Below, in pieces: positions 1-64,000 of a stretch of 64,000 nt of DNA. Position 1 is the first letter of the stretch. Each line of letters opens with the position of its first letter. Both the position numbers and the translations under genes were made by a program. The stretch comes from Planotetraspora mira. GTDB taxonomy: Bacteria > Actinomycetota > Actinomycetes > Streptosporangiales > Streptosporangiaceae. Where the stretch lies: NCBI RefSeq assembly GCF_016863275.1, contig NZ_BOOO01000024.1:1-64000 (forward strand). The letters run 5' to 3'. The notes below the pieces were generated by a model that worked only from the letters and a program-made list of their open reading frames with translations, ran no database searches and had not been told where the DNA came from.

Positions 1-325
1 AGCCGTTGCAGTCGTAGATCTGCACCTTCGTGCCGTTGGCGCTGCTGGCGGCGGCCACGTCGAGGCACTTGCCGAGGGCGCGGATGGTGCCGTCGGTGCC
101 GACGTTCCACGACTGGGCCGCGGTGCCGTTACACGTGTAGAGCTGGACCTGTGTGCCGTTGGCGCTGCTGGCGGCGGCCACGTCGACGCACTTGCCGCCG
201 AGGCCGGTGATCTGGCCGGTCGCGGCCATCGCGGGGGTCAGGCCGGTCGCGATCAGGGGGAGTGACGCGACCAGGGTGCCGAGGAGCAGCCGGAGCCGGA
301 GCCGGCCGGAGCGTTTGGGGTTCAA
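1..325 (-). CDS. Secreted protein with N-terminal ricin-type lectin module (3' end cut by window edge)
   Basis: The first 108 codons are visible; the gene runs off the left edge. A basic n-region (NPKRSGRLRLRL) and hydrophobic stretch form a signal peptide ending near TPAMA-A. A ricin B (CBM13) module follows at once, with GGKCVDVAAASSANGTQVQ and QSW repeats. The start is inferred as TTG (complement of 323-325) because AAGAGG lies about 9 nt upstream; no ATG in frame precedes the signal peptide. The lectin module is almost identical at DNA level to the C-terminal module of the GH30 gene upstream, so this is probably another secreted carbohydrate-active enzyme with its lectin at the N-terminus. 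The catalytic part lies outside the window, so the activity is unknown. Confidence 0.8.
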   Translation of the reverse strand, partial: MNPKRSGRLRLRLLLGTLVASLPLIATGLTPAMAATGQITGLGGKCVDVAAASSANGTQVQLYTCNGTAAQSWNVGTDGTIRALGKCLDVAAASSANGTKVQIYDCNG

Positions 326-447
326 GGGGGGTGCCTCTTTTCTGAGAGGGGTCAACGCTTCGACTGCGAGATGGAGAAGAGGTGAGGGGTGAGGACCTCC
401 CGGGGTCCGCCTTCCGTGGTGCCGGGTGGGCAGCCCCGGCAACTGTT

Positions 448-460
448 AGGAAGGTTTCCT
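448..460. promoter_or_regulatory. Dyad AGGAA-GGT-TTCCT upstream of the lectin gene
   Basis: An AGGAAGGTTTCCT dyad lies in the 229-bp gap between the GH30 stop and the TTG start of the lectin gene, about 125 bp upstream of that start, in a short AT-rich stretch (TTATAATTA follows at 460-468). It has the shape of an operator for a sugar-responsive repressor. The cognate regulator is not in the window. Confidence 0.35.
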
Positions 461-554
461 TATAATTACTGAGCCGTAGTTAACTCCGGCGAACCGGGAT
501 GAGTCAAGAGGCTGGTTGATGTTCGCGGAGCCGGGTGTCGACTCGAGCGTGGAG

Positions 555-2408
555 TCAGGCCTGGACGGTCCACTTCTGGTTGGAGCCGCCTGTGCAGTCC
601 CAGATCTGGAGCGGGGTGCCGTCGGCCGAGCTGGGGCCGGTGGCGTCCAGGCACTTGCCGAGCGCGCGGAGCGTGCCGTCGGAGTTCGCGGTCCACGACT
701 GGGCGGCCGAGCCGTTGCAGTCGTAGATCTGCACCTTCGTGCCGTTGGCGCTGCTGGCGGCGGCCACGTCGAGGCACTTGCCGAGGGCGCGGATCGTGCC
801 GTCGGCGCCGACGGTCCATGACTGGGCGCTCGAGCCGTTGCAGGTGTAGAGCTGGACCTGCGTGCCGTTGGCGCTGCTGGCGGCCGCGACGTCGACGCAC
901 TTGCCGCCGAGACCCGTGATGGCCTTTCCGCCGGGTCCGGAACCACCGCCGGACGGGGTGCCGGCCCAGGTGAAGGTGGCCGAGGTCTTGGTGGGCAGGC
1001 TGTAGGTGAACGACTGGCCGCCCCAGTTGACCTTGACCGTCTGGGTGCTCCCCGTCGTGTTGTAGGCGATGAGCGCCTTGGACCCGTCGGGGTTTTTCCA
1101 CGCCACGTTCTTCACCGCGGAGTTGGCGGTGGAGTCGATCCGGTACGCGCCGGGCCGTACGAACTTGGTGAGGTGGCCCATCGTGTAGTACTCGATCGTG
1201 TAGTCGACCTGGCCGCTCCGGCCGTCGCCGTTGTGGACGGTGATCAGGCCGGTGCAGGTGTCGCAGCCGCCGTTGTGCGGGCCGTGGTTCTGGTCGACGG
1301 CGAGGCTCCACTTGACCCAGCTACGGTCCCAGTTGCGGGTGTAGTCGATCAGGTTGTTCATGTCCTCGGTCTGCTGGTTCCCGATCCACGTCCCGCCCGA
1401 GTGCTCGGTCATGTACGCGTTGACCTGCGGGTACTGGTTGTGCACCGTCGTCTGGGTGGCGACGTCGCCGCCGTACCCGTGCCAGGCGATCCCGCCGAAC
1501 AGCGGGTCGTTGCGGATGGCGGTGTCGGCGAGCAGCGGGGCGGCCCAGGTGTTGTAGGCGTCCCAGTTCCAGTCGTTGACGAGGGTCTTGGTGGTGATGC
1601 CGGCGTTGCGGAAGGCCGGCCACAGCGCGCTCTTGATGAAGTACTGGATGCCGGCGGTGTTCCACTGCATCGACGGGTACCCGGCGCAGCAGGTGGGCTC
1701 GTTCTGCACCGACACGTAGTCGATGGGCACACCCTGCGCCTGGTAGGCCTGGATGTACTTCGCGAAGTACTCGCCGTACAGGCCGTAGTACTGCGACTGG
1801 AGCCAGCCCTGGTTCAGCGAGTTGTTGTCCTTCATCCACGCGGGCGCGCTCCACGGCGAAGCCATGATCTTGAGCGCCGGGTTGAGCGCCTTGGCCTGCT
1901 TGGTCAGCGGCAGGACGTCGGCGAGGTCGTGGTTGATCGAGAATCCGTTGAGGTCGCAGCAGGTGTCGTCGAAGGAGTAGTTGTTCCTGGCGAGGTCCGA
2001 GGAGCCCAGCGGGTTGCGGATGAAGCTCAGGCCGATGCCGTTGACGGGGTCGAACAACTTCTGCATGACCGAGGTTCGGGTGCTCGCACTGAGTGCGCCG
2101 CTGCTGTTCATCAGCCACGCGGCGGTGTCGGTGAACGACGCTCCGCCGCCCTCGAACTGCTGGTAGGTCGTGTTCTCGTTGACGTTGATCGTCTGTGCCG
2201 CCCCGGGACTCGTGGCGGCGAAGGACACGGGCGTCTGCTGCTGGAGCCCTCTGGTGACGGTACGGCCTCCGGAGTCGGAGGTCGTGGTGAGCCAGACGTT
2301 GACGCTCTCGCCCGCGGCCTGGGCGGCGGGGGCGCCGACGACGGTCAGCGTGCCGGCGGCCGCCAGCAGAACGGCGGGCAGCGCAAGACGGAATCTTCGG
2401 AAGGGCAT
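555..2408 (-). CDS. Secreted GH30-family glycoside hydrolase with C-terminal ricin (CBM13) domain
   Basis: 617 residues. A signal peptide (1-31, cut near AQAA) is followed by a GH30 (beta/alpha)8 barrel and beta-sandwich to about residue 480, a Gly/Ser linker, and a ricin-type beta-trefoil (about 494-617) with repeated CLDVAAASSANG and QSW motifs. The GH30 acid/base is E237 in VSVQNEP and the nucleophile E335 in YMTEHSGG. GH30 enzymes are retaining hydrolases acting on beta-1,6-glucan, beta-1,6-galactan, xylan or glucosylceramide; the subfamily cannot be fixed by eye. Paired cysteines (CC at 150 and 240) suggest disulphides. The ATG starts just after a purine-rich stretch, and a promoter with an overlapping dyad lies at 2487-2522. 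The neighbouring sugar-acid dehydratase and second lectin protein suggest a plant or fungal polysaccharide-use locus. Confidence 0.9.
   Translation of the reverse strand: MPFRRFRLALPAVLLAAAGTLTVVGAPAAQAAGESVNVWLTTTSDSGGRTVTRGLQQQTPVSFAATSPGAAQTINVNENTTYQQFEGGGASFTDTAAWLMNSSGALSASTRTSVMQKLFDPVNGIGLSFIRNPLGSSDLARNNYSFDDTCCDLNGFSINHDLADVLPLTKQAKALNPALKIMASPWSAPAWMKDNNSLNQGWLQSQYYGLYGEYFAKYIQAYQAQGVPIDYVSVQNEPTCCAGYPSMQWNTAGIQYFIKSALWPAFRNAGITTKTLVNDWNWDAYNTWAAPLLADTAIRNDPLFGGIAWHGYGGDVATQTTVHNQYPQVNAYMTEHSGGTWIGNQQTEDMNNLIDYTRNWDRSWVKWSLAVDQNHGPHNGGCDTCTGLITVHNGDGRSGQVDYTIEYYTMGHLTKFVRPGAYRIDSTANSAVKNVAWKNPDGSKALIAYNTTGSTQTVKVNWGGQSFTYSLPTKTSATFTWAGTPSGGGSGPGGKAITGLGGKCVDVAAASSANGTQVQLYTCNGSSAQSWTVGADGTIRALGKCLDVAAASSANGTKVQIYDCNGSAAQSWTANSDGTLRALGKCLDATGPSSADGTPLQIWDCTGGSNQKWTVQA
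710..922. repeat. Ricin-module direct repeat (other copy at 1-213)
   Basis: Bases 710-922 match bases 1-213 in the same orientation with only about 15 differences by eye and no indels. Both copies encode two QxW-type ricin repeats, in the GH30 gene here and in the neighbouring lectin gene there. Such identity between modules at opposite ends of two different proteins suggests recent duplication or gene conversion. Confidence 0.85.
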
Positions 2409-2486
2409 GAGCGGGGTCTCCCTCTGGGGGTGGAGTGAAGACCGCCCGTACGGGCCCTGCCCGGCAGCGCACTCGGCGTGACGTAA

Positions 2487-2522
2487 GTGATAACACGCTT
2501 GACACCGGTGTGCAACGGGTTG
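2487..2522 (-). promoter_or_regulatory. Putative promoter and overlapping operator for the GH30 gene
   Basis: Read on the minus strand: -35 TTGCAC (2510-2515), a 17-bp spacer, and -10 TATCAC (2487-2492). A small dyad CAAC-GG-GTTG (2513-2522) overlaps the -35 element and resembles the half-sites of LacI-family sugar repressors. The hexamers are imperfect, so this is a proposal. Confidence 0.4.
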
Positions 2523-2555
2523 GCAACGGACAAGTGACGAAAAGATCCGCCGCCG

Positions 2556-3860
2556 TCAGGGGGCCTCGATGCCCCCGTCGGGGCGCCGCACCCGCGTCGA
2601 CCAGCGCTCGTGCAGGTGGGTGAGCGGCGGATGCTCGGCCGCCAGCTTCTCGTCCAGGTCGATTCCCCAGCCTGGGGCCTGGTTCGGGTACAGGTAGCCG
2701 TTGACCGGGCCGAGCGTGCCGGGGAAGACCTCGTGGACGACGTCGGGATACACGTGGCCCTCCTGGATCTGGAAGGCCGGGGTCGTCACGTCCAGCGCCA
2801 CGTTGGCGGCGGCGCCGACCGGGGAGACGTCGGCCGGCGAGTGCCAGGCCGTACCGACTCCGGTCAGCTCGCACAGCGCGACCAGCTTGCGTGTAGGGGT
2901 GGCGCCGCCCACCGCGGAGACGTGGAGCCGCAGCAGGTCGACGCCGCCGTCGCGGATCAGCCGCGCCGCGTCGGTGACCGAGCTGACCTGCTCGCCCGCC
3001 GCGATGGGCATCGGCGCGGCCGCGCGCACCTCGGGCAGGCGGTCGTAGAACTCCGGCGCGATCGGGTCCTCCAGGAAGAACAGCCGGTACGGCTCCAGCG
3101 ACCTGGCCAGGGCGATGGCCTGCTTGGGGGCGAGCCGGGAGTGCACGTCGTGCATCAGGCCGGGCTCCTCGCCCAACTCGCGGCGGGCGCGTTCGAACAG
3201 CCCAGGGGTGTCGCGCAGGTAGCGCTGCACATCCCAGCCGTCGGGGTACGGCGAGCCGGGGTAGCCGCCGGGCGAACCGGGCGCGCCGTAGTGACCGAGC
3301 CCGGGGGCGCCCACCTGGAGCCGCACGTTCCGGTATCCGAGGGCCAGGATCGCCGCGGCCTCCTCGATCGTCTCCTCGGCCGTCGCCCCTCCCGCGTGCA
3401 GGTAGGTGTCGGCCGCGGCGCGCACCCGCCCGCCCCAGAGTTCGTGGACGGGCATGCCCGCACGCTTGCCGGCGATGTCCCACAGCGCCTGGTCGACTCC
3501 GGACAGGGCGCTGTTCAGGACCGGCCCGCCGCGCCAGTAGGACGAGAAGTGCACCATGCGCGTGATGTCCTCGATGTCGGCCGGATGGCGGCCGATCAGG
3601 AGGGGGCCGACGTGCTGGTCGACCGCGGCCGCCACGGCGTGGAAGCGCTGGGTGAACGTCGCGCAGCCCAGGCCGTACAGGCCGGGTTCGCTGGTGTCGA
3701 CCCGTACGACGACCAGGGGCGGCCCCTCGGGAGCCGTCACGATCGCGCGGACCCGGGTGATCCGCAGGGCGTCCCGGTCCGGCCAGGGCGCGGGGAACTC
3801 GGGGGAGGGGAGTTCGGGCAACGGCGCCGCCGCCGTGACGTCCGCGACATGCTCGGTCAT
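2556..3860 (-). CDS. Enolase-superfamily sugar-acid dehydratase, ManD (mannonate dehydratase)-like
   Basis: 434 residues. An N-terminal capping domain is followed by a mandelate racemase/enolase-type barrel. Likely Mg ligands are the Asp of HDVHSRL (about 238), the Glu of FLEDPI (about 263) and the Glu of AAGEQ (about 290); WHSPADVSPV (about 339) carries the catalytic His of the ManD group. The C-terminal segment with PGWGIDLDEKLAAEHP is typical of ManD/RspA proteins. These enzymes dehydrate D-mannonate or D-gluconate to the 2-keto-3-deoxy acid, and some members have no detectable activity. The ATG at 3858-3860 was chosen over longer in-frame extensions because GTGGAG lies 5-6 nt upstream. 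It lies just behind the GH30 gene on the same strand (147-bp gap with its own promoter). Substrate is inferred only. Confidence 0.85.
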   Translation of the reverse strand: MTEHVADVTAAAPLPELPSPEFPAPWPDRDALRITRVRAIVTAPEGPPLVVVRVDTSEPGLYGLGCATFTQRFHAVAAAVDQHVGPLLIGRHPADIEDITRMVHFSSYWRGGPVLNSALSGVDQALWDIAGKRAGMPVHELWGGRVRAAADTYLHAGGATAEETIEEAAAILALGYRNVRLQVGAPGLGHYGAPGSPGGYPGSPYPDGWDVQRYLRDTPGLFERARRELGEEPGLMHDVHSRLAPKQAIALARSLEPYRLFFLEDPIAPEFYDRLPEVRAAAPMPIAAGEQVSSVTDAARLIRDGGVDLLRLHVSAVGGATPTRKLVALCELTGVGTAWHSPADVSPVGAAANVALDVTTPAFQIQEGHVYPDVVHEVFPGTLGPVNGYLYPNQAPGWGIDLDEKLAAEHPPLTHLHERWSTRVRRPDGGIEAP

Positions 3861-3966
3861 CGTGACTCCACTTGTAGCTCGGCGAAGAGGCTCATCCGGC
3901 TCTGCTGCCGGCACCTGAAGGCCGTCAACGTTCCCCCCTGTCCCGTTTACCGCTTGTCCCGTGTCC

Positions 3967-3984
3967 GCGCAAATCGTTTTGCGC
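3967..3984. promoter_or_regulatory. LacI-type operator upstream of the dehydratase gene
   Basis: GCGCAAATCGTTTTGCGC is an 18-bp dyad with a central CG and one mismatched pair, the usual form of LacI-family operators. It sits about 110 bp upstream of the ManD-like start in the divergent gap towards fxsA. No LacI gene is in the window. Confidence 0.5.
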
Positions 3985-4325
3985 TCGAGATCGCGAGTAG
4001 TTTTTCCCGCACTCCTCGCCTTGTCAACGGTCCGGTGTCGCGGTCCCGGTAGGGCGGACCCGGTGTGGCGGTCCGGTGCCGGGGAACCGGCCGGGCGGGT
4101 CCTTCGATTTCCGGGGGTGCTAGGCCCGGATTTATCCGAGATTTCTCGCACTGGATGTGTATTGTTGTGCTCGGAAAAGTCGTTTGGGAAGTTTTGGTCC
4201 ACCCCAGGCCCAAGGCAGCCTGAGTAATAACCTTCTTCTGGAAGTCAGCCCTATGTAACTCCTGGTAGCGTGGGGCCCCTACCGCTTGCATTTAGTCGAG
4301 CGCCCGTTCGCATTGGTGTGGGATT
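3985..4325. other. Gap between the dehydratase operator and fxsA
   Basis: No further gene is supported here. The stretch is AT-richer than its surroundings, notably 4130-4260. A TAGCGT hexamer (4266-4271) could be a -10 for fxsA, without a convincing -35. A weak dyad CAGGC-N8-GCCTG (about 4204-4221) was seen. Confidence 0.4.
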
Positions 4326-4499
4326 ATGAGCGCTACTGCAATGACGCAGTTCAACGTGGCATCGAACGTCACGGACCTTCGGGACGTTCCGCTGTCTCTC
4401 GTTCCCACTGCCGATGTCGACCGTATCCTTGGGCGTGTCCTTCCGGAGACCGTGGCCGTCGAGTCGGTCTCCGTGGCGGCTTTCAACTCCTCGATCTGA
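4326..4499 (+). CDS. fxsA: FxSxx-COOH precursor peptide FxsA
   Basis: 57-residue peptide beginning MSATAMTQFNVAS and ending in AAFNSSI followed directly by TGA, so its C-terminus is F53-N-S55-S-I. This matches the FxSxx-COOH precursor family, in which the conserved Phe and Ser sit five and three residues from the end. The remainder (containing TDLRDVPLSLVP and RILGRVLPE) would be the leader recognised by FxsB. The family is known to carry a three-residue cyclophane joining the Phe ring to the Ser beta-carbon, installed by the radical SAM partner; here that modification is inferred. ATG 4326 follows GTGGGA closely; ATG 4341 (Met6) is the alternative. fxsB starts 16 bp downstream, so the two are surely cotranscribed. 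The gene has no Cys and is AT-richer than the window average. Confidence 0.93.
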   Translation: MSATAMTQFNVASNVTDLRDVPLSLVPTADVDRILGRVLPETVAVESVSVAAFNSSI

Positions 4500-4515
4500 C
4501 CACTAGGGGGCCGTC

Positions 4516-6804
4516 GTGAACGGGCCCTTCGTGCCATTCCGGCAATTCGTACTAAAAGTACACAGCCGGTGTGATCTAGCGTGCGACCACTGTTATGTAT
4601 ATGAGCATGCCGATCAGTCGTGGCAGGTGCGTCCAAAAGTCATATCGGACGAAACCGCTACTTGGTCGGCCAGCCGTATAGCGGAGCATGTCAAGCGGCA
4701 CGGCCTTGAGCGCGTGCACATCGTGCTGCACGGCGGCGAACCGCTTCTCGCTGGCCGGGACAGGCTCAGGCGCATCATCGCCGAACTGCGCGGTCACCTC
4801 GACGCCTTGTGTGACCTTGATCTGCGGGTGCACACGAACGGCGTGCTGCTCGACGACCGTTACCTCGATGTCTTCGCCGAATACGACGTGAAGGTCGGCG
4901 TCTCCCTCGACGGCGATCGGGTGGCCAACGACAGGCACCGTCGCTATGCCGACGGCCGCAGCAGTTACGATCGCGTGATCCGGGCCGTCGAACTGCTGAG
5001 CAGGCGTCGCGAGGTGTATGCGGGTCTGCTGTGCACGATTGACGTCGCCAACGATCCGCTCGCCGTCTACCGGGCTCTGTCCGACCTGAACCCGCCCCGC
5101 ATCGACTTCCTGCTCCCGCACGCGACCTGGGACACGCCTCCTCCGCGGCCGTCCGAGACCGCGTACGCCGACTGGCTCATCCGAATCTTCGATGCCTGGC
5201 TCGATGAGGGGGCCAGGGTGCCGGTGCGCATGTTCGAGTCGATCCTGCGCACCAGCCGGGGAGAATCCAGCCTCACGGAGTCGCTCGGTCTCGAGCCGGC
5301 CGACCTCGTCGTCATCGAGACGGACGGGGCCTACGAGCAGGCCGACTCCTTGAAGGTCGCCTTCGACGGGGCGCCTTCCACGGGGCTGAACGTCGTCAGC
5401 GACGACCTCGACACGGTGGCCGCGCATACCGGCATCCTGGCTCGGCAGCAGGGACTCGGCGGGCTGTGCGACACGTGCCGCGCCTGCCCGGTCGTCGACA
5501 GTTGCGGCGGCGGCCTGTACGCCCACCGGTACCGGACCGGATCCGCCTTCGCGAATCCGAGCGTCTACTCGGCCGACCTTCTCAAGCTCATCACTCATGT
5601 CAGGCACAGGACCGCCATGCCCGCGCACGCCCTGCCGTACGAGACGATCGAGGCCCTCGCCTGTGGATACGGCGACGACCACGACATGGAGCATCTCCTG
5701 GCGGGGCAGCGCACGCTGCGCCGCGGACTCCTGGCCGGCGTCCACGCCCAACGGTCCGCGGCCGACGGATGGGATCTGCTGACCAGGCTCGACGCGGAGC
5801 ATCGTCCTGCCGTCGACGCGGTGCTCGACCACCCCTACGTCAGGGAGTGGGCCGCTCGGTGCCTGACCGGCGGCGGGAGCCCCGGCTACCTCGCGAACAT
5901 CGCCGCGGCCGCCGCCGTCAGGGCGGGCGTCGACGCGGAGATCACGCTGCAGGATGTGGACGGGGTGTTCCACCTGCCGACCCTGGGCGCGTTCGAGGCG
6001 ACGTCCGGCGCCGACGGCCGGTTGCTCGTGAAGGACGAGCGGTTCACGCTTGCGCGGACTCCGGACGCCGTCTGGCTTCCCGTACGGAAGATCGAGACCG
6101 GCGGCTTCACCGTCATCCTGGAGGACACCGATCCGCACCGTCACTGCCACGGTCATCTGGCGGCCGGGCGGCTGCCCGAGGAGGAGGCGGGCGCGTGGCA
6201 GCGGATGTTCACCGAGGCGTGGTCGCTGATCGAGTCCCATTACCCCCGCTACGCGCCGGGGTTGCGCGCCGCGCTGTCCACGGTGGTCCCCCTGGCTCCT
6301 CCGGAGGGCGGTGACGTCAGTTCGGCGGCGCGGCATGCGTTCGGCTCCGTCGCGATCGCGCTTCCCAAGGACCCGGCCACTCTCGCCCTCCTGCTGATGC
6401 ACGAGTTCCAGCACGTCAAGCTGGGAGCGGTGCTCGACATGGTCGACCTGTACGACCAGGGGCACTCAGGCCTCTACTACGCGCCCTGGCGTCCGGACCT
6501 CCGTCCGCTCGAGGGCCTTCTGCAGGGCACGTACGCCCACCTGGCCGTCTCCGACTTCTGGAGAGTGCGGCGTGACAGCGTGCCCGGTGACACCGAGGTC
6601 CAGTTCGCGCTGTGGCGCAAGCACACCGCCGATGCGATCGACTCCCTCAACGGCTCGCAGGCGCTGACCCCGCTGGGCATGCGGTTCGTGGCCGGTATGC
6701 GGCGGTCCGTGGAGCCCTGGCTCGCCGAACCGGTCGCCGATGAGGCCATTGCCCTCGCCGCGGAACTGGCGCGGCGGCATCGGGCGGCTTCGGGCGCCCG
6801 GTAG
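4516..6804 (+). CDS. fxsB: FxsB radical SAM/SPASM maturase fused to HEXXH domain
   Basis: 762 residues. C19-x3-C23-x2-C26 in SRCDLACDHCYVYE binds the SAM-cleaving [4Fe-4S] cluster; GGEPLL is the SAM-contact motif. A SPASM-type region has C318, C321, C324 and C330 (CDTCRACPVVDSCGGG). After residue 380 comes a second module with HEFQH (629-633) in a helix, the HEXXH motif seen fused to or beside FxsB proteins; it suggests a metal site, perhaps a peptidase that cuts the modified FxsA, but activity is unproven. FxsB enzymes are reported to make strained three-residue cyclophanes. The GTG start is supported by AGGGGG at 4505-4510. The first 120 codons use more AT-ending codons (TGTTATGTATATGAG) than the rest. 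It sits between fxsA and fxsC in one operon. Confidence 0.95.
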   Translation: MNGPFVPFRQFVLKVHSRCDLACDHCYVYEHADQSWQVRPKVISDETATWSASRIAEHVKRHGLERVHIVLHGGEPLLAGRDRLRRIIAELRGHLDALCDLDLRVHTNGVLLDDRYLDVFAEYDVKVGVSLDGDRVANDRHRRYADGRSSYDRVIRAVELLSRRREVYAGLLCTIDVANDPLAVYRALSDLNPPRIDFLLPHATWDTPPPRPSETAYADWLIRIFDAWLDEGARVPVRMFESILRTSRGESSLTESLGLEPADLVVIETDGAYEQADSLKVAFDGAPSTGLNVVSDDLDTVAAHTGILARQQGLGGLCDTCRACPVVDSCGGGLYAHRYRTGSAFANPSVYSADLLKLITHVRHRTAMPAHALPYETIEALACGYGDDHDMEHLLAGQRTLRRGLLAGVHAQRSAADGWDLLTRLDAEHRPAVDAVLDHPYVREWAARCLTGGGSPGYLANIAAAAAVRAGVDAEITLQDVDGVFHLPTLGAFEATSGADGRLLVKDERFTLARTPDAVWLPVRKIETGGFTVILEDTDPHRHCHGHLAAGRLPEEEAGAWQRMFTEAWSLIESHYPRYAPGLRAALSTVVPLAPPEGGDVSSAARHAFGSVAIALPKDPATLALLLMHEFQHVKLGAVLDMVDLYDQGHSGLYYAPWRPDLRPLEGLLQGTYAHLAVSDFWRVRRDSVPGDTEVQFALWRKHTADAIDSLNGSQALTPLGMRFVAGMRRSVEPWLAEPVADEAIALAAELARRHRAASGAR

Positions 6805-6836
6805 GACTCACCACTTTTTCTGGAGTTTCACGATCG

Positions 6837-6858
6837 CGGCCTTTCCTCGCAAAGGCCG
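6837..6858 (+). promoter_or_regulatory. Stem-loop and possible internal promoter between fxsB and fxsC
   Basis: CGGCCTTT-CCTCGC-AAAGGCCG gives an 8-bp stem with a 6-nt loop. Immediately downstream TATAGT (6865-6870) matches a -10 hexamer, so the stem-loop overlaps where the -35 would be. It may be an attenuator, an operator, or a processing signal separating fxsAB from fxsCT. No U-tract is present, so a strong intrinsic terminator is unlikely. Confidence 0.45.
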
Positions 6859-6889
6859 TGTTCTTATAGTGAATTCCGGAAGGAGGCGG

Positions 6890-8104
6890 ATGACGACTCC
6901 CCAGTCCTCGGCTCAGCCCTCGGGGCCGTACTTCTTCCTGAGTTACGCGCACGTGCCGCCCTACGACCTCTCGGATGCCAGCGATCCCAACCAATGGGTG
7001 GAAAAGCTGTTCAAGGTGCTCTGCGAGCACATCATGCATCTGACCCGGGTGCCTGCCGGAGCGGCCGGGTATATGGACCGGGAATTACGCGTCGGTGACA
7101 ACTGGCCCCAAACGCTCTCCGAACGCCTCTCAAGCTGCCGGGTCTTCGTGCCCCTGTACTCACCGCGCTACTTCGAGAGTGATCACTGCGGAAAGGAATG
7201 GGCGGCCTTTCTCGACCGGGCGCAGGGGCACACCGGGCCGGTGGCGATCCTGCCGGCCATCTGGGCCCCCATGCGGACGATGACCCTTCCGCGGGCGGCC
7301 CAGGCGATCCAGTTCAACCACGCGGACCTCGGCTCGCGATACGCGGACGAGGGCTTCTACGGGATCATGAAGCTCAGCAGGTATCGGAGCCAGTACCAGA
7401 TGGCCACCATGGGCCTGGCGCAACGGATCATCGAAGTGGCGGAGACGTCGCCCATGCCGTACGGCAAGATCCGCGACTACACGGCCGTGCCCAGCGCTTT
7501 CACCGACCACACACCGGAGCGTCCGGTGACCGTCACCGTCGTCGCTCCCGACCTGCGCCATCTGCCCGAGGGTCGGGACGCCTACCACTACGGGCGCACG
7601 CCGTACGAGTGGGATCCGTTCCGCAGCCGCAACGGGATGCGCCCTCTCGCCGACTGCGCGGAGGATGTGGCACGTTCCCGCGGCTTCCTTCCCCATGTCG
7701 GCACCCTTGAGGATCACGGCGGCGAACTGGCGGCGGAGACGCCGCAGGCTCCGGGGGTGATGCTGGTGGACCCCTGGGCCACGACGCAGGAGGAGTGCCA
7801 GGAGTCGCTGCGGCCGGTGAACCGGCCGGGACGGCAGTGGATCTCCGTCATGGTGCCGTGGAACCGCGACGACCAGGAGACCGTCGAGCAGGAGCCTCGG
7901 CTGAAGGGACACCTCAGGGACGCCCTCGGGCACAAACTGGCGGAGCCGGCGGCCGAGACGGACGTGCGGAGCCTCGAGTTGTTCCGGAGCCTGCTTCCCG
8001 AGGCCCTGCACAAGGCGACCCAGCAGTACTTCAAGCACGCGCCCGCCTACCCCCCAGAGGGCGCGAGAGTCGACAGACCCCGGCTGGTCGGGCCAGAGGA
8101 GTAA
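6890..8104 (+). CDS. fxsC: TIR-like protein FxsC
   Basis: 404 residues. The N-terminal 180 residues resemble a TIR domain: YFFLSYAH at the first strand, YMDREL, and SCRVFVPLYSPRYFESDHCGKEW matching the SPxYxxSxWCxxE region of TIR folds. The C-terminal half carries a second alpha/beta unit (VTVTVVAPDLRHLPEG, VMLVDPW). It fits the FxsC family found with FxsA/FxsB. A perfect AGGAGG (6881-6886) fixes ATG 6890; upstream in-frame extension is not coding-like. It is followed 2 nt later by fxsT. Codon 66 is TTA (7085-7087), the only TTA I found in the four Fxs genes, which could make FxsC depend on the bldA-type leucyl tRNA. Whether the TIR hydrolyses NAD or is a scaffold cannot be told. Confidence 0.9.
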   Translation: MTTPQSSAQPSGPYFFLSYAHVPPYDLSDASDPNQWVEKLFKVLCEHIMHLTRVPAGAAGYMDRELRVGDNWPQTLSERLSSCRVFVPLYSPRYFESDHCGKEWAAFLDRAQGHTGPVAILPAIWAPMRTMTLPRAAQAIQFNHADLGSRYADEGFYGIMKLSRYRSQYQMATMGLAQRIIEVAETSPMPYGKIRDYTAVPSAFTDHTPERPVTVTVVAPDLRHLPEGRDAYHYGRTPYEWDPFRSRNGMRPLADCAEDVARSRGFLPHVGTLEDHGGELAAETPQAPGVMLVDPWATTQEECQESLRPVNRPGRQWISVMVPWNRDDQETVEQEPRLKGHLRDALGHKLAEPAAETDVRSLELFRSLLPEALHKATQQYFKHAPAYPPEGARVDRPRLVGPEE

Positions 8105-8106
8105 CG

Positions 8107-11100
8107 ATGAGCGAGGGCCGGATCGTCACCTTCTACTCGTACAAAGGCGGCACCGGGCGCACGATGGCGCTGGCCAACACGGCGTGGATCCTCGCCAGCA
8201 GTGGCAAGCGGGTCCTGGTCGTCGACTGGGATCTCGAGTCGCCCGGATTGCACAAGTTCTTCCGACCGTTCCTCGACAACGGGACGGTGGCGACCACCTC
8301 CGGGGTCATCGACCTGATCACGACCTACCAGTGGGCGGCGATGAAGCCGGGGGCCCGCCCCCGCGAATGGCATCGGCAGTACGCCCGCGTGGAACCGCAC
8401 GCCGTCTCGCTCGACTTCGAGTTCCCCGGCGAGGGCACCCTGGACTTCATTTCGGCCGGCCGGCAGAACCGTGACTACTCCTCCCTGGTCTCCGGGTTCG
8501 ACTGGGACACCTTCTACGAACGCCAGGGCGGCGGACAGTTCTTCGACGCGCTGCGCGAGGACATGAAGGCCTGTTACGACTACACGCTCGTCGACAGCCG
8601 TACCGGGCTGAGCGACATCGCGGAGATCTGCACCATGCAGATGCCCGACGTCCTCATCGCGTGCTTCACCCTCTCCGACCAGGGCATCGACGGCACCTCG
8701 TCGGTGGCACGGCACATCGACGACCGTTACGGCGAGCGCAACATCCGCATCCTGCCTGTGCCGATGCGCATCGAGACGGGCGAGAAGGAGAAATGCGACG
8801 CGGGGCGCACCCTGGCCAAGCGCCGATTCGACAAGTTCCCGCGCGGGATGACCCAGGAGGAGATCGACCGGTACTGGGGCGCCGTGGAGATCCCGTACAC
8901 GCCCTTCTACGCCTTCGAGGAGATCCTGGCCACCTTCGGCGACGAACCGGGCCGGCCGAGTTCCATGCTCGCCGCCTTCGAGCGGCTGACCGGCGTGATC
9001 ACCGAGGGTGAGGTCGCCTCCTTCCCGCCGCTCGAGGAGTCCACGCGGATCCGCTATCTCGACACCTTCACGCGCCGCCACCCGACGCATCAGACCGACG
9101 TCTACCTCAGCTACACGTCGAAGGACCGGATGTGGACGGACTGGATCGCCGCGCTGCTCGATCGGTACGGCTACCGGGTGTCGCTGCGTGAGGTGGACTC
9201 CGACGAGGGCATGGACTTCGCGGGCGACTCCCCGCGTACGGTCGCGGTGCTCTCCGACGCCTACATCCGCTCCCCCCACAGCCATGAGGTGTGGCAGCGG
9301 CTCACGGAGGCGGAAGGCGCCGTCCGCGGCGAGCTGATTCCGATTCGGGTGTCCGAATCGCACTTCCCCTCGCCGTTCGGTGACCGTGCGCTCTCCGATC
9401 TCACCAGGATCGCGGAGCACACGGCCGCGGAGCGGGTCCTCAAGGCGTTCGGACGGACGGAAGAAGGGGCGGCACTGGACACGACGGGGCTGGGGGCCCG
9501 GTATCCGGGAAGCGTGCCCGCGGTCTGGAACGTCTCCGACCGCAACGCCGTCTTCACCGGACGGGGGGCCGTCCTCGACGAGTTGCGCACTCAGCTGGTG
9601 GGGGGCAGTTCCGCGGTGGTCCTCCCGCAGGCGCTCTACGGTCTCGGCGGGGTGGGCAAGACCCAGGTGGCGCTGGAGTACGCCCACCGATTCCGCGCCG
9701 ACTACGACCTGGTCTGGTGGATCTCGTCGGAGGACCGCGAGCGCATCAACTCGGCGTTCGAGGAGCTCGCCCGGCAGTTGCACATCCCCGTCGCCGACAA
9801 CATCGCGGAGGTCGTCGCCGCCGTCCGTGAGTCGCTGCGACTCGGCAATCCGTACGGCCGCTGGCTGCTGATATTCGACAACGCCGGCGACCCCGAGGAT
9901 CTGAGGGGATTCTTCCCCGGCGGTTCCTCCGGTCACATCCTCATCACTTCGCGCAACCAGGCGTGGTCGGCCGTGGCGGCCCCTCTCGAGGTGGACGTCT
10001 TCAGCCAGGAGGAGAGCCTCGAGCACCTCAGCCGGCGGGTGCCCGGACTGGCTCCACCGGAGGCGATTCGTGTCGCCGAGGCTCTCGGCAACCTGCCACT
10101 CGCCGTCGAGCAGGCGGCGGCGTGGCTGGCGGAGACCGGCATCCCGGCCGTGACGTTCCTGGAACAACTGGAAACCGAGGCGGCCCGGGTGTTGTCCATG
10201 TCACAGCCGGCCGACTATCCACAACCGGTCGCCGTGACCTGGAACCTGTCACTCGGCCAACTCCAGGAGAGCTCGCCCGCCTCGGTGCGCCTCCTCCAAC
10301 TGTGCGCCTTCTTCGCGCCGGAGCCGATCTCGATGCAGCTCCTCTACAGCGACGAGATGATGGAGTCGCTGCTGCCGTATGACGACACCCTGCGCGAGAA
10401 GCTCGTCCTCGGCCGTGTCATCCAGGAGATCGGCAGGTTCGCCCTGGCCAAGGCCGATCAGGGCAACAACACGATTCAGGTGCACCGCCTGGTCCAGGCC
10501 GTGATCCGGAGCCAGATGACGCAGGAGGAGCAGAACGAGGCCTGCCACGAGGTCCATCGCATCCTCGTCGGCGCGAGACCCCGCCAGGGTGACGTGGACG
10601 ACCCGGAGAACTGGATCCGCTACGACCTGATCTGGCAACACCTTCAGCCGTCCCGGGCGACCGAGTGCACGGAGGAGGAGACCCGGCAACTGCTCACCGA
10701 CCGCGTGCGGTACCTGTGGAAGCGCGGCGACTTCGACAGTGCTCTCGCGCTGGGCGACCGTCTCGCGAACTTCTGGGAGACGGTGTTCGGAATCCACGAC
10801 AGGCAGCGGCTCCACCTGCTGTTCAACGTGGCCAATGTGAAGCGCTCGCAGGGCAAGTACGAGGAGGCGCGCGACCTCGACACGTGGGTCAGGGAGCAGC
10901 AACTGCAGGTCGTCGGGGAACGTCATCCGCACACGCTGCTCACCGCGGGAGGGCTCGCGGCCGACCTCCGCGGTCTGGGCGACTACCAGAACTCGCTGGA
11001 CATGGACAAGGTGACCTACCAGCAGTGGAAGACGCTGTTCGGCCAGGACCACCCGCGCACCCTCGCCTCGGCCAACAACCTCGCGACGTGCTACCGGCTG

Positions 11101-11997
11101 GTCGGCGACGCCGTGAGCGCCCGCGACCTCGACCACGACACCCGTCAGCGCCGGAACCGGGTGCTCGGCCCGACTCATCCGTACACGTTGTTCTCCGCCG
11201 CTCAGCTGGCCCGCGACCTGCGTGAGATCGGCCTCTATCGCGATTCGGTGGACCTCCTGCGCACGACCCTGCAGCTCTATCGGGAGTCACTCGGCGAGTC
11301 CTTCGTCGACACTCTGCGGGCGGCCAAGAGTCTGGCCGTCTCGTTGCGGAGGGCGGGCGAGCAGACGGAGGCGTGGCAGTTGGCCAAGGACACCGAAGAG
11401 AGGTACATGCAGCGGTACGCGGGCACGCCGGACGCACTCGCGGCACGGCTTGAGCTCGCCTGCTGCATGTCCGCTTTGGGGGACAAGACCGGTGCGCGAG
11501 ACCTGGCGGGGGAGATCGCCCGCATCTATCAGGACACTCTCGGCGAAAGTCACCCGGGAACGTATATCGCTCTGAACAACCTGGCGATCTACCTGCGTGG
11601 GACCGGCGAGAACGCCAGGGCGGAGAGCATCGCGAGGACGTCGCACGAAGGGCTGCACTCCCACCTGGGGGCGGATCATCCCTTCACCCTGTCGGCGGCG
11701 ATCAACCTCGCCAACTGCCTGGGCGACGAGGAGCGCCTGGCGGAGGCCGAGGCGCTGGAACGCCGGACGCTCGGGGATCTGCGCGAAAAGCTGAGCGACA
11801 CACATCCGGACACACTCGCCTGCGAGGCCAACCTGGCGGTGACTCTGCGGTCGAACGGGCAGGTCGCCCAGGCGGAGCAGTTGCGTGGCCGCCTACTCCC
11901 GGTCATGGGCCGGATCCTGGGCGACAACCATCCGACCTTGGCCTATCTCAAGGAGTGGCGGCGAATCAACAGGGACCTCGAGCCTCAGCCCTTCTGA
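8107..11997 (+). CDS. fxsT: FxSxx-COOH system P-loop/TIR/NB-ARC/TPR protein FxsT
   Basis: 1296 residues with four parts. Residues 1-300 form a ParA/MinD-like P-loop domain with the deviant Walker A KGGTGRT (13-19) and VVDWDLESPG. Residues about 330-430 are TIR-like (TDVYLSYTSKDRMWTDW, VAVLSDAYIRSPHS). Residues about 490-800 form an NB-ARC/STAND ATPase with Walker A GLGGVGKTQ (about 512-519), LLIFDNAG as Walker B and LPLAVEQAA as the GxP-like motif. Residues about 870-1285 hold some nine TPRs of the 42-residue kinesin-light-chain type, marked by HPxTL. ATG 8107 is preceded by AGAGGAG inside the end of fxsC; the longer in-frame extension overlaps fxsC and is rejected. The plan is that of an NLR-like sensor with switch and effector modules. 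Its role in the Fxs pathway is unknown. Confidence 0.93.
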   Translation: MSEGRIVTFYSYKGGTGRTMALANTAWILASSGKRVLVVDWDLESPGLHKFFRPFLDNGTVATTSGVIDLITTYQWAAMKPGARPREWHRQYARVEPHAVSLDFEFPGEGTLDFISAGRQNRDYSSLVSGFDWDTFYERQGGGQFFDALREDMKACYDYTLVDSRTGLSDIAEICTMQMPDVLIACFTLSDQGIDGTSSVARHIDDRYGERNIRILPVPMRIETGEKEKCDAGRTLAKRRFDKFPRGMTQEEIDRYWGAVEIPYTPFYAFEEILATFGDEPGRPSSMLAAFERLTGVITEGEVASFPPLEESTRIRYLDTFTRRHPTHQTDVYLSYTSKDRMWTDWIAALLDRYGYRVSLREVDSDEGMDFAGDSPRTVAVLSDAYIRSPHSHEVWQRLTEAEGAVRGELIPIRVSESHFPSPFGDRALSDLTRIAEHTAAERVLKAFGRTEEGAALDTTGLGARYPGSVPAVWNVSDRNAVFTGRGAVLDELRTQLVGGSSAVVLPQALYGLGGVGKTQVALEYAHRFRADYDLVWWISSEDRERINSAFEELARQLHIPVADNIAEVVAAVRESLRLGNPYGRWLLIFDNAGDPEDLRGFFPGGSSGHILITSRNQAWSAVAAPLEVDVFSQEESLEHLSRRVPGLAPPEAIRVAEALGNLPLAVEQAAAWLAETGIPAVTFLEQLETEAARVLSMSQPADYPQPVAVTWNLSLGQLQESSPASVRLLQLCAFFAPEPISMQLLYSDEMMESLLPYDDTLREKLVLGRVIQEIGRFALAKADQGNNTIQVHRLVQAVIRSQMTQEEQNEACHEVHRILVGARPRQGDVDDPENWIRYDLIWQHLQPSRATECTEEETRQLLTDRVRYLWKRGDFDSALALGDRLANFWETVFGIHDRQRLHLLFNVANVKRSQGKYEEARDLDTWVREQQLQVVGERHPHTLLTAGGLAADLRGLGDYQNSLDMDKVTYQQWKTLFGQDHPRTLASANNLATCYRLVGDAVSARDLDHDTRQRRNRVLGPTHPYTLFSAAQLARDLREIGLYRDSVDLLRTTLQLYRESLGESFVDTLRAAKSLAVSLRRAGEQTEAWQLAKDTEERYMQRYAGTPDALAARLELACCMSALGDKTGARDLAGEIARIYQDTLGESHPGTYIALNNLAIYLRGTGENARAESIARTSHEGLHSHLGADHPFTLSAAINLANCLGDEERLAEAEALERRTLGDLREKLSDTHPDTLACEANLAVTLRSNGQVAQAEQLRGRLLPVMGRILGDNHPTLAYLKEWRRINRDLEPQPF

Positions 11998-11999
11998 GG

Positions 12000-12866
12000 T
12001 CAGGCGGCGGACAACCAGGTCAGTACGTCCGGCATGACGCGGAGGGAGCCGAAATGTGCGGCTCCTTCCTGGATGACCACGCGGGCCCCGGGGATCTGCC
12101 GGCCAAGCCAGCGAGAGTGGTCGACGGGGGAGAACACGTCCTCATCCCCGTGCCACAGCAGCGTCGGCACGGAGATGTCCGCCGGCTGGAAACCCCACGG
12201 GGAACTGAACGCGACGACGTCGTCGACCCACCCCCCGGCCGAGGTCCGTACGGCCTCCGCGAAATTGTGGGCGAGCATCAGGCGGATTCCGAAGTCCGCC
12301 ATGACGTACCTGTCCGGCTCGGGGAGGTCGGCGTCGAAGGCGGGCACCATCCGGGTCGGATCCGCTCTGATCCGCTCCACCGTGGGGGAGAGCAGTTCCA
12401 TCATCGCGGCGTGACCGGTCTCCGCGGCCTTGTGCTCGATCACGTTGGACGGCGTCATGCCGTTGAACCAGTCCAGCCCTTCCGCTTCCCGCGGCGCCAG
12501 GGTGACGAGAGCGGCCACCCGCGTCGTCCTCTCAGGTAACAGCCCGGCGCAGGCCAGCGCGTGCGGAGCCCCTCCGGAGCGGCCGATCACTGCGAAACAG
12601 TCGATGTCCAGGGCATCGGCGATCGCCTCCACGTCCGCGGCGGCGTCGGCGACGGCCCGGCCCCTTCTCCGGTCGGACAGGCCGTATCCAGGCCGGTCGT
12701 AGCTGATCAGCCTGATGCCGAGCCGATAGAGGACCGACGCGCGCGGAAACGGCCCCAGCCTGCTCCCCGGTGTGCCGTGCAACAGGAAGACCGGGCTCCC
12801 CTCTGGCTCTCCCCTCTCGTCGACTGCCAGCGTCCGTCCGTCATGAGCCTTCACGAACGTCGTCAA
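12000..12866 (-). CDS. Alpha/beta hydrolase
   Basis: 288 residues of a single-domain alpha/beta hydrolase. Oxyanion motif HGTPGSR, nucleophile elbow GRSGGA, acid in WHGDEDVFSP and a C-terminal His in GAAHFGS are all in order. No signal peptide. The start is TTG (complement of 12864-12866) with GGGAGG 5 nt upstream. It ends 2 bp from the fxsT stop in convergent orientation, so it is a separate transcription unit and not evidently part of the Fxs system. Sequence resembles the widespread uncharacterised hydrolase/haloperoxidase-like group; substrate unknown. Confidence 0.85.
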   Translation of the reverse strand: MTTFVKAHDGRTLAVDERGEPEGSPVFLLHGTPGSRLGPFPRASVLYRLGIRLISYDRPGYGLSDRRRGRAVADAAADVEAIADALDIDCFAVIGRSGGAPHALACAGLLPERTTRVAALVTLAPREAEGLDWFNGMTPSNVIEHKAAETGHAAMMELLSPTVERIRADPTRMVPAFDADLPEPDRYVMADFGIRLMLAHNFAEAVRTSAGGWVDDVVAFSSPWGFQPADISVPTLLWHGDEDVFSPVDHSRWLGRQIPGARVVIQEGAAHFGSLRVMPDVLTWLSAA

Positions 12867-13028
12867 GGAACCTCCCCGTCTCCCGATCGCAATGTTCCCT
12901 TATAGGTGCCTTTCGTCATATAGCTATTTCTGACGAATATTCCTCACTGCAATGAAAGTGCTGGGAAAACTGGGGTGCGATGACATGAAACGTGATCGCC
13001 CGATTAGAGGAATTGCGCCATCGCCATT

Positions 13029-13064
13029 CCGGCCATTCCTTTAGCGTCCATGCGGAATGGCCGG
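13029..13064 (-). terminator. Stem-loop terminator of the copper-type operon
   Basis: A perfect 11-bp stem, CCGGCCATTCC (13029-13039) with GGAATGGCCGG (13054-13064), 14-nt loop, starting 5 bp past the stop of the last gene. No long U-tract, as is common in actinomycetes. Confidence 0.65.
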
Positions 13065-13069
13065 AGGCC

Positions 13070-14389
13070 TCAGGCGGCGAACAGGAGCAGCAATCCCATC
13101 ACGGTGTAGACGACCATCAGCACCAGCAGCGGGATCTGCCCGGCGACGGCGGTGCGCCGCGGGAGCAGCGCCAGCGCACGGTCGTGGGCCAGCACGGTTC
13201 CGAGCACGTGGCCGATGATGATGACCGTCACCTGGAGCAGGGCGATGCTCGCGGGGGTGTTGCCGAGGCCGCCGACCGTCCAGCCGGCCGTGCCCAGCCA
13301 GTCGGCGCCGGTGCCGAGGGGATCGGAGAGCAGCGCGATCGTCCGCTGTCCTTCGAGGAGGAAGAGCGTGTAGTAGTGCGCGACCAGATAGCCGACGGCG
13401 ATCGGCACGATCGAGTGGGCGAGTTCGCCCGCCATGACGCGTGGCTCCGTCGCGCCCCGCCGTCCGGCCAGGGCGGTCGCGCCGAAGAATGCGGCGAGAA
13501 CGAGGCCGATGACGACGACCAGGCCCGCCGTACCCATGACGGGCCCCGGCAGTGGGCTCTCCTGGACGAACCGCACCCAGGCCGGGGCGCCGGAGAGGCT
13601 GTCGTACATGGTGGACCCGAGGAGCACCACGACGAGCACCGGCAGACCGGGAGCCGGCCGTAACCCGGACATCCCGTCGAGGGAGTTCCGCCAGGCCACG
13701 ACGCCGTCATCACGTCTCACCACGGGTGCGAGCCTGCCGATGAGGCCGCTGTAGGCCTCGAACGCGTCTCCCTTGTCGAACCAGCGGGCTCCGAAGACCA
13801 CCGCCCCCGCCAGCATGAGCGCGGCGTACGCGCCCAGCCAGATTCCGATGACGGGCAGGGTGGCCCGGTCGGGGGCGACCAGTTCCAGCCACACGAACGC
13901 GAACAGCCCCGCGGCGGCGGGCCAGTAGCCGAGCCCTTCGGGCAGCGGCCGCAACCCGGCGTCGGGGTCACGCCGTAGCGCCCTGGACGCCAGTAGGTGC
14001 AGCGTCCGCAGCGGGTTGAGGGTGCGCCATACCGGCCCGAACAGCAGCGACGCGGGAATGAGGCCCACCCAGAACAGGACATAGAAGGCGCCGGCCGTCG
14101 GGTTCTCCACCTGGTCGGGACCGAAGACCAGGCCGATGCAGAAGTACGCGGCGACGACGAGCCCCGCCGTCCGCCAGATCCACGCCCAGGCCTGGGAGGA
14201 GACCGCCCGCTGGAACAGATCGGAGAACGGGCGGATCCGTGCGAGCGGCCCGCCCAGACGGGGCTCGGTCCACAACATGCCGAGGACCGCGAACGACACC
14301 AGCAGCGCGATGACCGCACCCGCGAGTGCGGCGGAGAACGGGATCGGCAGATCCTGACGGCCGCCGACGCCGTGAGCCAGGAGCACCAC
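13070..14389 (-). CDS. Polytopic membrane protein of a copper-type operon
   Basis: 439 residues with about ten hydrophobic segments and no soluble domain; short charged loops (TEPRLGGPLARIRPFSDLF, FDKGDAFEAYSGLIGRLAP). It starts at GTG 14389, 6 bp after the stop of the cupredoxin-like lipoprotein gene, so the two are tightly coupled. Similar proteins beside CopC-type genes in actinomycetes are sometimes labelled fenitrothion hydrolase, a name for which this sequence gives no catalytic support. From its place it may move or sense a metal or a redox partner. Function unknown. Confidence 0.8.
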   Translation of the reverse strand: MVLLAHGVGGRQDLPIPFSAALAGAVIALLVSFAVLGMLWTEPRLGGPLARIRPFSDLFQRAVSSQAWAWIWRTAGLVVAAYFCIGLVFGPDQVENPTAGAFYVLFWVGLIPASLLFGPVWRTLNPLRTLHLLASRALRRDPDAGLRPLPEGLGYWPAAAGLFAFVWLELVAPDRATLPVIGIWLGAYAALMLAGAVVFGARWFDKGDAFEAYSGLIGRLAPVVRRDDGVVAWRNSLDGMSGLRPAPGLPVLVVVLLGSTMYDSLSGAPAWVRFVQESPLPGPVMGTAGLVVVIGLVLAAFFGATALAGRRGATEPRVMAGELAHSIVPIAVGYLVAHYYTLFLLEGQRTIALLSDPLGTGADWLGTAGWTVGGLGNTPASIALLQVTVIIIGHVLGTVLAHDRALALLPRRTAVAGQIPLLVLMVVYTVMGLLLLFAA

Positions 14390-14395
14390 GCCGCC

Positions 14396-14782
14396 CTAGC
14401 GGACCGCGAGCTGGAACAACTGCAGGCCCGACTCGTGCGTCTCCACCTCGAACAGGCCGTCCTGGTCGGCGACGAACTCGATCGTCGCCGGTGTTCCCGG
14501 CTGCAGGCTCGCGGCCTTGTCGTAGCCGTGCACGTGCGCCTCGTCGGCCACGTCGCTGGTCACCGTTATCCGTACGGTCTGGCCCTTGGTCACGTCGATC
14601 CGGCCCGGGGGAGGAGTCACACTCTTCGCGGCGATCGTCACATTGATCTCCTTGACCCCCGCCACGGTGCTGGAGGCGGTGTCGGCGCTCGATCCGGAGC
14701 AGGCGGCGGCGCCCCCCAGCAGGCCCACGCCGAGCACGAGGCCGGTGAGCAGCGAACGGAAGCGGGCAGGGTTCGGCGTCAT
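14396..14782 (-). CDS. Cupredoxin-like lipoprotein
   Basis: 128 residues. Signal peptide with lipobox GGAAAC, lipid Cys at C28, then a beta-rich domain of about 90 residues. DEAHVHGYD and FEVETHESGLQLFQL are spaced like the His-containing strands of cupredoxins, and KGQTVRITVTSD is typical of the fold. A Cys copper ligand is absent after C28, so any copper site would be of a different type. ATG 14782 follows CAGGAG; a longer in-frame reading lacks both signal peptide and RBS. Middle gene of a three-gene unit (CopC-like, this, membrane protein), suggesting envelope copper handling. Confidence 0.82.
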   Translation of the reverse strand: MTPNPARFRSLLTGLVLGVGLLGGAAACSGSSADTASSTVAGVKEINVTIAAKSVTPPPGRIDVTKGQTVRITVTSDVADEAHVHGYDKAASLQPGTPATIEFVADQDGLFEVETHESGLQLFQLAVR

Positions 14783-14838
14783 GACTGCTCTCCTGGGGGT
14801 GAAGGAGGGGGAATCTCTGTACTGGCGGAGGAGGTGGT

Positions 14839-15819
14839 TCAACGTCGCTTCGCGGTCTTGCCGCGTGGAGCCTTGCGCGGCGCGTCCATGCGCTGGGCCA
14901 GTGGTGATCTCCCAGGTGGGCCGGGGGTTCGGCGGGCAGGCGCGGCTCCACCGGGTGAGGGCCGCCGCGCGGCTCTGACCACCATGAAGCCCGTCCCCAC
15001 GACGAGGACGGCGGGAATCAACCACACGAGCACACCGGTGCCGGAATCGTCCTGCGCAGCGGCCTGCGCCCCCACCGCAGGCGACGGACCGCCTGTGTCG
15101 CATCCGGTCTCCGGCACGCCCCGGGGGGTGCAGCCGGCCGACGGACTGGCGGACGTCGAGGTGCCGGCCGGGGGTGCGGCGGCCGACGTGTCAGCCGCCA
15201 GGAGCGAGGCGTCCGGCTGGTTGGCCGGGGCCTGCCAGCCCTTGGGAGCCGCCGTCATCTCGCCCTTGTACGTGAACCTGAGCTGCCCCTGGACGTGCTC
15301 CCCGTCCGAGGCGATCGTCATGTATTTCGCGGTGTAGACGCCTTGCTCGGGCCAGTACGCCACGGGGATCTTCGCGGGATAACCGGTGTGGTAGAGCTTC
15401 GGCTCCCAGACGCCGTCGATGAGGTGGTCCTCCCGGACCGGCTCGTCGAGCCGCTTGGGCTCATCCGTCAACCACTGGCGGTCGACCCGGACTCCGCTCG
15501 GCGTGGTGACCGTGAAGTACGAGTTGGGCGCGGGTGGCTCGGTGAAGTAGAGGAGGACCGACTCCATCGGCGCCTTGACCGTGCTGTCCTTGGCCGGGAT
15601 CGACATCCCGAGCTGGCCGTGGGCCGCCGCAGGCGACGACATGGTGGTCATGGCGGCGCCGCTGACGAGCGCCGCGAGGATCATCAGGGAGAACCGGCCC
15701 AGCCGCCGGGGGCCGCGACCTGTGACTGGTGAGGGACAGGCCGATGCTGGCGAAGAACGCGTGACTTGGGACAAGCGCGGAGCCGATCCTTTCCGGTACC
15801 GAACACGTGCGCCGACCAC
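14839..15819 (-). CDS. CopC-domain envelope protein with C-terminal membrane anchor
   Basis: Up to 326 residues. A twin-basic hydrophobic signal (RRLGRFSLMILAALVSG) is cut at PAAA-HGQL, so the mature protein starts with the His that binds Cu(II) in CopC proteins. The CopC beta-barrel follows (SIPAKDSTVKAPMESVLLYF, TYKGEM). A Ser/Ala/Pro-rich linker, one membrane helix (VLVWLIPAVLVVGTGFMVV) and a basic tail end the protein, unlike soluble CopC. The start is uncertain: GTG 15819 is the longest form, TTG 15774 has AAAGGA upstream, and Met46 also precedes the signal. First gene of the copper-type operon. Confidence 0.82.
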   Translation of the reverse strand: MVGARVRYRKGSAPRLSQVTRSSPASACPSPVTGRGPRRLGRFSLMILAALVSGAAMTTMSSPAAAHGQLGMSIPAKDSTVKAPMESVLLYFTEPPAPNSYFTVTTPSGVRVDRQWLTDEPKRLDEPVREDHLIDGVWEPKLYHTGYPAKIPVAYWPEQGVYTAKYMTIASDGEHVQGQLRFTYKGEMTAAPKGWQAPANQPDASLLAADTSAAAPPAGTSTSASPSAGCTPRGVPETGCDTGGPSPAVGAQAAAQDDSGTGVLVWLIPAVLVVGTGFMVVRAARRPSPGGAAPARRTPGPPGRSPLAQRMDAPRKAPRGKTAKRR

Positions 15820-15935
15820 GTCATACGTCGAGTTGTTCTCCCATGTCCGCCAGGTGCCGACCGGCGTACGCGAGAGACGCTTGGGGCCACATTGTCACCA
15901 GCAAGTTGATCGAGCGTCAACCCTCAGAAAACGGT

Positions 15936-15971
15936 GCGGGCCGGACACGTCGAGTGACGTGCCCGGCCCGC
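15936..15971 (-). terminator. Terminator of the first FG-GAP gene
   Basis: A 15-bp stem with one G-U pair, GCGGGCCGGACACGT / ACGTGCCCGGCCCGC, 6-nt loop, followed on the minus strand by ACCGTTTTCTG. It lies 11 bp past the stop codon. Confidence 0.8.
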
Positions 15972-15982
15972 GAGGGCGAGGT

Positions 15983-18900
15983 TTACAGGAGCGATTTGTA
16001 GGTGTTCCAGCCGGTGCCGATCGTGGTACGGGTGCCGAAGCCGCCCGTGCCGTCGCCGGCCCACCGGTAGAGGTTGCCCGCGGTGTCGGTGGTCAGGAGG
16101 TCGTTCTTGCCGTCCTGGGTGATGTCGCCGATGCCGATGATGGCGTTGTAGGCGTTGAAGCCGGAGCTGATCTTGACTTTGGCGCCGAAGCGGCTGTCGC
16201 CGCCGGGGAGTCTCCAGAGGTCGCCCGCGGGGTCGCGGGCCACCAGGTCGCCTCTGCCGTCGCCGTTGAGGTCGCCGACGCCGACCATGGCGGTGTAGCC
16301 GCCCTGTCCGGAGCCGATCTTGATTCGGGCGTTGAAGGTGTTGTTGTTGTTGGCCGGGTAGAGCCACAGGTCGCCGGTGGTCTCACGGGCCACCAGGTCG
16401 GCGCGGCCGTCGCCGGTCAGGTCGCCGGGGGAGGTGAGCACGTTGTACTTGTTCCACCCGGTGCTGATTGAAAAGTACTCGTCGGAGGGGGAGAAGCCGA
16501 TTCGAGCCGTTCTGCCCCAGTAGGCCCGCACCTCGCCGGCGGAGTCGCGGACCAGGATGTCAGCGAATCCGTCGCCGTTGAGATCGCCGATCGGCACCAG
16601 CGTGGACGAGGTCGGCCAGGTCGCGAAGACGCCGTCGTTGCGGAAACTCCCGTTCGACAGGCCCGTCCAGGCGTTGGTCGCGCCGTCCGGGCGGACGGTC
16701 ATGAGGTCGGGGATGCCGTCACAGTCGTAGACGTGGGTCAGCAGCCGGCCGCACTTCACGGTGAGGGCCCTGCTGCCGATCTGCGCGGCGGTGGCCTTCC
16801 CGTCGTAGGTGACGGTGAGTTTCCAGATGTAGGGGCCGCTGGCGGCGAGGGCGCCGTTCGGGTCCCTGCCGTTCCAGGAGATCTTCAGGGGTTCGTGGCC
16901 GCGGGTGGCGCCGCCCTGGGACGTCGCCATCCGGTTGCCGGTGATCGTGGAGTAGACGTTCATTTCCCACGAGTCGACCGGGCGGGCCAACCACACGGAC
17001 GGCTCCCAGTCGGCATCCGGGGACTCGGGCCCGGTCCGCGGCTCGATGAGGTCCAAGGAGTCCAGTTTGCCGACGACGGGGAAGGCGTTCGGCACTCCGT
17101 CCGCGCCGACGTGTACGCGCTGGTCGGCGTCGACCCAGGCGATGTGACCGCTGTACTTGTCCACCGCCCAGGTGATCCTGCGGTCGTCCGGCAGGCCGCC
17201 GTCAGCGAGGGGCGCGACGGTCCGTTCCGCGACCGGGGTGCCGGTGTGGAAGTCGGTCAGCTTGAGTTCGCCCGCCGTGCGGTCGTGCCGCACGACGTAA
17301 CCGTCCCCGAGCATGGACTGCCCGGACGGCACCTCGAAGCCGCGGTTGTTCGTCAGGTCGTACACCCCGGCCTGCTTGCCCTCACCGCAGGACCAGTAGA
17401 GCCACCGGGCCGTCCCCTGCAACTCGGTGGGGACGCACGCCACACCGGTCGTCACCGTGCGAGTCGGCGCGCCTGGAGTGGTCGCGTCGATGGTCAGCTT
17501 CTCCGCCGTCAACGTCCCCGGCGTGCTCGCGGAAGCGCTCCACAACATGTCGTACCAGAGCGCCGCCGCCTGCACGGGGCGGCTGCGAACGATCTTGTTG
17601 TACTCCGGAGAGAGGACGTACTGCGTCTTCGGCGAGTCGCCGTCGACCACCACATAGTCGTAGGCCGCGTCCACGACCTGCCCACCGGATCCGGGCATGC
17701 TGGTGAGCCATTGAGAGGCCCCACGGGCCTCAAGGGTGGTCTCCCCATCCGGCCATATGGTCAGGAAGGAGGTGCCGTAGGAGTTGCCCTCCATCATCCG
17801 TACGCACTGCGAACCCGTCGCACACCTCACGATGGTGCCGGGAATTCCCGTGGCCACCTGCTCGGTGTCACCCGCGACCGGCACGGCCCCGATGCCCACG
17901 TCCTGCTTGCGCAGGCTGACCTGGTAGGAGGAGTCGTCCGCCAGGGTGAGATCGCCCCGGTAGAGGTCCAGTCCCAGCACATCGGCGGGCAGGGGAGACA
18001 GCGATTCGACGGCCTTCCGCTTCAGCGTTCCGTCGGCGCCTTCGGTGAAGCGATGAACCGCCCAGTCCTTCGCGGAGGAGCCCCCGACGATCAGGGCACT
18101 GTGATCAGCCACGAACAGCGGCAGCGTGGAGACGCTCGCCATGTGGTCGAGCACCTTGCTCGGCTGGCCGCCGTTCAGCGGCCAAGCCGTCACGCTCTCG
18201 TCGAATCTGTCGATCGGATCGACGGCCGGCTGCGCCATCAGCAGCGTGTCGCCGACCACTGAGATGGCGTTGGCGTTGGAGGGCAACGTGATGTCCTGCG
18301 CCGAAGCGGACAGATCGTCGCGAGGAATCCAGCGCACCGTAGTAGTTGTCCACCAAAAGATGCGTGTCTCGGTCAGCGCGACCCGCATCTGGTTCGTTCC
18401 CACCATTGCGGCAATCGGACCGATGGCCCCGGTGGTGGGGTCGAGCATGCCGATGCGGTAATCGCTGTCCTGCTGATACATGATCAGCGCGCCCTGATCG
18501 TCCGATGCGCGCGGGTCGATGGCCCCCGGGTTCAGTTTGGCGCCCGTCGGAAGCGTGATCGGCAGAGACTCCGTGGATCCCGGCTCCGTGCCGAGCAGCA
18601 CGCCGGCGGCCGGAGTGGTGGGCGTCGCGCCGCGGACGGCCACCACCTTCCCGGCAGTTGTGCCGCGGACCCCGTACCCCGCCGGGAGCGGCATCTCGCG
18701 GCGTTCACCGGTGTGCGGGTCGAGCAACGTGTACGAGTCGGTTTCCGTCGTCCACAGGAGTATCTGATCACTGTCACTTTTGACAGGCCGTACGAGGGTG
18801 CTGGAAGGCAGCGACGTCAGGCCGGGCACCGACGCTGAAGCGCCGGTCGCGTAGTCGGTCCAGAGATAGCCGTCACGGCCCTCCTGCGTGTGGAGGAACC

Positions 18901-19159
18901 CGGTGACGCCGCCGGCCTTGGGGGTGTCCACCCTTGGCTTCGACCGGGTTTCAGGCTGGATCACGATTTCCTGGGTCTCCGCGGCCGCGGCGTGAGGCAT
19001 GCTCACGGCGAGTGGCACCACGGCGGTTCCGAGCGCCAGCGCCATGGCCGCCATGCGGGCGGCGATGCGAGCCGTTGGTACGGAACGTCCTCGTCCGTGG
19101 GGTGATTCAGTCGACATGGTGGACCCGCGATCTTCGTCGGGCCCGAGGTTGTGGCGCAA
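15983..19159 (-). CDS. Secreted FG-GAP/VCBS-repeat protein, copy A
   Basis: 1058 residues from TTG 19159 (AAGAGG 6 nt upstream) or 1044 from ATG 19117, which gives a more usual signal peptide. A hydrophobic signal ends near PHAAAA. A long beta-rich region follows (probably propeller-like; HTGERREMPLP, WTDYATGAS). A FlgD-type Ig-like strand pair (ISWNGRDPNG...GPYIWKLTV) precedes the last 250 residues, which hold FG-GAP repeats with Ca-binding loops such as GDLNGDGFADILVRD, GDLTGDGRADLVAR and GDLNGDGRGDLVARD. FG-GAP units bind ligands or polysaccharide outside the cell. It is a tandem paralogue of the 19378-22518 gene with about half its residues identical by eye and an almost identical upstream element. 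Target unknown. Confidence 0.85.
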   Translation of the reverse strand: MRHNLGPDEDRGSTMSTESPHGRGRSVPTARIAARMAAMALALGTAVVPLAVSMPHAAAAETQEIVIQPETRSKPRVDTPKAGGVTGFLHTQEGRDGYLWTDYATGASASVPGLTSLPSSTLVRPVKSDSDQILLWTTETDSYTLLDPHTGERREMPLPAGYGVRGTTAGKVVAVRGATPTTPAAGVLLGTEPGSTESLPITLPTGAKLNPGAIDPRASDDQGALIMYQQDSDYRIGMLDPTTGAIGPIAAMVGTNQMRVALTETRIFWWTTTTVRWIPRDDLSASAQDITLPSNANAISVVGDTLLMAQPAVDPIDRFDESVTAWPLNGGQPSKVLDHMASVSTLPLFVADHSALIVGGSSAKDWAVHRFTEGADGTLKRKAVESLSPLPADVLGLDLYRGDLTLADDSSYQVSLRKQDVGIGAVPVAGDTEQVATGIPGTIVRCATGSQCVRMMEGNSYGTSFLTIWPDGETTLEARGASQWLTSMPGSGGQVVDAAYDYVVVDGDSPKTQYVLSPEYNKIVRSRPVQAAALWYDMLWSASASTPGTLTAEKLTIDATTPGAPTRTVTTGVACVPTELQGTARWLYWSCGEGKQAGVYDLTNNRGFEVPSGQSMLGDGYVVRHDRTAGELKLTDFHTGTPVAERTVAPLADGGLPDDRRITWAVDKYSGHIAWVDADQRVHVGADGVPNAFPVVGKLDSLDLIEPRTGPESPDADWEPSVWLARPVDSWEMNVYSTITGNRMATSQGGATRGHEPLKISWNGRDPNGALAASGPYIWKLTVTYDGKATAAQIGSRALTVKCGRLLTHVYDCDGIPDLMTVRPDGATNAWTGLSNGSFRNDGVFATWPTSSTLVPIGDLNGDGFADILVRDSAGEVRAYWGRTARIGFSPSDEYFSISTGWNKYNVLTSPGDLTGDGRADLVARETTGDLWLYPANNNNTFNARIKIGSGQGGYTAMVGVGDLNGDGRGDLVARDPAGDLWRLPGGDSRFGAKVKISSGFNAYNAIIGIGDITQDGKNDLLTTDTAGNLYRWAGDGTGGFGTRTTIGTGWNTYKSLL

Positions 19160-19191
19160 GAAATACCTCTTGGGGGGAGGGGAGAGAGACG

Positions 19192-19228
19192 GCAGAATAT
19201 CGTTCCAAACTGACAAAAAAAGACCATT
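19192..19228 (-). promoter_or_regulatory. Conserved upstream element, copy A
   Basis: 37 bp, of which 35 are identical to 22624-22660 upstream of the paralogue. It contains CGTTCCAAA and TGACAAAA (TTGTCA and TTTGGAACG on the coding strand). Flanking DNA is not conserved, so selection on a promoter/operator is likely. No clear -35/-10 pair with normal spacing was found inside. Confidence 0.65.
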
Positions 19229-19323
19229 TGGCGCACATGGCGTAGCTGATCGACAACGAACCGATCGGCGCCTGCGCTTCCTCGCTCATGCCGCAGCAGA
19301 TCCCCCATGAAGGGGATGAAACG

Positions 19324-19361
19324 GCATGTGGAGGCTCAGGGGATGCCTGGCCTCCACATGC
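19324..19361 (-). terminator. Terminator of the second FG-GAP gene
   Basis: Perfect 12-bp stem GCATGTGGAGGC / GCCTCCACATGC with a 14-nt loop, 16 bp past the stop codon. Confidence 0.75.
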
Positions 19362-19377
19362 GTTCCGCTACAGGTCG

Positions 19378-22300
19378 TCAGACGAGTGTTTTGTAGGTGT
19401 TCCAGCCGGTGCTGATCGTGGTTCGGCCGCCGAAGCCGCCGGTGCCGGTGCCGGCCCATAGGTAGAGGCTGCCTGCGGTGTCGCGGGCCAGGAGGTCGTT
19501 CTTGCCGTCCTGGGTGAGGTCGCCGATGCCGACGAAGGCGTTGTAGCCGCTGAAGCCGGAGCTGATCTTGACCTTGGCGGCGAAGCGTTTGTCGGCGCCG
19601 GGCAGTCTCCACAGGTCGCCTGCGGTGTCGCGGGCGAGGAGGTCGCCGACCCCGTCGCCGTTGAGGTCGCCCATGCCGACCATGGCGGTGTAGCCGCCCT
19701 GGCCGGAGCCGATCTTCACCGGGGCGTCGAAGGTGTCGTCGTCGTTGGCGAGGTGGAGCCAGAGGTCGCCGGCGGTGTCGCGGGTGACCAGGTCGGCGCG
19801 TCCGTCGTCGCTCAGGTCGCCGGGTGAGGTCAGCACGTTGTACTTGTTCCACCCGGTGCCGATCGCGGCGGAGGCGTTGGAGGGGGACGGTCCGGTCTGG
19901 CCGTCCTTGCCCCAGTAGGCGCGGACGTTGCCCGTGGAGTCGCGGACCAGCAGGTCGGCGTATCCGTCGTTGTTGAGGTCGCCGATCGGGACCAGGGTGG
20001 AGGTGGCGGGCCAGGTCGCGGTGAGGCCGTCGTTGTGGAGGCCTCCCGTGGACAGGCCGGTCCAGGAGTCCGTCTTGCCGTCCGAGCGGACGGCAAGCAG
20101 GTCGGGGATCCCGTCGCAGTCGTACACGTGGGTCAGCAACCGGCCGCACGACACGTGCAGCACACCGCTGCCCACGTTGATGGGAAGGGTTCCTCCGTCG
20201 TACTTGACGGTCAGCTCCCAGGTGTAGGACCCGCTGTCAGGGATGACCCCCGTGCCGGGCCACCCATGGCCGACGGGACTGGGGCCGCGTAGGGCGCCGC
20301 CCTTGAAGGTCGCCACCTCACTCTTGGAGATCTGGTTGACGATGGTGAGCTCCCAGGAGTCCACCGGGCGGCTGAGATACAAGTCCCCGTTCCAGTGAGC
20401 GGCGTACGTGTCCTTGCTCCTTGGCACGACCTCGTCGGCATCGCCATTCCGGGCGATCACGGGCATGGAGTTCGGGACTCCGTCCGCCAGAACGTGCACG
20501 CGGTCCTCACCGTCCACGTAGGCGATGTGGCCGCCGTACTTGTCCACCGTCCAGGTGATCCGGCGGTCGTCGGAGAGGCTTCCGGCAGGCAGATCGGCGA
20601 TGGTCCGCTCCGCGGCCGGGCCGCCGGTGTGGAAGTCGGTCAGCTTGAGCTCCCCCGCCGTGCGGTCGTGCCGCACGACGTAACCGTCCCCGAGCATGGA
20701 CTGGCCCGACGGCACTCCGAAGCCGCGGCCGTTCCACAGGTCGTAGACCCCGGCCTGCTTGCCGTCGCCACACCACCAGTAGAGCCAGCGGGCCGTCGCC
20801 TGCAGCTCGGTGGGCACGCAGGCCACACCGGTCTTCACCGTACGGCTGGGCGTGCCGGCCGTGGCCGAGTCCGGATTGAGCTCGGCGATCAGCGTGCCGG
20901 GAGAACTCGTGGACGCGCTCCACAACGTGTCGTACCAGACCGCGGCCGCCTGCACCGGACGGCTCCGGGTCACATCGAAGGCGCTCGGCTTGACGATGTA
21001 CTGCGTCTTCGGCGACCCGCCGTCGACCACCACGTACTCATCGGAAGCGTCTCGTATCTGGCCACCGGTTCCCGGCACGTGGGTGCTCTCGACGGGTCCG
21101 GACTGGAGGTAGGTGAGCCCGGTGGAGTCGGTGTACAGGTAGTGGACCCCTCCGTCACGAGGGCCGTCTGCCACGCGAACGCAGGCCGATCCTGTCGCGC
21201 ACCGGACGACGGATGAAGGCATGCCCGCAGGTTCAAGGGTGACGGGGTTCGCCGTCGGCGTCGTCGTCGTGCCGACGTCCTGCTGGTGGAGGCTGAGCGC
21301 ACCGTCCAGGTCGGCGATCGTGTTGAGGGTGCCACGGAAGAGGCTCAGTCCCACGACCTCGCTCTTGGTGGTCGTGATCGAAAGGGGGAGGATCACCTTC
21401 TGCGAGACTTCACCGGCGCTCTGGGTGAACCGGCGCACCGCCCAGTCGTCGCCTGAACCGCCGGCGATGAGGACACTGCCGTCCGCCGCCTCCAGCCCGG
21501 TCGCGTAGGCAGACGCGACGTGGTCGAGTAGGACCTTCGCCTCCCCACCGTCGAGCGGCAGGGCCGTCAGTTTCGAGCCGAGCGTGGATCCGGGGGCCGG
21601 CGATGCGGTCAGAACGGTGTCGCCGACCAGCGTCACCGGAGCCGAGCTCTTGGGGAACGTGAAGTCGCGTGGAGTGGCGGAGGGATCGTCACGAGGCACC
21701 CAGTGCATTGTGGAGTCGCCGGGTGTCCACCAGGCGAAGCGATCCGGGGTGAGGTAGAGCCGCAGGTTGTAGACGACCGGCACCGCAGGCGTGGGGGTGA
21801 CCACCCCGGTGACGGCGTCGAGGAGGCCGTAGTGGAAGCCCCCTCCATCCTGATACTGGATCAGCGCGCCCTGGTCGTCCGCGACACCGTCTATGAGGGT
21901 GCGGGCAGTGAGTTCGGCGCCCTGGGGGAGTCCTGTGACGGGCAGCGGTTCTACCGTCCCCTGCCGGATGTCGACCAGCACTGCCTCGGGCTCAGGGGCC
22001 GTGGGGATCCTGCCGTGTGCAGCCAGCACCTTGTCGGCGACGAACCCTCGGACGCTGACACCGGGCGGCAGTTGCACGTCATGACGCTCACCGGTGTGCG
22101 GATCGACAAGGCCGTACCAGTCGACGCCTTTACCCGGGGTCGGGTAGATGGCGATGGCCTCGCTCTCGGAGTCTGCGGGCTGCGCCACCGAGCTTCGTAC
22201 CGGCGCCGACAACACGGTGCCGGTCAGTGTCGTCGAGGCACCGGTCGCGTAGTCGGTCCAGAGGTACCCGTCCTTGCCCTCCTGCTGGTGCAGGAATCCG

Positions 22301-22518
22301 GTGGTGCCGGCTACCACCGGCGTGTCTTCGAGAGGCGTGATCCGGTTGGTGGCCGGGATCACGATCTCCTGCGAAGCCGCGGCCTGCGCAGGTGGCGCAC
22401 TGGCGGCGAGCGGAACCGCGGCAGACGCGAACGCGAGTGCCGCGGCCGCCAGGCGGGGGGTGATGCGCCGTGCTCGTGGGCGCGGTGATTCAGCCGGACC
22501 GTGGGTTGATGGCCCCAC
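19378..22518 (-). CDS. Secreted FG-GAP/VCBS-repeat protein, copy B
   Basis: 1046 residues. GTG 22518 is chosen because AAGGAG lies 6 nt upstream; ATG 22539 is in frame but has no RBS. Signal peptide with twin basic n-region (RPRARRITPRL) and cleavage near PAQAAA. Organisation equals copy A: long beta-rich region, VHVSCGRLLTHVYDCDGIPDLL junction, then FG-GAP loops GDLNNDGYADLLVRD, GDLSDDGRADLVTRD, GDLNGDGVGDLLARD, GDLTQDGKNDLLARD. The FlgD-like segment is weaker than in copy A. Probably a cell-surface or released binding protein; ligand unknown. Confidence 0.85.
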   Translation of the reverse strand: MGPSTHGPAESPRPRARRITPRLAAAALAFASAAVPLAASAPPAQAAASQEIVIPATNRITPLEDTPVVAGTTGFLHQQEGKDGYLWTDYATGASTTLTGTVLSAPVRSSVAQPADSESEAIAIYPTPGKGVDWYGLVDPHTGERHDVQLPPGVSVRGFVADKVLAAHGRIPTAPEPEAVLVDIRQGTVEPLPVTGLPQGAELTARTLIDGVADDQGALIQYQDGGGFHYGLLDAVTGVVTPTPAVPVVYNLRLYLTPDRFAWWTPGDSTMHWVPRDDPSATPRDFTFPKSSAPVTLVGDTVLTASPAPGSTLGSKLTALPLDGGEAKVLLDHVASAYATGLEAADGSVLIAGGSGDDWAVRRFTQSAGEVSQKVILPLSITTTKSEVVGLSLFRGTLNTIADLDGALSLHQQDVGTTTTPTANPVTLEPAGMPSSVVRCATGSACVRVADGPRDGGVHYLYTDSTGLTYLQSGPVESTHVPGTGGQIRDASDEYVVVDGGSPKTQYIVKPSAFDVTRSRPVQAAAVWYDTLWSASTSSPGTLIAELNPDSATAGTPSRTVKTGVACVPTELQATARWLYWWCGDGKQAGVYDLWNGRGFGVPSGQSMLGDGYVVRHDRTAGELKLTDFHTGGPAAERTIADLPAGSLSDDRRITWTVDKYGGHIAYVDGEDRVHVLADGVPNSMPVIARNGDADEVVPRSKDTYAAHWNGDLYLSRPVDSWELTIVNQISKSEVATFKGGALRGPSPVGHGWPGTGVIPDSGSYTWELTVKYDGGTLPINVGSGVLHVSCGRLLTHVYDCDGIPDLLAVRSDGKTDSWTGLSTGGLHNDGLTATWPATSTLVPIGDLNNDGYADLLVRDSTGNVRAYWGKDGQTGPSPSNASAAIGTGWNKYNVLTSPGDLSDDGRADLVTRDTAGDLWLHLANDDDTFDAPVKIGSGQGGYTAMVGMGDLNGDGVGDLLARDTAGDLWRLPGADKRFAAKVKISSGFSGYNAFVGIGDLTQDGKNDLLARDTAGSLYLWAGTGTGGFGGRTTISTGWNTYKTLV

Positions 22519-22623
22519 AAGTTCTCCTTGGCGGTGCATGGTTCAGCGAAGTCCGGCCACGATGATCGTCGGATGGTTGTGGCCGAGAACGCCGCCGGGT
22601 TCCAACATGATCGATGAGAGGCA

Positions 22624-22660
22624 GCAGAATATCGTTCCAAAGTGACAAAACAAGACCATT
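22624..22660 (-). promoter_or_regulatory. Conserved upstream element, copy B
   Basis: Partner of 19192-19228 (35 of 37 bases identical), here about 105 bp upstream of the chosen start rather than about 33 bp. The different distance argues that the element acts as a promoter or operator and is not a remnant of coding sequence. Confidence 0.65.
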
Positions 22661-22759
22661 GAGGCGCACGTGGATTAACTTCCCTATTACGGCATGAGCC
22701 GCATATCGGTCATCGCGTACGGCCGGCGGGCACGACGGCGGACCACGGCGCCGGCAGTG

Positions 22760-24274
22760 TCAGCGGAGGAGTATTCCCTTGACCTTGCCGCTGAGGCTCA
22801 GGCCGGGCTGCCACTCCAGAGTGAACGGCCTGCTGAGATCGTCGGGCATCGGGAAGACCGCGTGGTCGGTGAACTTCGAGCCGGCCTTCACCGTCCAGTC
22901 CCCTCGCTTCTTATGGGTGGAGCAGTAGGTCTTCTTCGAAGTGACGGCCTGGCCGCTGGCGAGCATGAGCACATTGGCGGTGGGAAGTTCGTCCTTACAG
23001 GTGAGACCTCGCGCCCCTCCCCGCGGGCGGTACTGGATATACGCCGTCAGAGTGTCCTTGCCCACGTCGAAGTAGGTCAGGGTGAGAATCCATTCCCTCC
23101 CTGTATAGAACTGCCGATTGATGGGATACCGGCCGGGAGCCGGCCTCTTCGTTTGTGCCGGAGTCGATTTGACCGGAGTCGCGGACGGGCTCACGCCCGC
23201 CGCCGCCTTCTGCGCGACGGCCGAACTCGTGGCCGTGGCTTCCGGTGCCCCGGCTCCCAGGTCCCGCGTGAGCCGCAGCACGGTGGCCAAGCCGCCGACG
23301 AGCAGGACGCCGACGACGACCCCGGTGATCGCGAGGCGACGGCCCCGAGACCGCCGAGGAGGGCTCGGCGACGTCTCCACCGAGGTGGCGTACAGGGTCA
23401 GGCGAGTGGTCAGCGTCGGCGGCAGCCAGTGGACCGTCGTGTCCGTGTCGCTCATCATCATGGTCTGGATGACCTGCTCGACCGAGGGACGCGCCTCCGG
23501 GTCTTTCGCAAGGCATCGGCGCACCAGCGACAGGATCGGCTCGGGGCAATCCGTGAGCGTGGGCTCCTCGTGCACGATCCGGTAGAGCACCGTGGCGTCA
23601 GGGCCCTCTCCGAAAGGGGTGTGACCCGTGGCCGCGAAATAGGCCGTGGAGCCCAGGGCGAACAGATCGCTGGCGGGGCCCGCCGGCTCTCCCCGGGCCT
23701 GCTCCGGCGACATGAACCGCGGCGACCCGATGCGCAGTCCGGTACGGGTGAACGGCGTGCTGTCGGCCGCACGAGCGATCCCGAAGTCGATGACCCTCGG
23801 CCCGTCCGGGGCGAGAAGGACGTTGGACGGCTTGAGGTCGCGGTGCACGATATCGGCCCGGTGGATGGCTTGCAGGGCCTCGGCGATGCCGGCGACCAGC
23901 ACGCGCAGGGTGTCGACCGGCAACGGCCCGAGTTCCGTCACCGCCTCGGCGAGCGAGGGGCCGGGGATGCACGCCGTGGCCAGCCATGGCTGCGCCACCC
24001 GGGTGTCGGCGTCGACGACCGGGGCGGTGTAGATGCTCTGCACCCGTTGCGCCGCGTCGATCTCCTGCTGGAAGCGTCGGCGGAACTCGGGATCCTCCGT
24101 GTACTCGGGCCGGATGACCTTGATCGCCAGTCGCCGCCCGCTCTGGGTGCTGCCCAGGTACACCCTGCCCATGCCGCCGGCGCCCAGCCGGGCGAGAACG
24201 CGGTAACCGCCGATCTCGCGCGGGTCATCTGCGGCAAGGGGTTGGAACGGTGGATCGGACCATGCCGACTGCAA
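22760..24274 (-). CDS. PknB-type membrane Ser/Thr protein kinase
   Basis: 504 residues. The kinase domain (about 15-280) has GAGGMG glycine loop, Lys in LAIKVI, HRDLKPSN catalytic loop, DFGIAR and the GSPRFMSPEQ activation segment. A Pro/Arg-rich juxtamembrane stretch leads to one membrane helix (LAITGVVVGVLLVGGLATVL), then an Ala/Thr/Pro linker and an extracellular domain of about 120 residues without PASTA repeats. The sensor domain has two Cys (CKDE, YCSTH) and matches nothing I recognise. TTG 24274 has GGAGGAG at good spacing, so it is preferred over ATG 24328. It is monocistronic; substrates unknown. Confidence 0.9.
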   Translation of the reverse strand: MQSAWSDPPFQPLAADDPREIGGYRVLARLGAGGMGRVYLGSTQSGRRLAIKVIRPEYTEDPEFRRRFQQEIDAAQRVQSIYTAPVVDADTRVAQPWLATACIPGPSLAEAVTELGPLPVDTLRVLVAGIAEALQAIHRADIVHRDLKPSNVLLAPDGPRVIDFGIARAADSTPFTRTGLRIGSPRFMSPEQARGEPAGPASDLFALGSTAYFAATGHTPFGEGPDATVLYRIVHEEPTLTDCPEPILSLVRRCLAKDPEARPSVEQVIQTMMMSDTDTTVHWLPPTLTTRLTLYATSVETSPSPPRRSRGRRLAITGVVVGVLLVGGLATVLRLTRDLGAGAPEATATSSAVAQKAAAGVSPSATPVKSTPAQTKRPAPGRYPINRQFYTGREWILTLTYFDVGKDTLTAYIQYRPRGGARGLTCKDELPTANVLMLASGQAVTSKKTYCSTHKKRGDWTVKAGSKFTDHAVFPMPDDLSRPFTLEWQPGLSLSGKVKGILLR

Positions 24275-24468
24275 GGGGGCTCCTCCATCGCTCGGCAAGA
24301 ACACGCAGCAACATAATGCGCCATTCACCCATTACTAGGCGATCTCCGGGCGACGACCATTCGCCGGTCATTCTGCGAACTCTGACGTACGCGTAGAAGG
24401 CCGCCGGAGTTTGAGCCATTACCGGCGGATCCGGCGTCGGTACGGCGTCGCGGCTCTAGCCGTACGGA

Positions 24469-24501
24469 ACGGGCCCGGCCCCACGTGGGGGACGGGCCCG
24501 T
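24469..24501 (-). terminator. Terminator of the Hsp20 gene
   Basis: ACGGGCCCG / CGGGCCCGT (9 bp) stacked on CCCCAC / GTGGGG (6 bp) with a small bulge. The hairpin is symmetric and may work in both directions; it separates the Hsp20 gene from the kinase gene's upstream region. Confidence 0.75.
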
Positions 24502-24534
24502 GTCATCAGGCGATGCCGGCCGGTGCGCGCCATG

Positions 24535-25017
24535 TCATACGGCGATCTGCTCGCCGTCCGCGGCATCGGTGGAGACGGTGATCCGCCGCGGCTCCGCCCC
24601 GGCATGGGCGCCGGCCACCCGGACGCTCAGGACGCCCGCGTCGTACGACGCCGTCACCGCGTCGGCGGTCACGTGCGCCGGGAGCGCGAACGACCGCCGG
24701 AACGAGCCGTACCGCACCTCGCGCAGCGTGCGCCCGTCGCGCTCCTCGCTCCTCTCGTCGCGCCGCTCACCGCGGACGACCAGCCGTCCACGGTCGACCT
24801 CGACCGCGACGTCCTTGTCGACGTCGATGCCGGGGAGTTCGACGCGGACCACCGCGTCGTCCCCGTCACGGGTGACCTCGGCGGCCGGGGTGAAGCCGGT
24901 CGGGCGGGTCGTGCTCAGGGGAGTCGCCGGGGCGAAGTAGGGGCCGAATGCTCTGCGCGCCACGCGATCGAAGTCCGCGAACGGGTCGCGCCTGCTCCAC
25001 AGCGTCAAGCTGCTCAT
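24535..25017 (-). CDS. Hsp20/alpha-crystallin small heat-shock protein
   Basis: 160 residues. N-terminal WSRRDPFADFDRVARRAF arm, then the alpha-crystallin domain with VRVELPGIDVDKDVAVEV, LVVRGERR and the RSFALPAHVTADAVTASYDAGVLSV signature. The family holds unfolding proteins in large oligomers without ATP. ATG 25017 follows GGAGG. A HAIR operator at 25072-25092 places it under HspR. A 7-bp stem-loop (25041-25059) lies in the leader. Similar to the Hsp18/HspX type. Confidence 0.95.
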   Translation of the reverse strand: MSSLTLWSRRDPFADFDRVARRAFGPYFAPATPLSTTRPTGFTPAAEVTRDGDDAVVRVELPGIDVDKDVAVEVDRGRLVVRGERRDERSEERDGRTLREVRYGSFRRSFALPAHVTADAVTASYDAGVLSVRVAGAHAGAEPRRITVSTDAADGEQIAV

Positions 25018-25071
25018 GTGGTCCTCCACCATCGGTCACTGCCGGCCCTTGCGGCCGGCGTTGGTACCAAA

Positions 25072-25092
25072 CATGAGTCGACCCGACTCAAT
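25072..25092. promoter_or_regulatory. HAIR element (HspR operator)
   Basis: CATGAGT-N7-ACTCAAT matches the HAIR consensus CTTGAGT-N7-ACTCAAG at 12 of 14 positions. TTGAGT on the minus strand could also be the -35 of the hsp20 promoter, so HspR binding would block it directly. Confidence 0.8.
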
Positions 25093-25277
25093 TCCCGATT
25101 CGCCCGGCTATCCGGGTGTCCGGCGATGGGCAGGGGATCGAGGGTGGGCCGCGACAGCCCGGAAGGCGTCCCCGGCCTTGGGGGAGCGCGCGCCGAGGAT
25201 CGTGCCGAGGCGCTCGCGGCCATCAGGGAATCGAGGATCATGATCGCTGTCGCGAATGTCGCCGACCCCGGGAAATG

Positions 25278-25315
25278 AAAAAGTCCCGAGCCTGTGACCT
25301 GCACAGATTCGGGAC
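25278..25315 (-). terminator. Intrinsic terminator of tRNA-Leu
   Basis: GTCCCGA...TCGGGAC (7 bp) enclosing CTGTG/CACAG (5 bp), followed on the minus strand by GACTTTTTC. It lies 7 bp downstream of the tRNA 3' end. Confidence 0.9.
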
Positions 25316-25321
25316 CGAGGT

Positions 25322-25410
25322 TGGTGTCCGAGGGGGGACTTGAACCCCCATGCCCATCACTGGGCACTAGCACCTCAAGCTAGCGCGTCTGCCTATTCCG
25401 CCACCCGGAC
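25322..25410 (-). tRNA. tRNA-Leu (anticodon GAG), CCA encoded
   Basis: Acceptor GTCCGGG pairs with CTCGGAC (one G-U). The anticodon stem CTAGC/GCTAG encloses loop TTGAGGT, giving anticodon GAG, which reads CUC and CUU. A long variable arm (GTGCCCAGTGATGGGCAT) marks the leucine class II shape; the T-arm is GGGGGTTCAAGTCCCCC. The 3' ACCA is encoded. Confidence 0.97.
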
Positions 25411-25626
25411 GTGGTGCCTGCACGCGAGACCGTCATCCCGCGTCGGCTGATACAGATTAGCACTGTCCCGTGGCTGGTTCATACCGAGAATCAGGCGCCG
25501 TACGGCTTGCGCCCGGCCCGTGGTGATGACCCGGGGCGGCCGACGGCAGGATGGAGACGCGAGCCGTCCAGGCCGCATGCCGTACAAGATCGCAAGCCGA
25601 CCCGGCAGCGAGCGCGAGGAGGCGCA

Positions 25627-26937
25627 ATGACCCCATTGAACGGCGAGGACGAGGTCGTCGAGCTGTGTGGCGACCTCATCCGGATCGACTCGACGAACGC
25701 CGGGGACAACTCCGGCCCCGGTGAGCGGAAGGCCGCGGAATACGTGGCGGCCAAGCTCGCCGACGTGGGCCTCGAGCCGCAGATCCTCGAGTCCGACAAC
25801 GGGCGGGCGAACGTGATCGCCCGCATCGAGGGGGCCGACCCCGGCCGGGACGCCCTGCTGCTCCACGGGCATCTGGACGTGGTGCCGTTCACCGCGTCCG
25901 ACTGGCGGCACCATCCGCTGAGCGGCGAGGTCGCCGACGGCTGCGTCTGGGGGCGCGGTGCGGTCGACATGAAGGACATGGACGCCATGATCCTCGCCGT
26001 CGTACGGCAGCGCCTCAGCGCCGGCCGCAAGCCTCCGCGTGACATCGTGCTCGCCTTCACGGCGGACGAGGAGGCGGGCGGCAACTACGGCGCGCAGTGG
26101 CTGACGGAGAACCACCGTCACCTCTTCGACGGTTGCACGGAGGCGATCGGGGAGGTCGGCGGCTTCAGCGTGACCATGGGCGCGCAGGACGGAGGCTCGC
26201 GCCGGCTCTACCTGATCGAGGCGGCGGAGAAGGGCATCGCCTGGATGCGGCTGACCGCCAAGGGCAGGGCCGGTCACGGCTCGATGCTGAACGACGAGAA
26301 CGCGGTCACCGAGCTCGCCGAGGCCGTCGGGCGTCTCGGCCGCTATGAATGGCCCGTACGGCTCACCTCCACCGTCCAGGCCTTCTTCGATGAGGTTTTC
26401 GAGGTCGAGGTGAAGGCCGAGGACGCCGAGGCGGCGGTGGCCGAGCTCGGCCTGCTCGCCCGCATGATCGGCGCCACGCTGCGCAATACGGCCAACCCGA
26501 CCATGCTCGCGGCGGGGTACAAGGCCAACGTCATCCCGCAGGCGGCGACGGCTCACGTCGACGGGCGGTTCCTCCCGGGATACGAGGACGAGTTCTTCCA
26601 GACGGTCGACGAGCTTCTCGGGCCGAACGTCACCAGGGAGTTCGTCTACCACGACGTCGCGGTCGAGACCTCTTTCACCGGGCCTTTGGTCAAGGCGATG
26701 GCTGATGCGCTGCATGAGGAGGACCCCGGGGCGAAGGTCGTCCCGTACACCCTCAGTGGGGGGACGGACCTCAAGGCCTTCAGCCGGCTCGGGATACGCG
26801 GGTTCGGCTTCGCGCCGCTCCAGCTTCCCCCGGACTTGGACTTCTCCGGGATGTTCCATGGCATCGACGAGCGGGTTCCGGTTGATTCGCTCCGATTTGG
26901 GGTTCGAGTTCTTGACCGATTCCTCGATTACTGCTGA
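25627..26937 (+). CDS. M20-family metallopeptidase (ArgE/DapE/CPG2 type)
   Basis: 436 residues. Metal ligands are seen in HGHLDVVPF (about residue 80), WGRGAVDMKDMDAM and FTADEEAGGN, with a dimerisation domain in the middle (TAKGRAGHGSMLNDENAVTEL) and a late His in the FHGIDERVP segment. M20 members are di-zinc peptidases or deacylases; actinobacterial copies like this are usually annotated as dipeptidases. ATG 25627 has GAGGAG 7 nt upstream. Monocistronic between tRNA-Leu (divergent) and a small membrane protein gene. Confidence 0.92.
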   Translation: MTPLNGEDEVVELCGDLIRIDSTNAGDNSGPGERKAAEYVAAKLADVGLEPQILESDNGRANVIARIEGADPGRDALLLHGHLDVVPFTASDWRHHPLSGEVADGCVWGRGAVDMKDMDAMILAVVRQRLSAGRKPPRDIVLAFTADEEAGGNYGAQWLTENHRHLFDGCTEAIGEVGGFSVTMGAQDGGSRRLYLIEAAEKGIAWMRLTAKGRAGHGSMLNDENAVTELAEAVGRLGRYEWPVRLTSTVQAFFDEVFEVEVKAEDAEAAVAELGLLARMIGATLRNTANPTMLAAGYKANVIPQAATAHVDGRFLPGYEDEFFQTVDELLGPNVTREFVYHDVAVETSFTGPLVKAMADALHEEDPGAKVVPYTLSGGTDLKAFSRLGIRGFGFAPLQLPPDLDFSGMFHGIDERVPVDSLRFGVRVLDRFLDYC

Positions 26938-26945
26938 GAAATCTC

Positions 26946-26973
26946 TTGTGATCACGTGGTGTGCGGCTACAGT
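26946..26973 (+). promoter_or_regulatory. Putative promoter of the small membrane protein gene
   Basis: TTGTGA (26946-26951), 16-bp spacer, TACAGT (26968-26973). GTGATCAC inside the spacer region is a short palindrome. Confidence 0.45.
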
Positions 26974-27031
26974 GACTCTGCGTTGAGGGCGGGATCCGCA
27001 CCGGGCGGACTCCACGGACTCGGGAGGTCGT

Positions 27032-27655
27032 GTGACGCGCACGCCGGAGCTGCAGTGGGGGGCGTTCATGCCCGCCGCTGTCCGGTGCGCGTCCGCCGGT
27101 CCCGAGTCCGGCAGGGGAAACCGGATGGCGCGGTTCGCGGCCGGTTCCCGTCTGGGTCCCCTTCTGGTCATCGGCGGGCTGATCGCCGTCGGATGGCTGC
27201 TCGGTGTGATCTTCGGTGTCTTCGGCACGGCGACGTCCGTGGCGCAGACGGCCCTCTCGCATGTCGCTGCCGGATCGGCGCTCTCCGATGTTTTCCCCAC
27301 GGCGGACTCCAGCGGATCGCTCGCTACGAGCGCCGACGGGGTCTCCACGGGGAGTTCCGGTGATTTCCCCACGGCGAGTGACAACGCCCCGGCGAATGCC
27401 GCGGCCATGGCGGGGCGCACGGTCGACGGGCTGACCAGCCAGTCGAAGCCCGTGCTCCCCTCACCGTCCACTGTGGACCACGCCCCGGACAACCATGGGC
27501 TGGTCCCACAGACGGGCAGTGGATCCTCCCTGTTCGGGGATCTCGCGCGGCCCATTCTCGAGCCGCGTCTCTCTTCGCTGCCCGCCCCCTTGGCGGCAGT
27601 GGTTCCCCCGGTCGTCCGCACAGCGGCGGATGACCCTTCTTTCTCTCCAGACTGA
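27032..27655 (+). CDS. Small membrane protein of unknown function
   Basis: 207 residues from GTG 27032 (GGGAGG upstream); Met32 is a possible later start. One strong membrane segment (LGPLLVIGGLIAVGWLLGVIFGVFG) is followed by a Ser/Ala/Pro-rich, apparently disordered region to the end. No Cys pair, no repeat and no known domain. It precedes the chaplin-like gene on the same strand, and both are surface-type proteins, but a terminator-like dyad lies between them. Confidence 0.6.
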   Translation: MTRTPELQWGAFMPAAVRCASAGPESGRGNRMARFAAGSRLGPLLVIGGLIAVGWLLGVIFGVFGTATSVAQTALSHVAAGSALSDVFPTADSSGSLATSADGVSTGSSGDFPTASDNAPANAAAMAGRTVDGLTSQSKPVLPSPSTVDHAPDNHGLVPQTGSGSSLFGDLARPILEPRLSSLPAPLAAVVPPVVRTAADDPSFSPD

Positions 27656-27663
27656 TCCCGCCT

Positions 27664-27699
27664 CGGCACCGGGTCTCCGTTCGACGGCGACCGGTGCCG
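27664..27699 (+). terminator. Putative terminator after the small membrane protein gene
   Basis: CGGCACCGG / CCGGTGCCG, 9-bp perfect stem with an 18-nt loop, 9 bp after the stop. Confidence 0.5.
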
Positions 27700-27863
27700 G
27701 CGCCTGCCCTGAGCCGTTCACATACGGCCCGGCCGGTTCCGCGCGGGTGAAGCGGAATCTCTCCATCTCGTGACTGACGATCCAAGGTCCAGTGGTGCCT
27801 TGGCCTGGACGCATGTCCCGAGTTGTCAGGAAACCCCCTAAGAACGACCTAGGAGCATTCATT

Positions 27864-29840
27864 ATGCGAACGTGGGCGAAGGGCTCAGCCCCCGCGGCGT
27901 TTCTCGCCGCCGGCGTCATGGCCCTCGGCAGCGGTACGGCTCACGCCGACACCGTGGGCGACGGCTCGATCGGTGGCGGCAACCAGCTCAACCTGCCGAT
28001 AACCGTGCCGATCGACATCAGCGGGAACGCCGTGGCCATCGCCGGCGACGCCGACGCGTCCTCCAAGGGCGGAGCGTCGGTTCAGGGCGGGAACGGCGGT
28101 GGCATCTCGGGCCGGACCTCGGGGGCGCACAGCATCCTCGGCGGCAACCAGGCCAACGTGCCGATCACGGCGCCGATCAACGCCTGTGGCAACGCGGTGT
28201 CGTTGTTCGGGAACGCCGACGCGGGCTGCAAGGGCGGCTCGACGGTCAAGAACTCCGGCAGTGGCGGCGCCGGCGGCAACGTCACCTCGGGCCGCTCGTC
28301 CATCCTGGGCGGCAACCAGATCGTCGCGCCGATCACGGCGCCGATCAACGCCTGTGGCAACTCCGTGGCGATCTTCGGCAACGCGACCGCCGGCTGCAAG
28401 GGCGGCGCCTCGGTCCAGAACTCCGGGAGGGGCGGCGCGGGCGGCAACCGTACGTCCGGCCGCTCGTCCATCCTGGGCGGCAACCAGATCATCGCGCCCA
28501 TCACCGCGCCGATCAACGTCTGCGGCAACTCCGTCGCCGTCCTCGGCCGGGCGTTCTCCGGATGCCAGGGCGGCTCGTCCGTCTCCGGTGGCGGCGGCCA
28601 CGGACACGGCGGCTACGGCGGCTGGAAGGGCGGCGGCCACGGTGGCTGGAACGGTGGCTGGAACGGTGGCTGGAAGGGGCACGGCGGCTCGACCGGCCGT
28701 AACACCACCGACGGCCGTTCGTCCATCGGCGGCGGCAACCAGGTGGTCGCGCCGATCACGGCTCCGGTCAACGTGTGCGGCAACGCGATCAGCAACGGCA
28801 GCGCGAGCTGCGGTGGCGGCGTCAGCGTCAAGCGGCCGAAGCCCGGTGGCTGGAGCGGCCGTAACACCACCGACGGCCGTTCGTCCATCGGCGGCGGCAA
28901 CCAGGTGGTCGCGCCGATCACCCTGCCGATCAACATCTGCGGCAACGCCGTGGCGCTCGCCGGCGACGCCTTCGCGGGCTGCCGCGGCGGTGCGTCCGTG
29001 AAGGGCGGCTGGGGTGCGGGTGGCGCGGGCCACAACGTCACTTCGGGCCGTTCGTCCATCCTGGGCGGCAACCAGATCGTCGCCCCGATCACGGCTCCCA
29101 TCAACGCCTGCGGCAACGCCATCGCGGTGCTCGGCCGGTCGAACGCGAACTGCGCGGGCGGCGCCTCGGTCCTCGGCGGTGTCGGCGGAGGCAACAACAC
29201 CACCTCGGGCCGGTACGGAATCCTCGCGGGCAACCAGATCGTCGCCCCGATCACGGCTCCGGTGAACGTGTGCGGCAACGCCGTCGCCGTTCTGGGCGAC
29301 GCGGCCGCCGGCTGCCTGGGCGGCGCCCAGGTCGGCTCGCACCACGGCCGTTACGACCGCCACGGCTGGGGCCGGACGCAGCACCAGGCCGCGTCTCGTG
29401 ACGCGATGTCCGCGCTTCCGGGTGTCCCGGCGCTGTCGAGCCTCAAGGAGGCCAACGGCGTTCCCCAGCAGATGAGCGCCGCCGCGGCCCCGTCGGCGCC
29501 GGCCGTGGGCGACCTGCCGAGCATGGCGGGCCTCCCCGCGCTGCCGGGCGCGCCCACCGGTTCCGGCAAGCTCCCCAGCGGCAGCCTGGACAAGACGGCA
29601 CGCACCCTGACCGGCCAGGACACCGTCAGCGGCATGACTGACGCACTGCCGGTGAGCGACCTCGGCGAGGCCACCGACGTGCTGCCCCTCAAGAACCTCG
29701 GCCTGATGAGCGCGGAGCAGCCGGTCGGCGTGACCGGGATGAACTCCGGTTCGCTGGCCGCCCTGCTCCTTGGTGCCATGTTCGCCGCTTCGGCGAGCCT
29801 GTTCGCCGTGACCCGGCGCATCCGCGTCGGCCGGAAGTGA
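27864..29840 (+). CDS. Large chaplin-like protein with eight repeats
   Basis: 658 residues. Signal peptide (cut near GTAHA) then eight repeats of the form S-I-x-G-G-N-Q-x-x-x-P-I-T-x-P-[IV]-N-x-C-G-N-[AS], each ending in a G-C-x-G-G turn: the chaplin signature of two Cys around a hydrophobic beta-forming core. Repeat 1 lacks both Cys (DISGNAVAI, SSKGG). Spacers are Gly-rich, one with GHGGYGGWKGGGHGG. The C-terminal region is Pro/Leu-rich, with a membrane helix (LAALLLGAMFAASASLFAV) and tail RRIRVGRK. Ahead of the helix VGVTG could be a decayed sortase signal; no LAxTG is seen. Chaplins coat aerial hyphae with amyloid; known ones have one or two domains, so eight is unusual. ATG has AGGAG 8 nt upstream. 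Confidence 0.88.
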   Translation: MRTWAKGSAPAAFLAAGVMALGSGTAHADTVGDGSIGGGNQLNLPITVPIDISGNAVAIAGDADASSKGGASVQGGNGGGISGRTSGAHSILGGNQANVPITAPINACGNAVSLFGNADAGCKGGSTVKNSGSGGAGGNVTSGRSSILGGNQIVAPITAPINACGNSVAIFGNATAGCKGGASVQNSGRGGAGGNRTSGRSSILGGNQIIAPITAPINVCGNSVAVLGRAFSGCQGGSSVSGGGGHGHGGYGGWKGGGHGGWNGGWNGGWKGHGGSTGRNTTDGRSSIGGGNQVVAPITAPVNVCGNAISNGSASCGGGVSVKRPKPGGWSGRNTTDGRSSIGGGNQVVAPITLPINICGNAVALAGDAFAGCRGGASVKGGWGAGGAGHNVTSGRSSILGGNQIVAPITAPINACGNAIAVLGRSNANCAGGASVLGGVGGGNNTTSGRYGILAGNQIVAPITAPVNVCGNAVAVLGDAAAGCLGGAQVGSHHGRYDRHGWGRTQHQAASRDAMSALPGVPALSSLKEANGVPQQMSAAAAPSAPAVGDLPSMAGLPALPGAPTGSGKLPSGSLDKTARTLTGQDTVSGMTDALPVSDLGEATDVLPLKNLGLMSAEQPVGVTGMNSGSLAALLLGAMFAASASLFAVTRRIRVGRK

Positions 29841-29858
29841 CTCCAGCCCGAAGCGACT

Positions 29859-29881
29859 CCGGCCGGGGCTGACCCGGCCGG
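29859..29881 (+). terminator. Terminator of the chaplin-like gene
   Basis: CCGGCCGGG-GCTGA-CCCGGCCGG, perfect 9-bp stem, 18 bp after the stop. Confidence 0.75.
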
Positions 29882-30097
29882 AACTGATCCCAGCGGGAAC
29901 TCGTTCCGGCTGGACGTAGCACCAAGCCCTTCACAGCTTTCCGCCGGAAGACGCCCAGTAGAGGTGGTTGGGGCGGAAAGTAACAAATATCACTCGTCCG
30001 CGTCAGGGTGCGGGACGGCGCATCGGTCGCCTGTCCAGCGCCGGGCGCGGACGACCAGAGACGCTCCCCCGCCGTCCAGGCGGTGGTGAGCACAGAT

Positions 30098-30138
30098 GCT
30101 TTGCCCGTTCCGGGGGCGCGGCCCGGGGCGGGCAAAGC
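30098..30138 (-). terminator. Terminator of the DUF5703 gene
   Basis: GCTTTGCCCG / CGGGCAAAGC (10 bp) with an inner CCGGG/CCCGG stem. It lies 31 bp past the DUF5703 stop and may work in both directions. Between it and the chaplin terminator (29882-30097) I see no gene. Confidence 0.75.
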
Positions 30139-30169
30139 GCATTTGGCCGGTCGGTCGTGCGAGTATTAC

Positions 30170-30355
30170 TCACATCGTCCGAACAGCGCGGATGACCTTG
30201 CGGCGCAGCCGGATACGTCTGCTGCCGTCGGGATACAGCCGCAGACGATCGATCTCCCAGCTTCCGTGCTGGGCATGCTCCGTCAGCATTTGCCTGGCCA
30301 CCTCCCGCGAGGTGTCGCGTGGCAGATAGATGTCCATGTAGGAGTAATCCAGCAC
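30170..30355 (-). CDS. DUF5703-family small protein
   Basis: 61 residues, start GTG 30355 with GGAGA about 10 nt upstream. MLDYSYMDIYLPRDTSREVA and the basic end RLRRKVIRAVRTM are the family hallmark; the protein is a conserved small actinobacterial protein encoded near topA. Charged throughout, with no membrane segment or Cys. Function unknown. It is divergent from topA across a 283-bp promoter region. Confidence 0.85.
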   Translation of the reverse strand: MLDYSYMDIYLPRDTSREVARQMLTEHAQHGSWEIDRLRLYPDGSRRIRLRRKVIRAVRTM

Positions 30356-30638
30356 AGCGATTAGTCTCCGAGGGGCGTGCTAGGGAACCCGAACGGCTCT
30401 ATTCTGCGTCCTCGTGGATAACGGGTCCAGGTGGGTTACATCCTCGGACAGAACCGGGTAGCCCGAGAGGGAAGGACTTGCGGATCCAGGTACCTTCAAA
30501 TCGGCTCCCTGGCCGGGGACGAGCGAGGCGGCAGGCGCTGTGCCGCCCGGGGCCGGAGAGACGAAGGACACCAGTGATCGGGAACGCAAGGCCCGGAAAC
30601 ACGGGGAACGAACAGCGAACAGCGAGGTAGGAAGCAGC

Positions 30639-33314
30639 GTGCCAGCCAATAACGGCAACGCCGGCGGAACCCGCCTGGTGATCGTCGAGTCGCCTGCCAA
30701 GGCGAAGACGATCGCCGGGTACCTCGGGCGCGGCTACATCGTGGAGTCCAGCATCGGGCACATCCGTGACCTCCCGGAGAAGGCCGATGACATCCCGGAG
30801 AAGTTCAAGGGAGAGGCCTGGGCACGTCTCGGCGTCAACGTCGACCATGAGTTCGAGCCGCTGTACGTCGTCAACCCCGACAAGAGGTCGCAGGTCTCCA
30901 AGCTGAAGCAGCTGCTCAAAGAGGCCGACGAGCTTTACCTCGCCACTGACGAGGACCGCGAGGGCGAGGCCATCGCGTGGCACCTGCGTGAGGTGCTCAA
31001 GCCGAAGATCCCGGTGCACCGGATGGTCTTCCACGAGATCACGCCGCACGCCATCCAGGACGCGGTGTCCAATCCCCGCGATCTCAATCTCCGGCTCGTC
31101 GACGCCCAGGAGACCCGCCGGATCCTGGACCGTCTCTACGGTTACGAGGTCAGCCCCGTCCTGTGGAAGAAGGTCAAGCCGCGGCTGTCGGCAGGCCGCG
31201 TCCAGTCGGTGGCGACCCGGTTGGTCGTCGAGCGCGAGCGGGAGCGCATGGCGTTTACCGCCGCCAACTACTGGGACCTGCAGGCGCTGTTCGACACGGG
31301 CCGCGCGGCCGACGACCCGAGCACCTTCACGGCCACGCTGACCGGGGTCGACGGCAAGCGCGTCGCCCAGGGCCGCGACTTCGCCTCCACAGGCACCCTG
31401 AAGAGCGCGGGCGTCCTCCACCTCGACGAGGCGTCCGCCGGAGCCCTGGCGGGCAGGCTCTCCGACACCTCCTACGCCGTCCGGTCCGTCGAGCGGAAGC
31501 CGTACACGCGAAAGCCGTACGCGCCGTTCCGGACCACGACGTTGCAGCAGGAGGCGAGCCGCAAGCTGGGCTTCTCCGCGAAGTACACGATGCAGGTCGC
31601 CCAGCGGCTCTACGAGAACGGGTTCATCACCTACATGCGTACCGACAGCATCACGCTGTCGGAGACGGCCGTGGCCGCCGCGCGAGGCCAGGCCATCAAG
31701 CTGTACGGCTCGGCCTACGTGCCCGACAAGCCGCGCGTCTACACGAGCAAGGTGAAGAACGCGCAGGAGGCCCACGAGGCGATCCGCCCGTCCGGCGAGG
31801 AGTTCCGCACGCCCGGTGAGACCGGGCTGTCCGGCGACATGTTCCGGCTGTACGAGCTGATCTGGCAGCGCACGGTCGCGTCCCAGATGAAGGACGCCGT
31901 GGGCGAGTCCGTGTCGGTCAAGGTCGCCGGCACGTCGAGCACCGGGGAGAGCGTCGAGTTCAGCGCCACCGGCCGGACGATCACGTTCTACGGGTTCCTC
32001 AAGGCGTACGTCGAGGGTGCGGACGATCCGGCCACCGACCGGGACGACTCGGAGAAGCGACTGCCCAACCTGGCCGAAGGCGACCGGCTGACGGCGAGGG
32101 ACCTGACCGCGCTGGGCCACTCGACCAAGCCGCCCGCCCGCTACACCGAGGCGTCGCTGGTCAAGGAGCTGGAAGACCGCGAGATCGGCCGTCCGTCGAC
32201 GTACGCGTCGATCATCGGGACGATCCTCGACCGGGGGTACGTCTTCAAGAAGGGCACCGCCCTGGTGCCCTCCTTCCTGGCCTTCGCCGTGGTCAACCTG
32301 CTGGAACAGCACTTCGGCAACCTGGTCGACTACGACTTCACCGCCGACATGGAGAAGGTCCTCGACGACATCGCCAACGACCGGGCCGAGCGGGTGCCCG
32401 AGTTGCGCCGGTTCTACTACGGCGAAGAGGGCGACGAGGGTCTCAAGGAGATGGTCACCGACCTCGGCGAGATCGACGCCAAGGAGATCAGCTCGTTCGC
32501 GATCAGGGGCAGCGACATCGTGATCAGGGTCGGCCGGTACGGGCCGTACCTCGACCGTGAGGGCGCCCGGGTGAACATCCCGGAGGACATGACCCCCGAC
32601 GAGCTGACCGCCGACAAGGCCGAGGAGTTGTTCTCGCGCCCGAACGGCGATCGCGAACTCGGCGTCGACCCGGCCACCGGCCGCACGATCGTGGCCAAGG
32701 ACGGCCGGTTCGGCCCCTACGTCACCGAGATCCTGCCGGAGGAGCAGCCGCCCGCCGACACGAAGAAGCGGACCAGGAAGGCCGACGTCGTCAAGCCGCG
32801 CACCGGCTCGCTGTTCAAGACGATGTCCCTGGACACGATCACCCTTCAGCAGGCGCTGATGTTGCTGACGCTTCCCCGCGTGGTCGGTGAGATCGACGGG
32901 GAGGAGGTGACCGCCCAGAACGGCAGGTTCGGCCCGTACATCAAGAGGGGCACGGACTCCAGGTCCCTCACGTCCGAGGACGACCTGCTGACGGTCACGA
33001 TCGAGCAGGCCAAGGAGCTGTTCGCGCAGCCGAAGCCGCGTGGCCGTGGCCGGGCGGCGGCCGCACCGCCGCTGCGTGAGCTGGGTGTGGATCCGAACTC
33101 CAAGAAGCCGGTCGTGGTGAAGGAGGGCCGCTTCGGGCCCTACGTCACCGACGGGGAGACCAACGCGTCCCTCCGCAAGGGCGACGGTGTCGAAGAGATC
33201 ACGATCGAGCGCGCGGCCGAGTTGCTCGCGGAGCGCAGGGAGCGGGCGCCGGCTCCGAAGAAGCCCGCCACCAGGGCGAAGACGACCACGAAGAAGCCCG
33301 CCGCCAAGTCCTGA
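30639..33314 (+). CDS. topA: DNA topoisomerase I (type IA)
   Basis: 891 residues. TOPRIM domain at the N-terminus (RLVIVESPAKAKTI, ATDEDREGEAIAWHL with the metal-binding DxD), and catalytic Y332 in GFITYMRTDS. The C-terminal third holds repeats of the form GRFGPY (five visible: VGRYGPY, DGRFGPY, NGRFGPY, EGRFGPY), ending in a Lys-rich tail (KKPATRAKTTTKKPAAKS). No Cys4 zinc fingers, as in other actinobacterial TopA. It relaxes negative supercoils through a 5'-phosphotyrosine. GTG 30639 has TAGGAAG upstream; a longer in-frame reading is not conserved-looking. Confidence 0.97.
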   Translation: MPANNGNAGGTRLVIVESPAKAKTIAGYLGRGYIVESSIGHIRDLPEKADDIPEKFKGEAWARLGVNVDHEFEPLYVVNPDKRSQVSKLKQLLKEADELYLATDEDREGEAIAWHLREVLKPKIPVHRMVFHEITPHAIQDAVSNPRDLNLRLVDAQETRRILDRLYGYEVSPVLWKKVKPRLSAGRVQSVATRLVVERERERMAFTAANYWDLQALFDTGRAADDPSTFTATLTGVDGKRVAQGRDFASTGTLKSAGVLHLDEASAGALAGRLSDTSYAVRSVERKPYTRKPYAPFRTTTLQQEASRKLGFSAKYTMQVAQRLYENGFITYMRTDSITLSETAVAAARGQAIKLYGSAYVPDKPRVYTSKVKNAQEAHEAIRPSGEEFRTPGETGLSGDMFRLYELIWQRTVASQMKDAVGESVSVKVAGTSSTGESVEFSATGRTITFYGFLKAYVEGADDPATDRDDSEKRLPNLAEGDRLTARDLTALGHSTKPPARYTEASLVKELEDREIGRPSTYASIIGTILDRGYVFKKGTALVPSFLAFAVVNLLEQHFGNLVDYDFTADMEKVLDDIANDRAERVPELRRFYYGEEGDEGLKEMVTDLGEIDAKEISSFAIRGSDIVIRVGRYGPYLDREGARVNIPEDMTPDELTADKAEELFSRPNGDRELGVDPATGRTIVAKDGRFGPYVTEILPEEQPPADTKKRTRKADVVKPRTGSLFKTMSLDTITLQQALMLLTLPRVVGEIDGEEVTAQNGRFGPYIKRGTDSRSLTSEDDLLTVTIEQAKELFAQPKPRGRGRAAAAPPLRELGVDPNSKKPVVVKEGRFGPYVTDGETNASLRKGDGVEEITIERAAELLAERRERAPAPKKPATRAKTTTKKPAAKS

Positions 33315-33397
33315 GGCGGCGGCGGGTCCGCCGGGGGCGGCGCGCTTGTCGGCGGTAGCTCATAGCATCGTCGTCAGCCGGTCGAGGGGAGTCCGTC

Positions 33398-34768
33398 GTG
33401 GGGTTTGGGATCGCCATCGTGGTGGCCGTGGCGGTCGTGCACTACTACCTGTGGCGACGCCTGATCCGGCCGGCGACGACGCCGGGATCGCGAGCGCGCC
33501 GGGTGGCGGTGTGGGCCCTGTTCCTGCTGGCCGCCCCGCTGGTGCTGACGCGTGCCGGCGGCCGGATCTTCGGCACCGGGTTCGAGCACTTCATCGCCTG
33601 GCCGGGCTACCTGTGGCTGGCGATCATGTTCTACCTGCTGGTGTTCGCGCTCGTCATGGAGATCCCGCGGGCCCTGGCCCTGCTGGCGGTGCGGCGGATC
33701 GAGCGCCGGGAGACCGGATCCACCGCGGCCGCCCCTGCCACCCCTGCCACCCCTGCCACCCCTGCCGCCCAGGATGAGCTGCCGGTGGCGGCGTTGGCGG
33801 CTTCCGGCGCATCCGCTCCCGAGGCCACCTCCGGGGCTTCGTCTCCCGCTCCCGCTGACATCACCTCGCACGGCCGGGACGACCGCCCCGAAGACGCGGC
33901 CGTCCCCCGCGAGGGCCGGATCGACCGGCGGATGTTCATCTCCCGTACGGCCTCCGCGGTCGTGGGCGTGGGTGCGCTCGCCACCGTGGGCTACGGCGTG
34001 GCCACAGCCCTGGGCGACCCGATCATCGAGCGTGTCCCGGTCCGTCTGGCCCGGCTGGACCCGCGGATGAACGGGCTGCGGATCGCCGTGGTCAGTGACA
34101 TCCACCTGGGCCCGCTGACGGGCATCGGGCACACCGAGCGCATCACCCGGATGATCAACGGGCTCCAGGCCGACGTGGTCACGATCGTCGGGGACCTGGT
34201 CGACGGCAGCGTCGCCGAGCTCGGCGCTCTCGCGGCTCCGCTCAAGGACCTGGAATCCCGCTACGGGGCGTATTTCGTCACCGGGAACCACGAGTACTAC
34301 ACGTCCGCAGGACCCCAGGAATGGATCGACGAGCTGGACTCCCTGGGGGTCCGGTCGCTGCGCAACGAGCGGGTCGAGATCAGCCACGCCGGAGCCGTGC
34401 TCGACCTCGCCGGGGTCAACGATCTGAACGGCGCGGCGTACGGAGACGGCCCCGACTTCGGCAAGGCCCTGGACGGCCGTGACGCCGCCCGGCCGGTCGT
34501 GCTGCTCGCCCACCAGCCGGTCCAGGTCGAGACGGCCGCGGAGCGTGGCGTCGACCTGCAGCTCTCCGGGCACACCCATGGCGGCCAGATAGCGCCGTTC
34601 AATCTGGTCGTCTCGCTGCAGCAGCCGGTGGTGGCGGGCCTCGCGGCGTTCCCGAGGGCCGGCGGGGGCGAGACACAGGTCTACGTCACCCGAGGCGCCG
34701 GTTACTGGGGACCGCCGGTCCGTGTCGGCGCTCCGCCCGAGATCACCCTCATCGAGCTGCACGCCTGA
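33398..34768 (+). CDS. Membrane-anchored metallophosphoesterase
   Basis: 456 residues. Four N-terminal hydrophobic segments (to about residue 100), a low-complexity Ala/Pro/Thr linker with a 9-bp DNA repeat, another hydrophobic stretch after DRRMFISR (about 185-205), then a calcineurin-like phosphoesterase domain with VSDIHLG, GDLVDG, GNHEYY and SGHTHGG metal-binding motifs. Related YkuE/YaeI-type enzymes act on lipid or nucleotide phosphates at the membrane. GTG 33398 follows GGGAG. It is 84 bp after topA. Confidence 0.9.
   Translation: MGFGIAIVVAVAVVHYYLWRRLIRPATTPGSRARRVAVWALFLLAAPLVLTRAGGRIFGTGFEHFIAWPGYLWLAIMFYLLVFALVMEIPRALALLAVRRIERRETGSTAAAPATPATPATPAAQDELPVAALAASGASAPEATSGASSPAPADITSHGRDDRPEDAAVPREGRIDRRMFISRTASAVVGVGALATVGYGVATALGDPIIERVPVRLARLDPRMNGLRIAVVSDIHLGPLTGIGHTERITRMINGLQADVVTIVGDLVDGSVAELGALAAPLKDLESRYGAYFVTGNHEYYTSAGPQEWIDELDSLGVRSLRNERVEISHAGAVLDLAGVNDLNGAAYGDGPDFGKALDGRDAARPVVLLAHQPVQVETAAERGVDLQLSGHTHGGQIAPFNLVVSLQQPVVAGLAAFPRAGGGETQVYVTRGAGYWGPPVRVGAPPEITLIELHA
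33732..33767 (+). repeat. 9-bp tandem repeat inside the phosphoesterase gene
   Basis: Four copies of CCCCTGCCA (the last ends in G), encoding a P-A-T run in the linker between membrane and catalytic parts. Slippage here would change linker length by three residues without a frameshift. Confidence 0.85.
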
Positions 34769-34950
34769 ATCCCCGGCGCGTTTGGCCCCTGCGCATATCT
34801 GTTGAAAAGGGGCAGTAGAAGCTGACTGTTCCTCGCGTCCACAGTGCGGGACAGGGCGGGACGTAATACCCTCAGGCGACGAGCAGGCGGGGCATATCCG
34901 GCCCGCTCGTCCCCCATACAGCCCAGCGAGCACCTGGATACGCTGACATC

Positions 34951-37008
34951 ATGAGCACCCCTGGCCGGGCAGCCCAGCGACGCAAGACGTCGCACGTTCT
35001 GGCGATCGCGCCGTTCCGCAGGCTCTGGACGGCGATGGGGGTGTGCAGCCTCGGTGACTGGCTCAACATCATCGCGCTGACCGCCCTCGCGGGTAACCTC
35101 ACCCAAGGCTCGGGCTTCCAGGCGCAGAGCCTGGCCATCGGCGGTGTCTTCGTCGCCAAGATGTTGCCCGCGATCCTGCTCGGGCCCCTCGCCGGAACCG
35201 TGGCCGACCGCTTCGACCGTCGCCTGACGATGGTCGTGGCCGACATCGTCAGATTCGGCGTGGTGTTGTCGATTCCACTGGTCGGCAATTACCAGTGGGT
35301 CCTCATCGCCGCGTTCCTGGTGGAATGCGTGAACCTCTTCTGGGTGCCCGCGAAGGACGCGACCGTCCCCAACCTCGTGCCCAAGGAGAGGCTGGAGGAG
35401 GCCAATCAGTTCAACCTCCTGGTCACGTATGGCACCGCTCCCGTCGCCGCGGCCCTGTTCGCCGTCGGATCGGCGTTGACGAGCATGGTGACGGCCGCGT
35501 TCCCCGCGTCCGGCGTGAAGCCCACCGATCTGGCGCTCGGCATCAACGCCGTCGCGTACCTGGTCTCGGCCGTCCTGATCTTCACGTTGCGCAGCATCCC
35601 CAAGGACCACACCCGCCAGGCCTCCACCCTCTCGGTGCTCGGGCAGATCGTGGACGGCTGGCGCTTCGTCGGCGGCAACCGGGTCGTCAAGGGTCTGATC
35701 ATCGGAATGCTCGGCGCGTTCGCCGCCGGAGGCGCCGTCGTGGGCGTCGGGAAGGCCTATGTCAGCGCCCTCCACGGGGGTGACGCGGGATACGGCGCGG
35801 TCTTCTGCGCGGTGTTCCTCGGCATGGGGCTCGGGATGTTCTTCGGGCTGCGCCTGCTCGGCGGGCTCTCCCGGCGGCGCATGTTCGGGCTGTCCATCAT
35901 CTTGGCCGGGCTGACCCTCGCGGCCATCGCGGTGATCCACGATCTCGTGATCGTCGTCATGCTCACCGTGCTGCTCGGAGCCTGCGCCGGCATCGCCTGG
36001 ATCATCGGCTACACGATGATCGGGCTGGAGGTCGAGGACGCCCTTCGCGGCCGGACCTTCTCCTTCCTGCAGTCACTGGCCCGCGTGGTGCTGCTGCTGG
36101 TCGTGGCCGTGGCCTCCGGGCTGGCCGCCGTCTTCGGCAGCCATCTCCTCGCCGTCGGCGGGATCAGTTACCAGTTCGACGGCTCCAACGTGGTGCTCCT
36201 GCTGGCCGCCCTGCTTGCCGTGGTCGTCGGCCTGCTCGCGTTCCGGCACATGGACGACCGCCGCGGCATCCCGATCGGCGTCGACCTGATGGCGGCGCTG
36301 CGGGGCGAGAAGTTCGTCCCCGAGGCCGAGGAGCAGCCCCGCGGGTTCTTCGTGGCGTTCGAGGGCGGCGAGGGATCGGGCAAGACCACTCAGTCGCGCC
36401 TGCTCGCCATCTGGCTGCGCGACCAGGGGTTCGACGTCGTCCAGACCCGGGAGCCCGGCTCGACCAAGGTCGGCATGCGCCTGCGCGCCATCCTGCTCGA
36501 CGCCACTCACCAGGGCCTGTCCGCCAGGTCCGAGACCTTGCTGTACGCCGCCGACCGGGCCGAGCACGTCGAGAAGGTCATCCGGCCCGCCCTGAAGCGC
36601 GGGTCCACGGTCGTCACGGACCGTTACGTCGACTCGTCGCTGGCCTACCAGGGTGCGGGCCGGGCTCTCGAGCCTGAGGAAGTGGCCCAGATCAACTCAT
36701 GGGCGACGGGCGGGCTGCTGCCCGACCTGACCGTCCTGATCGATGTGCCGCCGTCGGTCGGGCTGCGCCGGATGGCCTCCCCCGCGGACCGGATCGAGGC
36801 CGAGCCGCTGGAGTTCCACGAGCGGGTCAGGCGCGAGTTCCGGACGTTGGCCGCCGCGGCCCCGGAGCGGTATCTCGTGGTCGACGGCACGCTGCAGCAG
36901 GCCGAGGTGTCCCGCCTCATCCAGGACCGGGTTCGGGAGGTCCTTCCCGACCCGGTCCCCCACGAGGCCGAAGCCGCCACCGGCACCATCCCCGCCATCC
37001 GCGACTAA
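34951..37008 (+). CDS. tmk: MFS-like membrane domain fused to dTMP kinase
   Basis: 685 residues. Residues 1-435 form a transporter-like domain of about ten to twelve membrane helices with the MFS loop motif GTVADRFDRRLTM. Residues about 463-670 are thymidylate kinase: FEGGEGSGKTTQ P-loop (about 470-480), TREPGST, TDRYVDSSLAYQG. The kinase makes dTDP for DNA synthesis. The fusion is known from actinobacterial tmk genes; why it is membrane-bound is unclear. ATG 34951 lacks a strong RBS. Placed between topA and holB, as in Streptomyces. Confidence 0.95.
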   Translation: MSTPGRAAQRRKTSHVLAIAPFRRLWTAMGVCSLGDWLNIIALTALAGNLTQGSGFQAQSLAIGGVFVAKMLPAILLGPLAGTVADRFDRRLTMVVADIVRFGVVLSIPLVGNYQWVLIAAFLVECVNLFWVPAKDATVPNLVPKERLEEANQFNLLVTYGTAPVAAALFAVGSALTSMVTAAFPASGVKPTDLALGINAVAYLVSAVLIFTLRSIPKDHTRQASTLSVLGQIVDGWRFVGGNRVVKGLIIGMLGAFAAGGAVVGVGKAYVSALHGGDAGYGAVFCAVFLGMGLGMFFGLRLLGGLSRRRMFGLSIILAGLTLAAIAVIHDLVIVVMLTVLLGACAGIAWIIGYTMIGLEVEDALRGRTFSFLQSLARVVLLLVVAVASGLAAVFGSHLLAVGGISYQFDGSNVVLLLAALLAVVVGLLAFRHMDDRRGIPIGVDLMAALRGEKFVPEAEEQPRGFFVAFEGGEGSGKTTQSRLLAIWLRDQGFDVVQTREPGSTKVGMRLRAILLDATHQGLSARSETLLYAADRAEHVEKVIRPALKRGSTVVTDRYVDSSLAYQGAGRALEPEEVAQINSWATGGLLPDLTVLIDVPPSVGLRRMASPADRIEAEPLEFHERVRREFRTLAAAAPERYLVVDGTLQQAEVSRLIQDRVREVLPDPVPHEAEAATGTIPAIRD

Positions 37009-37059
37009 CCCCCGCCGCGACACCCCCCCTCCGCCGTGACATGCCCCACCCCCTCCGTC

Positions 37060-37523
37060 GTGATCATGCACAGGTTCGTGGATGTGCCTCGTAACCAGCG
37101 GAAACGCCGGGCGTGATCATGCACGGGTTCGTGAATATGCCGCCCGACCAGCAACGATGCCCTGCGTGATCATGCACACTTTCGGTTATATGGCCGTTGA
37201 CCTGGCCACACTCAAGTCGTGATCATGCAAGGCTTCTTGGTTGTGCTGCTTGACGTGCGCTTTCTTGCTTCGTGATCTGGCGATGAGCCGAAGCGTGTGG
37301 TGCATGATCGCGGGTGCCATCTGTGCAGGTGTGCCTGCTGTTCGACGAAAGTGTGCATGATCACGAATCGCGTTCGCCCAGTTCGGAGGCACTTCCCCCG
37401 AACTTGCGCATGATCACGCCCCGCGTTTTTGCTGGTCACGAGGCACATCCACGAACTTGTGCATGATCACGGCGGGTGTGGGGGCAGGTCATGTGGCACT
37501 TCGCCGAAGGTGTGCATGATCAC
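37060..37523. repeat. 53-bp-period inverted array of GTGATCATGCAC motifs
   Basis: The 563-bp tmk-holB gap holds no gene but this array. Forward 12-mers start at 37060, 37113, 37166, 37219 and, decayed to GTGATC, 37272. Reverse 12-mers (GTGCATGATCAC) start at 37300, 37353, 37406, 37459 and 37512. Every step is exactly 53 bp, and each forward copy mirrors a reverse copy around 37291.5, so the region is a 464-bp register-perfect imperfect palindrome. Outside the 12-mer the 41-bp remainders are diverged but share TTCG three bases on, then A-x-GTGCC and GACC. The segment 37060-37124 matches the reverse complement of 37406-37470 at most positions. I know no named family for it. Confidence 0.92.
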
Positions 37524-37571
37524 GCGGGGAAGGGTGGGGGCGGGGCAAGATCAGGGGGGTAGGTTGATGGG

Positions 37572-38756
37572 GTGAGTGTCTTCGGCGATCTGGTGGGGCA
37601 GGAGCGGGCCGTCATCGTGCTCCAGAAGGCCGCCGCGGCCGCGGCCGACGCCCTCGCCGGGGGACGTGGCGCCGGCATGACCCACGCCTGGTTGTTCACC
37701 GGCCCTCCGGGATCCGGGCGTTCCAACGCCGCCCGGGCCTTCGCCGCCGCTCTTCTCTGCCCCGACCAGGGCTGTGGACACTGTGACGCCTGCCACCAGG
37801 TCGATGTCGGCTCCCATCCCGACGTGACCTGGGTCCGCCCTGAAGGGCTCTCCTACAGTGCCAAGCAGACGCGGGATCTCGTGCTCAAGGGGGCCGGCGC
37901 CCCGACGCTCGGCCGCTGGCGGATCGTGCTCTTCGAGGACGCCGACCGTGCGACGGAGGCCGCGGCCAACGCGCTGCTGAAGGCCATCGAGGAGCCGCCG
38001 CCGAGGACGGTCTGGCTGCTGTGCGCCCCGTCACCCGACGACATGATCATCACGATCCGGTCCCGCTGCCGCGTCGTGACCCTGAGCACCCCCTCGACCG
38101 AGGCCGTCGCCCACGTGTTGATGACCAGGGACGACGTCCCGCCCGACACGGCGCTGTTCGCCGCGCGCGCGGCGCAGGGGCACATCGGCCGGGCCCGGCG
38201 GCTCGCGCTCGACGAGGAGGTACGGCGGCGCAGGGAGGACGTCCTCTCGATTCCCAAGTCGTTGTCCGGAGTGGGTGACTGCATCACCGCCGCCGAGCGG
38301 CTGGTGAAGACCTCGACCGCGGACGCGGACGCGGCGACGACGGCTCTGAACGAGGTCGAGACGACCGAGTTGCGCCAGGTGTACGGCGAGGGCTCGTCCG
38401 GCAAGGGGCTCAACAAGGGCCTTGTCCGGGGAGGGGCCGGAGCGTTGAAAGAGCTCGAGACCATGCAGAAGTCACGGGCCACCAGAATCAAGCGCGACTC
38501 CCTGGATCTCGCTCTGCTCGACCTCGTGGCGTTCTATCGCGACGTGCTGGCCGTCCAGTTCGGCGCGCAGGTCGAACTGGCCAACGAGGACCGGCGGCAC
38601 GAGGTGGAGACCCTGGCACGCAACTCGTCGCCCGTCGACACGCTTCGCCGTACGGACGCGATCATGTTGTGCCGCGAGCGACTGGCGGCCAATGTGAACC
38701 CGCAGATCGCCGTGGAGGCCATGACCCTGGCGCTCCGCGATCCCAATCTCGTGTGA
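37572..38756 (+). CDS. holB: DNA polymerase III subunit delta'
   Basis: 394 residues, AAA+ clamp-loader fold. Walker A-like GPPGSGRSNAARA (Lys replaced by Arg, as expected for non-ATPase delta'), a zinc module CPDQGCGHCDACHQ, and LFEDADRATEAAANALLKAIEEPP with the delta' EEPP signature. It loads the beta clamp with DnaX and HolA. GTG 37572 begins MSVFGDLVGQERAV, the usual family start. It lies right behind the 53-bp repeat array. Confidence 0.95.
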   Translation: MSVFGDLVGQERAVIVLQKAAAAAADALAGGRGAGMTHAWLFTGPPGSGRSNAARAFAAALLCPDQGCGHCDACHQVDVGSHPDVTWVRPEGLSYSAKQTRDLVLKGAGAPTLGRWRIVLFEDADRATEAAANALLKAIEEPPPRTVWLLCAPSPDDMIITIRSRCRVVTLSTPSTEAVAHVLMTRDDVPPDTALFAARAAQGHIGRARRLALDEEVRRRREDVLSIPKSLSGVGDCITAAERLVKTSTADADAATTALNEVETTELRQVYGEGSSGKGLNKGLVRGGAGALKELETMQKSRATRIKRDSLDLALLDLVAFYRDVLAVQFGAQVELANEDRRHEVETLARNSSPVDTLRRTDAIMLCRERLAANVNPQIAVEAMTLALRDPNLV

Positions 38757-38772
38757 TCGCAGGGGCGATCAC
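38753..38772 (+). terminator. Dyad overlapping the holB stop codon
   Basis: GTGATCGC-AGGG-GCGATCAC, perfect 8-bp stem, includes the TGA stop. Possible terminator or mRNA stabiliser. Confidence 0.45.
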
Positions 38773-38956
38773 TGTATTCGCGATATCCGGGCTGTCCGGA
38801 ATTCTGGCTGATCGAGTGGTCTGAGTTCTGGGGGTACGGGGGCTTTCGGCGCAATGATTCCGGCGGAAGTCAACCGGAGGCCCTGACCAGTTGTGGTGTG
38901 AGCCACGTATGGTGGGTGCACGGCGGAAGCCGTACGAGATCGAGGAGGGCCGGCTC

Positions 38957-39790
38957 TTGGGCATGATCATGGCCGTGAGCTTCACTCGTTACGGTCGGCT
39001 CTACTATCTCGACCCCGGCGGCCACAGCCCCAAGGTGGGAGACAAGGTTCTGGTGCCCACGGACACCGGTCCCGAGGTGGCCGAGTGCGTGTGGGCGCCG
39101 CAGTACGTGAGCGAGGACATCGACGGCCTTCCGGTCTGTCAGGGTGTCGCCGGGGACGAGCATCTGAGCCGCGACGAGGGTAACCGCCGTCACAGGGCTG
39201 AGGCCCGGAGCGTGTCCAAGCGCCTGATCAAGCGGCACGAGTTGCCAATGAAGGTCGTCGGCGTCGACTATCTGGACGCCGACAACGTCTACACGGTCTA
39301 CTTCTCCGCGCCGCACCGGGTCGACTTCCGGGCGCTCGTCCGCGATCTCGCTCGGAACCTGCGTGCTCGGGTGGAGTTACGCCAGATCGGCCCCCGAGAC
39401 GAGGCCAGGCTTCAGGGCGGCATCGGCCCGTGTGGCCGCGATCTGTGCTGTGCGACGTTTTTGAAGGACTTCGAGCCCGTATCGGTCCGCATGGCCAAAG
39501 ATCAGGATCTCCCGGTCAACCCGCTCAGGATCGCGGGGGCGTGCGGCCGTCTGATGTGCTGCCTGAAGTACGAGCACCCGCTCTACCAGGAATTCAGGGC
39601 ATCTGCCCCACGTACCGGGCTCGCTGTGGACACGCCGGAAGGCCCAGGAACCGTCGTCGGCCACAACGTTCCGTCAGACTCGGTGATCGTACGGCTGAAC
39701 GACGGAGGTCGGCGCTGCGCCTGTTCCAAGGCCAGCGTCTGCGCCCCGCGCAAAGCGTATGACTCGGCCTACGGGACGGATGAGGCGTGA
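38957..39790 (+). CDS. PSP1-domain protein (RicT/YaaT family)
   Basis: 277 residues. AVSFTRYGRLYYLDPG opening and a PSP1 core with VGVDYLDADNVYTVYFSAPHRVDFR. Cys clusters GIGPCGRDLCCATFL and GACGRLMCCLKYEHP are typical of the RicT/YaaT family, whose Bacillus member joins an Fe-S complex controlling RNA processing. TTG 38957 has GAGGAGG upstream; ATG 38963 and 38969 are alternatives. Its stop overlaps the next gene by 4 nt. Confidence 0.9.
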   Translation: MGMIMAVSFTRYGRLYYLDPGGHSPKVGDKVLVPTDTGPEVAECVWAPQYVSEDIDGLPVCQGVAGDEHLSRDEGNRRHRAEARSVSKRLIKRHELPMKVVGVDYLDADNVYTVYFSAPHRVDFRALVRDLARNLRARVELRQIGPRDEARLQGGIGPCGRDLCCATFLKDFEPVSVRMAKDQDLPVNPLRIAGACGRLMCCLKYEHPLYQEFRASAPRTGLAVDTPEGPGTVVGHNVPSDSVIVRLNDGGRRCACSKASVCAPRKAYDSAYGTDEA

Positions 39791-41331
39791 CCAACCGAAT
39801 CATGGCCGCTTGCACAGCGGCCCTGCTGACTGCTGCGCTCGTGGGCGCGTGCTCGACGAGCGAAGAACCCGCGGCGAGGGCCGCGAACGACGCGAGGACG
39901 GCGCCGACCCCGGCACTGCAGTCGTTCTACAGCCAGACGCCCGACTGGGCGGGCTGCGGCGAGGGTTTCGAGTGTGCGAAGGTCAAGGTTCCGCTCGACT
40001 ATGCGAAGCCGTCCGGAGAGCAGATCGAGATCAGCGCGATCCGCCTGCCCGCCACAGGTAAGCGCATGGGCTCGCTGTTCATCAATCCCGGCGGGCCGGG
40101 AGCGTCGGGGATCCAGTACACGCGTGCGGCTCCGTTCCTGTTCACCGATGACCTGCGTGCCAGGTTCGACATCGTCGGCTTCGACCCGCGCGGTGTGGGG
40201 GAGTCGGCTCCGGTCAGGTGCATGTCGAGTCAGGAACTGGACGCCTACGTGGGTCTGGACGGCAGCCCGGACACGCCGGAGGAGATCGCCGCCCAGGAGA
40301 AGGGCTCGAAGGCCTTCGCGGCCGCCTGTGAGGCGAAATCGGGAAGCCTGCTTCCGTACGTCGGTACGGCCAACGCGGCCAGAGACATGGATGTGCTGCG
40401 CGGAGTTGTCGGTGACTCTGGACTGACATATCTCGGTAAGTCCTACGGCACCTACCTCGGCGCGCTGTATGCGGATCTGTTCCCGAAGAGGGTGCGAGCC
40501 CTCGTCCTGGACGGCGCCGTCGACCCGGCGGTCTCCTCCTTCTCGGCCAACAAGGTGCAGGCCCAGGGGTTCGAGGTGGCGCTCAAGGCATTCACCGAGG
40601 ACTGTTTGCGTGTCAGCGCGTGCCCCTTCACCAGCCGTACGGTCGACGGTGCGATGGCGGAGGTCGCGGGCCTGCTGCAGAAGGCTGACGCGCACCCCTT
40701 GCGGAACGATCTCGGGGACGGCCGCGTGATCAACGAGGCCTGGACGGTGCTCGGCATCGTCACCCCGCTGTACGACCACCAGCAGTGGTCGAGACTGCGG
40801 ACGGCCCTCGGCCAGGCATTCAAGGGCAACGGGACTGATCTCCTCCGCATGGCGGACATCCTGGTGGACCGGCAGCCGGGTGGCGCCTACTCCAACCAGA
40901 CCGAGTCGAACATGGCGATCAACTGCATTGATCATCCGTATCCGAAGGGCACGGCCACCTATGAGAAGGCAGCCGTCGACGCCGCGAAGGCGGCCCCGCA
41001 TTTCGGGTCCTTCGTGATGTGGGGATCGTTCCCCTGCTCGTTCTGGCCGGTGAAGGCCGCGGGTGCCGACGCGGCGGACAGCGTCAAGCCGCTCAAGGCC
41101 GAGGGGGCGCCACCCATCCTCGTCGTGGGCACCACGCGTGACCCCGCCACGCCGTACGAGTGGGCGAAGGGGCTGGCCTCGGAACTGTCCTCGGGCGTCC
41201 TCCTGGGCTACGACGGCGATGGGCACACCGCCTACCGGACAGGCTCAGCCTGCGTCGACACGGCGGTCGACGACTACCTCATCTCGCTGCGCGTGCCCAA
41301 GAAGGGCATGCTCTGCCCGGAGGCCGGATAG
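39787..41331 (+). CDS. Secreted alpha/beta-hydrolase lipoprotein, tripeptidyl-aminopeptidase-like
   Basis: 514 residues. Lipoprotein signal with lipid Cys C22 (LVGAC). Alpha/beta-hydrolase core with NPGGPGASG oxyanion motif, nucleophile S219 in GKSYGTYLG, acid in GTTRDPATPY and His in GDGHTAY. The C-terminal lid region and Cys pattern match the Streptomyces mycelium-associated tripeptidyl aminopeptidase (peptidase S33) family. GTG 39787 overlaps the PSP1 stop (GTGA), so it is translationally coupled. Confidence 0.92.
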   Translation: MTNRIMAACTAALLTAALVGACSTSEEPAARAANDARTAPTPALQSFYSQTPDWAGCGEGFECAKVKVPLDYAKPSGEQIEISAIRLPATGKRMGSLFINPGGPGASGIQYTRAAPFLFTDDLRARFDIVGFDPRGVGESAPVRCMSSQELDAYVGLDGSPDTPEEIAAQEKGSKAFAAACEAKSGSLLPYVGTANAARDMDVLRGVVGDSGLTYLGKSYGTYLGALYADLFPKRVRALVLDGAVDPAVSSFSANKVQAQGFEVALKAFTEDCLRVSACPFTSRTVDGAMAEVAGLLQKADAHPLRNDLGDGRVINEAWTVLGIVTPLYDHQQWSRLRTALGQAFKGNGTDLLRMADILVDRQPGGAYSNQTESNMAINCIDHPYPKGTATYEKAAVDAAKAAPHFGSFVMWGSFPCSFWPVKAAGADAADSVKPLKAEGAPPILVVGTTRDPATPYEWAKGLASELSSGVLLGYDGDGHTAYRTGSACVDTAVDDYLISLRVPKKGMLCPEAG

Positions 41332-41349
41332 CTCGGAAACTTCAGCCGG

Positions 41350-41380
41350 CGGGGGTGATCAGGGTGCACGAGAACCCCCG
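41350..41380 (+). terminator. Terminator of the PSP1/peptidase unit
   Basis: CGGGGGT / ACCCCCG stem with a 17-nt loop, 18 bp after the stop and ahead of tRNA-Thr. Confidence 0.5.
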
Positions 41381-41416
41381 CTGAACCTGTAGACTTGCTC
41401 TGCCGTTCTACGGTGT

Positions 41417-41490
41417 GCCGCCTTAGCTCAGTCGGCCAGAGCACTTCACTCGTAATGAAGGGGTCAAGGGTTCGATTCCCTTAGGCGGCT
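41417..41490 (+). tRNA. tRNA-Thr (anticodon CGU)
   Basis: Acceptor GCCGCCT / AGGCGGC, D-arm GCTCAGTCGGCCAGAGC, anticodon stem CTTCA / TGAAG with loop CTCGTAA (anticodon CGT, reads ACG), T-arm AAGGGTTCGATTCCCTT. CCA is not encoded. Confidence 0.97.
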
Positions 41491-41497
41491 CCGACAC

Positions 41498-41530
41498 AGA
41501 GGCCCTCATGATGATCATGGGGGCCTCTTT
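41498..41530 (+). terminator. Terminator of tRNA-Thr
   Basis: AGAGGCCC / GGGCCTCT stacked on CATGAT-G-ATCATG, followed by TTTG. It begins 8 bp past the tRNA. Confidence 0.85.
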
Positions 41531-41706
41531 GCTTGCGGCAGACCAATTCGGTGACGGCTGTGCTGCTGTGGCCGGCCGGCAGACGAGAGATCAGGACGGC
41601 GCAGAACTGCGTGGGTCCGAACCTCGGTGGGTGTGTTCACCATGTGCTGAGCGCCGGCGGCGAGACGCGATGGGGGGGTGATGAAGGGGCAGGGTCCGCA
41701 GGATGC

Positions 41707-42255
41707 CTAGGCGTTCTTTTGGAGATCCTTTCTACATGCGTCAAGGAATGTGTCTCCCGCTGTTCCAAGATGGGAAGCAACGGTCCTGAGCATTTCAAGC
41801 GGTGCGGACGTCTCTGGTTCATCGAGTCCGCGCCATGCGCGGAAGAAATCGTTACCCCCGTTACGGCCCGTTCTCCAGACATCAAGAGCCGCTGTTCGAA
41901 CCTCGTCGGTGCCGAAGAGGGCTACCTGATTGAATGCCTTTCTTAATTCGGCTCGGAGGTGGTTCCAGCGAATCAGGGCCTCGTGGAGCGGGATGGAATC
42001 TCTTGATTCGACGAGGGTGGGCAGATCGCGGAACCATTGCAACACCTCTTCTCCCGCTTCTGACAGGTTCCTGTAGGCCTTCTGCCGCTCGTCGCGCAGC
42101 CACTTGGCGTGTTCGAAGTTGAGCCGCATCGCTTCCAGGTTCCGGCTGTCACGCGCACGTCGGCGCTCCAGGAACGCGTTGGTGAGCAGGGTGAGGACCA
42201 CGCCACCGAGTGTTGCTGTAACTGTGATCAGCTGAGTTGCCACCTCGGGCCCCAT
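41707..42255 (-). CDS. Single-span membrane protein of unknown function
   Basis: 182 residues from ATG 42255. An N-terminal helix (TQLITVTATLGGVVLTLLTNAFL) is followed at once by ERRRARDSR and a long charged helical cytoplasmic part (LNFEHAKWLRDERQKAYRN, EALIRWNHLRAELRKAF). No motif I recognise. The gene is poorer in GC than its neighbours, and is divergent from the TmrB-like gene, both of which look recently acquired. In-frame sequence extends upstream to 42342, so the start is uncertain (only AAAGGC as RBS). Confidence 0.7.
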   Translation of the reverse strand: MGPEVATQLITVTATLGGVVLTLLTNAFLERRRARDSRNLEAMRLNFEHAKWLRDERQKAYRNLSEAGEEVLQWFRDLPTLVESRDSIPLHEALIRWNHLRAELRKAFNQVALFGTDEVRTAALDVWRTGRNGGNDFFRAWRGLDEPETSAPLEMLRTVASHLGTAGDTFLDACRKDLQKNA

Positions 42256-42463
42256 GGCGCTGCTGCCTTTAAGTCGGTTAATGCTAGGACTCGTGAGGTT
42301 CCATGATTGCCGCAACGTTTCATATAAGCGAGGCGGCTCCAAACTCAGAGGCCCGGGGGTCGTTTCGTTTGCTCGAGGGCACTGCTGCCGGGCTTGCGAT
42401 GGGCGAGATCATGATGTGAAGACGCGGGTCCGTGGCATAGGCGCTCTGGCTACGCTGACTGTC

Positions 42464-42988
42464 ATGATTATCTGGCTGAACGGGACGTTCGGTGCAGGCA
42501 AGACGAGCACCGCGAAGGAACTCGTTTCCCTCATCCCCGAGGCGCACTACTTCGACCCTGAGCAGGTCGGCTTCATGCTCCGGCACATCTCGGGCCTTCC
42601 GGAGGTCGGGGACTTTCAGCATTGGAGGCCATGGCGTGGCCTCGTCGTGGAGACGGCCTCGCAAGTGCTCAAGTATGTCGGCGGGGTTCTCGTCATGCCG
42701 CAATCAGTTCTTGTCGAGCAGTACTGGGAGGAGATCCGTACAGGTCTCCGAGAAGCAGGCATTCCTCTCCGTCACTTCGTGCTTCACGCGGATGAGATCA
42801 CCCTCACTCAGCGGATCGAGAGTGACGTGGTCGACATAGGTGCCCGGCAGTGGCGCCTGGATCATCTGCCGAAGTATCGCGAGTCGTTCACCTGGCTCAG
42901 CCGCGAAGGAGAGGTCATTGACACTGCGGCTGTCTCGCCATCTGAGGTGGCCAAGGACATCGCAGCTGCCATCGATCCCACGCTCTAG
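42464..42988 (+). CDS. TmrB-like P-loop NTPase
   Basis: 174 residues. Starts MIIWLNGTFGAGKTSTAKEL, a Walker A very like Bacillus TmrB (MIIWINGAFGSGKT), and keeps YFDPEQVGFML and the DFQxWxxWR stretch of that protein. TmrB is an ATP-binding protein giving tunicamycin resistance; many homologues are just AAA_33 kinases of small molecules or RNA. ATG 42464 follows GACTGTC without a strong SD and may be leaderless. Resistance is inference. Confidence 0.8.
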   Translation: MIIWLNGTFGAGKTSTAKELVSLIPEAHYFDPEQVGFMLRHISGLPEVGDFQHWRPWRGLVVETASQVLKYVGGVLVMPQSVLVEQYWEEIRTGLREAGIPLRHFVLHADEITLTQRIESDVVDIGARQWRLDHLPKYRESFTWLSREGEVIDTAAVSPSEVAKDIAAAIDPTL

Positions 42989-43086
42989 GTCAGGTGACCA
43001 CGCGGCAGGGTCGAGACCGGCATTCTCAACGATCTGCCGGAAGGGCTGCTGTCCTGTCAGCGGACTCGATGGGATGGAGACGCGCG

Positions 43087-44025
43087 TCAGCCGGTCGTCC
43101 AGGGCCGGAGTTTCTCGGGGTTGCGTACTGCCCAGATGCGCTTGATCCTGTCGCCTGCGACGTCGAACGCGAACACCGTGATGGTGACGCCGTCTTGCTG
43201 AGCGACCAGGCCGGGCTGGCCGTTGACTGTGCGTTCCAGGAACGTCATGTTGCTGGGCGCCCGGTGGGCGATTTCGACCCAGGCGTGCGCGATCTGCTCG
43301 CCGCCTTCGATAGGACGCAGGAAAGTGAGGGCGAGGCCCCCGCCGTCGGCGATCGCCGTGGCGTTGGGGTCGAGTAGGCCGATGAGGGCGTCGATGTCCT
43401 TGGCTTCCCATGCCGCCTTGAAAGCCCTGACGACGGCGGCCTGCCGGGCTGCCGGGGTCGCGGGAGCCTTGGCGGCACGGATGCGGCGGCGGGCTGATGA
43501 GGCCAGCTGGCGGCATGCTGCCGGCGTACGGCCGACGATCTCGGCGATCTCCGCGAAGGAGTAGCGGAAGACGTCGTGGAGGATGAACGCGACGCGCTCA
43601 GCCGGGGTCATCGATTCGAGCACGACAAGGAAGGCCATGTTGATCGACTCGTCGAGGGTGACCCGGTCGGCCGGATCGGCCGTCGTGCCGTCCTGCCGTC
43701 CGGTGATCCACTCCATGGGTTCGGGTAGCGGCTCGGGGATCCATTCGCCCACGTAGCTCTCTCGTCTGGCCCGTGCCGAGTTGAGCAGGTTGAGGCAGAT
43801 GCGGCTGGCGACCGTGGTCAGCCAGGCGCCGGGGGATTCGATGGCGTCCTGCTGCTGCCGCGACAGGGCGTACCAGCGGGCAAAGGTCTCTTGTACGGCA
43901 TCTTCCGCTTCGGCCCGGGAGCCCAGCAGTCGGTAGGTGAGATTGATCAGCTGACGCCGCTCACTCACGATCGCGCTCAGGCTCGGATGGGGCCGGCCGT
44001 GTCCAGGCTCGGATGGGGTGGTCAT
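43087..44025 (-). CDS. ECF41-type RNA polymerase sigma factor with SnoaL-like C-terminal domain
   Basis: 312 residues. Sigma2 (LINLTYRLLGSRAEAEDAVQETF) and sigma4 (RVAFILHDVFRYSFAEIAEIVGRTPAACRQLASSARRRIR) are followed by a SnoaL/NTF2-like domain. YVGEWIPEPL, ADGGG and the end NPEKL match the ECF41 hallmarks (WLPEP, DGGG, NPDKL). In ECF41 proteins the C-terminal domain both inhibits and activates, replacing an anti-sigma. The usual partner gene (carboxymuconolactone decarboxylase-, oxidoreductase- or epimerase-like) is not directly adjacent; the divergent neighbour is LutC-like. Confidence 0.92.
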   Translation of the reverse strand: MTTPSEPGHGRPHPSLSAIVSERRQLINLTYRLLGSRAEAEDAVQETFARWYALSRQQQDAIESPGAWLTTVASRICLNLLNSARARRESYVGEWIPEPLPEPMEWITGRQDGTTADPADRVTLDESINMAFLVVLESMTPAERVAFILHDVFRYSFAEIAEIVGRTPAACRQLASSARRRIRAAKAPATPAARQAAVVRAFKAAWEAKDIDALIGLLDPNATAIADGGGLALTFLRPIEGGEQIAHAWVEIAHRAPSNMTFLERTVNGQPGLVAQQDGVTITVFAFDVAGDRIKRIWAVRNPEKLRPWTTG

Positions 44026-44063
44026 GGGTGTCGCCGGCCTCCATCGGTCGCATCTGCCCTCAC

Positions 44064-44140
44064 CAGTTCGACAAGACAGAGCATCGGAATGTGAGGCGGG
44101 CGCGTCGCCTCACATTCCTGGAGGTTGCGTTGTCGAACTG
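44064..44140. repeat. Concentric double inverted repeat between sigma factor and LUD gene
   Basis: Outer arms CAGTTCGACAA (44064-44074) and TTGTCGAACTG (44130-44140) and inner arms GGAATGTGAGGCG (44086-44098) and CGCCTCACATTCC (44106-44118) are both perfect and share the centre 44102. The 11-bp stretches between them do not pair. The hairpin would have a symmetric internal loop and a 7-nt end loop. It lies between divergent genes, so it is not an ordinary terminator; operator pair, RNA structure or small mobile remnant are options. Confidence 0.9.
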
Positions 44141-44236
44141 CTGAGACGAACACATCATCCAGCGAGTGGGGCACCGCCACCGCGGCGCCACCTGCGCTCC
44201 ACGACTCCCTACGCCATGACCAGCCCAGGAGGCACC

Positions 44237-44866
44237 ATGACCATCTCGGTTCCGGCATCACCATTCACTGACCCGGCGCCTGCGGAGCGCCTGGAGCGGG
44301 TGGCTGCTGCGCTGACGGCGAACAATTTCGCCGTCGAAATCCTCGATGACGTCGCTGCCGCACGTATCCGTATCAAAGATCTGATTCCCGAGGGCGCCAG
44401 CGTGTTCACCGGGGCCAGCGAGACCCTCCGCCTGTCCGGCATCGATGAGGACATCAACACCAGCGGACGCTACGACGCCATCAAGTCACGCACCCTGGCC
44501 ACGGACCGCGCCACCGGCGCCCGCGACATCTGGCGGATGATCGCCAGCCCCGACGTCATCGTGGGCAGCGTCCACGCAGTCACCGAAACCGGCTCCCTTG
44601 TGATCGCCTCGGCCAGTGGAAGCCAACTGCCCGGCTACGCCGGCGGCGCCGGCCGCGCGATCTGGATCGTCGGGGCGCAGAAGGTGGTACCCGACCTGGG
44701 CACCGCGCTGCGCCGCGTCGAAGATTACTGCCTGCCGCTGGAGAACGTCCGTGCCCAGGAGGTCTACGGGCGGCCCAGTGCCCTCAACCGGCTCCTCATC
44801 CTCAACGCGGAACTCGAACCCGGGCGCGGCATCGTCTTGTTGCTCCGCGAAGCCATCGGATTCTGA
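44237..44866 (+). CDS. LUD-domain protein (LutC/YkgG-like)
   Basis: 209 residues. LUD fold with FTGASETLRLSGI, DVIVGSVHAVTETGSLVIAS and the end of the fold at GRGIVLLLREAIGF. LutC-type proteins belong to L-lactate-oxidising LutABC, but no LutA or LutB gene is nearby, so this is a stand-alone member of unknown role. ATG 44237 has AGGAGG 5 nt upstream. Confidence 0.88.
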   Translation: MTISVPASPFTDPAPAERLERVAAALTANNFAVEILDDVAAARIRIKDLIPEGASVFTGASETLRLSGIDEDINTSGRYDAIKSRTLATDRATGARDIWRMIASPDVIVGSVHAVTETGSLVIASASGSQLPGYAGGAGRAIWIVGAQKVVPDLGTALRRVEDYCLPLENVRAQEVYGRPSALNRLLILNAELEPGRGIVLLLREAIGF

Positions 44867-44947
44867 AACCACCAGAGGGCAGCGAGCCGAGGCTGCCCAG
44901 AGAGTCCTGATCTGTTTCGGGCGTGACGATGCTCGCGGCTGGAGCGG

Positions 44948-45448
44948 CTATAGCTGTGCCAACCAGTCGGCGACGACGGCGAAGTCGCCATGTGTGAGAC
45001 CGCGCCGAGGGTCAACGCGATGGAGGAGAGCCTGTCCGTGATGGTGAGCGGACACCCAGAAGCGATCGGCATCGGTGATTTCGTCATCCACCCAGACGAA
45101 CGCGCGCCCGGCCGCCCACTCGACGAGGCCGCGGGTCTTCCAGTGCAGCGGGCCCTCCTCATCCGAGTCCGGCCAATCCACCACCGGCAACTCGGGCAAG
45201 CCGAGCAACGGCGCAATCACTTCGTTCGCATCGGCCATCCATGTCGTCGCCCACACCAGGTCACACGGCAGCGCCGACAACCGTGCCCCATGCCGGGGAT
45301 CGATCCTGGCCAGCAGTGGGTTGGAGCCTGCTTGCGGTGCTGCCTCGTGGCCTGAGCGCCCACCGAGATGCGGCTGTGGCGTCCCGAACGGAATGAGTGG
45401 TCCATCGACGTCGAGGAACAGCAACGGACGGTCCACGGAACCCGGCAT
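44948..45448 (-). CDS. HAD-like protein
   Basis: 166 residues from ATG 45448 (in-frame sequence reaches 45499; no clear RBS for either). LLFLDVDGPLIPFG is the HAD motif I, ATTWMADANEVI motif II-like, and WVDDEITDADRFW the acidic motif IV. This form, with TWMADAN, is common in actinomycetes as a hypothetical HAD phosphatase-like protein. It follows the methyltransferase gene by 40 bp on the same strand. Confidence 0.8.
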   Translation of the reverse strand: MPGSVDRPLLFLDVDGPLIPFGTPQPHLGGRSGHEAAPQAGSNPLLARIDPRHGARLSALPCDLVWATTWMADANEVIAPLLGLPELPVVDWPDSDEEGPLHWKTRGLVEWAAGRAFVWVDDEITDADRFWVSAHHHGQALLHRVDPRRGLTHGDFAVVADWLAQL

Positions 45449-45488
45449 AGCCGCACAATAGCGATGGTCGAACCCCGCTCGGATCTTG

Positions 45489-46166
45489 CTAGCAGTCACT
45501 GCCGCCGGGCTTGCGATGAGCGATCACGACGTACCGCTCGTCCTCGATCGGGCGGCCCCACAGCGTCGGGTCGGTGAGCTGCTCGTGGTGGCCTACGACG
45601 GCCAGAGGTTCGAGCGCCTCGATCAGCTGTTCAGCGGTCACGCCGCCGAGCCAGGGCAATTCCGGCGATCCAGGTGCATAAGGAGTGCTGTCCGCCGAGG
45701 TCTGCCAGTGTCCTTCGACGAGCACCAAGCGTCCGCCGGGTCGTAGCAGGTTCAACCACCGCCGAAGTGCTTTCTCCGGGGCGGGGAGCGTCCACATGAG
45801 GTGGCGGACGAGGATCACGTCGAACGGCTCATGCGCGGCCGTGGGCGGGTCGCTCGCATCTCCCACCAGCAATGGGATGTCGAAGCCGGCGGCGGATAGC
45901 TTGCCGGCCGCCTGCTCGATCATGCGCGGGGACAGGTCGACTCCGATGGGCCGGTGACCCTGCTGGGCAAGGAGCAGGGTCAAGGAGCCGGTCCCGCAGC
46001 CCAGATCGAGGATCTCGCAGGGCGAGCCCGGGAGCCATCCCGCGAGGCGGCGCGCCCAGGCATCGCGGACCTGGGGATCGCGGAGCCCGTGGTCGGCTTC
46101 GTCGTCGAAGCTCTCGGCGGATGCGTCCCAGTAGGAGGAGACGGGGGCGAGATCTGATGCAGGCAT
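45489..46166 (-). CDS. Class I SAM-dependent methyltransferase
   Basis: 225 residues. ILDLGCGTGSL (motif I), GVDLSPRMIEQA (motif II), FDVILVRHLMWTLPAP (motif IV) and LLRPGGRLVLVEGH (motif post-II) are clear. UbiE/BioC-like fold; substrate unknown. Probably forms an operon with the downstream HAD gene; upstream lies the HxlR regulator gene, also on the minus strand, 45 bp away. Confidence 0.9.
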   Translation of the reverse strand: MPASDLAPVSSYWDASAESFDDEADHGLRDPQVRDAWARRLAGWLPGSPCEILDLGCGTGSLTLLLAQQGHRPIGVDLSPRMIEQAAGKLSAAGFDIPLLVGDASDPPTAAHEPFDVILVRHLMWTLPAPEKALRRWLNLLRPGGRLVLVEGHWQTSADSTPYAPGSPELPWLGGVTAEQLIEALEPLAVVGHHEQLTDPTLWGRPIEDERYVVIAHRKPGGSDC

Positions 46167-46211
46167 GGACGGATGGTCGCAGGCGGCACCGACAACCCGC
46201 CTTCGGCAGCG

Positions 46212-46604
46212 CTACTGGGCCGAATCGGTGTCGTAGTCGTTCCGCGCGTGCTCGACTTTGTCGAGGTTGGTGGTGGCCCATTCGGCGAGATGGGCGAACA
46301 GCGGGGCGAGGCTGCGGCCGAGTTCGCTGATCTCGTACTCGACCCGAGGGGGGACCTCGGGGTAATAGGTGCGCACGATCATGCCGTCGCGTTCGAGTTG
46401 CCGCAGCCGCTGGGTGAGCACCTTCGGGGTGATCGTGGTGATCCGTCGCTGCAGCTCGACGAACCGTTGCCTGCCGTCCGCGTTGAGGGTCCACAGGATC
46501 GGTGTGGTCCATCGGCTGAACACGATGTCGACGACTGGGCTGATCGGACAGGCGTGTTCGGGATCGGCCGACGCGAGTGCCGTCCAGGTCGTGTTGTCAG
46601 CCAT
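46212..46604 (-). CDS. HxlR-family transcriptional regulator
   Basis: 130 residues. Winged helix with CPISPVVDIVFSRWTTPILW, the usual Cys near the N-terminus, RITTITPKVLTQRLRQLERDGMI as recognition unit and the wing YYPEVPPRVEYEISELGRSL. ATG 46604 has AAGGGA 6 nt upstream (Met at 46610 is too close). Divergent from an NmrA-like oxidoreductase gene; this pairing is usual for HxlR regulators that respond to electrophiles or quinones. Confidence 0.92.
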   Translation of the reverse strand: MADNTTWTALASADPEHACPISPVVDIVFSRWTTPILWTLNADGRQRFVELQRRITTITPKVLTQRLRQLERDGMIVRTYYPEVPPRVEYEISELGRSLAPLFAHLAEWATTNLDKVEHARNDYDTDSAQ

Positions 46605-46634
46605 GCGCATCCCTTGGAGATAGTCACTTTCTTC

Positions 46635-46644
46635 TAGGTACCTA
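46635..46644. promoter_or_regulatory. Palindrome TAGGTACCTA in the HxlR/NmrA divergent region
   Basis: Perfect 10-bp palindrome in an AT-rich patch 31 bp from the HxlR start, flanked by CACTTTCT and CTATATCG. Likely HxlR-binding site. Confidence 0.5.
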
Positions 46645-46736
46645 CTATATCGACGGTGTTAGCGTCGCCGAGTCGCAGCAAGACCGCGATGCCTTCGCCC
46701 GGCTCGGGCGTTGATAACCACTCAGGGGAGCTGTTC

Positions 46737-47582
46737 ATGATCGTAGTGATGGGGGCGACCGGCAACGTCGGCCGACCGCTCGTGCAGGCGCTCGCGGAAG
46801 CCCGCGAGCAGGTTACGGCGGTCTCCCGAGGGGTCTCGGATGCGGGCGTGCCGGAGGGCGTCCGGCATGCCCAGGCGGACATGACCGACCCCGAGAGTCT
46901 CCGGGCTGTTCTCGACGGCGCCGACGCGCTGTTCCTCCACGACGGCGGCGGGAGTGCACACCCGTTCAGCCCACAGGACATCCTCGACGTCGCGAAGGCC
47001 GGCGGAGTGGGACGCGTCGTGTGGCTGTCCTCCCAGGGCGTCGTGACCCGGTCGCAGTCGTCCTCTCACGGGGATGTGGGACGGTCCAGGGAGGACGCCG
47101 TCCGGCAGTCGGGAATGGACTGGACGATCCTGAGGCCCGGCGGCTTCCACTCCAACGCGTACGCCTGGGCCGGGTCGATCCGTACCGCTCGAACGGTCGC
47201 CGCGCCGTTCGGGGACGTCGGGCTGCCGACCGTCGACCCGGCCGACATCGCCGACGTCGCCGCCGCGGCCCTGCGCGAGGAGGGTCACACCGGGCGGTTC
47301 TACGAGTTGACCGGACCTGACCTCGCCACGCCCCGGCAGCGAGCCGAGGCGATCGGCGACGCGCTCGGCGAGCCCATCCGGTTCATCGAGCAGACCCGCG
47401 ACGAGGCCCGCGCACAGATGCTGCAGTTCATGCCCGAACTCGTCGTCGAGACCACCCTCGACATCCTCGGCGAGCCCACTCCGGCCGAGCAGCTGATCAG
47501 CCCTGACGTCGAGCGGGTCCTCGGCCGTGCGCCGCGCGCCTTCGCCGACTGGGTCCGGCGCCACATCGCCGCCTTCCGGTGA
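46737..47582 (+). CDS. NmrA-like NAD(P)-binding oxidoreductase
   Basis: 281 residues. Rossmann start MIVVMGATGNVGRPLVQAL, ADMTDPESL, WLSSQGV and ILRPGGFHSNA as in NmrA/HSCARG-like atypical SDRs, which lack the SDR Tyr-Lys pair and often act as NADPH sensors or quinone reductases. ATG 46737 follows GGGGAG. Divergent from the HxlR gene and likely its target. Confidence 0.9.
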   Translation: MIVVMGATGNVGRPLVQALAEAREQVTAVSRGVSDAGVPEGVRHAQADMTDPESLRAVLDGADALFLHDGGGSAHPFSPQDILDVAKAGGVGRVVWLSSQGVVTRSQSSSHGDVGRSREDAVRQSGMDWTILRPGGFHSNAYAWAGSIRTARTVAAPFGDVGLPTVDPADIADVAAAALREEGHTGRFYELTGPDLATPRQRAEAIGDALGEPIRFIEQTRDEARAQMLQFMPELVVETTLDILGEPTPAEQLISPDVERVLGRAPRAFADWVRRHIAAFR

Positions 47583-47630
47583 GACCCCGGCGATAAGACC
47601 AGGTTCCAGCTCACGGGCCCTCTCGGCTCT

Positions 47631-48005
47631 TCAGCGTGGCGGGAGGGCGCCGGGAGTTTCGGACCGCTGCCAGGTCACGGTCATCGGGTCGCGCAGGCTG
47701 AACCGCTCGAAGTCGCGGGTGACGGTGTCGCGGATCTGGGCCAGGCCGTCCTCGTCGGGGGCGTCGATGCGCAGCGTGAGAGTGCCGGCGTCCGCCGTGA
47801 GCGTGCACCGGCCCCATGGAGTGAAGGTGACGACTCCGCTGACGTCCGACCACTCGGCGGTCACCTGCACCTCGCGGTGGGGCGTCGTTCCGTTCCGGTG
47901 CATGCGGTGGGTATGGGCGCCGCCCATGGCGGAGGCGTGCCGGCAGAACTGGACGAGATAACGGCCGGCCCGTTCGGTCGGGATCTGAGTCTGGAGGATC
48001 GGCAT
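47631..48005 (-). CDS. DUF2218-family protein
   Basis: 124 residues, AAGGAAA upstream of the ATG. QTQIPTERAGRYLVQFCRH and the end SLRDPMTVTWQR match the DUF2218 family, small proteins with a siderophore-related or TetR-controlled context in actinomycetes. His-rich patch HTHRMH. Function unknown. Its promoter holds a TetR-type operator and it is divergent from a TetR gene. Confidence 0.85.
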   Translation of the reverse strand: MPILQTQIPTERAGRYLVQFCRHASAMGGAHTHRMHRNGTTPHREVQVTAEWSDVSGVVTFTPWGRCTLTADAGTLTLRIDAPDEDGLAQIRDTVTRDFERFSLRDPMTVTWQRSETPGALPPR

Positions 48006-48074
48006 CGTTTTCCTTCTCTCTGAAGGGAACTGATCGCGGCTCCGGGGCGGTCGGCGATCAGTTCTGGCGCCATC

Positions 48075-48103
48075 AAATTATCGAGACACTCTGTCTCCGT
48101 CAA
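48075..48103 (-). promoter_or_regulatory. DUF2218 promoter with operator in the spacer
   Basis: Minus strand: -35 TTGACG (48098-48103), 17-bp spacer, -10 TAATTT (48075-48080). The palindrome GAGACA-CTC-TGTCTC (48083-48097) fills the spacer, the classic layout for repression by the divergent TetR protein. Confidence 0.75.
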
Positions 48104-48146
48104 TGACATAGTGATTCGTAGGTGAACGGTATGTATGATCGTGGAC

Positions 48147-48734
48147 ATGCCCAAGCTGTGGACCGAGACGATCGACGCACACCGCGCCGCGGTCCGGGAC
48201 GCGGCGTTGGATGCCATGGCGGCGCTGGTGGCCGAGCACGGGCTGGTCGCGCTGACCATGTCGCAGATCGCGGAGAAGGCCGGCATCGGGCGCGCGACGC
48301 TGTACAAGTACTTTCCCGACGCCCAGGCCGTCCTCACCGCCTGGCATGAGCGTCAGATCACCGCACACCTCGACCAACTCGCGGCCGTCGCGGATCAGGC
48401 CGCCCCGGCCGTCGTACGCCTGCAGGCCGTCCTGCGCACCTACGCCCACATCCAGCATCACTCGGCGCGCCACCATGGTGGAGAACTCGCCACGCTGCTG
48501 CACCATGGCGAACACGTCGACCGTGTGCGACGACGACTCCGCGACTTCGTCCAAAGCCTGATCGCCGAGGCCGCCCAAGACGGAGACGTCCGCGACGACG
48601 TGGCCGCCGACGAACTGGCCGCCTACTGCCTGCACGCCCTGACGGCGGCCGGCGGCCTCTCCGGTCAGGACGCCGTCCACCGCCTGGTCGCCGTCACCCT
48701 GGCGGGACTGACACCCTCCGCCCTTCGCCGTTGA
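48147..48734 (+). CDS. TetR-family transcriptional regulator
   Basis: 195 residues from ATG 48147 (MPKLWTETIDAHR, the usual opening of this subgroup); ATG 48135 is in frame. Helix-turn-helix in MSQIAEKAGIGRATLYKYFPD. His-rich stretch HIQHHSARHHGG in the ligand domain could bind metal. Likely represses the divergent DUF2218 gene through the operator at 48083-48097. Confidence 0.92.
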   Translation: MPKLWTETIDAHRAAVRDAALDAMAALVAEHGLVALTMSQIAEKAGIGRATLYKYFPDAQAVLTAWHERQITAHLDQLAAVADQAAPAVVRLQAVLRTYAHIQHHSARHHGGELATLLHHGEHVDRVRRRLRDFVQSLIAEAAQDGDVRDDVAADELAAYCLHALTAAGGLSGQDAVHRLVAVTLAGLTPSALRR

Positions 48735-48768
48735 GTTCCGGACCACTCATGCGGTCCGGAAGCATCGG

Positions 48769-49371
48769 TCAGGGAGCCAGTGCCTTCTCCAGGTCGGAGA
48801 TGCCGCTGTACAGGACGCCGTGCATGCCCAGCCTCACGGCGGCCTCGACGTTCTCCGCACGGTCGTCGACGAACAGGCATCGCTGCGGCGGCACGCCCAC
48901 ACGTTCGGCGGCGATCTCATAGATCCGCCGGTCCGGCTTCGCGACGCCCACGCGGGCGCTGCTGACGACCTCGTCCGCGAAGTGGGTCAAACCGAGCCGC
49001 GCAAGATCGTCTTCTAGTGACAGCGTCGCGTTGGTCACGAGCACGACCGGTACGTGAGCCTGCGCCCGGCGGAGCAACTCGAGCACGCCTTCATCGGCCC
49101 AGAAGTCCCCATGGGCGAACGCCTCGCCCAGCCCGCGTGCCTGTTCCTCCGGCACCTGATCGGACAGACCGGCCACGATCGACTGAACCCACTGTTCGGT
49201 CGTGATCTTCCCGAGCAATGCCGGCAGGTCCCGCTCGTGCGCGAAGGCGACCTTCGCCGTGGTGCCCTCAGGAAGGCCCGCGGCACGCTCCAGCCTGGTC
49301 ACTTCGGCTGTGTCGTAGAACCGGATCACTCCGTCGAAGTCGCAGAGCACCGCTTCGAAGGGCACTGTCAT
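48769..49371 (-). CDS. HAD-superfamily hydrolase
   Basis: 200 residues. LCDFDGVIRFYD (nucleophile Asp), VLVTNATLS (motif II), GVAKPDRRIYE (Lys, motif III) and CLFVDDRAENVEAA (motif IV) place it with phosphatase/haloacid-dehalogenase-like IA enzymes (YihX type). Strong RBS AAGGAGATGCG. Substrate unknown. Confidence 0.92.
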   Translation of the reverse strand: MTVPFEAVLCDFDGVIRFYDTAEVTRLERAAGLPEGTTAKVAFAHERDLPALLGKITTEQWVQSIVAGLSDQVPEEQARGLGEAFAHGDFWADEGVLELLRRAQAHVPVVLVTNATLSLEDDLARLGLTHFADEVVSSARVGVAKPDRRIYEIAAERVGVPPQRCLFVDDRAENVEAAVRLGMHGVLYSGISDLEKALAP

Positions 49372-49462
49372 CGCATCTCCTTGTTCCTCGGCGAAGCCAC
49401 AACGATCTTTCCAGCCGTACCCTTCGGACAGTCTGCCGGGCTTCCGTCGACTGGCGCCTGAT

Positions 49463-50386
49463 TCAGGTCGCTGCTCCGCTCTCGGCCGCGGCCGCCCGCA
49501 GGGCTTCGGAGAGGCGGGCGACCGGCTCCGTCAGTGGGTGCGGGAGCCGTGCCAGCAGGATGCGCCGCTGTTCCTGGGGGCCGCCGTGCACCGCCACGAT
49601 CCGCACTCCTGAGGGTGCGGTCGGCACCAGCGACGCCGGCACGGTGGTCAGTCCGCACCCGGCGGCGACGAGATGCAGCTTGGCCAGCCAGTCACGGGCG
49701 GTGTGCGCGATCTCAGGGCGTTCGTCCAGCCCGGGCCAGACGCCCATCAGGTTCTCCTCACCGGTGGACGGGCCGGCGATCCAGCGCTGACCGCGCAGGT
49801 CGGCGACGTCGACGGAGTCACGCCTGGCGAACGGGTGGGTGGCGGGCACCGCAAGACGCAGGCTGCGCTCGGCGAGCGTCTGCAGTTCCAGCGGAGGTGA
49901 CTCGGCGTCGGGCGGACGGAACGGCGGCGCCGATGCCAGCACCGCGAGATCCACGCTGCCGGCCCGCAACGCGCGGACCAGCGCGGGTGTGCTGCCCTCC
50001 CGCGAGATGACCCTGATGGCGGGGTGAGTGCGGCGCAGAGCGGCGATGGCGTTGGGCACCAGGACGGCGCCCGCGCTGGTGAACCAGCCGACACGCACGG
50101 TCCCCGCCGCGGCCGGAAGGCCCGCGAGTTCGCGTGCCGTGGCGTCGATCTGGTCGAGCACCGTCGTGGCCCGCCGCAACACGATGTGCCCGGCCGCGGT
50201 CAGCCGCACCCCGTCGCGTCGCCGTTCCAGCAGCGGGACTCCGGCCGCGCGTTCCAGTGCGGAGATCTGCCGGGAGACGGCTGACTGGGTGTAACCGAGC
50301 GCGGCCGCCGCGGAAGTGAGCGTGCCTCGCTCGGCCACCTCGCGGAAGACCCGGAGTTCGGTCAGCGAGGCGTTCGTGAAGTCCAT
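49463..50386 (-). CDS. LysR-family transcriptional regulator
   Basis: 307 residues from ATG 50386 (MDFTNASLTELRVF); the in-frame extension to 50470 overlaps the divergent gene and is rejected. HTH in GTLTSAAAALGYTQSAVSRQISALE, then a periplasmic-binding-like effector domain. No RBS, so the mRNA may be leaderless. Divergent from two SDR genes with a LysR box between. Confidence 0.93.
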   Translation of the reverse strand: MDFTNASLTELRVFREVAERGTLTSAAAALGYTQSAVSRQISALERAAGVPLLERRRDGVRLTAAGHIVLRRATTVLDQIDATARELAGLPAAAGTVRVGWFTSAGAVLVPNAIAALRRTHPAIRVISREGSTPALVRALRAGSVDLAVLASAPPFRPPDAESPPLELQTLAERSLRLAVPATHPFARRDSVDVADLRGQRWIAGPSTGEENLMGVWPGLDERPEIAHTARDWLAKLHLVAAGCGLTTVPASLVPTAPSGVRIVAVHGGPQEQRRILLARLPHPLTEPVARLSEALRAAAAESGAAT

Positions 50387-50391
50387 GAATA

Positions 50392-50414
50392 TTACGCATA
50401 CCAGGTGTGCGTAA
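50392..50414. promoter_or_regulatory. LysR-type operator TTACGCA-N9-TGCGTAA
   Basis: Perfect 7-bp arms with 9-bp spacing, between the LysR start and the SDR start. It starts 5 bp upstream of the LysR ATG, so autorepression and activation of the SDR gene are expected. Confidence 0.8.
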
Positions 50415-50457
50415 CTTTCGTTGGACGCATGACTGACGGTCTTCCTAGCCTGGTCAC

Positions 50458-51339
50458 ATGGAATCCACACGTGTCGCCCTGGTCACCGGGGCCAACAAGG
50501 GCATCGGCTTCGCGCTCGTCGAGGGGATGGCCGCCCGGATGGGCCCGGACGACGTGGTCCTGCTCACCGGACGAGACGCTCAGCGGGTCGGGGACGCCGC
50601 CGCACTCGTCGCGAAGGCCCCCGGGACGAGGAGCCGGGTGGAGGGCCGGGTGCTCGACGTCACCGACGCCGGCGCCGTGGCTGCGATGGCCGCCGAACTC
50701 GGCGAGCGCCACGGCGGGGTGGACATCGTGGTGTCCAACGCGAGCGCCCTGCTCACCCCTGATCGGCCGCAGTCCGAGCAGGCCGATGAATTCCTCGCCG
50801 TCGCCAACGGGGGCACGCACGCGATGTTGCGCTCGTTCGGCCCGGTGCTGCGGCCCGGCGGGCGACTGATCGTCGTGGCCAGTTCTCTGGGCACGCTCGG
50901 TCACCTGGACCCTCGGCTCCATCCCCTGTTCGACGGCGCGTCGCTCGACGAGGTCGAAAGGGCCGTCGAGTCCTGGCGCACCGCCATCCACGCCGGTACG
51001 GCGGAGGGGCTGGGCTGGCCGCGTTGGCTCAACGTGCCGTCCAAGGTGGCCCAGGTCGCGGCGGTGCGGGCGGTCGCGGCGCAGCGGCGGGCGCGGGACC
51101 TGCCCGCGGGGACGCTCATCGCGGCGGTCTGCCCCGGACTCGTGGACACTCCGCTGTCACGGCCGTGGTTCGAGGACTTCAGTCGGGCCCAGACGCCGGA
51201 ACAGGCCGCGAGGGCGCTGCTCGACCTGTTGCTCTCCGAGCGGGTCGACCCGGCCTTCTACGGCGAACTCGTCCGCTTCGGCGGCGTCCTGCCCTGGTAC
51301 GGCGGAACGCCGCTCCGCGAGCAGGACCTCACCGCATGA
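50458..51339 (+). CDS. Short-chain dehydrogenase-like protein lacking the catalytic Tyr
   Basis: 293 residues. Rossmann motif VTGANKGIGFALVEG, VSNASAL (for NNAG) and VVASSLG as in carbonyl-reductase-like SDRs. The expected Y-x-x-x-K is N-V-P-S-K (LNVPSKVAQ): the Lys is kept, the Tyr is Asn. The C-terminal PGLVDTPLSR fits SDRs. It may be inactive, or use another residue. First of two SDR genes divergent from LysR. Confidence 0.88.
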   Translation: MESTRVALVTGANKGIGFALVEGMAARMGPDDVVLLTGRDAQRVGDAAALVAKAPGTRSRVEGRVLDVTDAGAVAAMAAELGERHGGVDIVVSNASALLTPDRPQSEQADEFLAVANGGTHAMLRSFGPVLRPGGRLIVVASSLGTLGHLDPRLHPLFDGASLDEVERAVESWRTAIHAGTAEGLGWPRWLNVPSKVAQVAAVRAVAAQRRARDLPAGTLIAAVCPGLVDTPLSRPWFEDFSRAQTPEQAARALLDLLLSERVDPAFYGELVRFGGVLPWYGGTPLREQDLTA

Positions 51340-51366
51340 CCTGTTTTCAAGCAAGGAGTTTCGTCC

Positions 51367-52296
51367 ATGAGTGCCATTCAGACTCCGTTCGGCTTCGCCA
51401 GCACCGCCGGTGAGGTCGCCGCGGGCGTCGACCTCACCGGCCGCCGCGTCGTCGTCACCGGCGCCTCGTCCGGTATAGGCGTGGAGACGGCGCGCGCGCT
51501 GGCGGGCGCCGGCGCCGAAGTCACCCTCGCCGTCCGTGACGTGGCCGCGGGCGAGCGCACCGCCGCAGCCGTCACCGCGACAACGGGCAACCGGGCATTG
51601 CGTGTCGCGCGGCTGGATCTGACGGACCCGGCGTCAGTGGCGGCGTTCGTAGCGTGGTGGCAGGGGCCGCTGCACGTTCTGGTGAACAACGCAGGTGTGA
51701 TGGCCTGCCCCGAGGAGTACACCGCGCAGGGGTGGGAGTCACAGTTCGCCACCAACCACCTCGGCCACTTCGCGCTGGCCAAGGGGCTGCACCCCGCGCT
51801 GGTCGCCGACGGCGCGGCGCGGATCGTCGTGGTCAGCTCCACTGGGCACCAGATCTCGCCCGTGGTCTTCGACGACCCGAATTTCGCCTTCCGCCCCTAC
51901 GATCCCTGGCTTGCGTACGGCCAGTCCAAGACCGCGAACGTGCTGTTCGCAGTGGAGGCGACCCGGCGCTGGGCCGGTGACGGCATCACCGCCAATGCGC
52001 TGATGCCCGGGGCCGTCTACACCAACCTCCAACGCCACACGGGCGGCCGGGGTAGTGGACGGGTTCCGGCCGAGCTGATCAAGTCGGTGGAGCAGGGGGC
52101 GGCGACGTCAGTGTTGCTCGCCGTGTCGCCGCTGCTCGACGGCGTCGGCGGACGCTACTTCGTCGACTGCAACGAGACCGAGGTCGTCGATCGACGCACC
52201 GGTGACCTGCACGGAGTGGCCCGTTACGCCCTCGACCCGGCCAACGCGGAGCGCCTGTGGACTCTGTCGGAGAGCATGCTGAGCAGCGCGGACTGA
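51367..52296 (+). CDS. Short-chain dehydrogenase/reductase
   Basis: 309 residues. VTGASSGIGVETAR cofactor loop, VLVNNAGVMACP, VVSSTGH and YGQSKTAN catalytic Tyr-Lys: a complete extended WW-oxidoreductase/retinol-dehydrogenase-like SDR, usually NADP-linked. AAGGAG lies 9 nt upstream of the ATG, 27 bp after the preceding SDR gene, so both form an operon under LysR. Confidence 0.93.
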   Translation: MSAIQTPFGFASTAGEVAAGVDLTGRRVVVTGASSGIGVETARALAGAGAEVTLAVRDVAAGERTAAAVTATTGNRALRVARLDLTDPASVAAFVAWWQGPLHVLVNNAGVMACPEEYTAQGWESQFATNHLGHFALAKGLHPALVADGAARIVVVSSTGHQISPVVFDDPNFAFRPYDPWLAYGQSKTANVLFAVEATRRWAGDGITANALMPGAVYTNLQRHTGGRGSGRVPAELIKSVEQGAATSVLLAVSPLLDGVGGRYFVDCNETEVVDRRTGDLHGVARYALDPANAERLWTLSESMLSSAD

Positions 52297-52459
52297 TCAC
52301 GGACGGCACATCGGCCGACCCCGGGGATACAGTCAGGTCTCGAACGGCCATGATCCCCCCGCAGAAGGCCAGGACCATTCGTGACGACCACCATATGCCG
52401 GCGGTTCGTCTACCTGCCGCTTCGCGACTGGCCCCTCCGGCCGGAAGAGCAGGGCGTCG

Positions 52460-53464
52460 TCAGAAGGTGATCGTCCATCCTTCCCTGGCCGCCTGTTGTT
52501 TGGTGTAGGAGACGCCGTCGGCTTTGAGGCCGGCGGGGTCGAGCAGGGTGATCGCCCCGCCGCCGTTGCCCAACTGGAGCCCCGCGGTGACGGGAAGGCA
52601 GAGGGCCGCCCCCGGGCCGATGAGCCCGGTGAGGCGGAGCGTGCGTCTTCCCTGGTCGGTCAGGCGCCAGCCGTCGAGGTCGATCGGTTCGGGTGAGGCG
52701 TTCATGAGGGTGACGGTCTCGGGTTCTGGGGCGGGGCCGACGGGGTTGACCAGGGCGGCGAGGATGCGCAACGCCCGGTCACCCGGCACGGGCCGCGGGG
52801 GTGCCTCGTCGACGGCGTGCCCGGTGGCGTCGTCGGTGTGCCAGGCCTGGGACTGGAAGGCCAGGAAGATCGCGATCCACCGCTGCTCGGCGGGCAGGTG
52901 TATCAGAAGGCCCCCGTCCTGCCAGACGCCGTCGTCCTTGCGGAAGCTTCCGCTGTTGCCCTGGTTCATGTGGACGTCGTGGACGCCGTTGCCGGGCAGG
53001 AAGCCGAAGACCTTGTCACGGGTGGAGGGTTCGGGTCCCCACCGCTCGCCGAAGACGTAGACGCCGGCGGCCGGGTCGCCGATCGCCCGCTGGAGGTAAT
53101 GGTCGAGCTTGTCGGCCAGGTCGTTGTCCTGGCCGGGAAGCTCGGGCGGGAGCGTGCGCATGAGCGCGGGGTCGAACAGGTTGCCGCGGATGAAATCCAG
53201 ACTCGCGCCGCCGGGTCTCGACGCGAGCGCCGTCCACCCGCTGCCCGGCTCGGGCAGGAGCGCCGTGACAGGGTGGCTGAAGTCCTCGTCGGCCAGGTAG
53301 AGCAACTCGGAGGGGGCCTGCTGCGACTCGACGTTGACCGCGGCCCGATAGGCGGTGCCGCCGGCGTCGAGGAGATGGATCTGGAAGTGCGGGGTGTCGG
53401 TGGCTCCCTCGCGGCGCAGGTCGACGGCGCGACCCGCCAGTACGCCATAGGACCGCAACGGCAT
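52460..53464 (-). CDS. DUF2278 (YukJ-like) protein with lamin-tail-like C-terminus
   Basis: 334 residues from ATG 53464 (TGGAG 8 nt upstream); in-frame sequence to 53650 is not coding-like. MPLRSYGVLAGRAVDLRREG, FHQIHLLDAGG-like strand, and HDVHMNQGNSGSF with WQDGGLLIHLP mark DUF2278. The last 90 residues (VTLMNASPEPIDLDGWRL, LTGLIGPGAALCLPV) look like a lamin-tail domain. Soluble, no signal peptide. Function unknown. Confidence 0.85.
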   Translation of the reverse strand: MPLRSYGVLAGRAVDLRREGATDTPHFQIHLLDAGGTAYRAAVNVESQQAPSELLYLADEDFSHPVTALLPEPGSGWTALASRPGGASLDFIRGNLFDPALMRTLPPELPGQDNDLADKLDHYLQRAIGDPAAGVYVFGERWGPEPSTRDKVFGFLPGNGVHDVHMNQGNSGSFRKDDGVWQDGGLLIHLPAEQRWIAIFLAFQSQAWHTDDATGHAVDEAPPRPVPGDRALRILAALVNPVGPAPEPETVTLMNASPEPIDLDGWRLTDQGRRTLRLTGLIGPGAALCLPVTAGLQLGNGGGAITLLDPAGLKADGVSYTKQQAAREGWTITF

Positions 53465-53640
53465 CGGCGAGGCTCCAATCACCTGGCATCGAGTCACATC
53501 GGCTCGTGTGCGATTTCGACAGTAATCTCGACGCCGGCCGAATGGCCGACATTGCGGCATTTGGAAAGCAAGTCCCGTTATTCGCGACTCCCGGATCAGG
53601 GGCAGGGCGTCGCCGGAGAGCTCCGTTCCGTACGACATCG

Positions 53641-53682
53641 GTGAGTGCACCTACTCACCTCGCGCTGAGTAGGTGCACTCAC
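53641..53682. promoter_or_regulatory. Perfect 17-bp inverted repeat made of two palindromic sites
   Basis: GTGAGTGCACCTACTCA and its reverse complement are separated by 8 bp. Each arm is itself a palindrome (GTGAGT-N6-ACTCAC and TGAGT-N6-ACTCA), so this is a double operator of the TetR/MarR type, 34 bp upstream of the YiaA/B-like gene. No regulator gene is adjacent. Confidence 0.75.
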
Positions 53683-53715
53683 GACACACGAACAAACCGT
53701 GCCGACGATGGTCAT

Positions 53716-54006
53716 ATGACACGACCCGTGCAAACCGCTCCGACCACGACGACCGCGTTCTACGTTCAGTCCGTCATCTCGTTCGGGGTCTCGGTGACCG
53801 CTCTCGCCGTGGGCGTCGCGTACCTGCCCGTGAACGGCTGGGTCCGGGCGTTTTTGAGCCTGGGCCTGCTCTATGTGGTGACGTCGACGTTCACCCTCGC
53901 CAAGTGCGTCAGGGACCGGCAGGAGGAGAGCACCCTGGTCGGCCGGGTCGACCAGGCCAGACTCGACAAACTGCTGGCCGAGCACGACCCCTTCAAGGTC
54001 GACTGA
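53716..54006 (+). CDS. YiaA/YiaB-family inner membrane protein
   Basis: 96 residues with two membrane helices (YVQSVISFGVSVTALAVGVAYL, FLSLGLLYVVTSTFTLAKCV) joined by PVNGWVR and a charged tail. The family is known only as small membrane proteins with a stress association. The start follows CATATG with little RBS. Operator pair upstream. Confidence 0.85.
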   Translation: MTRPVQTAPTTTTAFYVQSVISFGVSVTALAVGVAYLPVNGWVRAFLSLGLLYVVTSTFTLAKCVRDRQEESTLVGRVDQARLDKLLAEHDPFKVD

Positions 54007-54267
54007 TCGCCGTCACCCGGCCGGCGGGATGTCCGGCCACCTGCGTTCGGTCGCGGAGCGACTGCTGCGGGCCGCGCAGGAGCCGCCTTTCTTGACTGGT
54101 TCATCGACCGGTTGAGTCACGTTCGCTTACAAGAACATCACGGCCGAAAAGGTCATTTCGGGTCTGAGTGAGGCGTCTCGGTCGCACGAACCGCACCGGT
54201 CATCCGGTCGCGGACGGGCGAGCGACCCGGCGCCTTCTCTCAACGCGAAGTGCCCTTGGAGGAAATG

Positions 54268-55230
54268 ATGCCCACCCGAGCGAAGATCGCCACTGGACTG
54301 GCGGCCTCGATCACCGTTGGAGCGCTGGCCCTGAGCACGGGCCTCGTGCCCGCCCAGGCGGCCGCGCCGGCGCATGCCCCGACCGCCGCATCGGCTGCCG
54401 CCGCCGTCGAGCCCCCGGTGTTCACCGCCACTCTCTCCAGGTCCTATGACACCTTCGACGCGAACCAGGCGGTCGCCGTCGACAAGAAGTACTTCTACGT
54501 GGTCGACAACCGTAAGATCACCAAGCACGACAAGGCGACCGGCAAGCCGTTGCTGCAGTTCGTGAGCGACCCCGCCGGCCCGATCATCCACATGGACAGC
54601 GCCGTGGTGGTCGGCGACAAGCTGTACGCCGCGCACTCCAACTACGACCAGTCGCCGATGGAGAGCTCGATCGAGGTGTTCGACACCAAGACGATGCGGC
54701 ACGTCGACACCTACAGCTTCGGCATCTACCGCGGCTCGCTGACCTGGCTGGACCGGCACGACGGGGCGTGGTGGGCGGGCTTCGCCAACTACGACGAGGT
54801 GCCGGACGGCGAGACCGAGCCGTATGGCGAGACCTACAACACGCAGATCGTCAAGATGGACGACCACTTCCAGGTCGTCGAGTCCTGGAACATCCCGAAG
54901 ACGATCCTCGACCGGTTCAAGCCGATGAGCAATTCCGGTGGATCGTGGGGACCCGACGGCCGGCTCTGGCTCACCGGGCACGACCTCGGCGAGGCGTACG
55001 TCATGAACCTCCCGGCCGCAGGCCCCGAGCTCGAATGGGTCGCCACGGTCACCCTGCCGAACGTCGAGGGCCAGGGCATCGCCTGGGACCGCTCGGGCGA
55101 CAAGCCCACCCTCTGGGCGATCAAGCGCTCCACCTCGCAGGCGCTCAGCTTCACCGCTCCGTATCGCTCGATCAGCGACCCGCACGGCTCCTCCTGGCAG
55201 GTGCTCGGCCCCGGCCACTTCCAGCAGTGA
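54268..55230 (+). CDS. Secreted beta-propeller-like protein of unknown function
   Basis: 320 residues. Signal peptide (cut near PAQAAA), then beta-rich sequence with ANQAVAVDKKYFYVVDNRKI, DSAVVVGDKLYAAHSNY and GQGIAWDRSG repeats like a six-bladed propeller (glutamine cyclotransferase/teneurin-like). GGAGG at 54258-54262 favours the second of two adjacent ATGs. The gap 54007-54267 has one weak dyad (CCGAAA-N6-TTTCGG, 54144-54161). Confidence 0.8.
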   Translation: MPTRAKIATGLAASITVGALALSTGLVPAQAAAPAHAPTAASAAAAVEPPVFTATLSRSYDTFDANQAVAVDKKYFYVVDNRKITKHDKATGKPLLQFVSDPAGPIIHMDSAVVVGDKLYAAHSNYDQSPMESSIEVFDTKTMRHVDTYSFGIYRGSLTWLDRHDGAWWAGFANYDEVPDGETEPYGETYNTQIVKMDDHFQVVESWNIPKTILDRFKPMSNSGGSWGPDGRLWLTGHDLGEAYVMNLPAAGPELEWVATVTLPNVEGQGIAWDRSGDKPTLWAIKRSTSQALSFTAPYRSISDPHGSSWQVLGPGHFQQ

Positions 55231-55289
55231 GCTCCACGCGCTGATCGGCGGATGATCGGTGGAGCCCCACTGCGAGGCGGCTCCACCGC

Positions 55290-55319
55290 GAGGCCCTTCC
55301 GGTTCGCCGGAAGGGCCTC
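55290..55319 (+). terminator. UUCG-loop terminator of the secreted propeller gene
   Basis: GAGGCCCTTCCGG-TTCG-CCGGAAGGGCCTC: perfect 13-bp stem capped by a UUCG tetraloop, 60 bp after the stop. Confidence 0.88.
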
Positions 55320-55374
55320 ACGCGTGTCCGTCCCGGGGGTTGACCGTCCGAATCGATCCGAAGAAGACTGCACC

Positions 55375-55929
55375 ATGGCCGACATCGGAAACTCGCTGGA
55401 GAAGGCGTTCGACTTCGTCTGGGGCCGCTTCCTCGATCGACTGGACGGCCTGAGCGACGACGAGTACTTCTGGGAACCCGTTCCGGACTGCTGGTCGGTG
55501 CGTCAGGACGCCGCCGGGCGGTGGCGGATCGAGGGGGACGGGGGCGGCCCGACGGGCGAACCCGCTCCTGATCCGCCGCCCATCACCACGATCGCCTGGC
55601 GCATCGGGCACATCGGCGCGACCTTCATCGGCTTCGGCGACCGGCTGTTCGCGGACGGGAAGATCACGGTCGACGATGTGGAGTTCGCGTCCTCGGCGAC
55701 GGGGGCCCGTGCCTACCTGGACGGCGCCTACCGGGACTGGCGTGCGGGAATCGGCGGGATCGACGAGCAGCGGTGGTGGAGTCCCATCGGCCCGGCCTTC
55801 GGCCTCTACGCCAAGGACTCGACGGTCGACCTGGCTCTGCACGTCTTCGACGAGATCGTGCATCACGGCGCGGAGGTCGGCGTCCTGCGCGATCTCTACC
55901 GCCGGAGAAGCGAGCTCGGAAACCTCTGA
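55375..55929 (+). CDS. DinB-family protein
   Basis: 184 residues from ATG 55375. Four-helix DinB/MDMPI-like fold: LEKAFDFVWGRFLDRLDGL, then H in IAWRIGHIGATFIGFGD and HxxxH-like HVFDEIVHHGAEVGVLRDLY. Metal-dependent thiol transferases of this fold use mycothiol in actinomycetes. In-frame sequence to 55252 includes the terminator, so is rejected. Confidence 0.88.
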   Translation: MADIGNSLEKAFDFVWGRFLDRLDGLSDDEYFWEPVPDCWSVRQDAAGRWRIEGDGGGPTGEPAPDPPPITTIAWRIGHIGATFIGFGDRLFADGKITVDDVEFASSATGARAYLDGAYRDWRAGIGGIDEQRWWSPIGPAFGLYAKDSTVDLALHVFDEIVHHGAEVGVLRDLYRRRSELGNL

Positions 55930-55958
55930 CTCGGGGCGGACTGGGGGACGACGGCGTG

Positions 55959-56345
55959 ATGGCCCGGATCAAGGACATCGTGGTCGACTGCCGGCATCCC
56001 GCCACGGTCGCGCGGTTCTGGGCGGCCGCACTGGACGGCTACGCGATCGCGCCGTACGACGAGGCGGAACTCGAGCGCCTGCGGAGCAACGGCATCGACG
56101 ATCCGGAGGACGATCCGACCGTTCTGGTGGAGGCGCGGCCGGGTGTGACGCCACGCTTCTTCTTCGTGCTGATCCCGGAGCCGAAGGTCGTCAAGAACCG
56201 GCTCCATCTCGACCTGACCTGCGACGACCTTGACGCGGAGGTGGAGCGGCTGTGCGCGCTCGGAGCGCGTGTGGACGCCGTCCACGAGGGCTGGGTCGTG
56301 CTGACCGACCCGGAAGGCAACGAGTTCTGCCTCCTGCCGGCCTGA
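55959..56345 (+). CDS. VOC-family (glyoxalase-like) protein
   Basis: 128 residues; GGGGGA upstream of adjacent GTG/ATG starts (55956/55959). Opening IVVDCRHPATVARFWAAALDG and end GWVVLTDPEGNEFCLLPA are typical of the glyoxalase_6 group. Substrate unknown. It follows the DinB gene by 29 bp and likely shares its mRNA. Confidence 0.9.
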   Translation: MARIKDIVVDCRHPATVARFWAAALDGYAIAPYDEAELERLRSNGIDDPEDDPTVLVEARPGVTPRFFFVLIPEPKVVKNRLHLDLTCDDLDAEVERLCALGARVDAVHEGWVVLTDPEGNEFCLLPA

Positions 56346-56357
56346 GCCGTACGGAAG

Positions 56358-57191
56358 TCAGGCCGAGGCCCGCGCGACCGTCCGGCCCAGATGGGCGAGA
56401 GCGCGTTCCGACGTGCTGTCGGGCTCGGCGCCCATGACGATGAGCTGCTGAGTGGGTGCGCTGTTCACGGTGAACACGTCCCAGGACACGGTCACCGGGC
56501 CGACGTCGCGGTGCCGGAACCGCTTGACCTCGTTGCGCCGGGTCCGGACGTGATGGCGCGCCCACAGGCTGCGGAACTCCTCACTGTGCTCGGAGAGCTC
56601 CTCGATGAGCTGAATGAGATCCGGGTTGCCGGGGTCCCTTCCCACCGCCGCACGCAGTTCGGCCACCTTGTACGCGGCGGCCTCCTCCCAGTCCAGGTAG
56701 AAGTCCCGTGAGCTCGGGCAGAAGAAGACCAGCTTCAGGCAGTTCTCCTGGTGGGCCACTCCCTCATAGAGCGTGGTGGCCAGCGGGGTCGCGGCCAGCA
56801 CGTTCAGGCCGCGGCCGATCACGAACGCCGGATTGCTGTGCCAGCCCGCCATGAGCTGGAGAAGGGCCGGGCTGACATGCTCCGGTCCGCGGACGTCCGC
56901 ACGGGGCGGCCACGCACGCGTGTGCACGAGCTCGTACAGATAGTCGGTGGCGTCGGCGTCGAGCCGCAGGGCCTCCGCGAGGGCGGTCAGCACCTGCTGG
57001 GACGGGTTGCGTTCCCGGCCCTGCTCCAGCCGGATGTAATAGTCACTGCTGACGCCGGCGAGCATCGCGAGTTCCTCGCGGCGCAACCCCGGAGTGCGTC
57101 GCCGACCACTGGGCGGCAGGCCGACGTCCTCGAGAGACGTCGTCTCACGCCGGGTGCGGAGGAAGTCGCCGAGAAGCCTGTCGTTGTCCAT
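56358..57191 (-). CDS. XRE/MmyB-family transcriptional regulator
   Basis: 277 residues. Helix-turn-helix with GLRREELAMLAGVSSDYYIRLEQGRERNPS, then the MmyB ligand domain (PAFVIGRGLNVLAATPLATTLY, FDW-like YLDWEEAAAYKVAELRA), thought to bind a fatty acid or similar lipid. Such regulators normally control a divergent SDR; here the divergent-side neighbour is the TetR gene on the same strand. Convergent with the VOC gene. Confidence 0.93.
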   Translation of the reverse strand: MDNDRLLGDFLRTRRETTSLEDVGLPPSGRRRTPGLRREELAMLAGVSSDYYIRLEQGRERNPSQQVLTALAEALRLDADATDYLYELVHTRAWPPRADVRGPEHVSPALLQLMAGWHSNPAFVIGRGLNVLAATPLATTLYEGVAHQENCLKLVFFCPSSRDFYLDWEEAAAYKVAELRAAVGRDPGNPDLIQLIEELSEHSEEFRSLWARHHVRTRRNEVKRFRHRDVGPVTVSWDVFTVNSAPTQQLIVMGAEPDSTSERALAHLGRTVARASA

Positions 57192-57244
57192 CTGGCCAGG
57201 CTATTTCGCATTACCTATCAATACAGTGGGTGTGTCGCACCCCC

Positions 57245-57880
57245 TCATCCGTCGCCGGCGGTCGGCGCGGTGCGCGCATCGGGAGCCGGCTCGGCGAGTG
57301 TCTGGAACATCGCCTCGAGGTGCCGGGACAGGACGGCCGGATCCGCCTCGGCGAGCGCCGTGTTGCCGATGACCTTCCGCATGAGCCAGACGCCCGCGAT
57401 GACCGACAGGAACAACGCGGTGCGTTCGGCGTCGTGCGCGCCGGTCACCATGCTCTTCAAGTGGCGCTCGACGTGCCGTTGCGTTCCTTCGCGCAGGATC
57501 TCCGCCGCTCGCGGGTTCGCGGCCGAGCGGAGCAGCAGGAGGAACGGGTCCAGGCTCTCGGCCTCGGGCGCCGTCTTCGCCACAAGGGCGGCGGCCGCGT
57601 CGCGGCTGAGCGTCGACAGGTCGTCCCCGACCACGGTCCGCGGGGCGAGGGCGACATCGACGACTTCGGCGAAGAGCCCCTCCTTGGAGCCGAAGTATCG
57701 GTTGACCAGCATGGCGGTCACGCCGGCCTTCTGCGCTATCTCGCGGACGCCCACGCCGTCGTAGCCGAACCGGGTGAAGGCGGTCAACGCCGATCGCAGG
57801 ATCGCCTCTCGGGTCATGCCGGCGTCGCGCCGGCGCCGGGGGGTGGGCTCGCCATCGTGGCTCATGTCGTCGGCTTCCAT
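57245..57880 (-). CDS. TetR-family transcriptional regulator
   Basis: 211 residues (ATG 57880; ATG 57865 also possible). HTH in VREIAQKAGVTAMLVNRYFGSKEGLF. Two matching operators (57880-57897 overlapping its own start codon, and 57912-57929) lie before the divergent SDR gene, so autorepression and control of the SDR are likely. Confidence 0.93.
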   Translation of the reverse strand: MEADDMSHDGEPTPRRRRDAGMTREAILRSALTAFTRFGYDGVGVREIAQKAGVTAMLVNRYFGSKEGLFAEVVDVALAPRTVVGDDLSTLSRDAAAALVAKTAPEAESLDPFLLLLRSAANPRAAEILREGTQRHVERHLKSMVTGAHDAERTALFLSVIAGVWLMRKVIGNTALAEADPAVLSRHLEAMFQTLAEPAPDARTAPTAGDG

Positions 57881-57929
57881 GTCTACCAGTGTAGACAATT
57901 CGAACAAGGCATGTATACAGTCGTAGACA
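57880..57929. promoter_or_regulatory. Twin TetR operators
   Basis: TGTCTAC-CAGT-GTAGACA (57880-57897, perfect) and TGTATAC-AGTC-GTAGACA (57912-57929, one mismatch). Centres are 32 bp apart, about three helical turns, so two dimers would bind the same face. Confidence 0.85.
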
Positions 57930-57959
57930 TAAGGCAAGGGGAATGTGAGGTGTGAGGCG

Positions 57960-58760
57960 ATGGATCTGAGACTTGCCGGCAGGCGGGCGCTGGTGACGGG
58001 GTCGAGTTCCGGCCTGGGAGAGGCGATCGCGCGGCTGCTCGCCGCCGAGGGCGTGACGGTCGTCGTGCACGGCCGCGACGAGGGCCGGGCGAACGGGGTG
58101 GCCGAGGCGATCCGGGCCGCGGGAGGGGAGGCGGTCGTCGCGGTCGGTGATCTCGCCACCGACGCCGGCGCCGACGCGGTGACCGCGGCGGCCCTGGCCG
58201 GCGGGCCGATCGACATCCTCGTCAACAACGCCGGGGCGTACGAGCATCTGTCATGGGCGGACGCCACTTCGGCGATCTGGGCGGAGACGTACAACGTCAA
58301 TGTGATCTCCGGCGTACGGATGATCCAGAGGTTGGTCCCGGCCATGCGCGAACGGGGCTGGGGCCGGGTCATCCAGATCGGCGGGGGACTGTCGCAGCAG
58401 CCGTCCGCGGCCCTGCCGCACTACAACGCCTCGCTGGCGGCACGGCACAACCTCGCCGTCTCACTCGCGCGCGAACTCAAGGACACGGGTGTGACGTCCA
58501 ACGTCGTGGCTCCCGGAGCCATCCTCGTCCCGGAGGTACGCAAGCTCCTCACCAAGCTGGCGCCGGCGAACGGCTGGGGCGAGACGTGGGAGGAGATCGA
58601 GCGTGGGGCGATCACCGACATCGTCCCCAACGACGTGGGTCGTCTCGGCAGACCGGAGGAGATCGCGGCCGCCGTGGCCTACCTGGCCGGTCCGGTGGCC
58701 GACTATGTCAGCGGTGCCACCATCCGCGTCGACGGAGGCACGATCCGCTCGGTCATCTGA
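57960..58760 (+). CDS. SDR-family oxidoreductase with Lys-to-Leu change at the active site
   Basis: 266 residues. VTGSSSGLGEAIAR loop, ILVNNAGAYE, and YNASLAARHNLAVSLAREL where Y-x-x-x-K would be expected, so Leu stands for the Lys. End VSGATIRVDGGTIRSVI is a normal classical SDR. The subgroup may use another base, but the change is not proof of inactivity. ATG 57960 follows GAGG. Divergent target of the TetR gene. Confidence 0.9.
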   Translation: MDLRLAGRRALVTGSSSGLGEAIARLLAAEGVTVVVHGRDEGRANGVAEAIRAAGGEAVVAVGDLATDAGADAVTAAALAGGPIDILVNNAGAYEHLSWADATSAIWAETYNVNVISGVRMIQRLVPAMRERGWGRVIQIGGGLSQQPSAALPHYNASLAARHNLAVSLARELKDTGVTSNVVAPGAILVPEVRKLLTKLAPANGWGETWEEIERGAITDIVPNDVGRLGRPEEIAAAVAYLAGPVADYVSGATIRVDGGTIRSVI

Positions 58761-58840
58761 ACCGCGATCAGACCGTTCCTGCGACCTGCGGGCCCAGGAC
58801 CGTGGGCCTGGCGGTCACGCTCGCGATCTGACGCGCGGGT

Positions 58841-59950
58841 CTACAGGCCCGACACGAACGTCCGCACGGCGCCCTCGTACTGCTCCGGGTCGACGTTCCA
58901 CGAGCCGGTGTGGCCCCCGTCCTTGGTCTGCACGAGCGTGACGAGGTCGGACCGGATCCTGGCGAACTCCAGAGCCGGTTCCACGGGCACGGTGCCGTCG
59001 GCCGAGTCGACGAAGATCAGCGCCGGGATCGAGAAGTCGTGGGCATGCCGTACATGGTCGAGGTCGTCGAAGGACAGACCGGTGCGCCGCTCGATGACCC
59101 AGTCGGCGACCGAGACCAGGAAGTCGGGCACGCCCATCTGGCGGCCGCCGTGCGCGATGGGCGACCGCCAGTCCATGACGGGACTGTCCAGGATCATGCC
59201 CTTGATCGGCTCGTCCGGGAGCTTCCGCACGGCCATGGGCACGATTCCGCCGCCCATCGACCATCCGTAGAGGACCACGTCCGTCGCGCCCTGGCTCTTG
59301 GCGTAGGTGATGGCCGCCGCCAGGTCCTCCCACTCACCCGCTCCGAGGTGGAGCTTCCCGCCTGGGCCCGCGGGTGCGCCCTCGTCGTTGCGGTAGGTGA
59401 TGCCGAGCACCGGCATCCCGAATCGACGGAGGGTCGGCAACACGCGGAGCGCCTCGGCGGCGTCGCCGTTCCGCCCGTGTACGGCGATCACCCACGTGGA
59501 CGAGGTGCCCTCGGTCTGCCAGGCGGGGAAGTCGCCGAGCGGGGAGGGGACCTTCACATCCTTGTACGGCACGCCCACGGCCGACGGGCGCACGCGGCCC
59601 CACAACGATCGGTCGAGATAGGCCCGGACGCCCGGGCGGAGCGTGCCCCGCGACACCTTCTCGACCTTCCGGGTCACCGTCCCGATTCCGGTGGAGACGA
59701 CAGGGCCGAGGAGGGCGTTCCCGTTCGCCCAGGTCAGGCCGTATGTCCCCGGTGCCGCCGTGTCGGTGCCGCCCTTCAGCGTGACCTGGTCGCCGCTCAC
59801 CGCCGTCACCTCGAGCGGATAGTCCGAGGAGTGATAGGGATCGATGACGAGGCCCGAGTAGTACCACCCGGCGCTTCCCAGCGCGATCACGGATGGGAGG
59901 GCGATCCCCGCCACGGCCCAGACGAGACGACGTCTCCGCTTCTCGCGCAT
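58841..59950 (-). CDS. Membrane-anchored alpha/beta hydrolase
   Basis: 369 residues. KRRRRLVWAVAGIALPSVIALG anchor, a beta-rich N-terminal region, then a hydrolase core with VIAVHGRNG, nucleophile GWSMGGG, acid VDSADGTVP and His GGHTGSW. BAAT/prolyl-oligopeptidase-like. Start ATG 59950 (no strong RBS); the long in-frame upstream extension overlaps the next gene's leader and is not coding-like. Confidence 0.88.
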   Translation of the reverse strand: MREKRRRRLVWAVAGIALPSVIALGSAGWYYSGLVIDPYHSSDYPLEVTAVSGDQVTLKGGTDTAAPGTYGLTWANGNALLGPVVSTGIGTVTRKVEKVSRGTLRPGVRAYLDRSLWGRVRPSAVGVPYKDVKVPSPLGDFPAWQTEGTSSTWVIAVHGRNGDAAEALRVLPTLRRFGMPVLGITYRNDEGAPAGPGGKLHLGAGEWEDLAAAITYAKSQGATDVVLYGWSMGGGIVPMAVRKLPDEPIKGMILDSPVMDWRSPIAHGGRQMGVPDFLVSVADWVIERRTGLSFDDLDHVRHAHDFSIPALIFVDSADGTVPVEPALEFARIRSDLVTLVQTKDGGHTGSWNVDPEQYEGAVRTFVSGL

Positions 59951-60105
59951 GGCCCAAAAACCTAGCGTGAAATGCCGTGATCCCTCCATTTGTGAGGCCG
60001 AATCCGGCTGTGGCGTGCACCACGGCTGGACGACCGGTGATTGTTCACCCGTTCGCAGCCATTTGCCCGATTGCGTATCCCGACCCGCCGAGTAGGTTTC
60101 TTGGC

Positions 60106-60942
60106 ATGACCACTTCGCATGACGTACAGCAGGTCGAGGAAGCCAACGCGAGCGGCCGCACGCCGGTCGTCTTCGTCCATGGCCTGTGGCTGCTCCCGAG
60201 CAGCTGGGACCGGTGGGCCGCGTTGTTCGCGGAGTCCGGATACGCTCCCGTGAGCCTGGGCTGGCCGGACGACCCCGAGACGGTCGAGGAGGCAAACGCC
60301 CATCCCGAGGTCTTCGCGAACAAGACCGTCGGACAGGTCGCCGACCACCTGGCCGACCTGATCGCCAAGCTGAACGAGAAGCCGGTCGTCATCGGCCACT
60401 CCTTCGGCGGGCTGCTCGCGCAGATCCTCGCCGGGCGCGGCCTGTCGGTGGCCGCCGTGGCGATCGACCCCGCTCCCTTCCGCGGCGTGCTCCCCCTGCC
60501 GATCTCCGCCCTGCGGTCCGCCTCGCCGGTGCTGACCAACCCGGCCAACCGGCACCGCGCCGTCCCGCTGACCTACGACCAGTTCCGCTACGCCTTCGCC
60601 AACGCCGTCAGCGAGGACGAGGCCAAGGAGCTGTACGAGACCTTCGCCGTGCCCGCCCCCGGAGCGCCGCTGTTCCAGGCGGCCGCGGCCAACCTCAACC
60701 CGTGGACCGAGGTCAAGGTCGACACCGACAACCCCGACCGCGGCCCGATGCTGATCATCTCCGGGGAGAAGGACCACACCGTCCCCTGGGCGATCGCCAA
60801 CGCGTCCTACAAGCAGCAGAAGGACAACCCCGGCCTCACCGAGATCGTCGAGATTCCCGGCCGCGGCCACGCTCTCACGATCGACAGCGGCTGGAAGGAA
60901 GTCGCCGACACGGCCCTGACCTTCGTCCGCCGTTTCGCCTGA
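60106..60942 (+). CDS. Alpha/beta hydrolase
   Basis: 278 residues. VVFVHGLWLLPSSWDRW oxyanion region, GHSFGGLLAQ nucleophile, ISGEKDHTVPW acid and GRGHALTID His. Similar to the esterase/lysophospholipase-like group. ATG 60106 chosen because the family starts shortly before VVFVHG; the upstream in-frame extension crosses the divergent promoter. Confidence 0.9.
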   Translation: MTTSHDVQQVEEANASGRTPVVFVHGLWLLPSSWDRWAALFAESGYAPVSLGWPDDPETVEEANAHPEVFANKTVGQVADHLADLIAKLNEKPVVIGHSFGGLLAQILAGRGLSVAAVAIDPAPFRGVLPLPISALRSASPVLTNPANRHRAVPLTYDQFRYAFANAVSEDEAKELYETFAVPAPGAPLFQAAAANLNPWTEVKVDTDNPDRGPMLIISGEKDHTVPWAIANASYKQQKDNPGLTEIVEIPGRGHALTIDSGWKEVADTALTFVRRFA

Positions 60943-61022
60943 CACGGCGGTCGCATCCTCTGTCGCATGCGCGGGTCCGCCGCCGGACCGGTCTCCGGTT
61001 CCGGTCGGCGGCCTGCTCGAGA

Positions 61023-61093
61023 GCCCGGCCTGAGCGCTCGGCCTGAGCCCGGCCTGAGCGCTCGGCTTGAGCCTGGCTGAGAGCCCGGCCTGA
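61023..61093 (+). repeat. 24-bp tandem repeat upstream of the ABC-F gene
   Basis: GCCCGGCCTGAGCGCTCGGC-type unit, two near-perfect 24-bp copies (61023-61046, 61047-61070) and a decayed third. AGCGCT is a palindrome in each. It lies in the gap between the hydrolase and the ABC-F gene and may act as terminator or leader structure. Confidence 0.8.
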
Positions 61094-61150
61094 CAGGGCC
61101 GGTCGCTTATCCGGTGGCCAGGTTCCTTCTTCGCTGTCTACGCTTCGCGG

Positions 61151-62830
61151 GTGTCCTCTTCATCCGATTGGCCTGCGACCAGGGGCCACAGCGTGCAAGT
61201 GAGCCGTCTGACCCATGTGCTCCCTGACGGCAGGCCGTTGCTGAACGACGTGTCGTTCCGGATCGGCGAGGGAACCAAGGCCGCCCTGGTCGGCCCCAAC
61301 GGGGCGGGCAAGACGACCCTGATCCGGCTGATCGCCGGAGACCTCCAGCCGATCGAGGGATCGGTGACCCACGCCGGCGGACTGGGCGTGATGCGGCAGT
61401 TCATCGGCAGTCTGCGGGGCGCGGGTGAGAGCTCTCCGGGAGGAGACGGCCGCGACAGCCGTACGGTCCAGGACCTGCTGCTCAGCGTCGCTCCCGTGCG
61501 CGTGAAGGAGGCGGCGGAGCGGCTCGCCGGCGCCGAACTCGCGATGATGGAGCGCGAGGACGAGAAGACACAGATGCGCTACGCCCAGGCGATCACCGAC
61601 TACACCGACGCCGGCGGTTACGACATCGAGGTGCTCTGGGACACCTGCACGATGGCAGCGCTCGGCGCGCCATACGACAACGTGAAATATCGGGACCTCA
61701 CCACGCTGTCGGGCGGCGAGCAGAAGAGGCTCGCGCTGGAGGCCCTGCTCCGGGGACCCGACCAGACCCTCCTCCTCGACGAGCCCGACAACTACCTCGA
61801 CGTGCCCGGCAAGATCTGGCTCGAACAGGCTCTGCGGGAGACCCCCAAGACCGTGCTGCTGGTCTCGCACGATCGCCAGTTGCTGGCCAACGCCGTCGAC
61901 CGGATCGTCACCGTCGAGTCGGGGAACGTCTGGATCCACGGGGGCGGCTTCGCCACATACTCCGAGGCGCGCAAGGATCGCAACGAGCGGCTCGACGAGC
62001 TTCGCCGCCGCTGGGACGAGGAGCACGCCAAGCTGAAGCGCCTGGTCGTGATGCTGCGGCAGAAGGCGACCTACAACGACGGCATGGCCGCGCCCTACCA
62101 CGCGGCCCAGACCCGGCTGCGCCGGTTCGAGGAGGCCGGGCCGCCCGAGCTCGCCCCGAAGGACCAGCTCATCAGCATGCGCCTGCGCGGCGGCCGCACC
62201 GCCAAGCGTGCCGTGATCTGTGAGAATCTCGAGCTCAGCGGCTTGATGAAGCCGTTCGACCTGGAGATCTGGTACGGCGAGCGCGTCGCCGTCCTGGGCT
62301 CCAACGGCTCGGGCAAGTCGCACTTCCTGCGCCTGATCGCGGGGGAGGACGTCCGGCACACCGGGGTGGCGCGTCTGGGTGCGCGGGTCGTCCCCGGGCA
62401 CTTCGCGCAGACCCACGCCCGGCCCGAACTGCTCGGGCGCACGCCCTGCGAGATCGTGATGACCGAGCACGCCCGCCTGAAGAACGAGGCCATGAAGGCG
62501 CTCGCCCGCTACGAACTGGCCGGCGGCGTCGCCGAGCAGCGGTTCGAGACGCTCTCCGGTGGTCAGCAGGCCCGGTTGCAGATCCTGCTGCTCGAGATGT
62601 CCGGGGCCACGCTGCTGCTGCTCGACGAGCCGACCGACAACCTCGACCTGGCCAGCGCCGAGGCGCTCCAGGCCGGACTGGACGCCTTCGACGGCACGGT
62701 CCTCGCGGTCACGCACGACCGCTGGTTCGCCGACGACTTCGATCGATACATGGTGTTCGGCGCCGACGGCCGCGTCTACGAATCGCCGGAGCCGGTCTGG
62801 GACGAGACGCGGGTGGTCCGCCCGCGATAA
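61151..62830 (+). CDS. ABC-F family ATP-binding protein
   Basis: 559 residues with two ABC domains and no membrane part. Walker A GPNGAGKTT (about 47) and GSNGSGKSH (about 383); signatures LSGGEQKRLALE and LSGGQQARLQ; Walker B LLLDEPDNYLD and LLLDEPTDNLD. The linker (RNERLDELRRRWDEEHAKLKR) is a charged coiled coil as in ABC-F proteins, which act on the ribosome or give antibiotic resistance. GTG 61151. Which ABC-F subfamily cannot be said. Confidence 0.95.
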   Translation: MSSSSDWPATRGHSVQVSRLTHVLPDGRPLLNDVSFRIGEGTKAALVGPNGAGKTTLIRLIAGDLQPIEGSVTHAGGLGVMRQFIGSLRGAGESSPGGDGRDSRTVQDLLLSVAPVRVKEAAERLAGAELAMMEREDEKTQMRYAQAITDYTDAGGYDIEVLWDTCTMAALGAPYDNVKYRDLTTLSGGEQKRLALEALLRGPDQTLLLDEPDNYLDVPGKIWLEQALRETPKTVLLVSHDRQLLANAVDRIVTVESGNVWIHGGGFATYSEARKDRNERLDELRRRWDEEHAKLKRLVVMLRQKATYNDGMAAPYHAAQTRLRRFEEAGPPELAPKDQLISMRLRGGRTAKRAVICENLELSGLMKPFDLEIWYGERVAVLGSNGSGKSHFLRLIAGEDVRHTGVARLGARVVPGHFAQTHARPELLGRTPCEIVMTEHARLKNEAMKALARYELAGGVAEQRFETLSGGQQARLQILLLEMSGATLLLLDEPTDNLDLASAEALQAGLDAFDGTVLAVTHDRWFADDFDRYMVFGADGRVYESPEPVWDETRVVRPR

Positions 62831-62848
62831 ACCACGATAAATAGCAAT

Positions 62849-62868
62849 AAGACTCGATTAATCGTCTT
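62849..62868. promoter_or_regulatory. AT-rich dyad after the ABC-F gene
   Basis: CGATTAATCG is a perfect 10-bp palindrome inside near-palindromic AAGACT...TCTT. It lies 19 bp after the ABC-F stop in an AT-rich patch; terminator of that gene or operator for the next. Confidence 0.45.
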
Positions 62869-63045
62869 GATTGCGGCCGACTCGATGCCCGGACGGCGAC
62901 TGCCCGCTCATCACGCGCACGGAACGGCGTTTCCGGCGACGGGTGCGCGGCCGGTTGAGAAGGCGAAGAGAACGGCCGTTAAAAACAACGCACGCCTTGC
63001 GCGTGTCACCGGTCCGGCCATCTGGTTCCGGGTTAAGACGGCTGA

Positions 63046-63837
63046 GTGACGCGACGCACCCACATCACGATCGCCCTCGCCCTCGCCGGACTGGTGACCA
63101 CGGCGTGCTCCGGCGACGACAATTCGAACGGCCTCCGGCCGCTCTCTCTGAAGGAGCAGGCCTCCTCCGTCGTCAAGTCGGGCAGCGGTTACGTGGTGAG
63201 CTGGGCGGGCGTGCTCAGCAACGCCAACCGCTGGCACTTCGGCGAGAACGCGGTCGCCGTGATCACCGCTGTCGACGCCGCCGGCAAGGAGGTCGTCCAC
63301 ATGGAGCAGCCGCTCGACGCGGTCGCTCCGGGCGCGTCGTTGCCCTTCTCCGGCCAGGTGACCTCCAGCGCCAAGCCCGTCCGCGTGAAGATCGACTACA
63401 GGCCGGCCTCGTGGCGTGCCGCGACCCGGATACCGTCGGCCTTCCTGGCCTTCCCGGTGTCCGAGGTCTCGACCGACCGGCTGCCGGCCGGTTCCTACCT
63501 GGTGACCGGCTACGTCTCCGACCCGTTCCTGAAGGCGGCCGACGGGCTCGCGGTCACCGCGCTGCTGCGGGACGCCGGGGGCAAGCTGGCGGGAGGCGGC
63601 ACCGCCTACGTCGACGACGTCCGCGCGGGTGACAAGCGCCGTTTCGTCATCACCGTGGAGGGGGTGCGCGGAGCCGTCGCCAAGACCGACGTCCTGGTCA
63701 CCACCTGGGGCGCGACGGCCAAGCCGTACGAGGACCTGGCCACCGCGGGGGCGGTCCCCATCCACACGGTCATGCCCACCACTGAGCCGTTCGTCAAGGA
63801 CCGCGGCTACCAGACGATCACCGATCGGCGTCAGTGA
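63046..63837 (+). CDS. Putative lipoprotein with beta-sandwich-like repeats
   Basis: 263 residues, GTG start. Lipid Cys C21 (VTTAC). SGYVVSWAGVLSNANRWHFGENAVAVITAVDAAG resembles an FxLYD-type strand; a second similar unit follows (SYLVTGYVSDPFLKAADGLAVTALLRDAGG). No enzyme motif. Anchored outside the membrane; function unknown. Confidence 0.82.
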   Translation: MTRRTHITIALALAGLVTTACSGDDNSNGLRPLSLKEQASSVVKSGSGYVVSWAGVLSNANRWHFGENAVAVITAVDAAGKEVVHMEQPLDAVAPGASLPFSGQVTSSAKPVRVKIDYRPASWRAATRIPSAFLAFPVSEVSTDRLPAGSYLVTGYVSDPFLKAADGLAVTALLRDAGGKLAGGGTAYVDDVRAGDKRRFVITVEGVRGAVAKTDVLVTTWGATAKPYEDLATAGAVPIHTVMPTTEPFVKDRGYQTITDRRQ

Positions 63838-63922
63838 GACAGCCCGTCGGCGGCATCGGTCACCCGGAACCGGCGACGACCCACTGTGGATCTTGAAATC
63901 GGAGGCAGGTTACCGTAACGGC

Positions 63923-64000
63923 ATGACGAGCCCCAGGATCGTGGTCTTCGGAGCCACCGGCTTCACCGGCGGGCTCATCGTCGAGGCTCTGCTCGCGATC
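63923..64000 (+). CDS. Saccharopine dehydrogenase-like protein (5' end only)
   Basis: First 26 codons, cut by the window edge. SPRIVVFGATGFTGGLIVEALL is the Rossmann loop of the saccharopine-dehydrogenase/trans-acting enoyl reductase family. GGAGG lies about 20 nt upstream of the ATG, which is rather far. Confidence is limited by length. Confidence 0.75.
   Translation, partial: MTSPRIVVFGATGFTGGLIVEALLAI

What the first reader, a model, noticed from the sequence alone, without database searches (positions are those of the whole stretch)
37060..37523. Ten-unit inverted array with exact 53-bp period between tmk and holB
The 12-mer GTGATCATGCAC recurs at 37060, 37113, 37166, 37219 (37272 decayed) and as its reverse complement at 37300, 37353, 37406, 37459 and 37512. 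All steps are 53 bp and both halves are mirror images around 37291.5. Between the 12-mers the units are diverged, so the 12-mer and the register seem to be kept by selection while the rest drifts. Five helical turns per unit (about 10.5 bp each) would put every 12-mer on the same DNA face, as needed for a regular protein array. A transcript would fold into one long hairpin. I know no named element like this.
Basis: seen in the sequence. Interest (0 to 1): 0.92.

Follow-up and report, generated by a model that had tools for sequence, protein, structure and literature searches.

The report
Inward-facing 53-bp repeat arrays between genes
The repeat between two genes is one of probably more than a hundred similar arrays scattered between the genes of this soil bacterium, all built on one nearly unchanging 11-letter DNA word that recurs, with species-specific endings, in a few distantly related actinobacteria, which suggests a so far unrecognised DNA-binding system that acts between genes.

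Summary
The array is real: ten cores at 53-bp steps, mirrored about 37291.5 (six exact 12-mers, three with one mismatch, one decayed). It is not unique. The 11-mer GTGATCATGCA occurs 739 times in this genome (reversed control 0) and 290-1083 times in four congeners (Planotetraspora). In sampled DNA, 150 of 153 copies lie in intergenic arrays of 53-bp units, two-armed and inward-facing or single-armed. The 11-mer, followed by a genome-specific ~10 bp, also forms hairpins or arrays of other periods in a few other genera and unrelated actinobacterial families. Within the genus the ending is a dialect: CACAGGTTCG (213 copies here, 0 in P. thailandica) versus CAGAAGTTCG (1 here, 577 there), although two loci tested carry arrays in both. 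The core changes less than array-free intergenic DNA, the spacers faster; no base-pair covariation exists inside units; the REP transposase family is absent here. Best reading: binding arrays for an unidentified DNA-binding protein with two recognition parts, perhaps a barrier at gene ends, spread by an unknown route. The core resembles ArgR boxes of Streptomyces, a concrete lead. Reader protein and function are untested.

The parts
37059..37230 (+). left arm: cores at 37060, 37113, 37166, 37219, 53-bp steps
37271..37311 (.). centre: decayed + core (37272) and innermost - core (37300), mirror axis 37291.5
37300..37524 (-). right arm: five cores at 37300, 37353, 37406, 37459, 37512
37071..37078 (+). 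unit positions 13-20 of the first unit (CAGGTTCG), in the species-specific part of the motif
37093..37098 (+). unit positions 35-40 of the first unit (consensus GACCTG; here AACCAG), box B
37041..37058 (+). C-rich outer flank of the left arm on the motif strand
37525..37545 (-). outer flank of the right arm, C-rich on the motif strand
34951..37008 (+). upstream ORF, MFS-like membrane region joined to thymidylate kinase (named from its translation); 3' end faces the left arm, 50 bp away
37572..38756 (+). downstream gene, DNA polymerase III delta' (holB, named from its translation); start 47 bp beyond the right arm

Best explanation
The array is one of roughly 140 (an estimate: 739 cores at about five per element) dispersed intergenic arrays of an asymmetric DNA motif made of a nearly invariant part, GTGATCATGCA, and a fast-changing dialect part of about 10 bp. 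Most likely mechanism: a sequence-specific DNA-binding protein with two recognition parts, one conserved and one fast-evolving, occupies the motifs as DNA, and the occupied arms form a barrier or insulator at gene ends. Shown: the anatomy, the 53-bp register in this genus, constraint on the core, the genome-wide dialect difference, the intergenic placement with excess at convergent gaps and deficit at divergent ones. Inferred: that a protein binds, that it has two parts, that it halts or insulates transcription. The route of spread is unknown; near-identical units were found within elements, not between them.
For: 739 copies, control 0; 1083/290/786/807 in G001-G004. Core 2 of 198 sites changed in 18 orthologous units, against 6.3% in array-free intergenic DNA (Poisson 0.0003). 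Dialects: the CACAGGTTCG form 213/0/39/146/199 and the CAGAAGTTCG form 1/577/1/1/1 in G000/G001/G002/G003/G004, with arrays of both dialects at two loci matched to G001 by one flank each. No pairing covariation in 112 units and folding equal to column-shuffled chimeras. 150 of 153 exact 11-mers in 895 kb lie in arrays; 1 of the 3 lone ones is inside a called gene. Convergent gaps: 9 of 29 elements against 53 of 390 gaps of 80 bp or more (p 0.025); divergent: 3 of 29 against 118 of 390 (p 0.02). In unrelated G232: 12 of 34 against 16 of 121 (p 0.005) and 2 of 34 against 33 of 121 (p 0.009). Two-armed elements face inward in 12 of 12 in the G232 sample and 17 of 17 in the own sample after setting aside two double readings of one arm.
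Against: No binding protein was identified. Single arms in co-directional gaps do not clearly follow transcription: 14 of 23 sense (p 0.40), where a strict polar terminator predicts more. Inward order is not universal: mixed or outward orders in G115 L228, G076 L251, G291 L195 and G350 L202. Units were counted only if the core was still recognisable in both species and at least 45 positions aligned, which can lower the core rate. Box B changes at about the intergenic rate (8 of 108), so its constraint is unproven. Excess at convergent gaps also fits neutral tolerance of insertions there.
Confidence: 0.38

Rival explanations
1. Selfish dispersed repeats: the motif is the recognition end of an unknown transposase or recombinase, and the arrays are non-autonomous copies that grow by slippage and conversion.
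For: Copy number; patchy phylogeny (hairpin in 16 of 200 family genomes, and 6 of 394 class genomes, own included in both); genome-specific inner half as in terminal inverted repeats; inward arms; an element in G350 but not at the one orthologous gap compared in G438; array at tmk-holB in G000, G003, G004 and sp. A-T 1434 but not in P. thailandica.
Against: Core constraint at fixed loci; no unit pair of 0.8 identity or more between elements (0 of 5929), so no sign of recent copying in the sample; 12 of 13 own elements followed have an array at the same place in G003; the Y1 transposase family is absent in 15 of 17 carriers, own included; the few genes read between arms differ.
Confidence: 0.28
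2. The reader of the core is ArgR, the arginine repressor, or a relative of it: the arrays are dense ArgR-type sites that titrate it or let its hexamer bridge DNA.
For: Table 1 of PMC5839063 lists CTCTCCGTGATCATGCACCC, which holds the exact 12-mer, as the ARG box of a fragment bound by Streptomyces coelicolor ArgR in band shift. A model from the 36 other listed boxes gives own cores a median of 8.3 bits (known boxes mean 10.6) and G232 cores 10.8; 3 of 400 permuted cores do as well. With a one-strand model, 53 of 143 sites of 10 bits or more in 365 kb fall in array spans that cover 1.3%.
Against: The core keeps CGTG where the symmetric ARG box has GCATG, so the arrays do not drift to the best ArgR site; G350 cores score only 4.7; the dialect half is unexplained; most genomes searched lack the arrays although ArgR is widespread (recalled); the paper notes no transcription change for the SCO5864 site. 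No ArgR gene signature was found in the held sequences, which are only parts of genomes.
Confidence: 0.12
3. RNA element: the two-armed array is transcribed and folds as a long hairpin that ends or stabilises transcripts.
For: The window array folds far better than shuffles (z -13.9); in G350, G438 and G232 the core sits at the foot of long stems whose upper sequence differs by genome.
Against: 12 of 29 own elements are single-armed; no covariation inside units; nested arm pairs are only somewhat more alike than non-nested ones (0.48 against 0.40, p 0.004), apparently through a few recently exchanged pairs.
Confidence: 0.09
4. Rho-dependent terminators: arms give C-rich, G-poor RNA to transcripts entering from either side.
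For: Motif strand C .61 G .175 in G232 spacers and C .47 G .22 in own outer flanks, against C .34-.37 G .33-.34 in own and C .41 G .33-.35 in G232 array-free 3' flanks; inward arms.
Against: Does not explain a nearly invariant 11-mer or dialects; own unit positions 21-53 are only mildly C-rich (.36/.30); 9 of 23 single arms in co-directional gaps are antisense.
Confidence: 0.06
5. DNA uptake or self-recognition sequence of the DUS kind.
For: A constant part plus species dialects and inverted pairs near gene ends, as described for DUS (PMC3630211, passages seen).
Against: DUS also lie within genes; here 150 of 153 copies lie in intergenic arrays. The passages seen mention no tandem arrays. Competence was not tested.
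Confidence: 0.04

Closest known systems
REP / BIME repeats with RAYT (Y1) transposases
   Same: More than 100 copies, species-specific sequence, composite inverted arrangements, proposed roles in chromosome organisation and termination (PMC2817692, abstract and outline seen)
   Different: Y1 transposase family absent in 15 of 17 carriers, own included; the unit is an asymmetric motif in head-to-tail arrays with 53-bp pitch; the 11-mer is shared by unrelated families
Stoperators of cluster A mycobacteriophages
   Same: Asymmetric intergenic sites, many per genome, bound by a monomer with two DNA-binding domains, the C-terminal one more diverse; block elongation (PMC9283540, passages seen)
   Different: Here chromosomal, in tandem and two-armed arrays; orientation of single arms with transcription not significant; no match of this array in phage records and none of the hairpin pattern in viral contigs
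ARG boxes bound by ArgR (Streptomyces)
   Same: One listed box holds the exact 12-mer; array cores score as ARG-box-like in four of seven genomes sampled at a median of about 8 bits or more (PMC5839063, section 8 and passages; scores)
   Different: ARG boxes are near-palindromic and mostly near promoters; here asymmetric, arrayed and mostly at gene ends
DNA uptake sequence dialects of Neisseriaceae
   Same: Dialects; inverted pairs linked to terminators (PMC3630211, passages seen)
   Different: Intergenic arrays, strict unit length, no tie to competence tested
MIRU minisatellites of mycobacteria
   Same: Dispersed intergenic tandem units of similar length (recalled; no sequence compared here)
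   Different: Here two-armed and inward, with a nearly invariant 11-mer

Membership tests
REP/BIME | abundant intergenic repeats | tested here: met
REP/BIME | cognate RAYT (Y1) transposase gene in the genome | tested here: not met
   PF01797: none in G000; matches in 2 of 17 carriers (G114 one, G001 four partial ones) and in 5 of 23 other genomes; the search rings in 5 of 14 control genomes
REP/BIME | unit is itself a palindrome / hairpin | tested here: not met
   own 53-bp units are asymmetric without covariation; hairpins do exist in other genomes
Stoperator | asymmetric intergenic site in many copies | tested here: met
   (the site; binding not shown)
Stoperator | orientation correlates with transcription | tested here: inconclusive
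   14 of 23 single arms sense, p 0.40; two-armed elements inward
Stoperator | cognate two-domain repressor encoded | not tested
ArgR operator | match to the ARG-box model | tested here: inconclusive
   median 8.3 bits in own cores, 4.7 to 10.8 over seven genomes; 3 of 400 permuted cores reach the own median
ArgR operator | bound by ArgR of the carrier | not testable with these tools
   needs a band shift; one S. coelicolor fragment with the 12-mer is reported bound
DNA uptake sequence | copies in coding and intergenic DNA | tested here: not met
   150 of 153 in arrays, 1 lone copy in a called gene
DNA uptake sequence | promotes uptake by a competence receptor | not testable with these tools
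   needs a transformation assay
MITE of an IS | target-site duplication and shared transposase | not tested
   no systematic scan; the few genes read between arms differ
Known Rfam RNA | match above gathering score | tested here: not met
   36500-38000: one match, 19.5 bits against a gathering score of 67.7, outside the array

The most novel reading that the evidence does not exclude
A chromosomal 'stoperator-like' system: an unknown two-domain DNA-binding protein of actinobacteria, with one conserved and one rapidly re-specifying domain, coats inward-facing motif arrays at gene ends across the genome and acts as a two-sided barrier to transcription, while its binding sites shift in concert into species dialects.
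Probability: 0.2. Interest if true: 0.88.

Novelty: new variant of a known kind. Interest (0 to 1): 0.72.

Why it matters
If the best reading holds, some actinobacteria carry a genome-wide set of protein-bound, satellite-like arrays at gene ends whose binding code differs between sister species at many loci at once. That would be a directly testable case of concerted evolution of a binding site and its reader in bacteria, and a class of intergenic element that the REP transposases do not explain. Even under the selfish reading, a repeat family with a nearly invariant 11-mer shared by unrelated actinobacterial families and no known mobiliser is worth explaining. The resemblance to ArgR boxes gives a first protein to test.

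Tried and rejected
REP/RAYT origin: PF01797 absent in own genome and in 15 of 17 carriers; but P. thailandica (G001), the genome with most copies, has four partial matches and G114 one, so it is not excluded everywhere. RNA fold within the unit: a 64-nt window looked structured (z -2.4 on the motif strand, 56 of 112 units), most likely because it held two palindromic cores; 53-nt units give z -0.4 and -0.8 on the two strands, and real 64-nt units equal column-shuffled chimeras. A master gene between widely spaced arms: the genes read in G232 and G438 were ordinary and different, one an IS3-type pair. Phage or plasmid carriage: 0 in viral contigs for the hairpin pattern, no match of the array in plasmids or phages. 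Polar terminator from single arms: not significant. Nested-arm similarity as proof of hairpin selection: not accepted, a few exchanged pairs appear to drive it; that test also included the double readings at C1:270252 and C2:7575. Word searches on the family and repeats, REP in actinobacteria, MIRU and actinomycete palindromes listed no paper on this repeat by title; only the held open-access library was searched. Samples: the contig-2 pieces of the own genome and many G232 pieces were chosen because they held cores; contigs 1, 3 and 4 were taken without choice. Gene calls are my own hexamer-based calls, not annotation. In one search two test strings (G350, G438) were too short for the box and their scores are void; one search replaces them.

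Full report
OBSERVATION. It lies in the 563-bp gap between an MFS-Tmk ORF and holB.

A GENOME-WIDE FAMILY. The 11-mer GTGATCATGCA occurs 739 times in the own genome against 0 for the reversed control, and 1083, 290, 786 and 807 times in G001-G004; 31 of the 32 other same-family genomes of that search have 1-12 copies and G028 has 84. Equal contig lengths identify the congeners as Planotetraspora thailandica (G001), phitsanulokensis (G002), kaengkrachanensis (G003) and silvatica (G004). In 895 kb of own sequence, 150 of 153 exact copies lie in arrays. In 365 kb of contig 1, 62 same-strand pairs of near-matching cores are exactly 53 apart and 4 lie at other distances from 40 to 70. Of 29 own elements, 17 are two-armed and inward and 12 single-armed, after two '-+' readings were recognised as one arm read on both strands 3 bp apart. 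The G003, G001 and G004 stretches held give 5, 2 and 2 two-armed elements, all inward.

ANATOMY OF THE UNIT. From 112 complete units: positions 1-11 nearly invariant, 17-20 TTCG, 35-40 GACCTG, 46-47 AC, the rest variable. The strongest dependences are mostly between neighbouring positions or come from a few aberrant units (such as 9-17), not between would-be base pairs: pairing in the CAGGT/ACCTG stem equals the expectation from independent columns. Real units fold no better than column-shuffled chimeras. The whole two-armed array does fold as a long hairpin (z -13.9), but single-armed elements cannot.

EVOLUTION. Between own and G004 orthologous units (18 units at three loci), the core changed at 2 of 198 sites, positions 21-34 at 48 of 252 and box B at 8 of 108. 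Array-free intergenic DNA differs by 6.3% (13 gaps) and fourfold sites by 7.5%. So the core is constrained and the spacers differ about three times more than other intergenic DNA, through scattered changes (alignments) and probably unit exchange. Against G003 many units fall below 0.6 identity at variable positions. Close unit copies occur within elements (11 of 287 pairs at 0.8 identity or more) and not between elements (0 of 5929). At tmk-holB, units +1 and -2 resemble each other within each species (0.88 own, 0.90 G004) slightly more than their orthologues (0.85, 0.78).

PRESENCE AND LOSS. At tmk-holB: arrays in own, G003, G004 and sp. A-T 1434; one short palindrome in G002; none in G001. 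In the 75 other named loci, a scan allowing one mismatch found no array, only scattered single hits; two of these loci (L148, L158) end before the gap. Of 13 own contig-1 elements, all but C1:60117 have an array at the same place in G003. In G002, at C1:22326 the neighbouring gene is inverted between two lone cores, and at C1:27840 the site is empty.

DIALECTS. GTGATCATGCACAGGTTCG: 213, 0, 39, 146, 199 copies in G000, G001, G002, G003, G004. GTGATCATGCAGAAGTTCG: 1, 577, 1, 1, 1. The difference lies at unit positions 13 and 15. At the two loci compared, G001 carries full two-armed arrays in its own dialect; each locus is matched by one flank only. At tmk-holB the outermost units of sp. A-T 1434 read CACAGGTTCC; arrays of G085, another genus of the family, read similarly and have 53-bp steps in 9 of 11 cases read.

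OTHER CARRIERS. Hairpins with the 11-mer occur in 16 of 200 family genomes and 6 of 394 class genomes; head-to-tail pairs in 11 of 21 chosen genomes and 2 of 396 phylum genomes; own is included. Each genome has its own continuation after the 11-mer: ATCCCGCCACC in G232, CGTTCGCCCC in G350, CGCCAGCGCA in G438 of the same genus as G350, a CATCCTGGG-like form in G291. The one orthologous gap compared between G350 and G438 has an element only in G350. Orders are mixed in G115 L228, G076 L251, G291 L195 and G350 L202.

CONTEXT. Excess at convergent gaps and deficit at divergent gaps hold in own genome and G232. The outermost motif often supplies the TGA stop of the gene that ends there: 7 of 29 facing arms in own, 6 of 32 in G232 (distances -5 and -4). 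Gene ends facing an arm lie close (median 15 and 22 bp), gene starts further (61 and 70 bp). The motif strand is C-rich relative to array-free 3' flanks. Single arms in co-directional gaps are sense in 14 of 23 (p 0.40), so polarity with transcription is not shown.

ARGR LEAD. A model from the other 36 boxes scores own cores at a median 8.3 bits, G232 10.8, P. thailandica 8.4, G291 7.7, G438 7.5, G028 7.0 and G350 4.7, against a mean of 10.6 for known boxes; 3 of 400 permuted cores reach the own median. This is a lead, not proof: the arrays keep CGTG where a symmetric ARG box has GCATG.

READING. A constrained asymmetric core, a second half that differs genome-wide between sister species, DNA-level rather than base-pair dependence inside units, and placement between genes point to a DNA-binding protein with two recognition parts. 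The closest known logic is the stoperator repressor, a monomer with two DNA-binding domains, the second more diverse (PMC9283540, passages). REP/BIME membership fails on the transposase in own genome (PMC2817692, abstract), DUS membership on placement (PMC3630211, passages). A barrier at gene ends is the most likely role but inferred. A selfish route of spread remains a serious rival and may be true together with a later function.

Noticed in passing
L281 (G002:C1:556500-565300), own equivalent C1:22326: In P. phitsanulokensis the small gene beside the array is inverted in place between two lone cores, as if arms had recombined.
   Followed up: partly
G028, e.g. L055, L056: A conserved 49-bp hairpin GTGATCATGCAGTTTT..AAAACTGCATGATCAC, often repeated 220-500 bp apart, in some loci among minisatellite-like DNA.
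   Followed up: partly
L271:11105-12873 (G232): An IS3-type orfA/orfB pair sits between the ++ and -- arms.
   Followed up: no
34951-37008: Thymidylate kinase is the C-terminal part of one long ORF with an MFS-like membrane region.
   Followed up: no
L228 (G115), L251 (G076): Cores in mixed order and many spacings (31-70), unlike the inward arrays elsewhere.
   Followed up: no
own C1:22284-22345: Cores 21 bp apart at the outer edge of one array, a compressed spacing seen only there in the contig-1 sample.
   Followed up: no
PMC5839063 Table 1: A Streptomyces coelicolor ArgR-bound fragment (SCO5864) holds the exact 12-mer of this array.
   Followed up: partly
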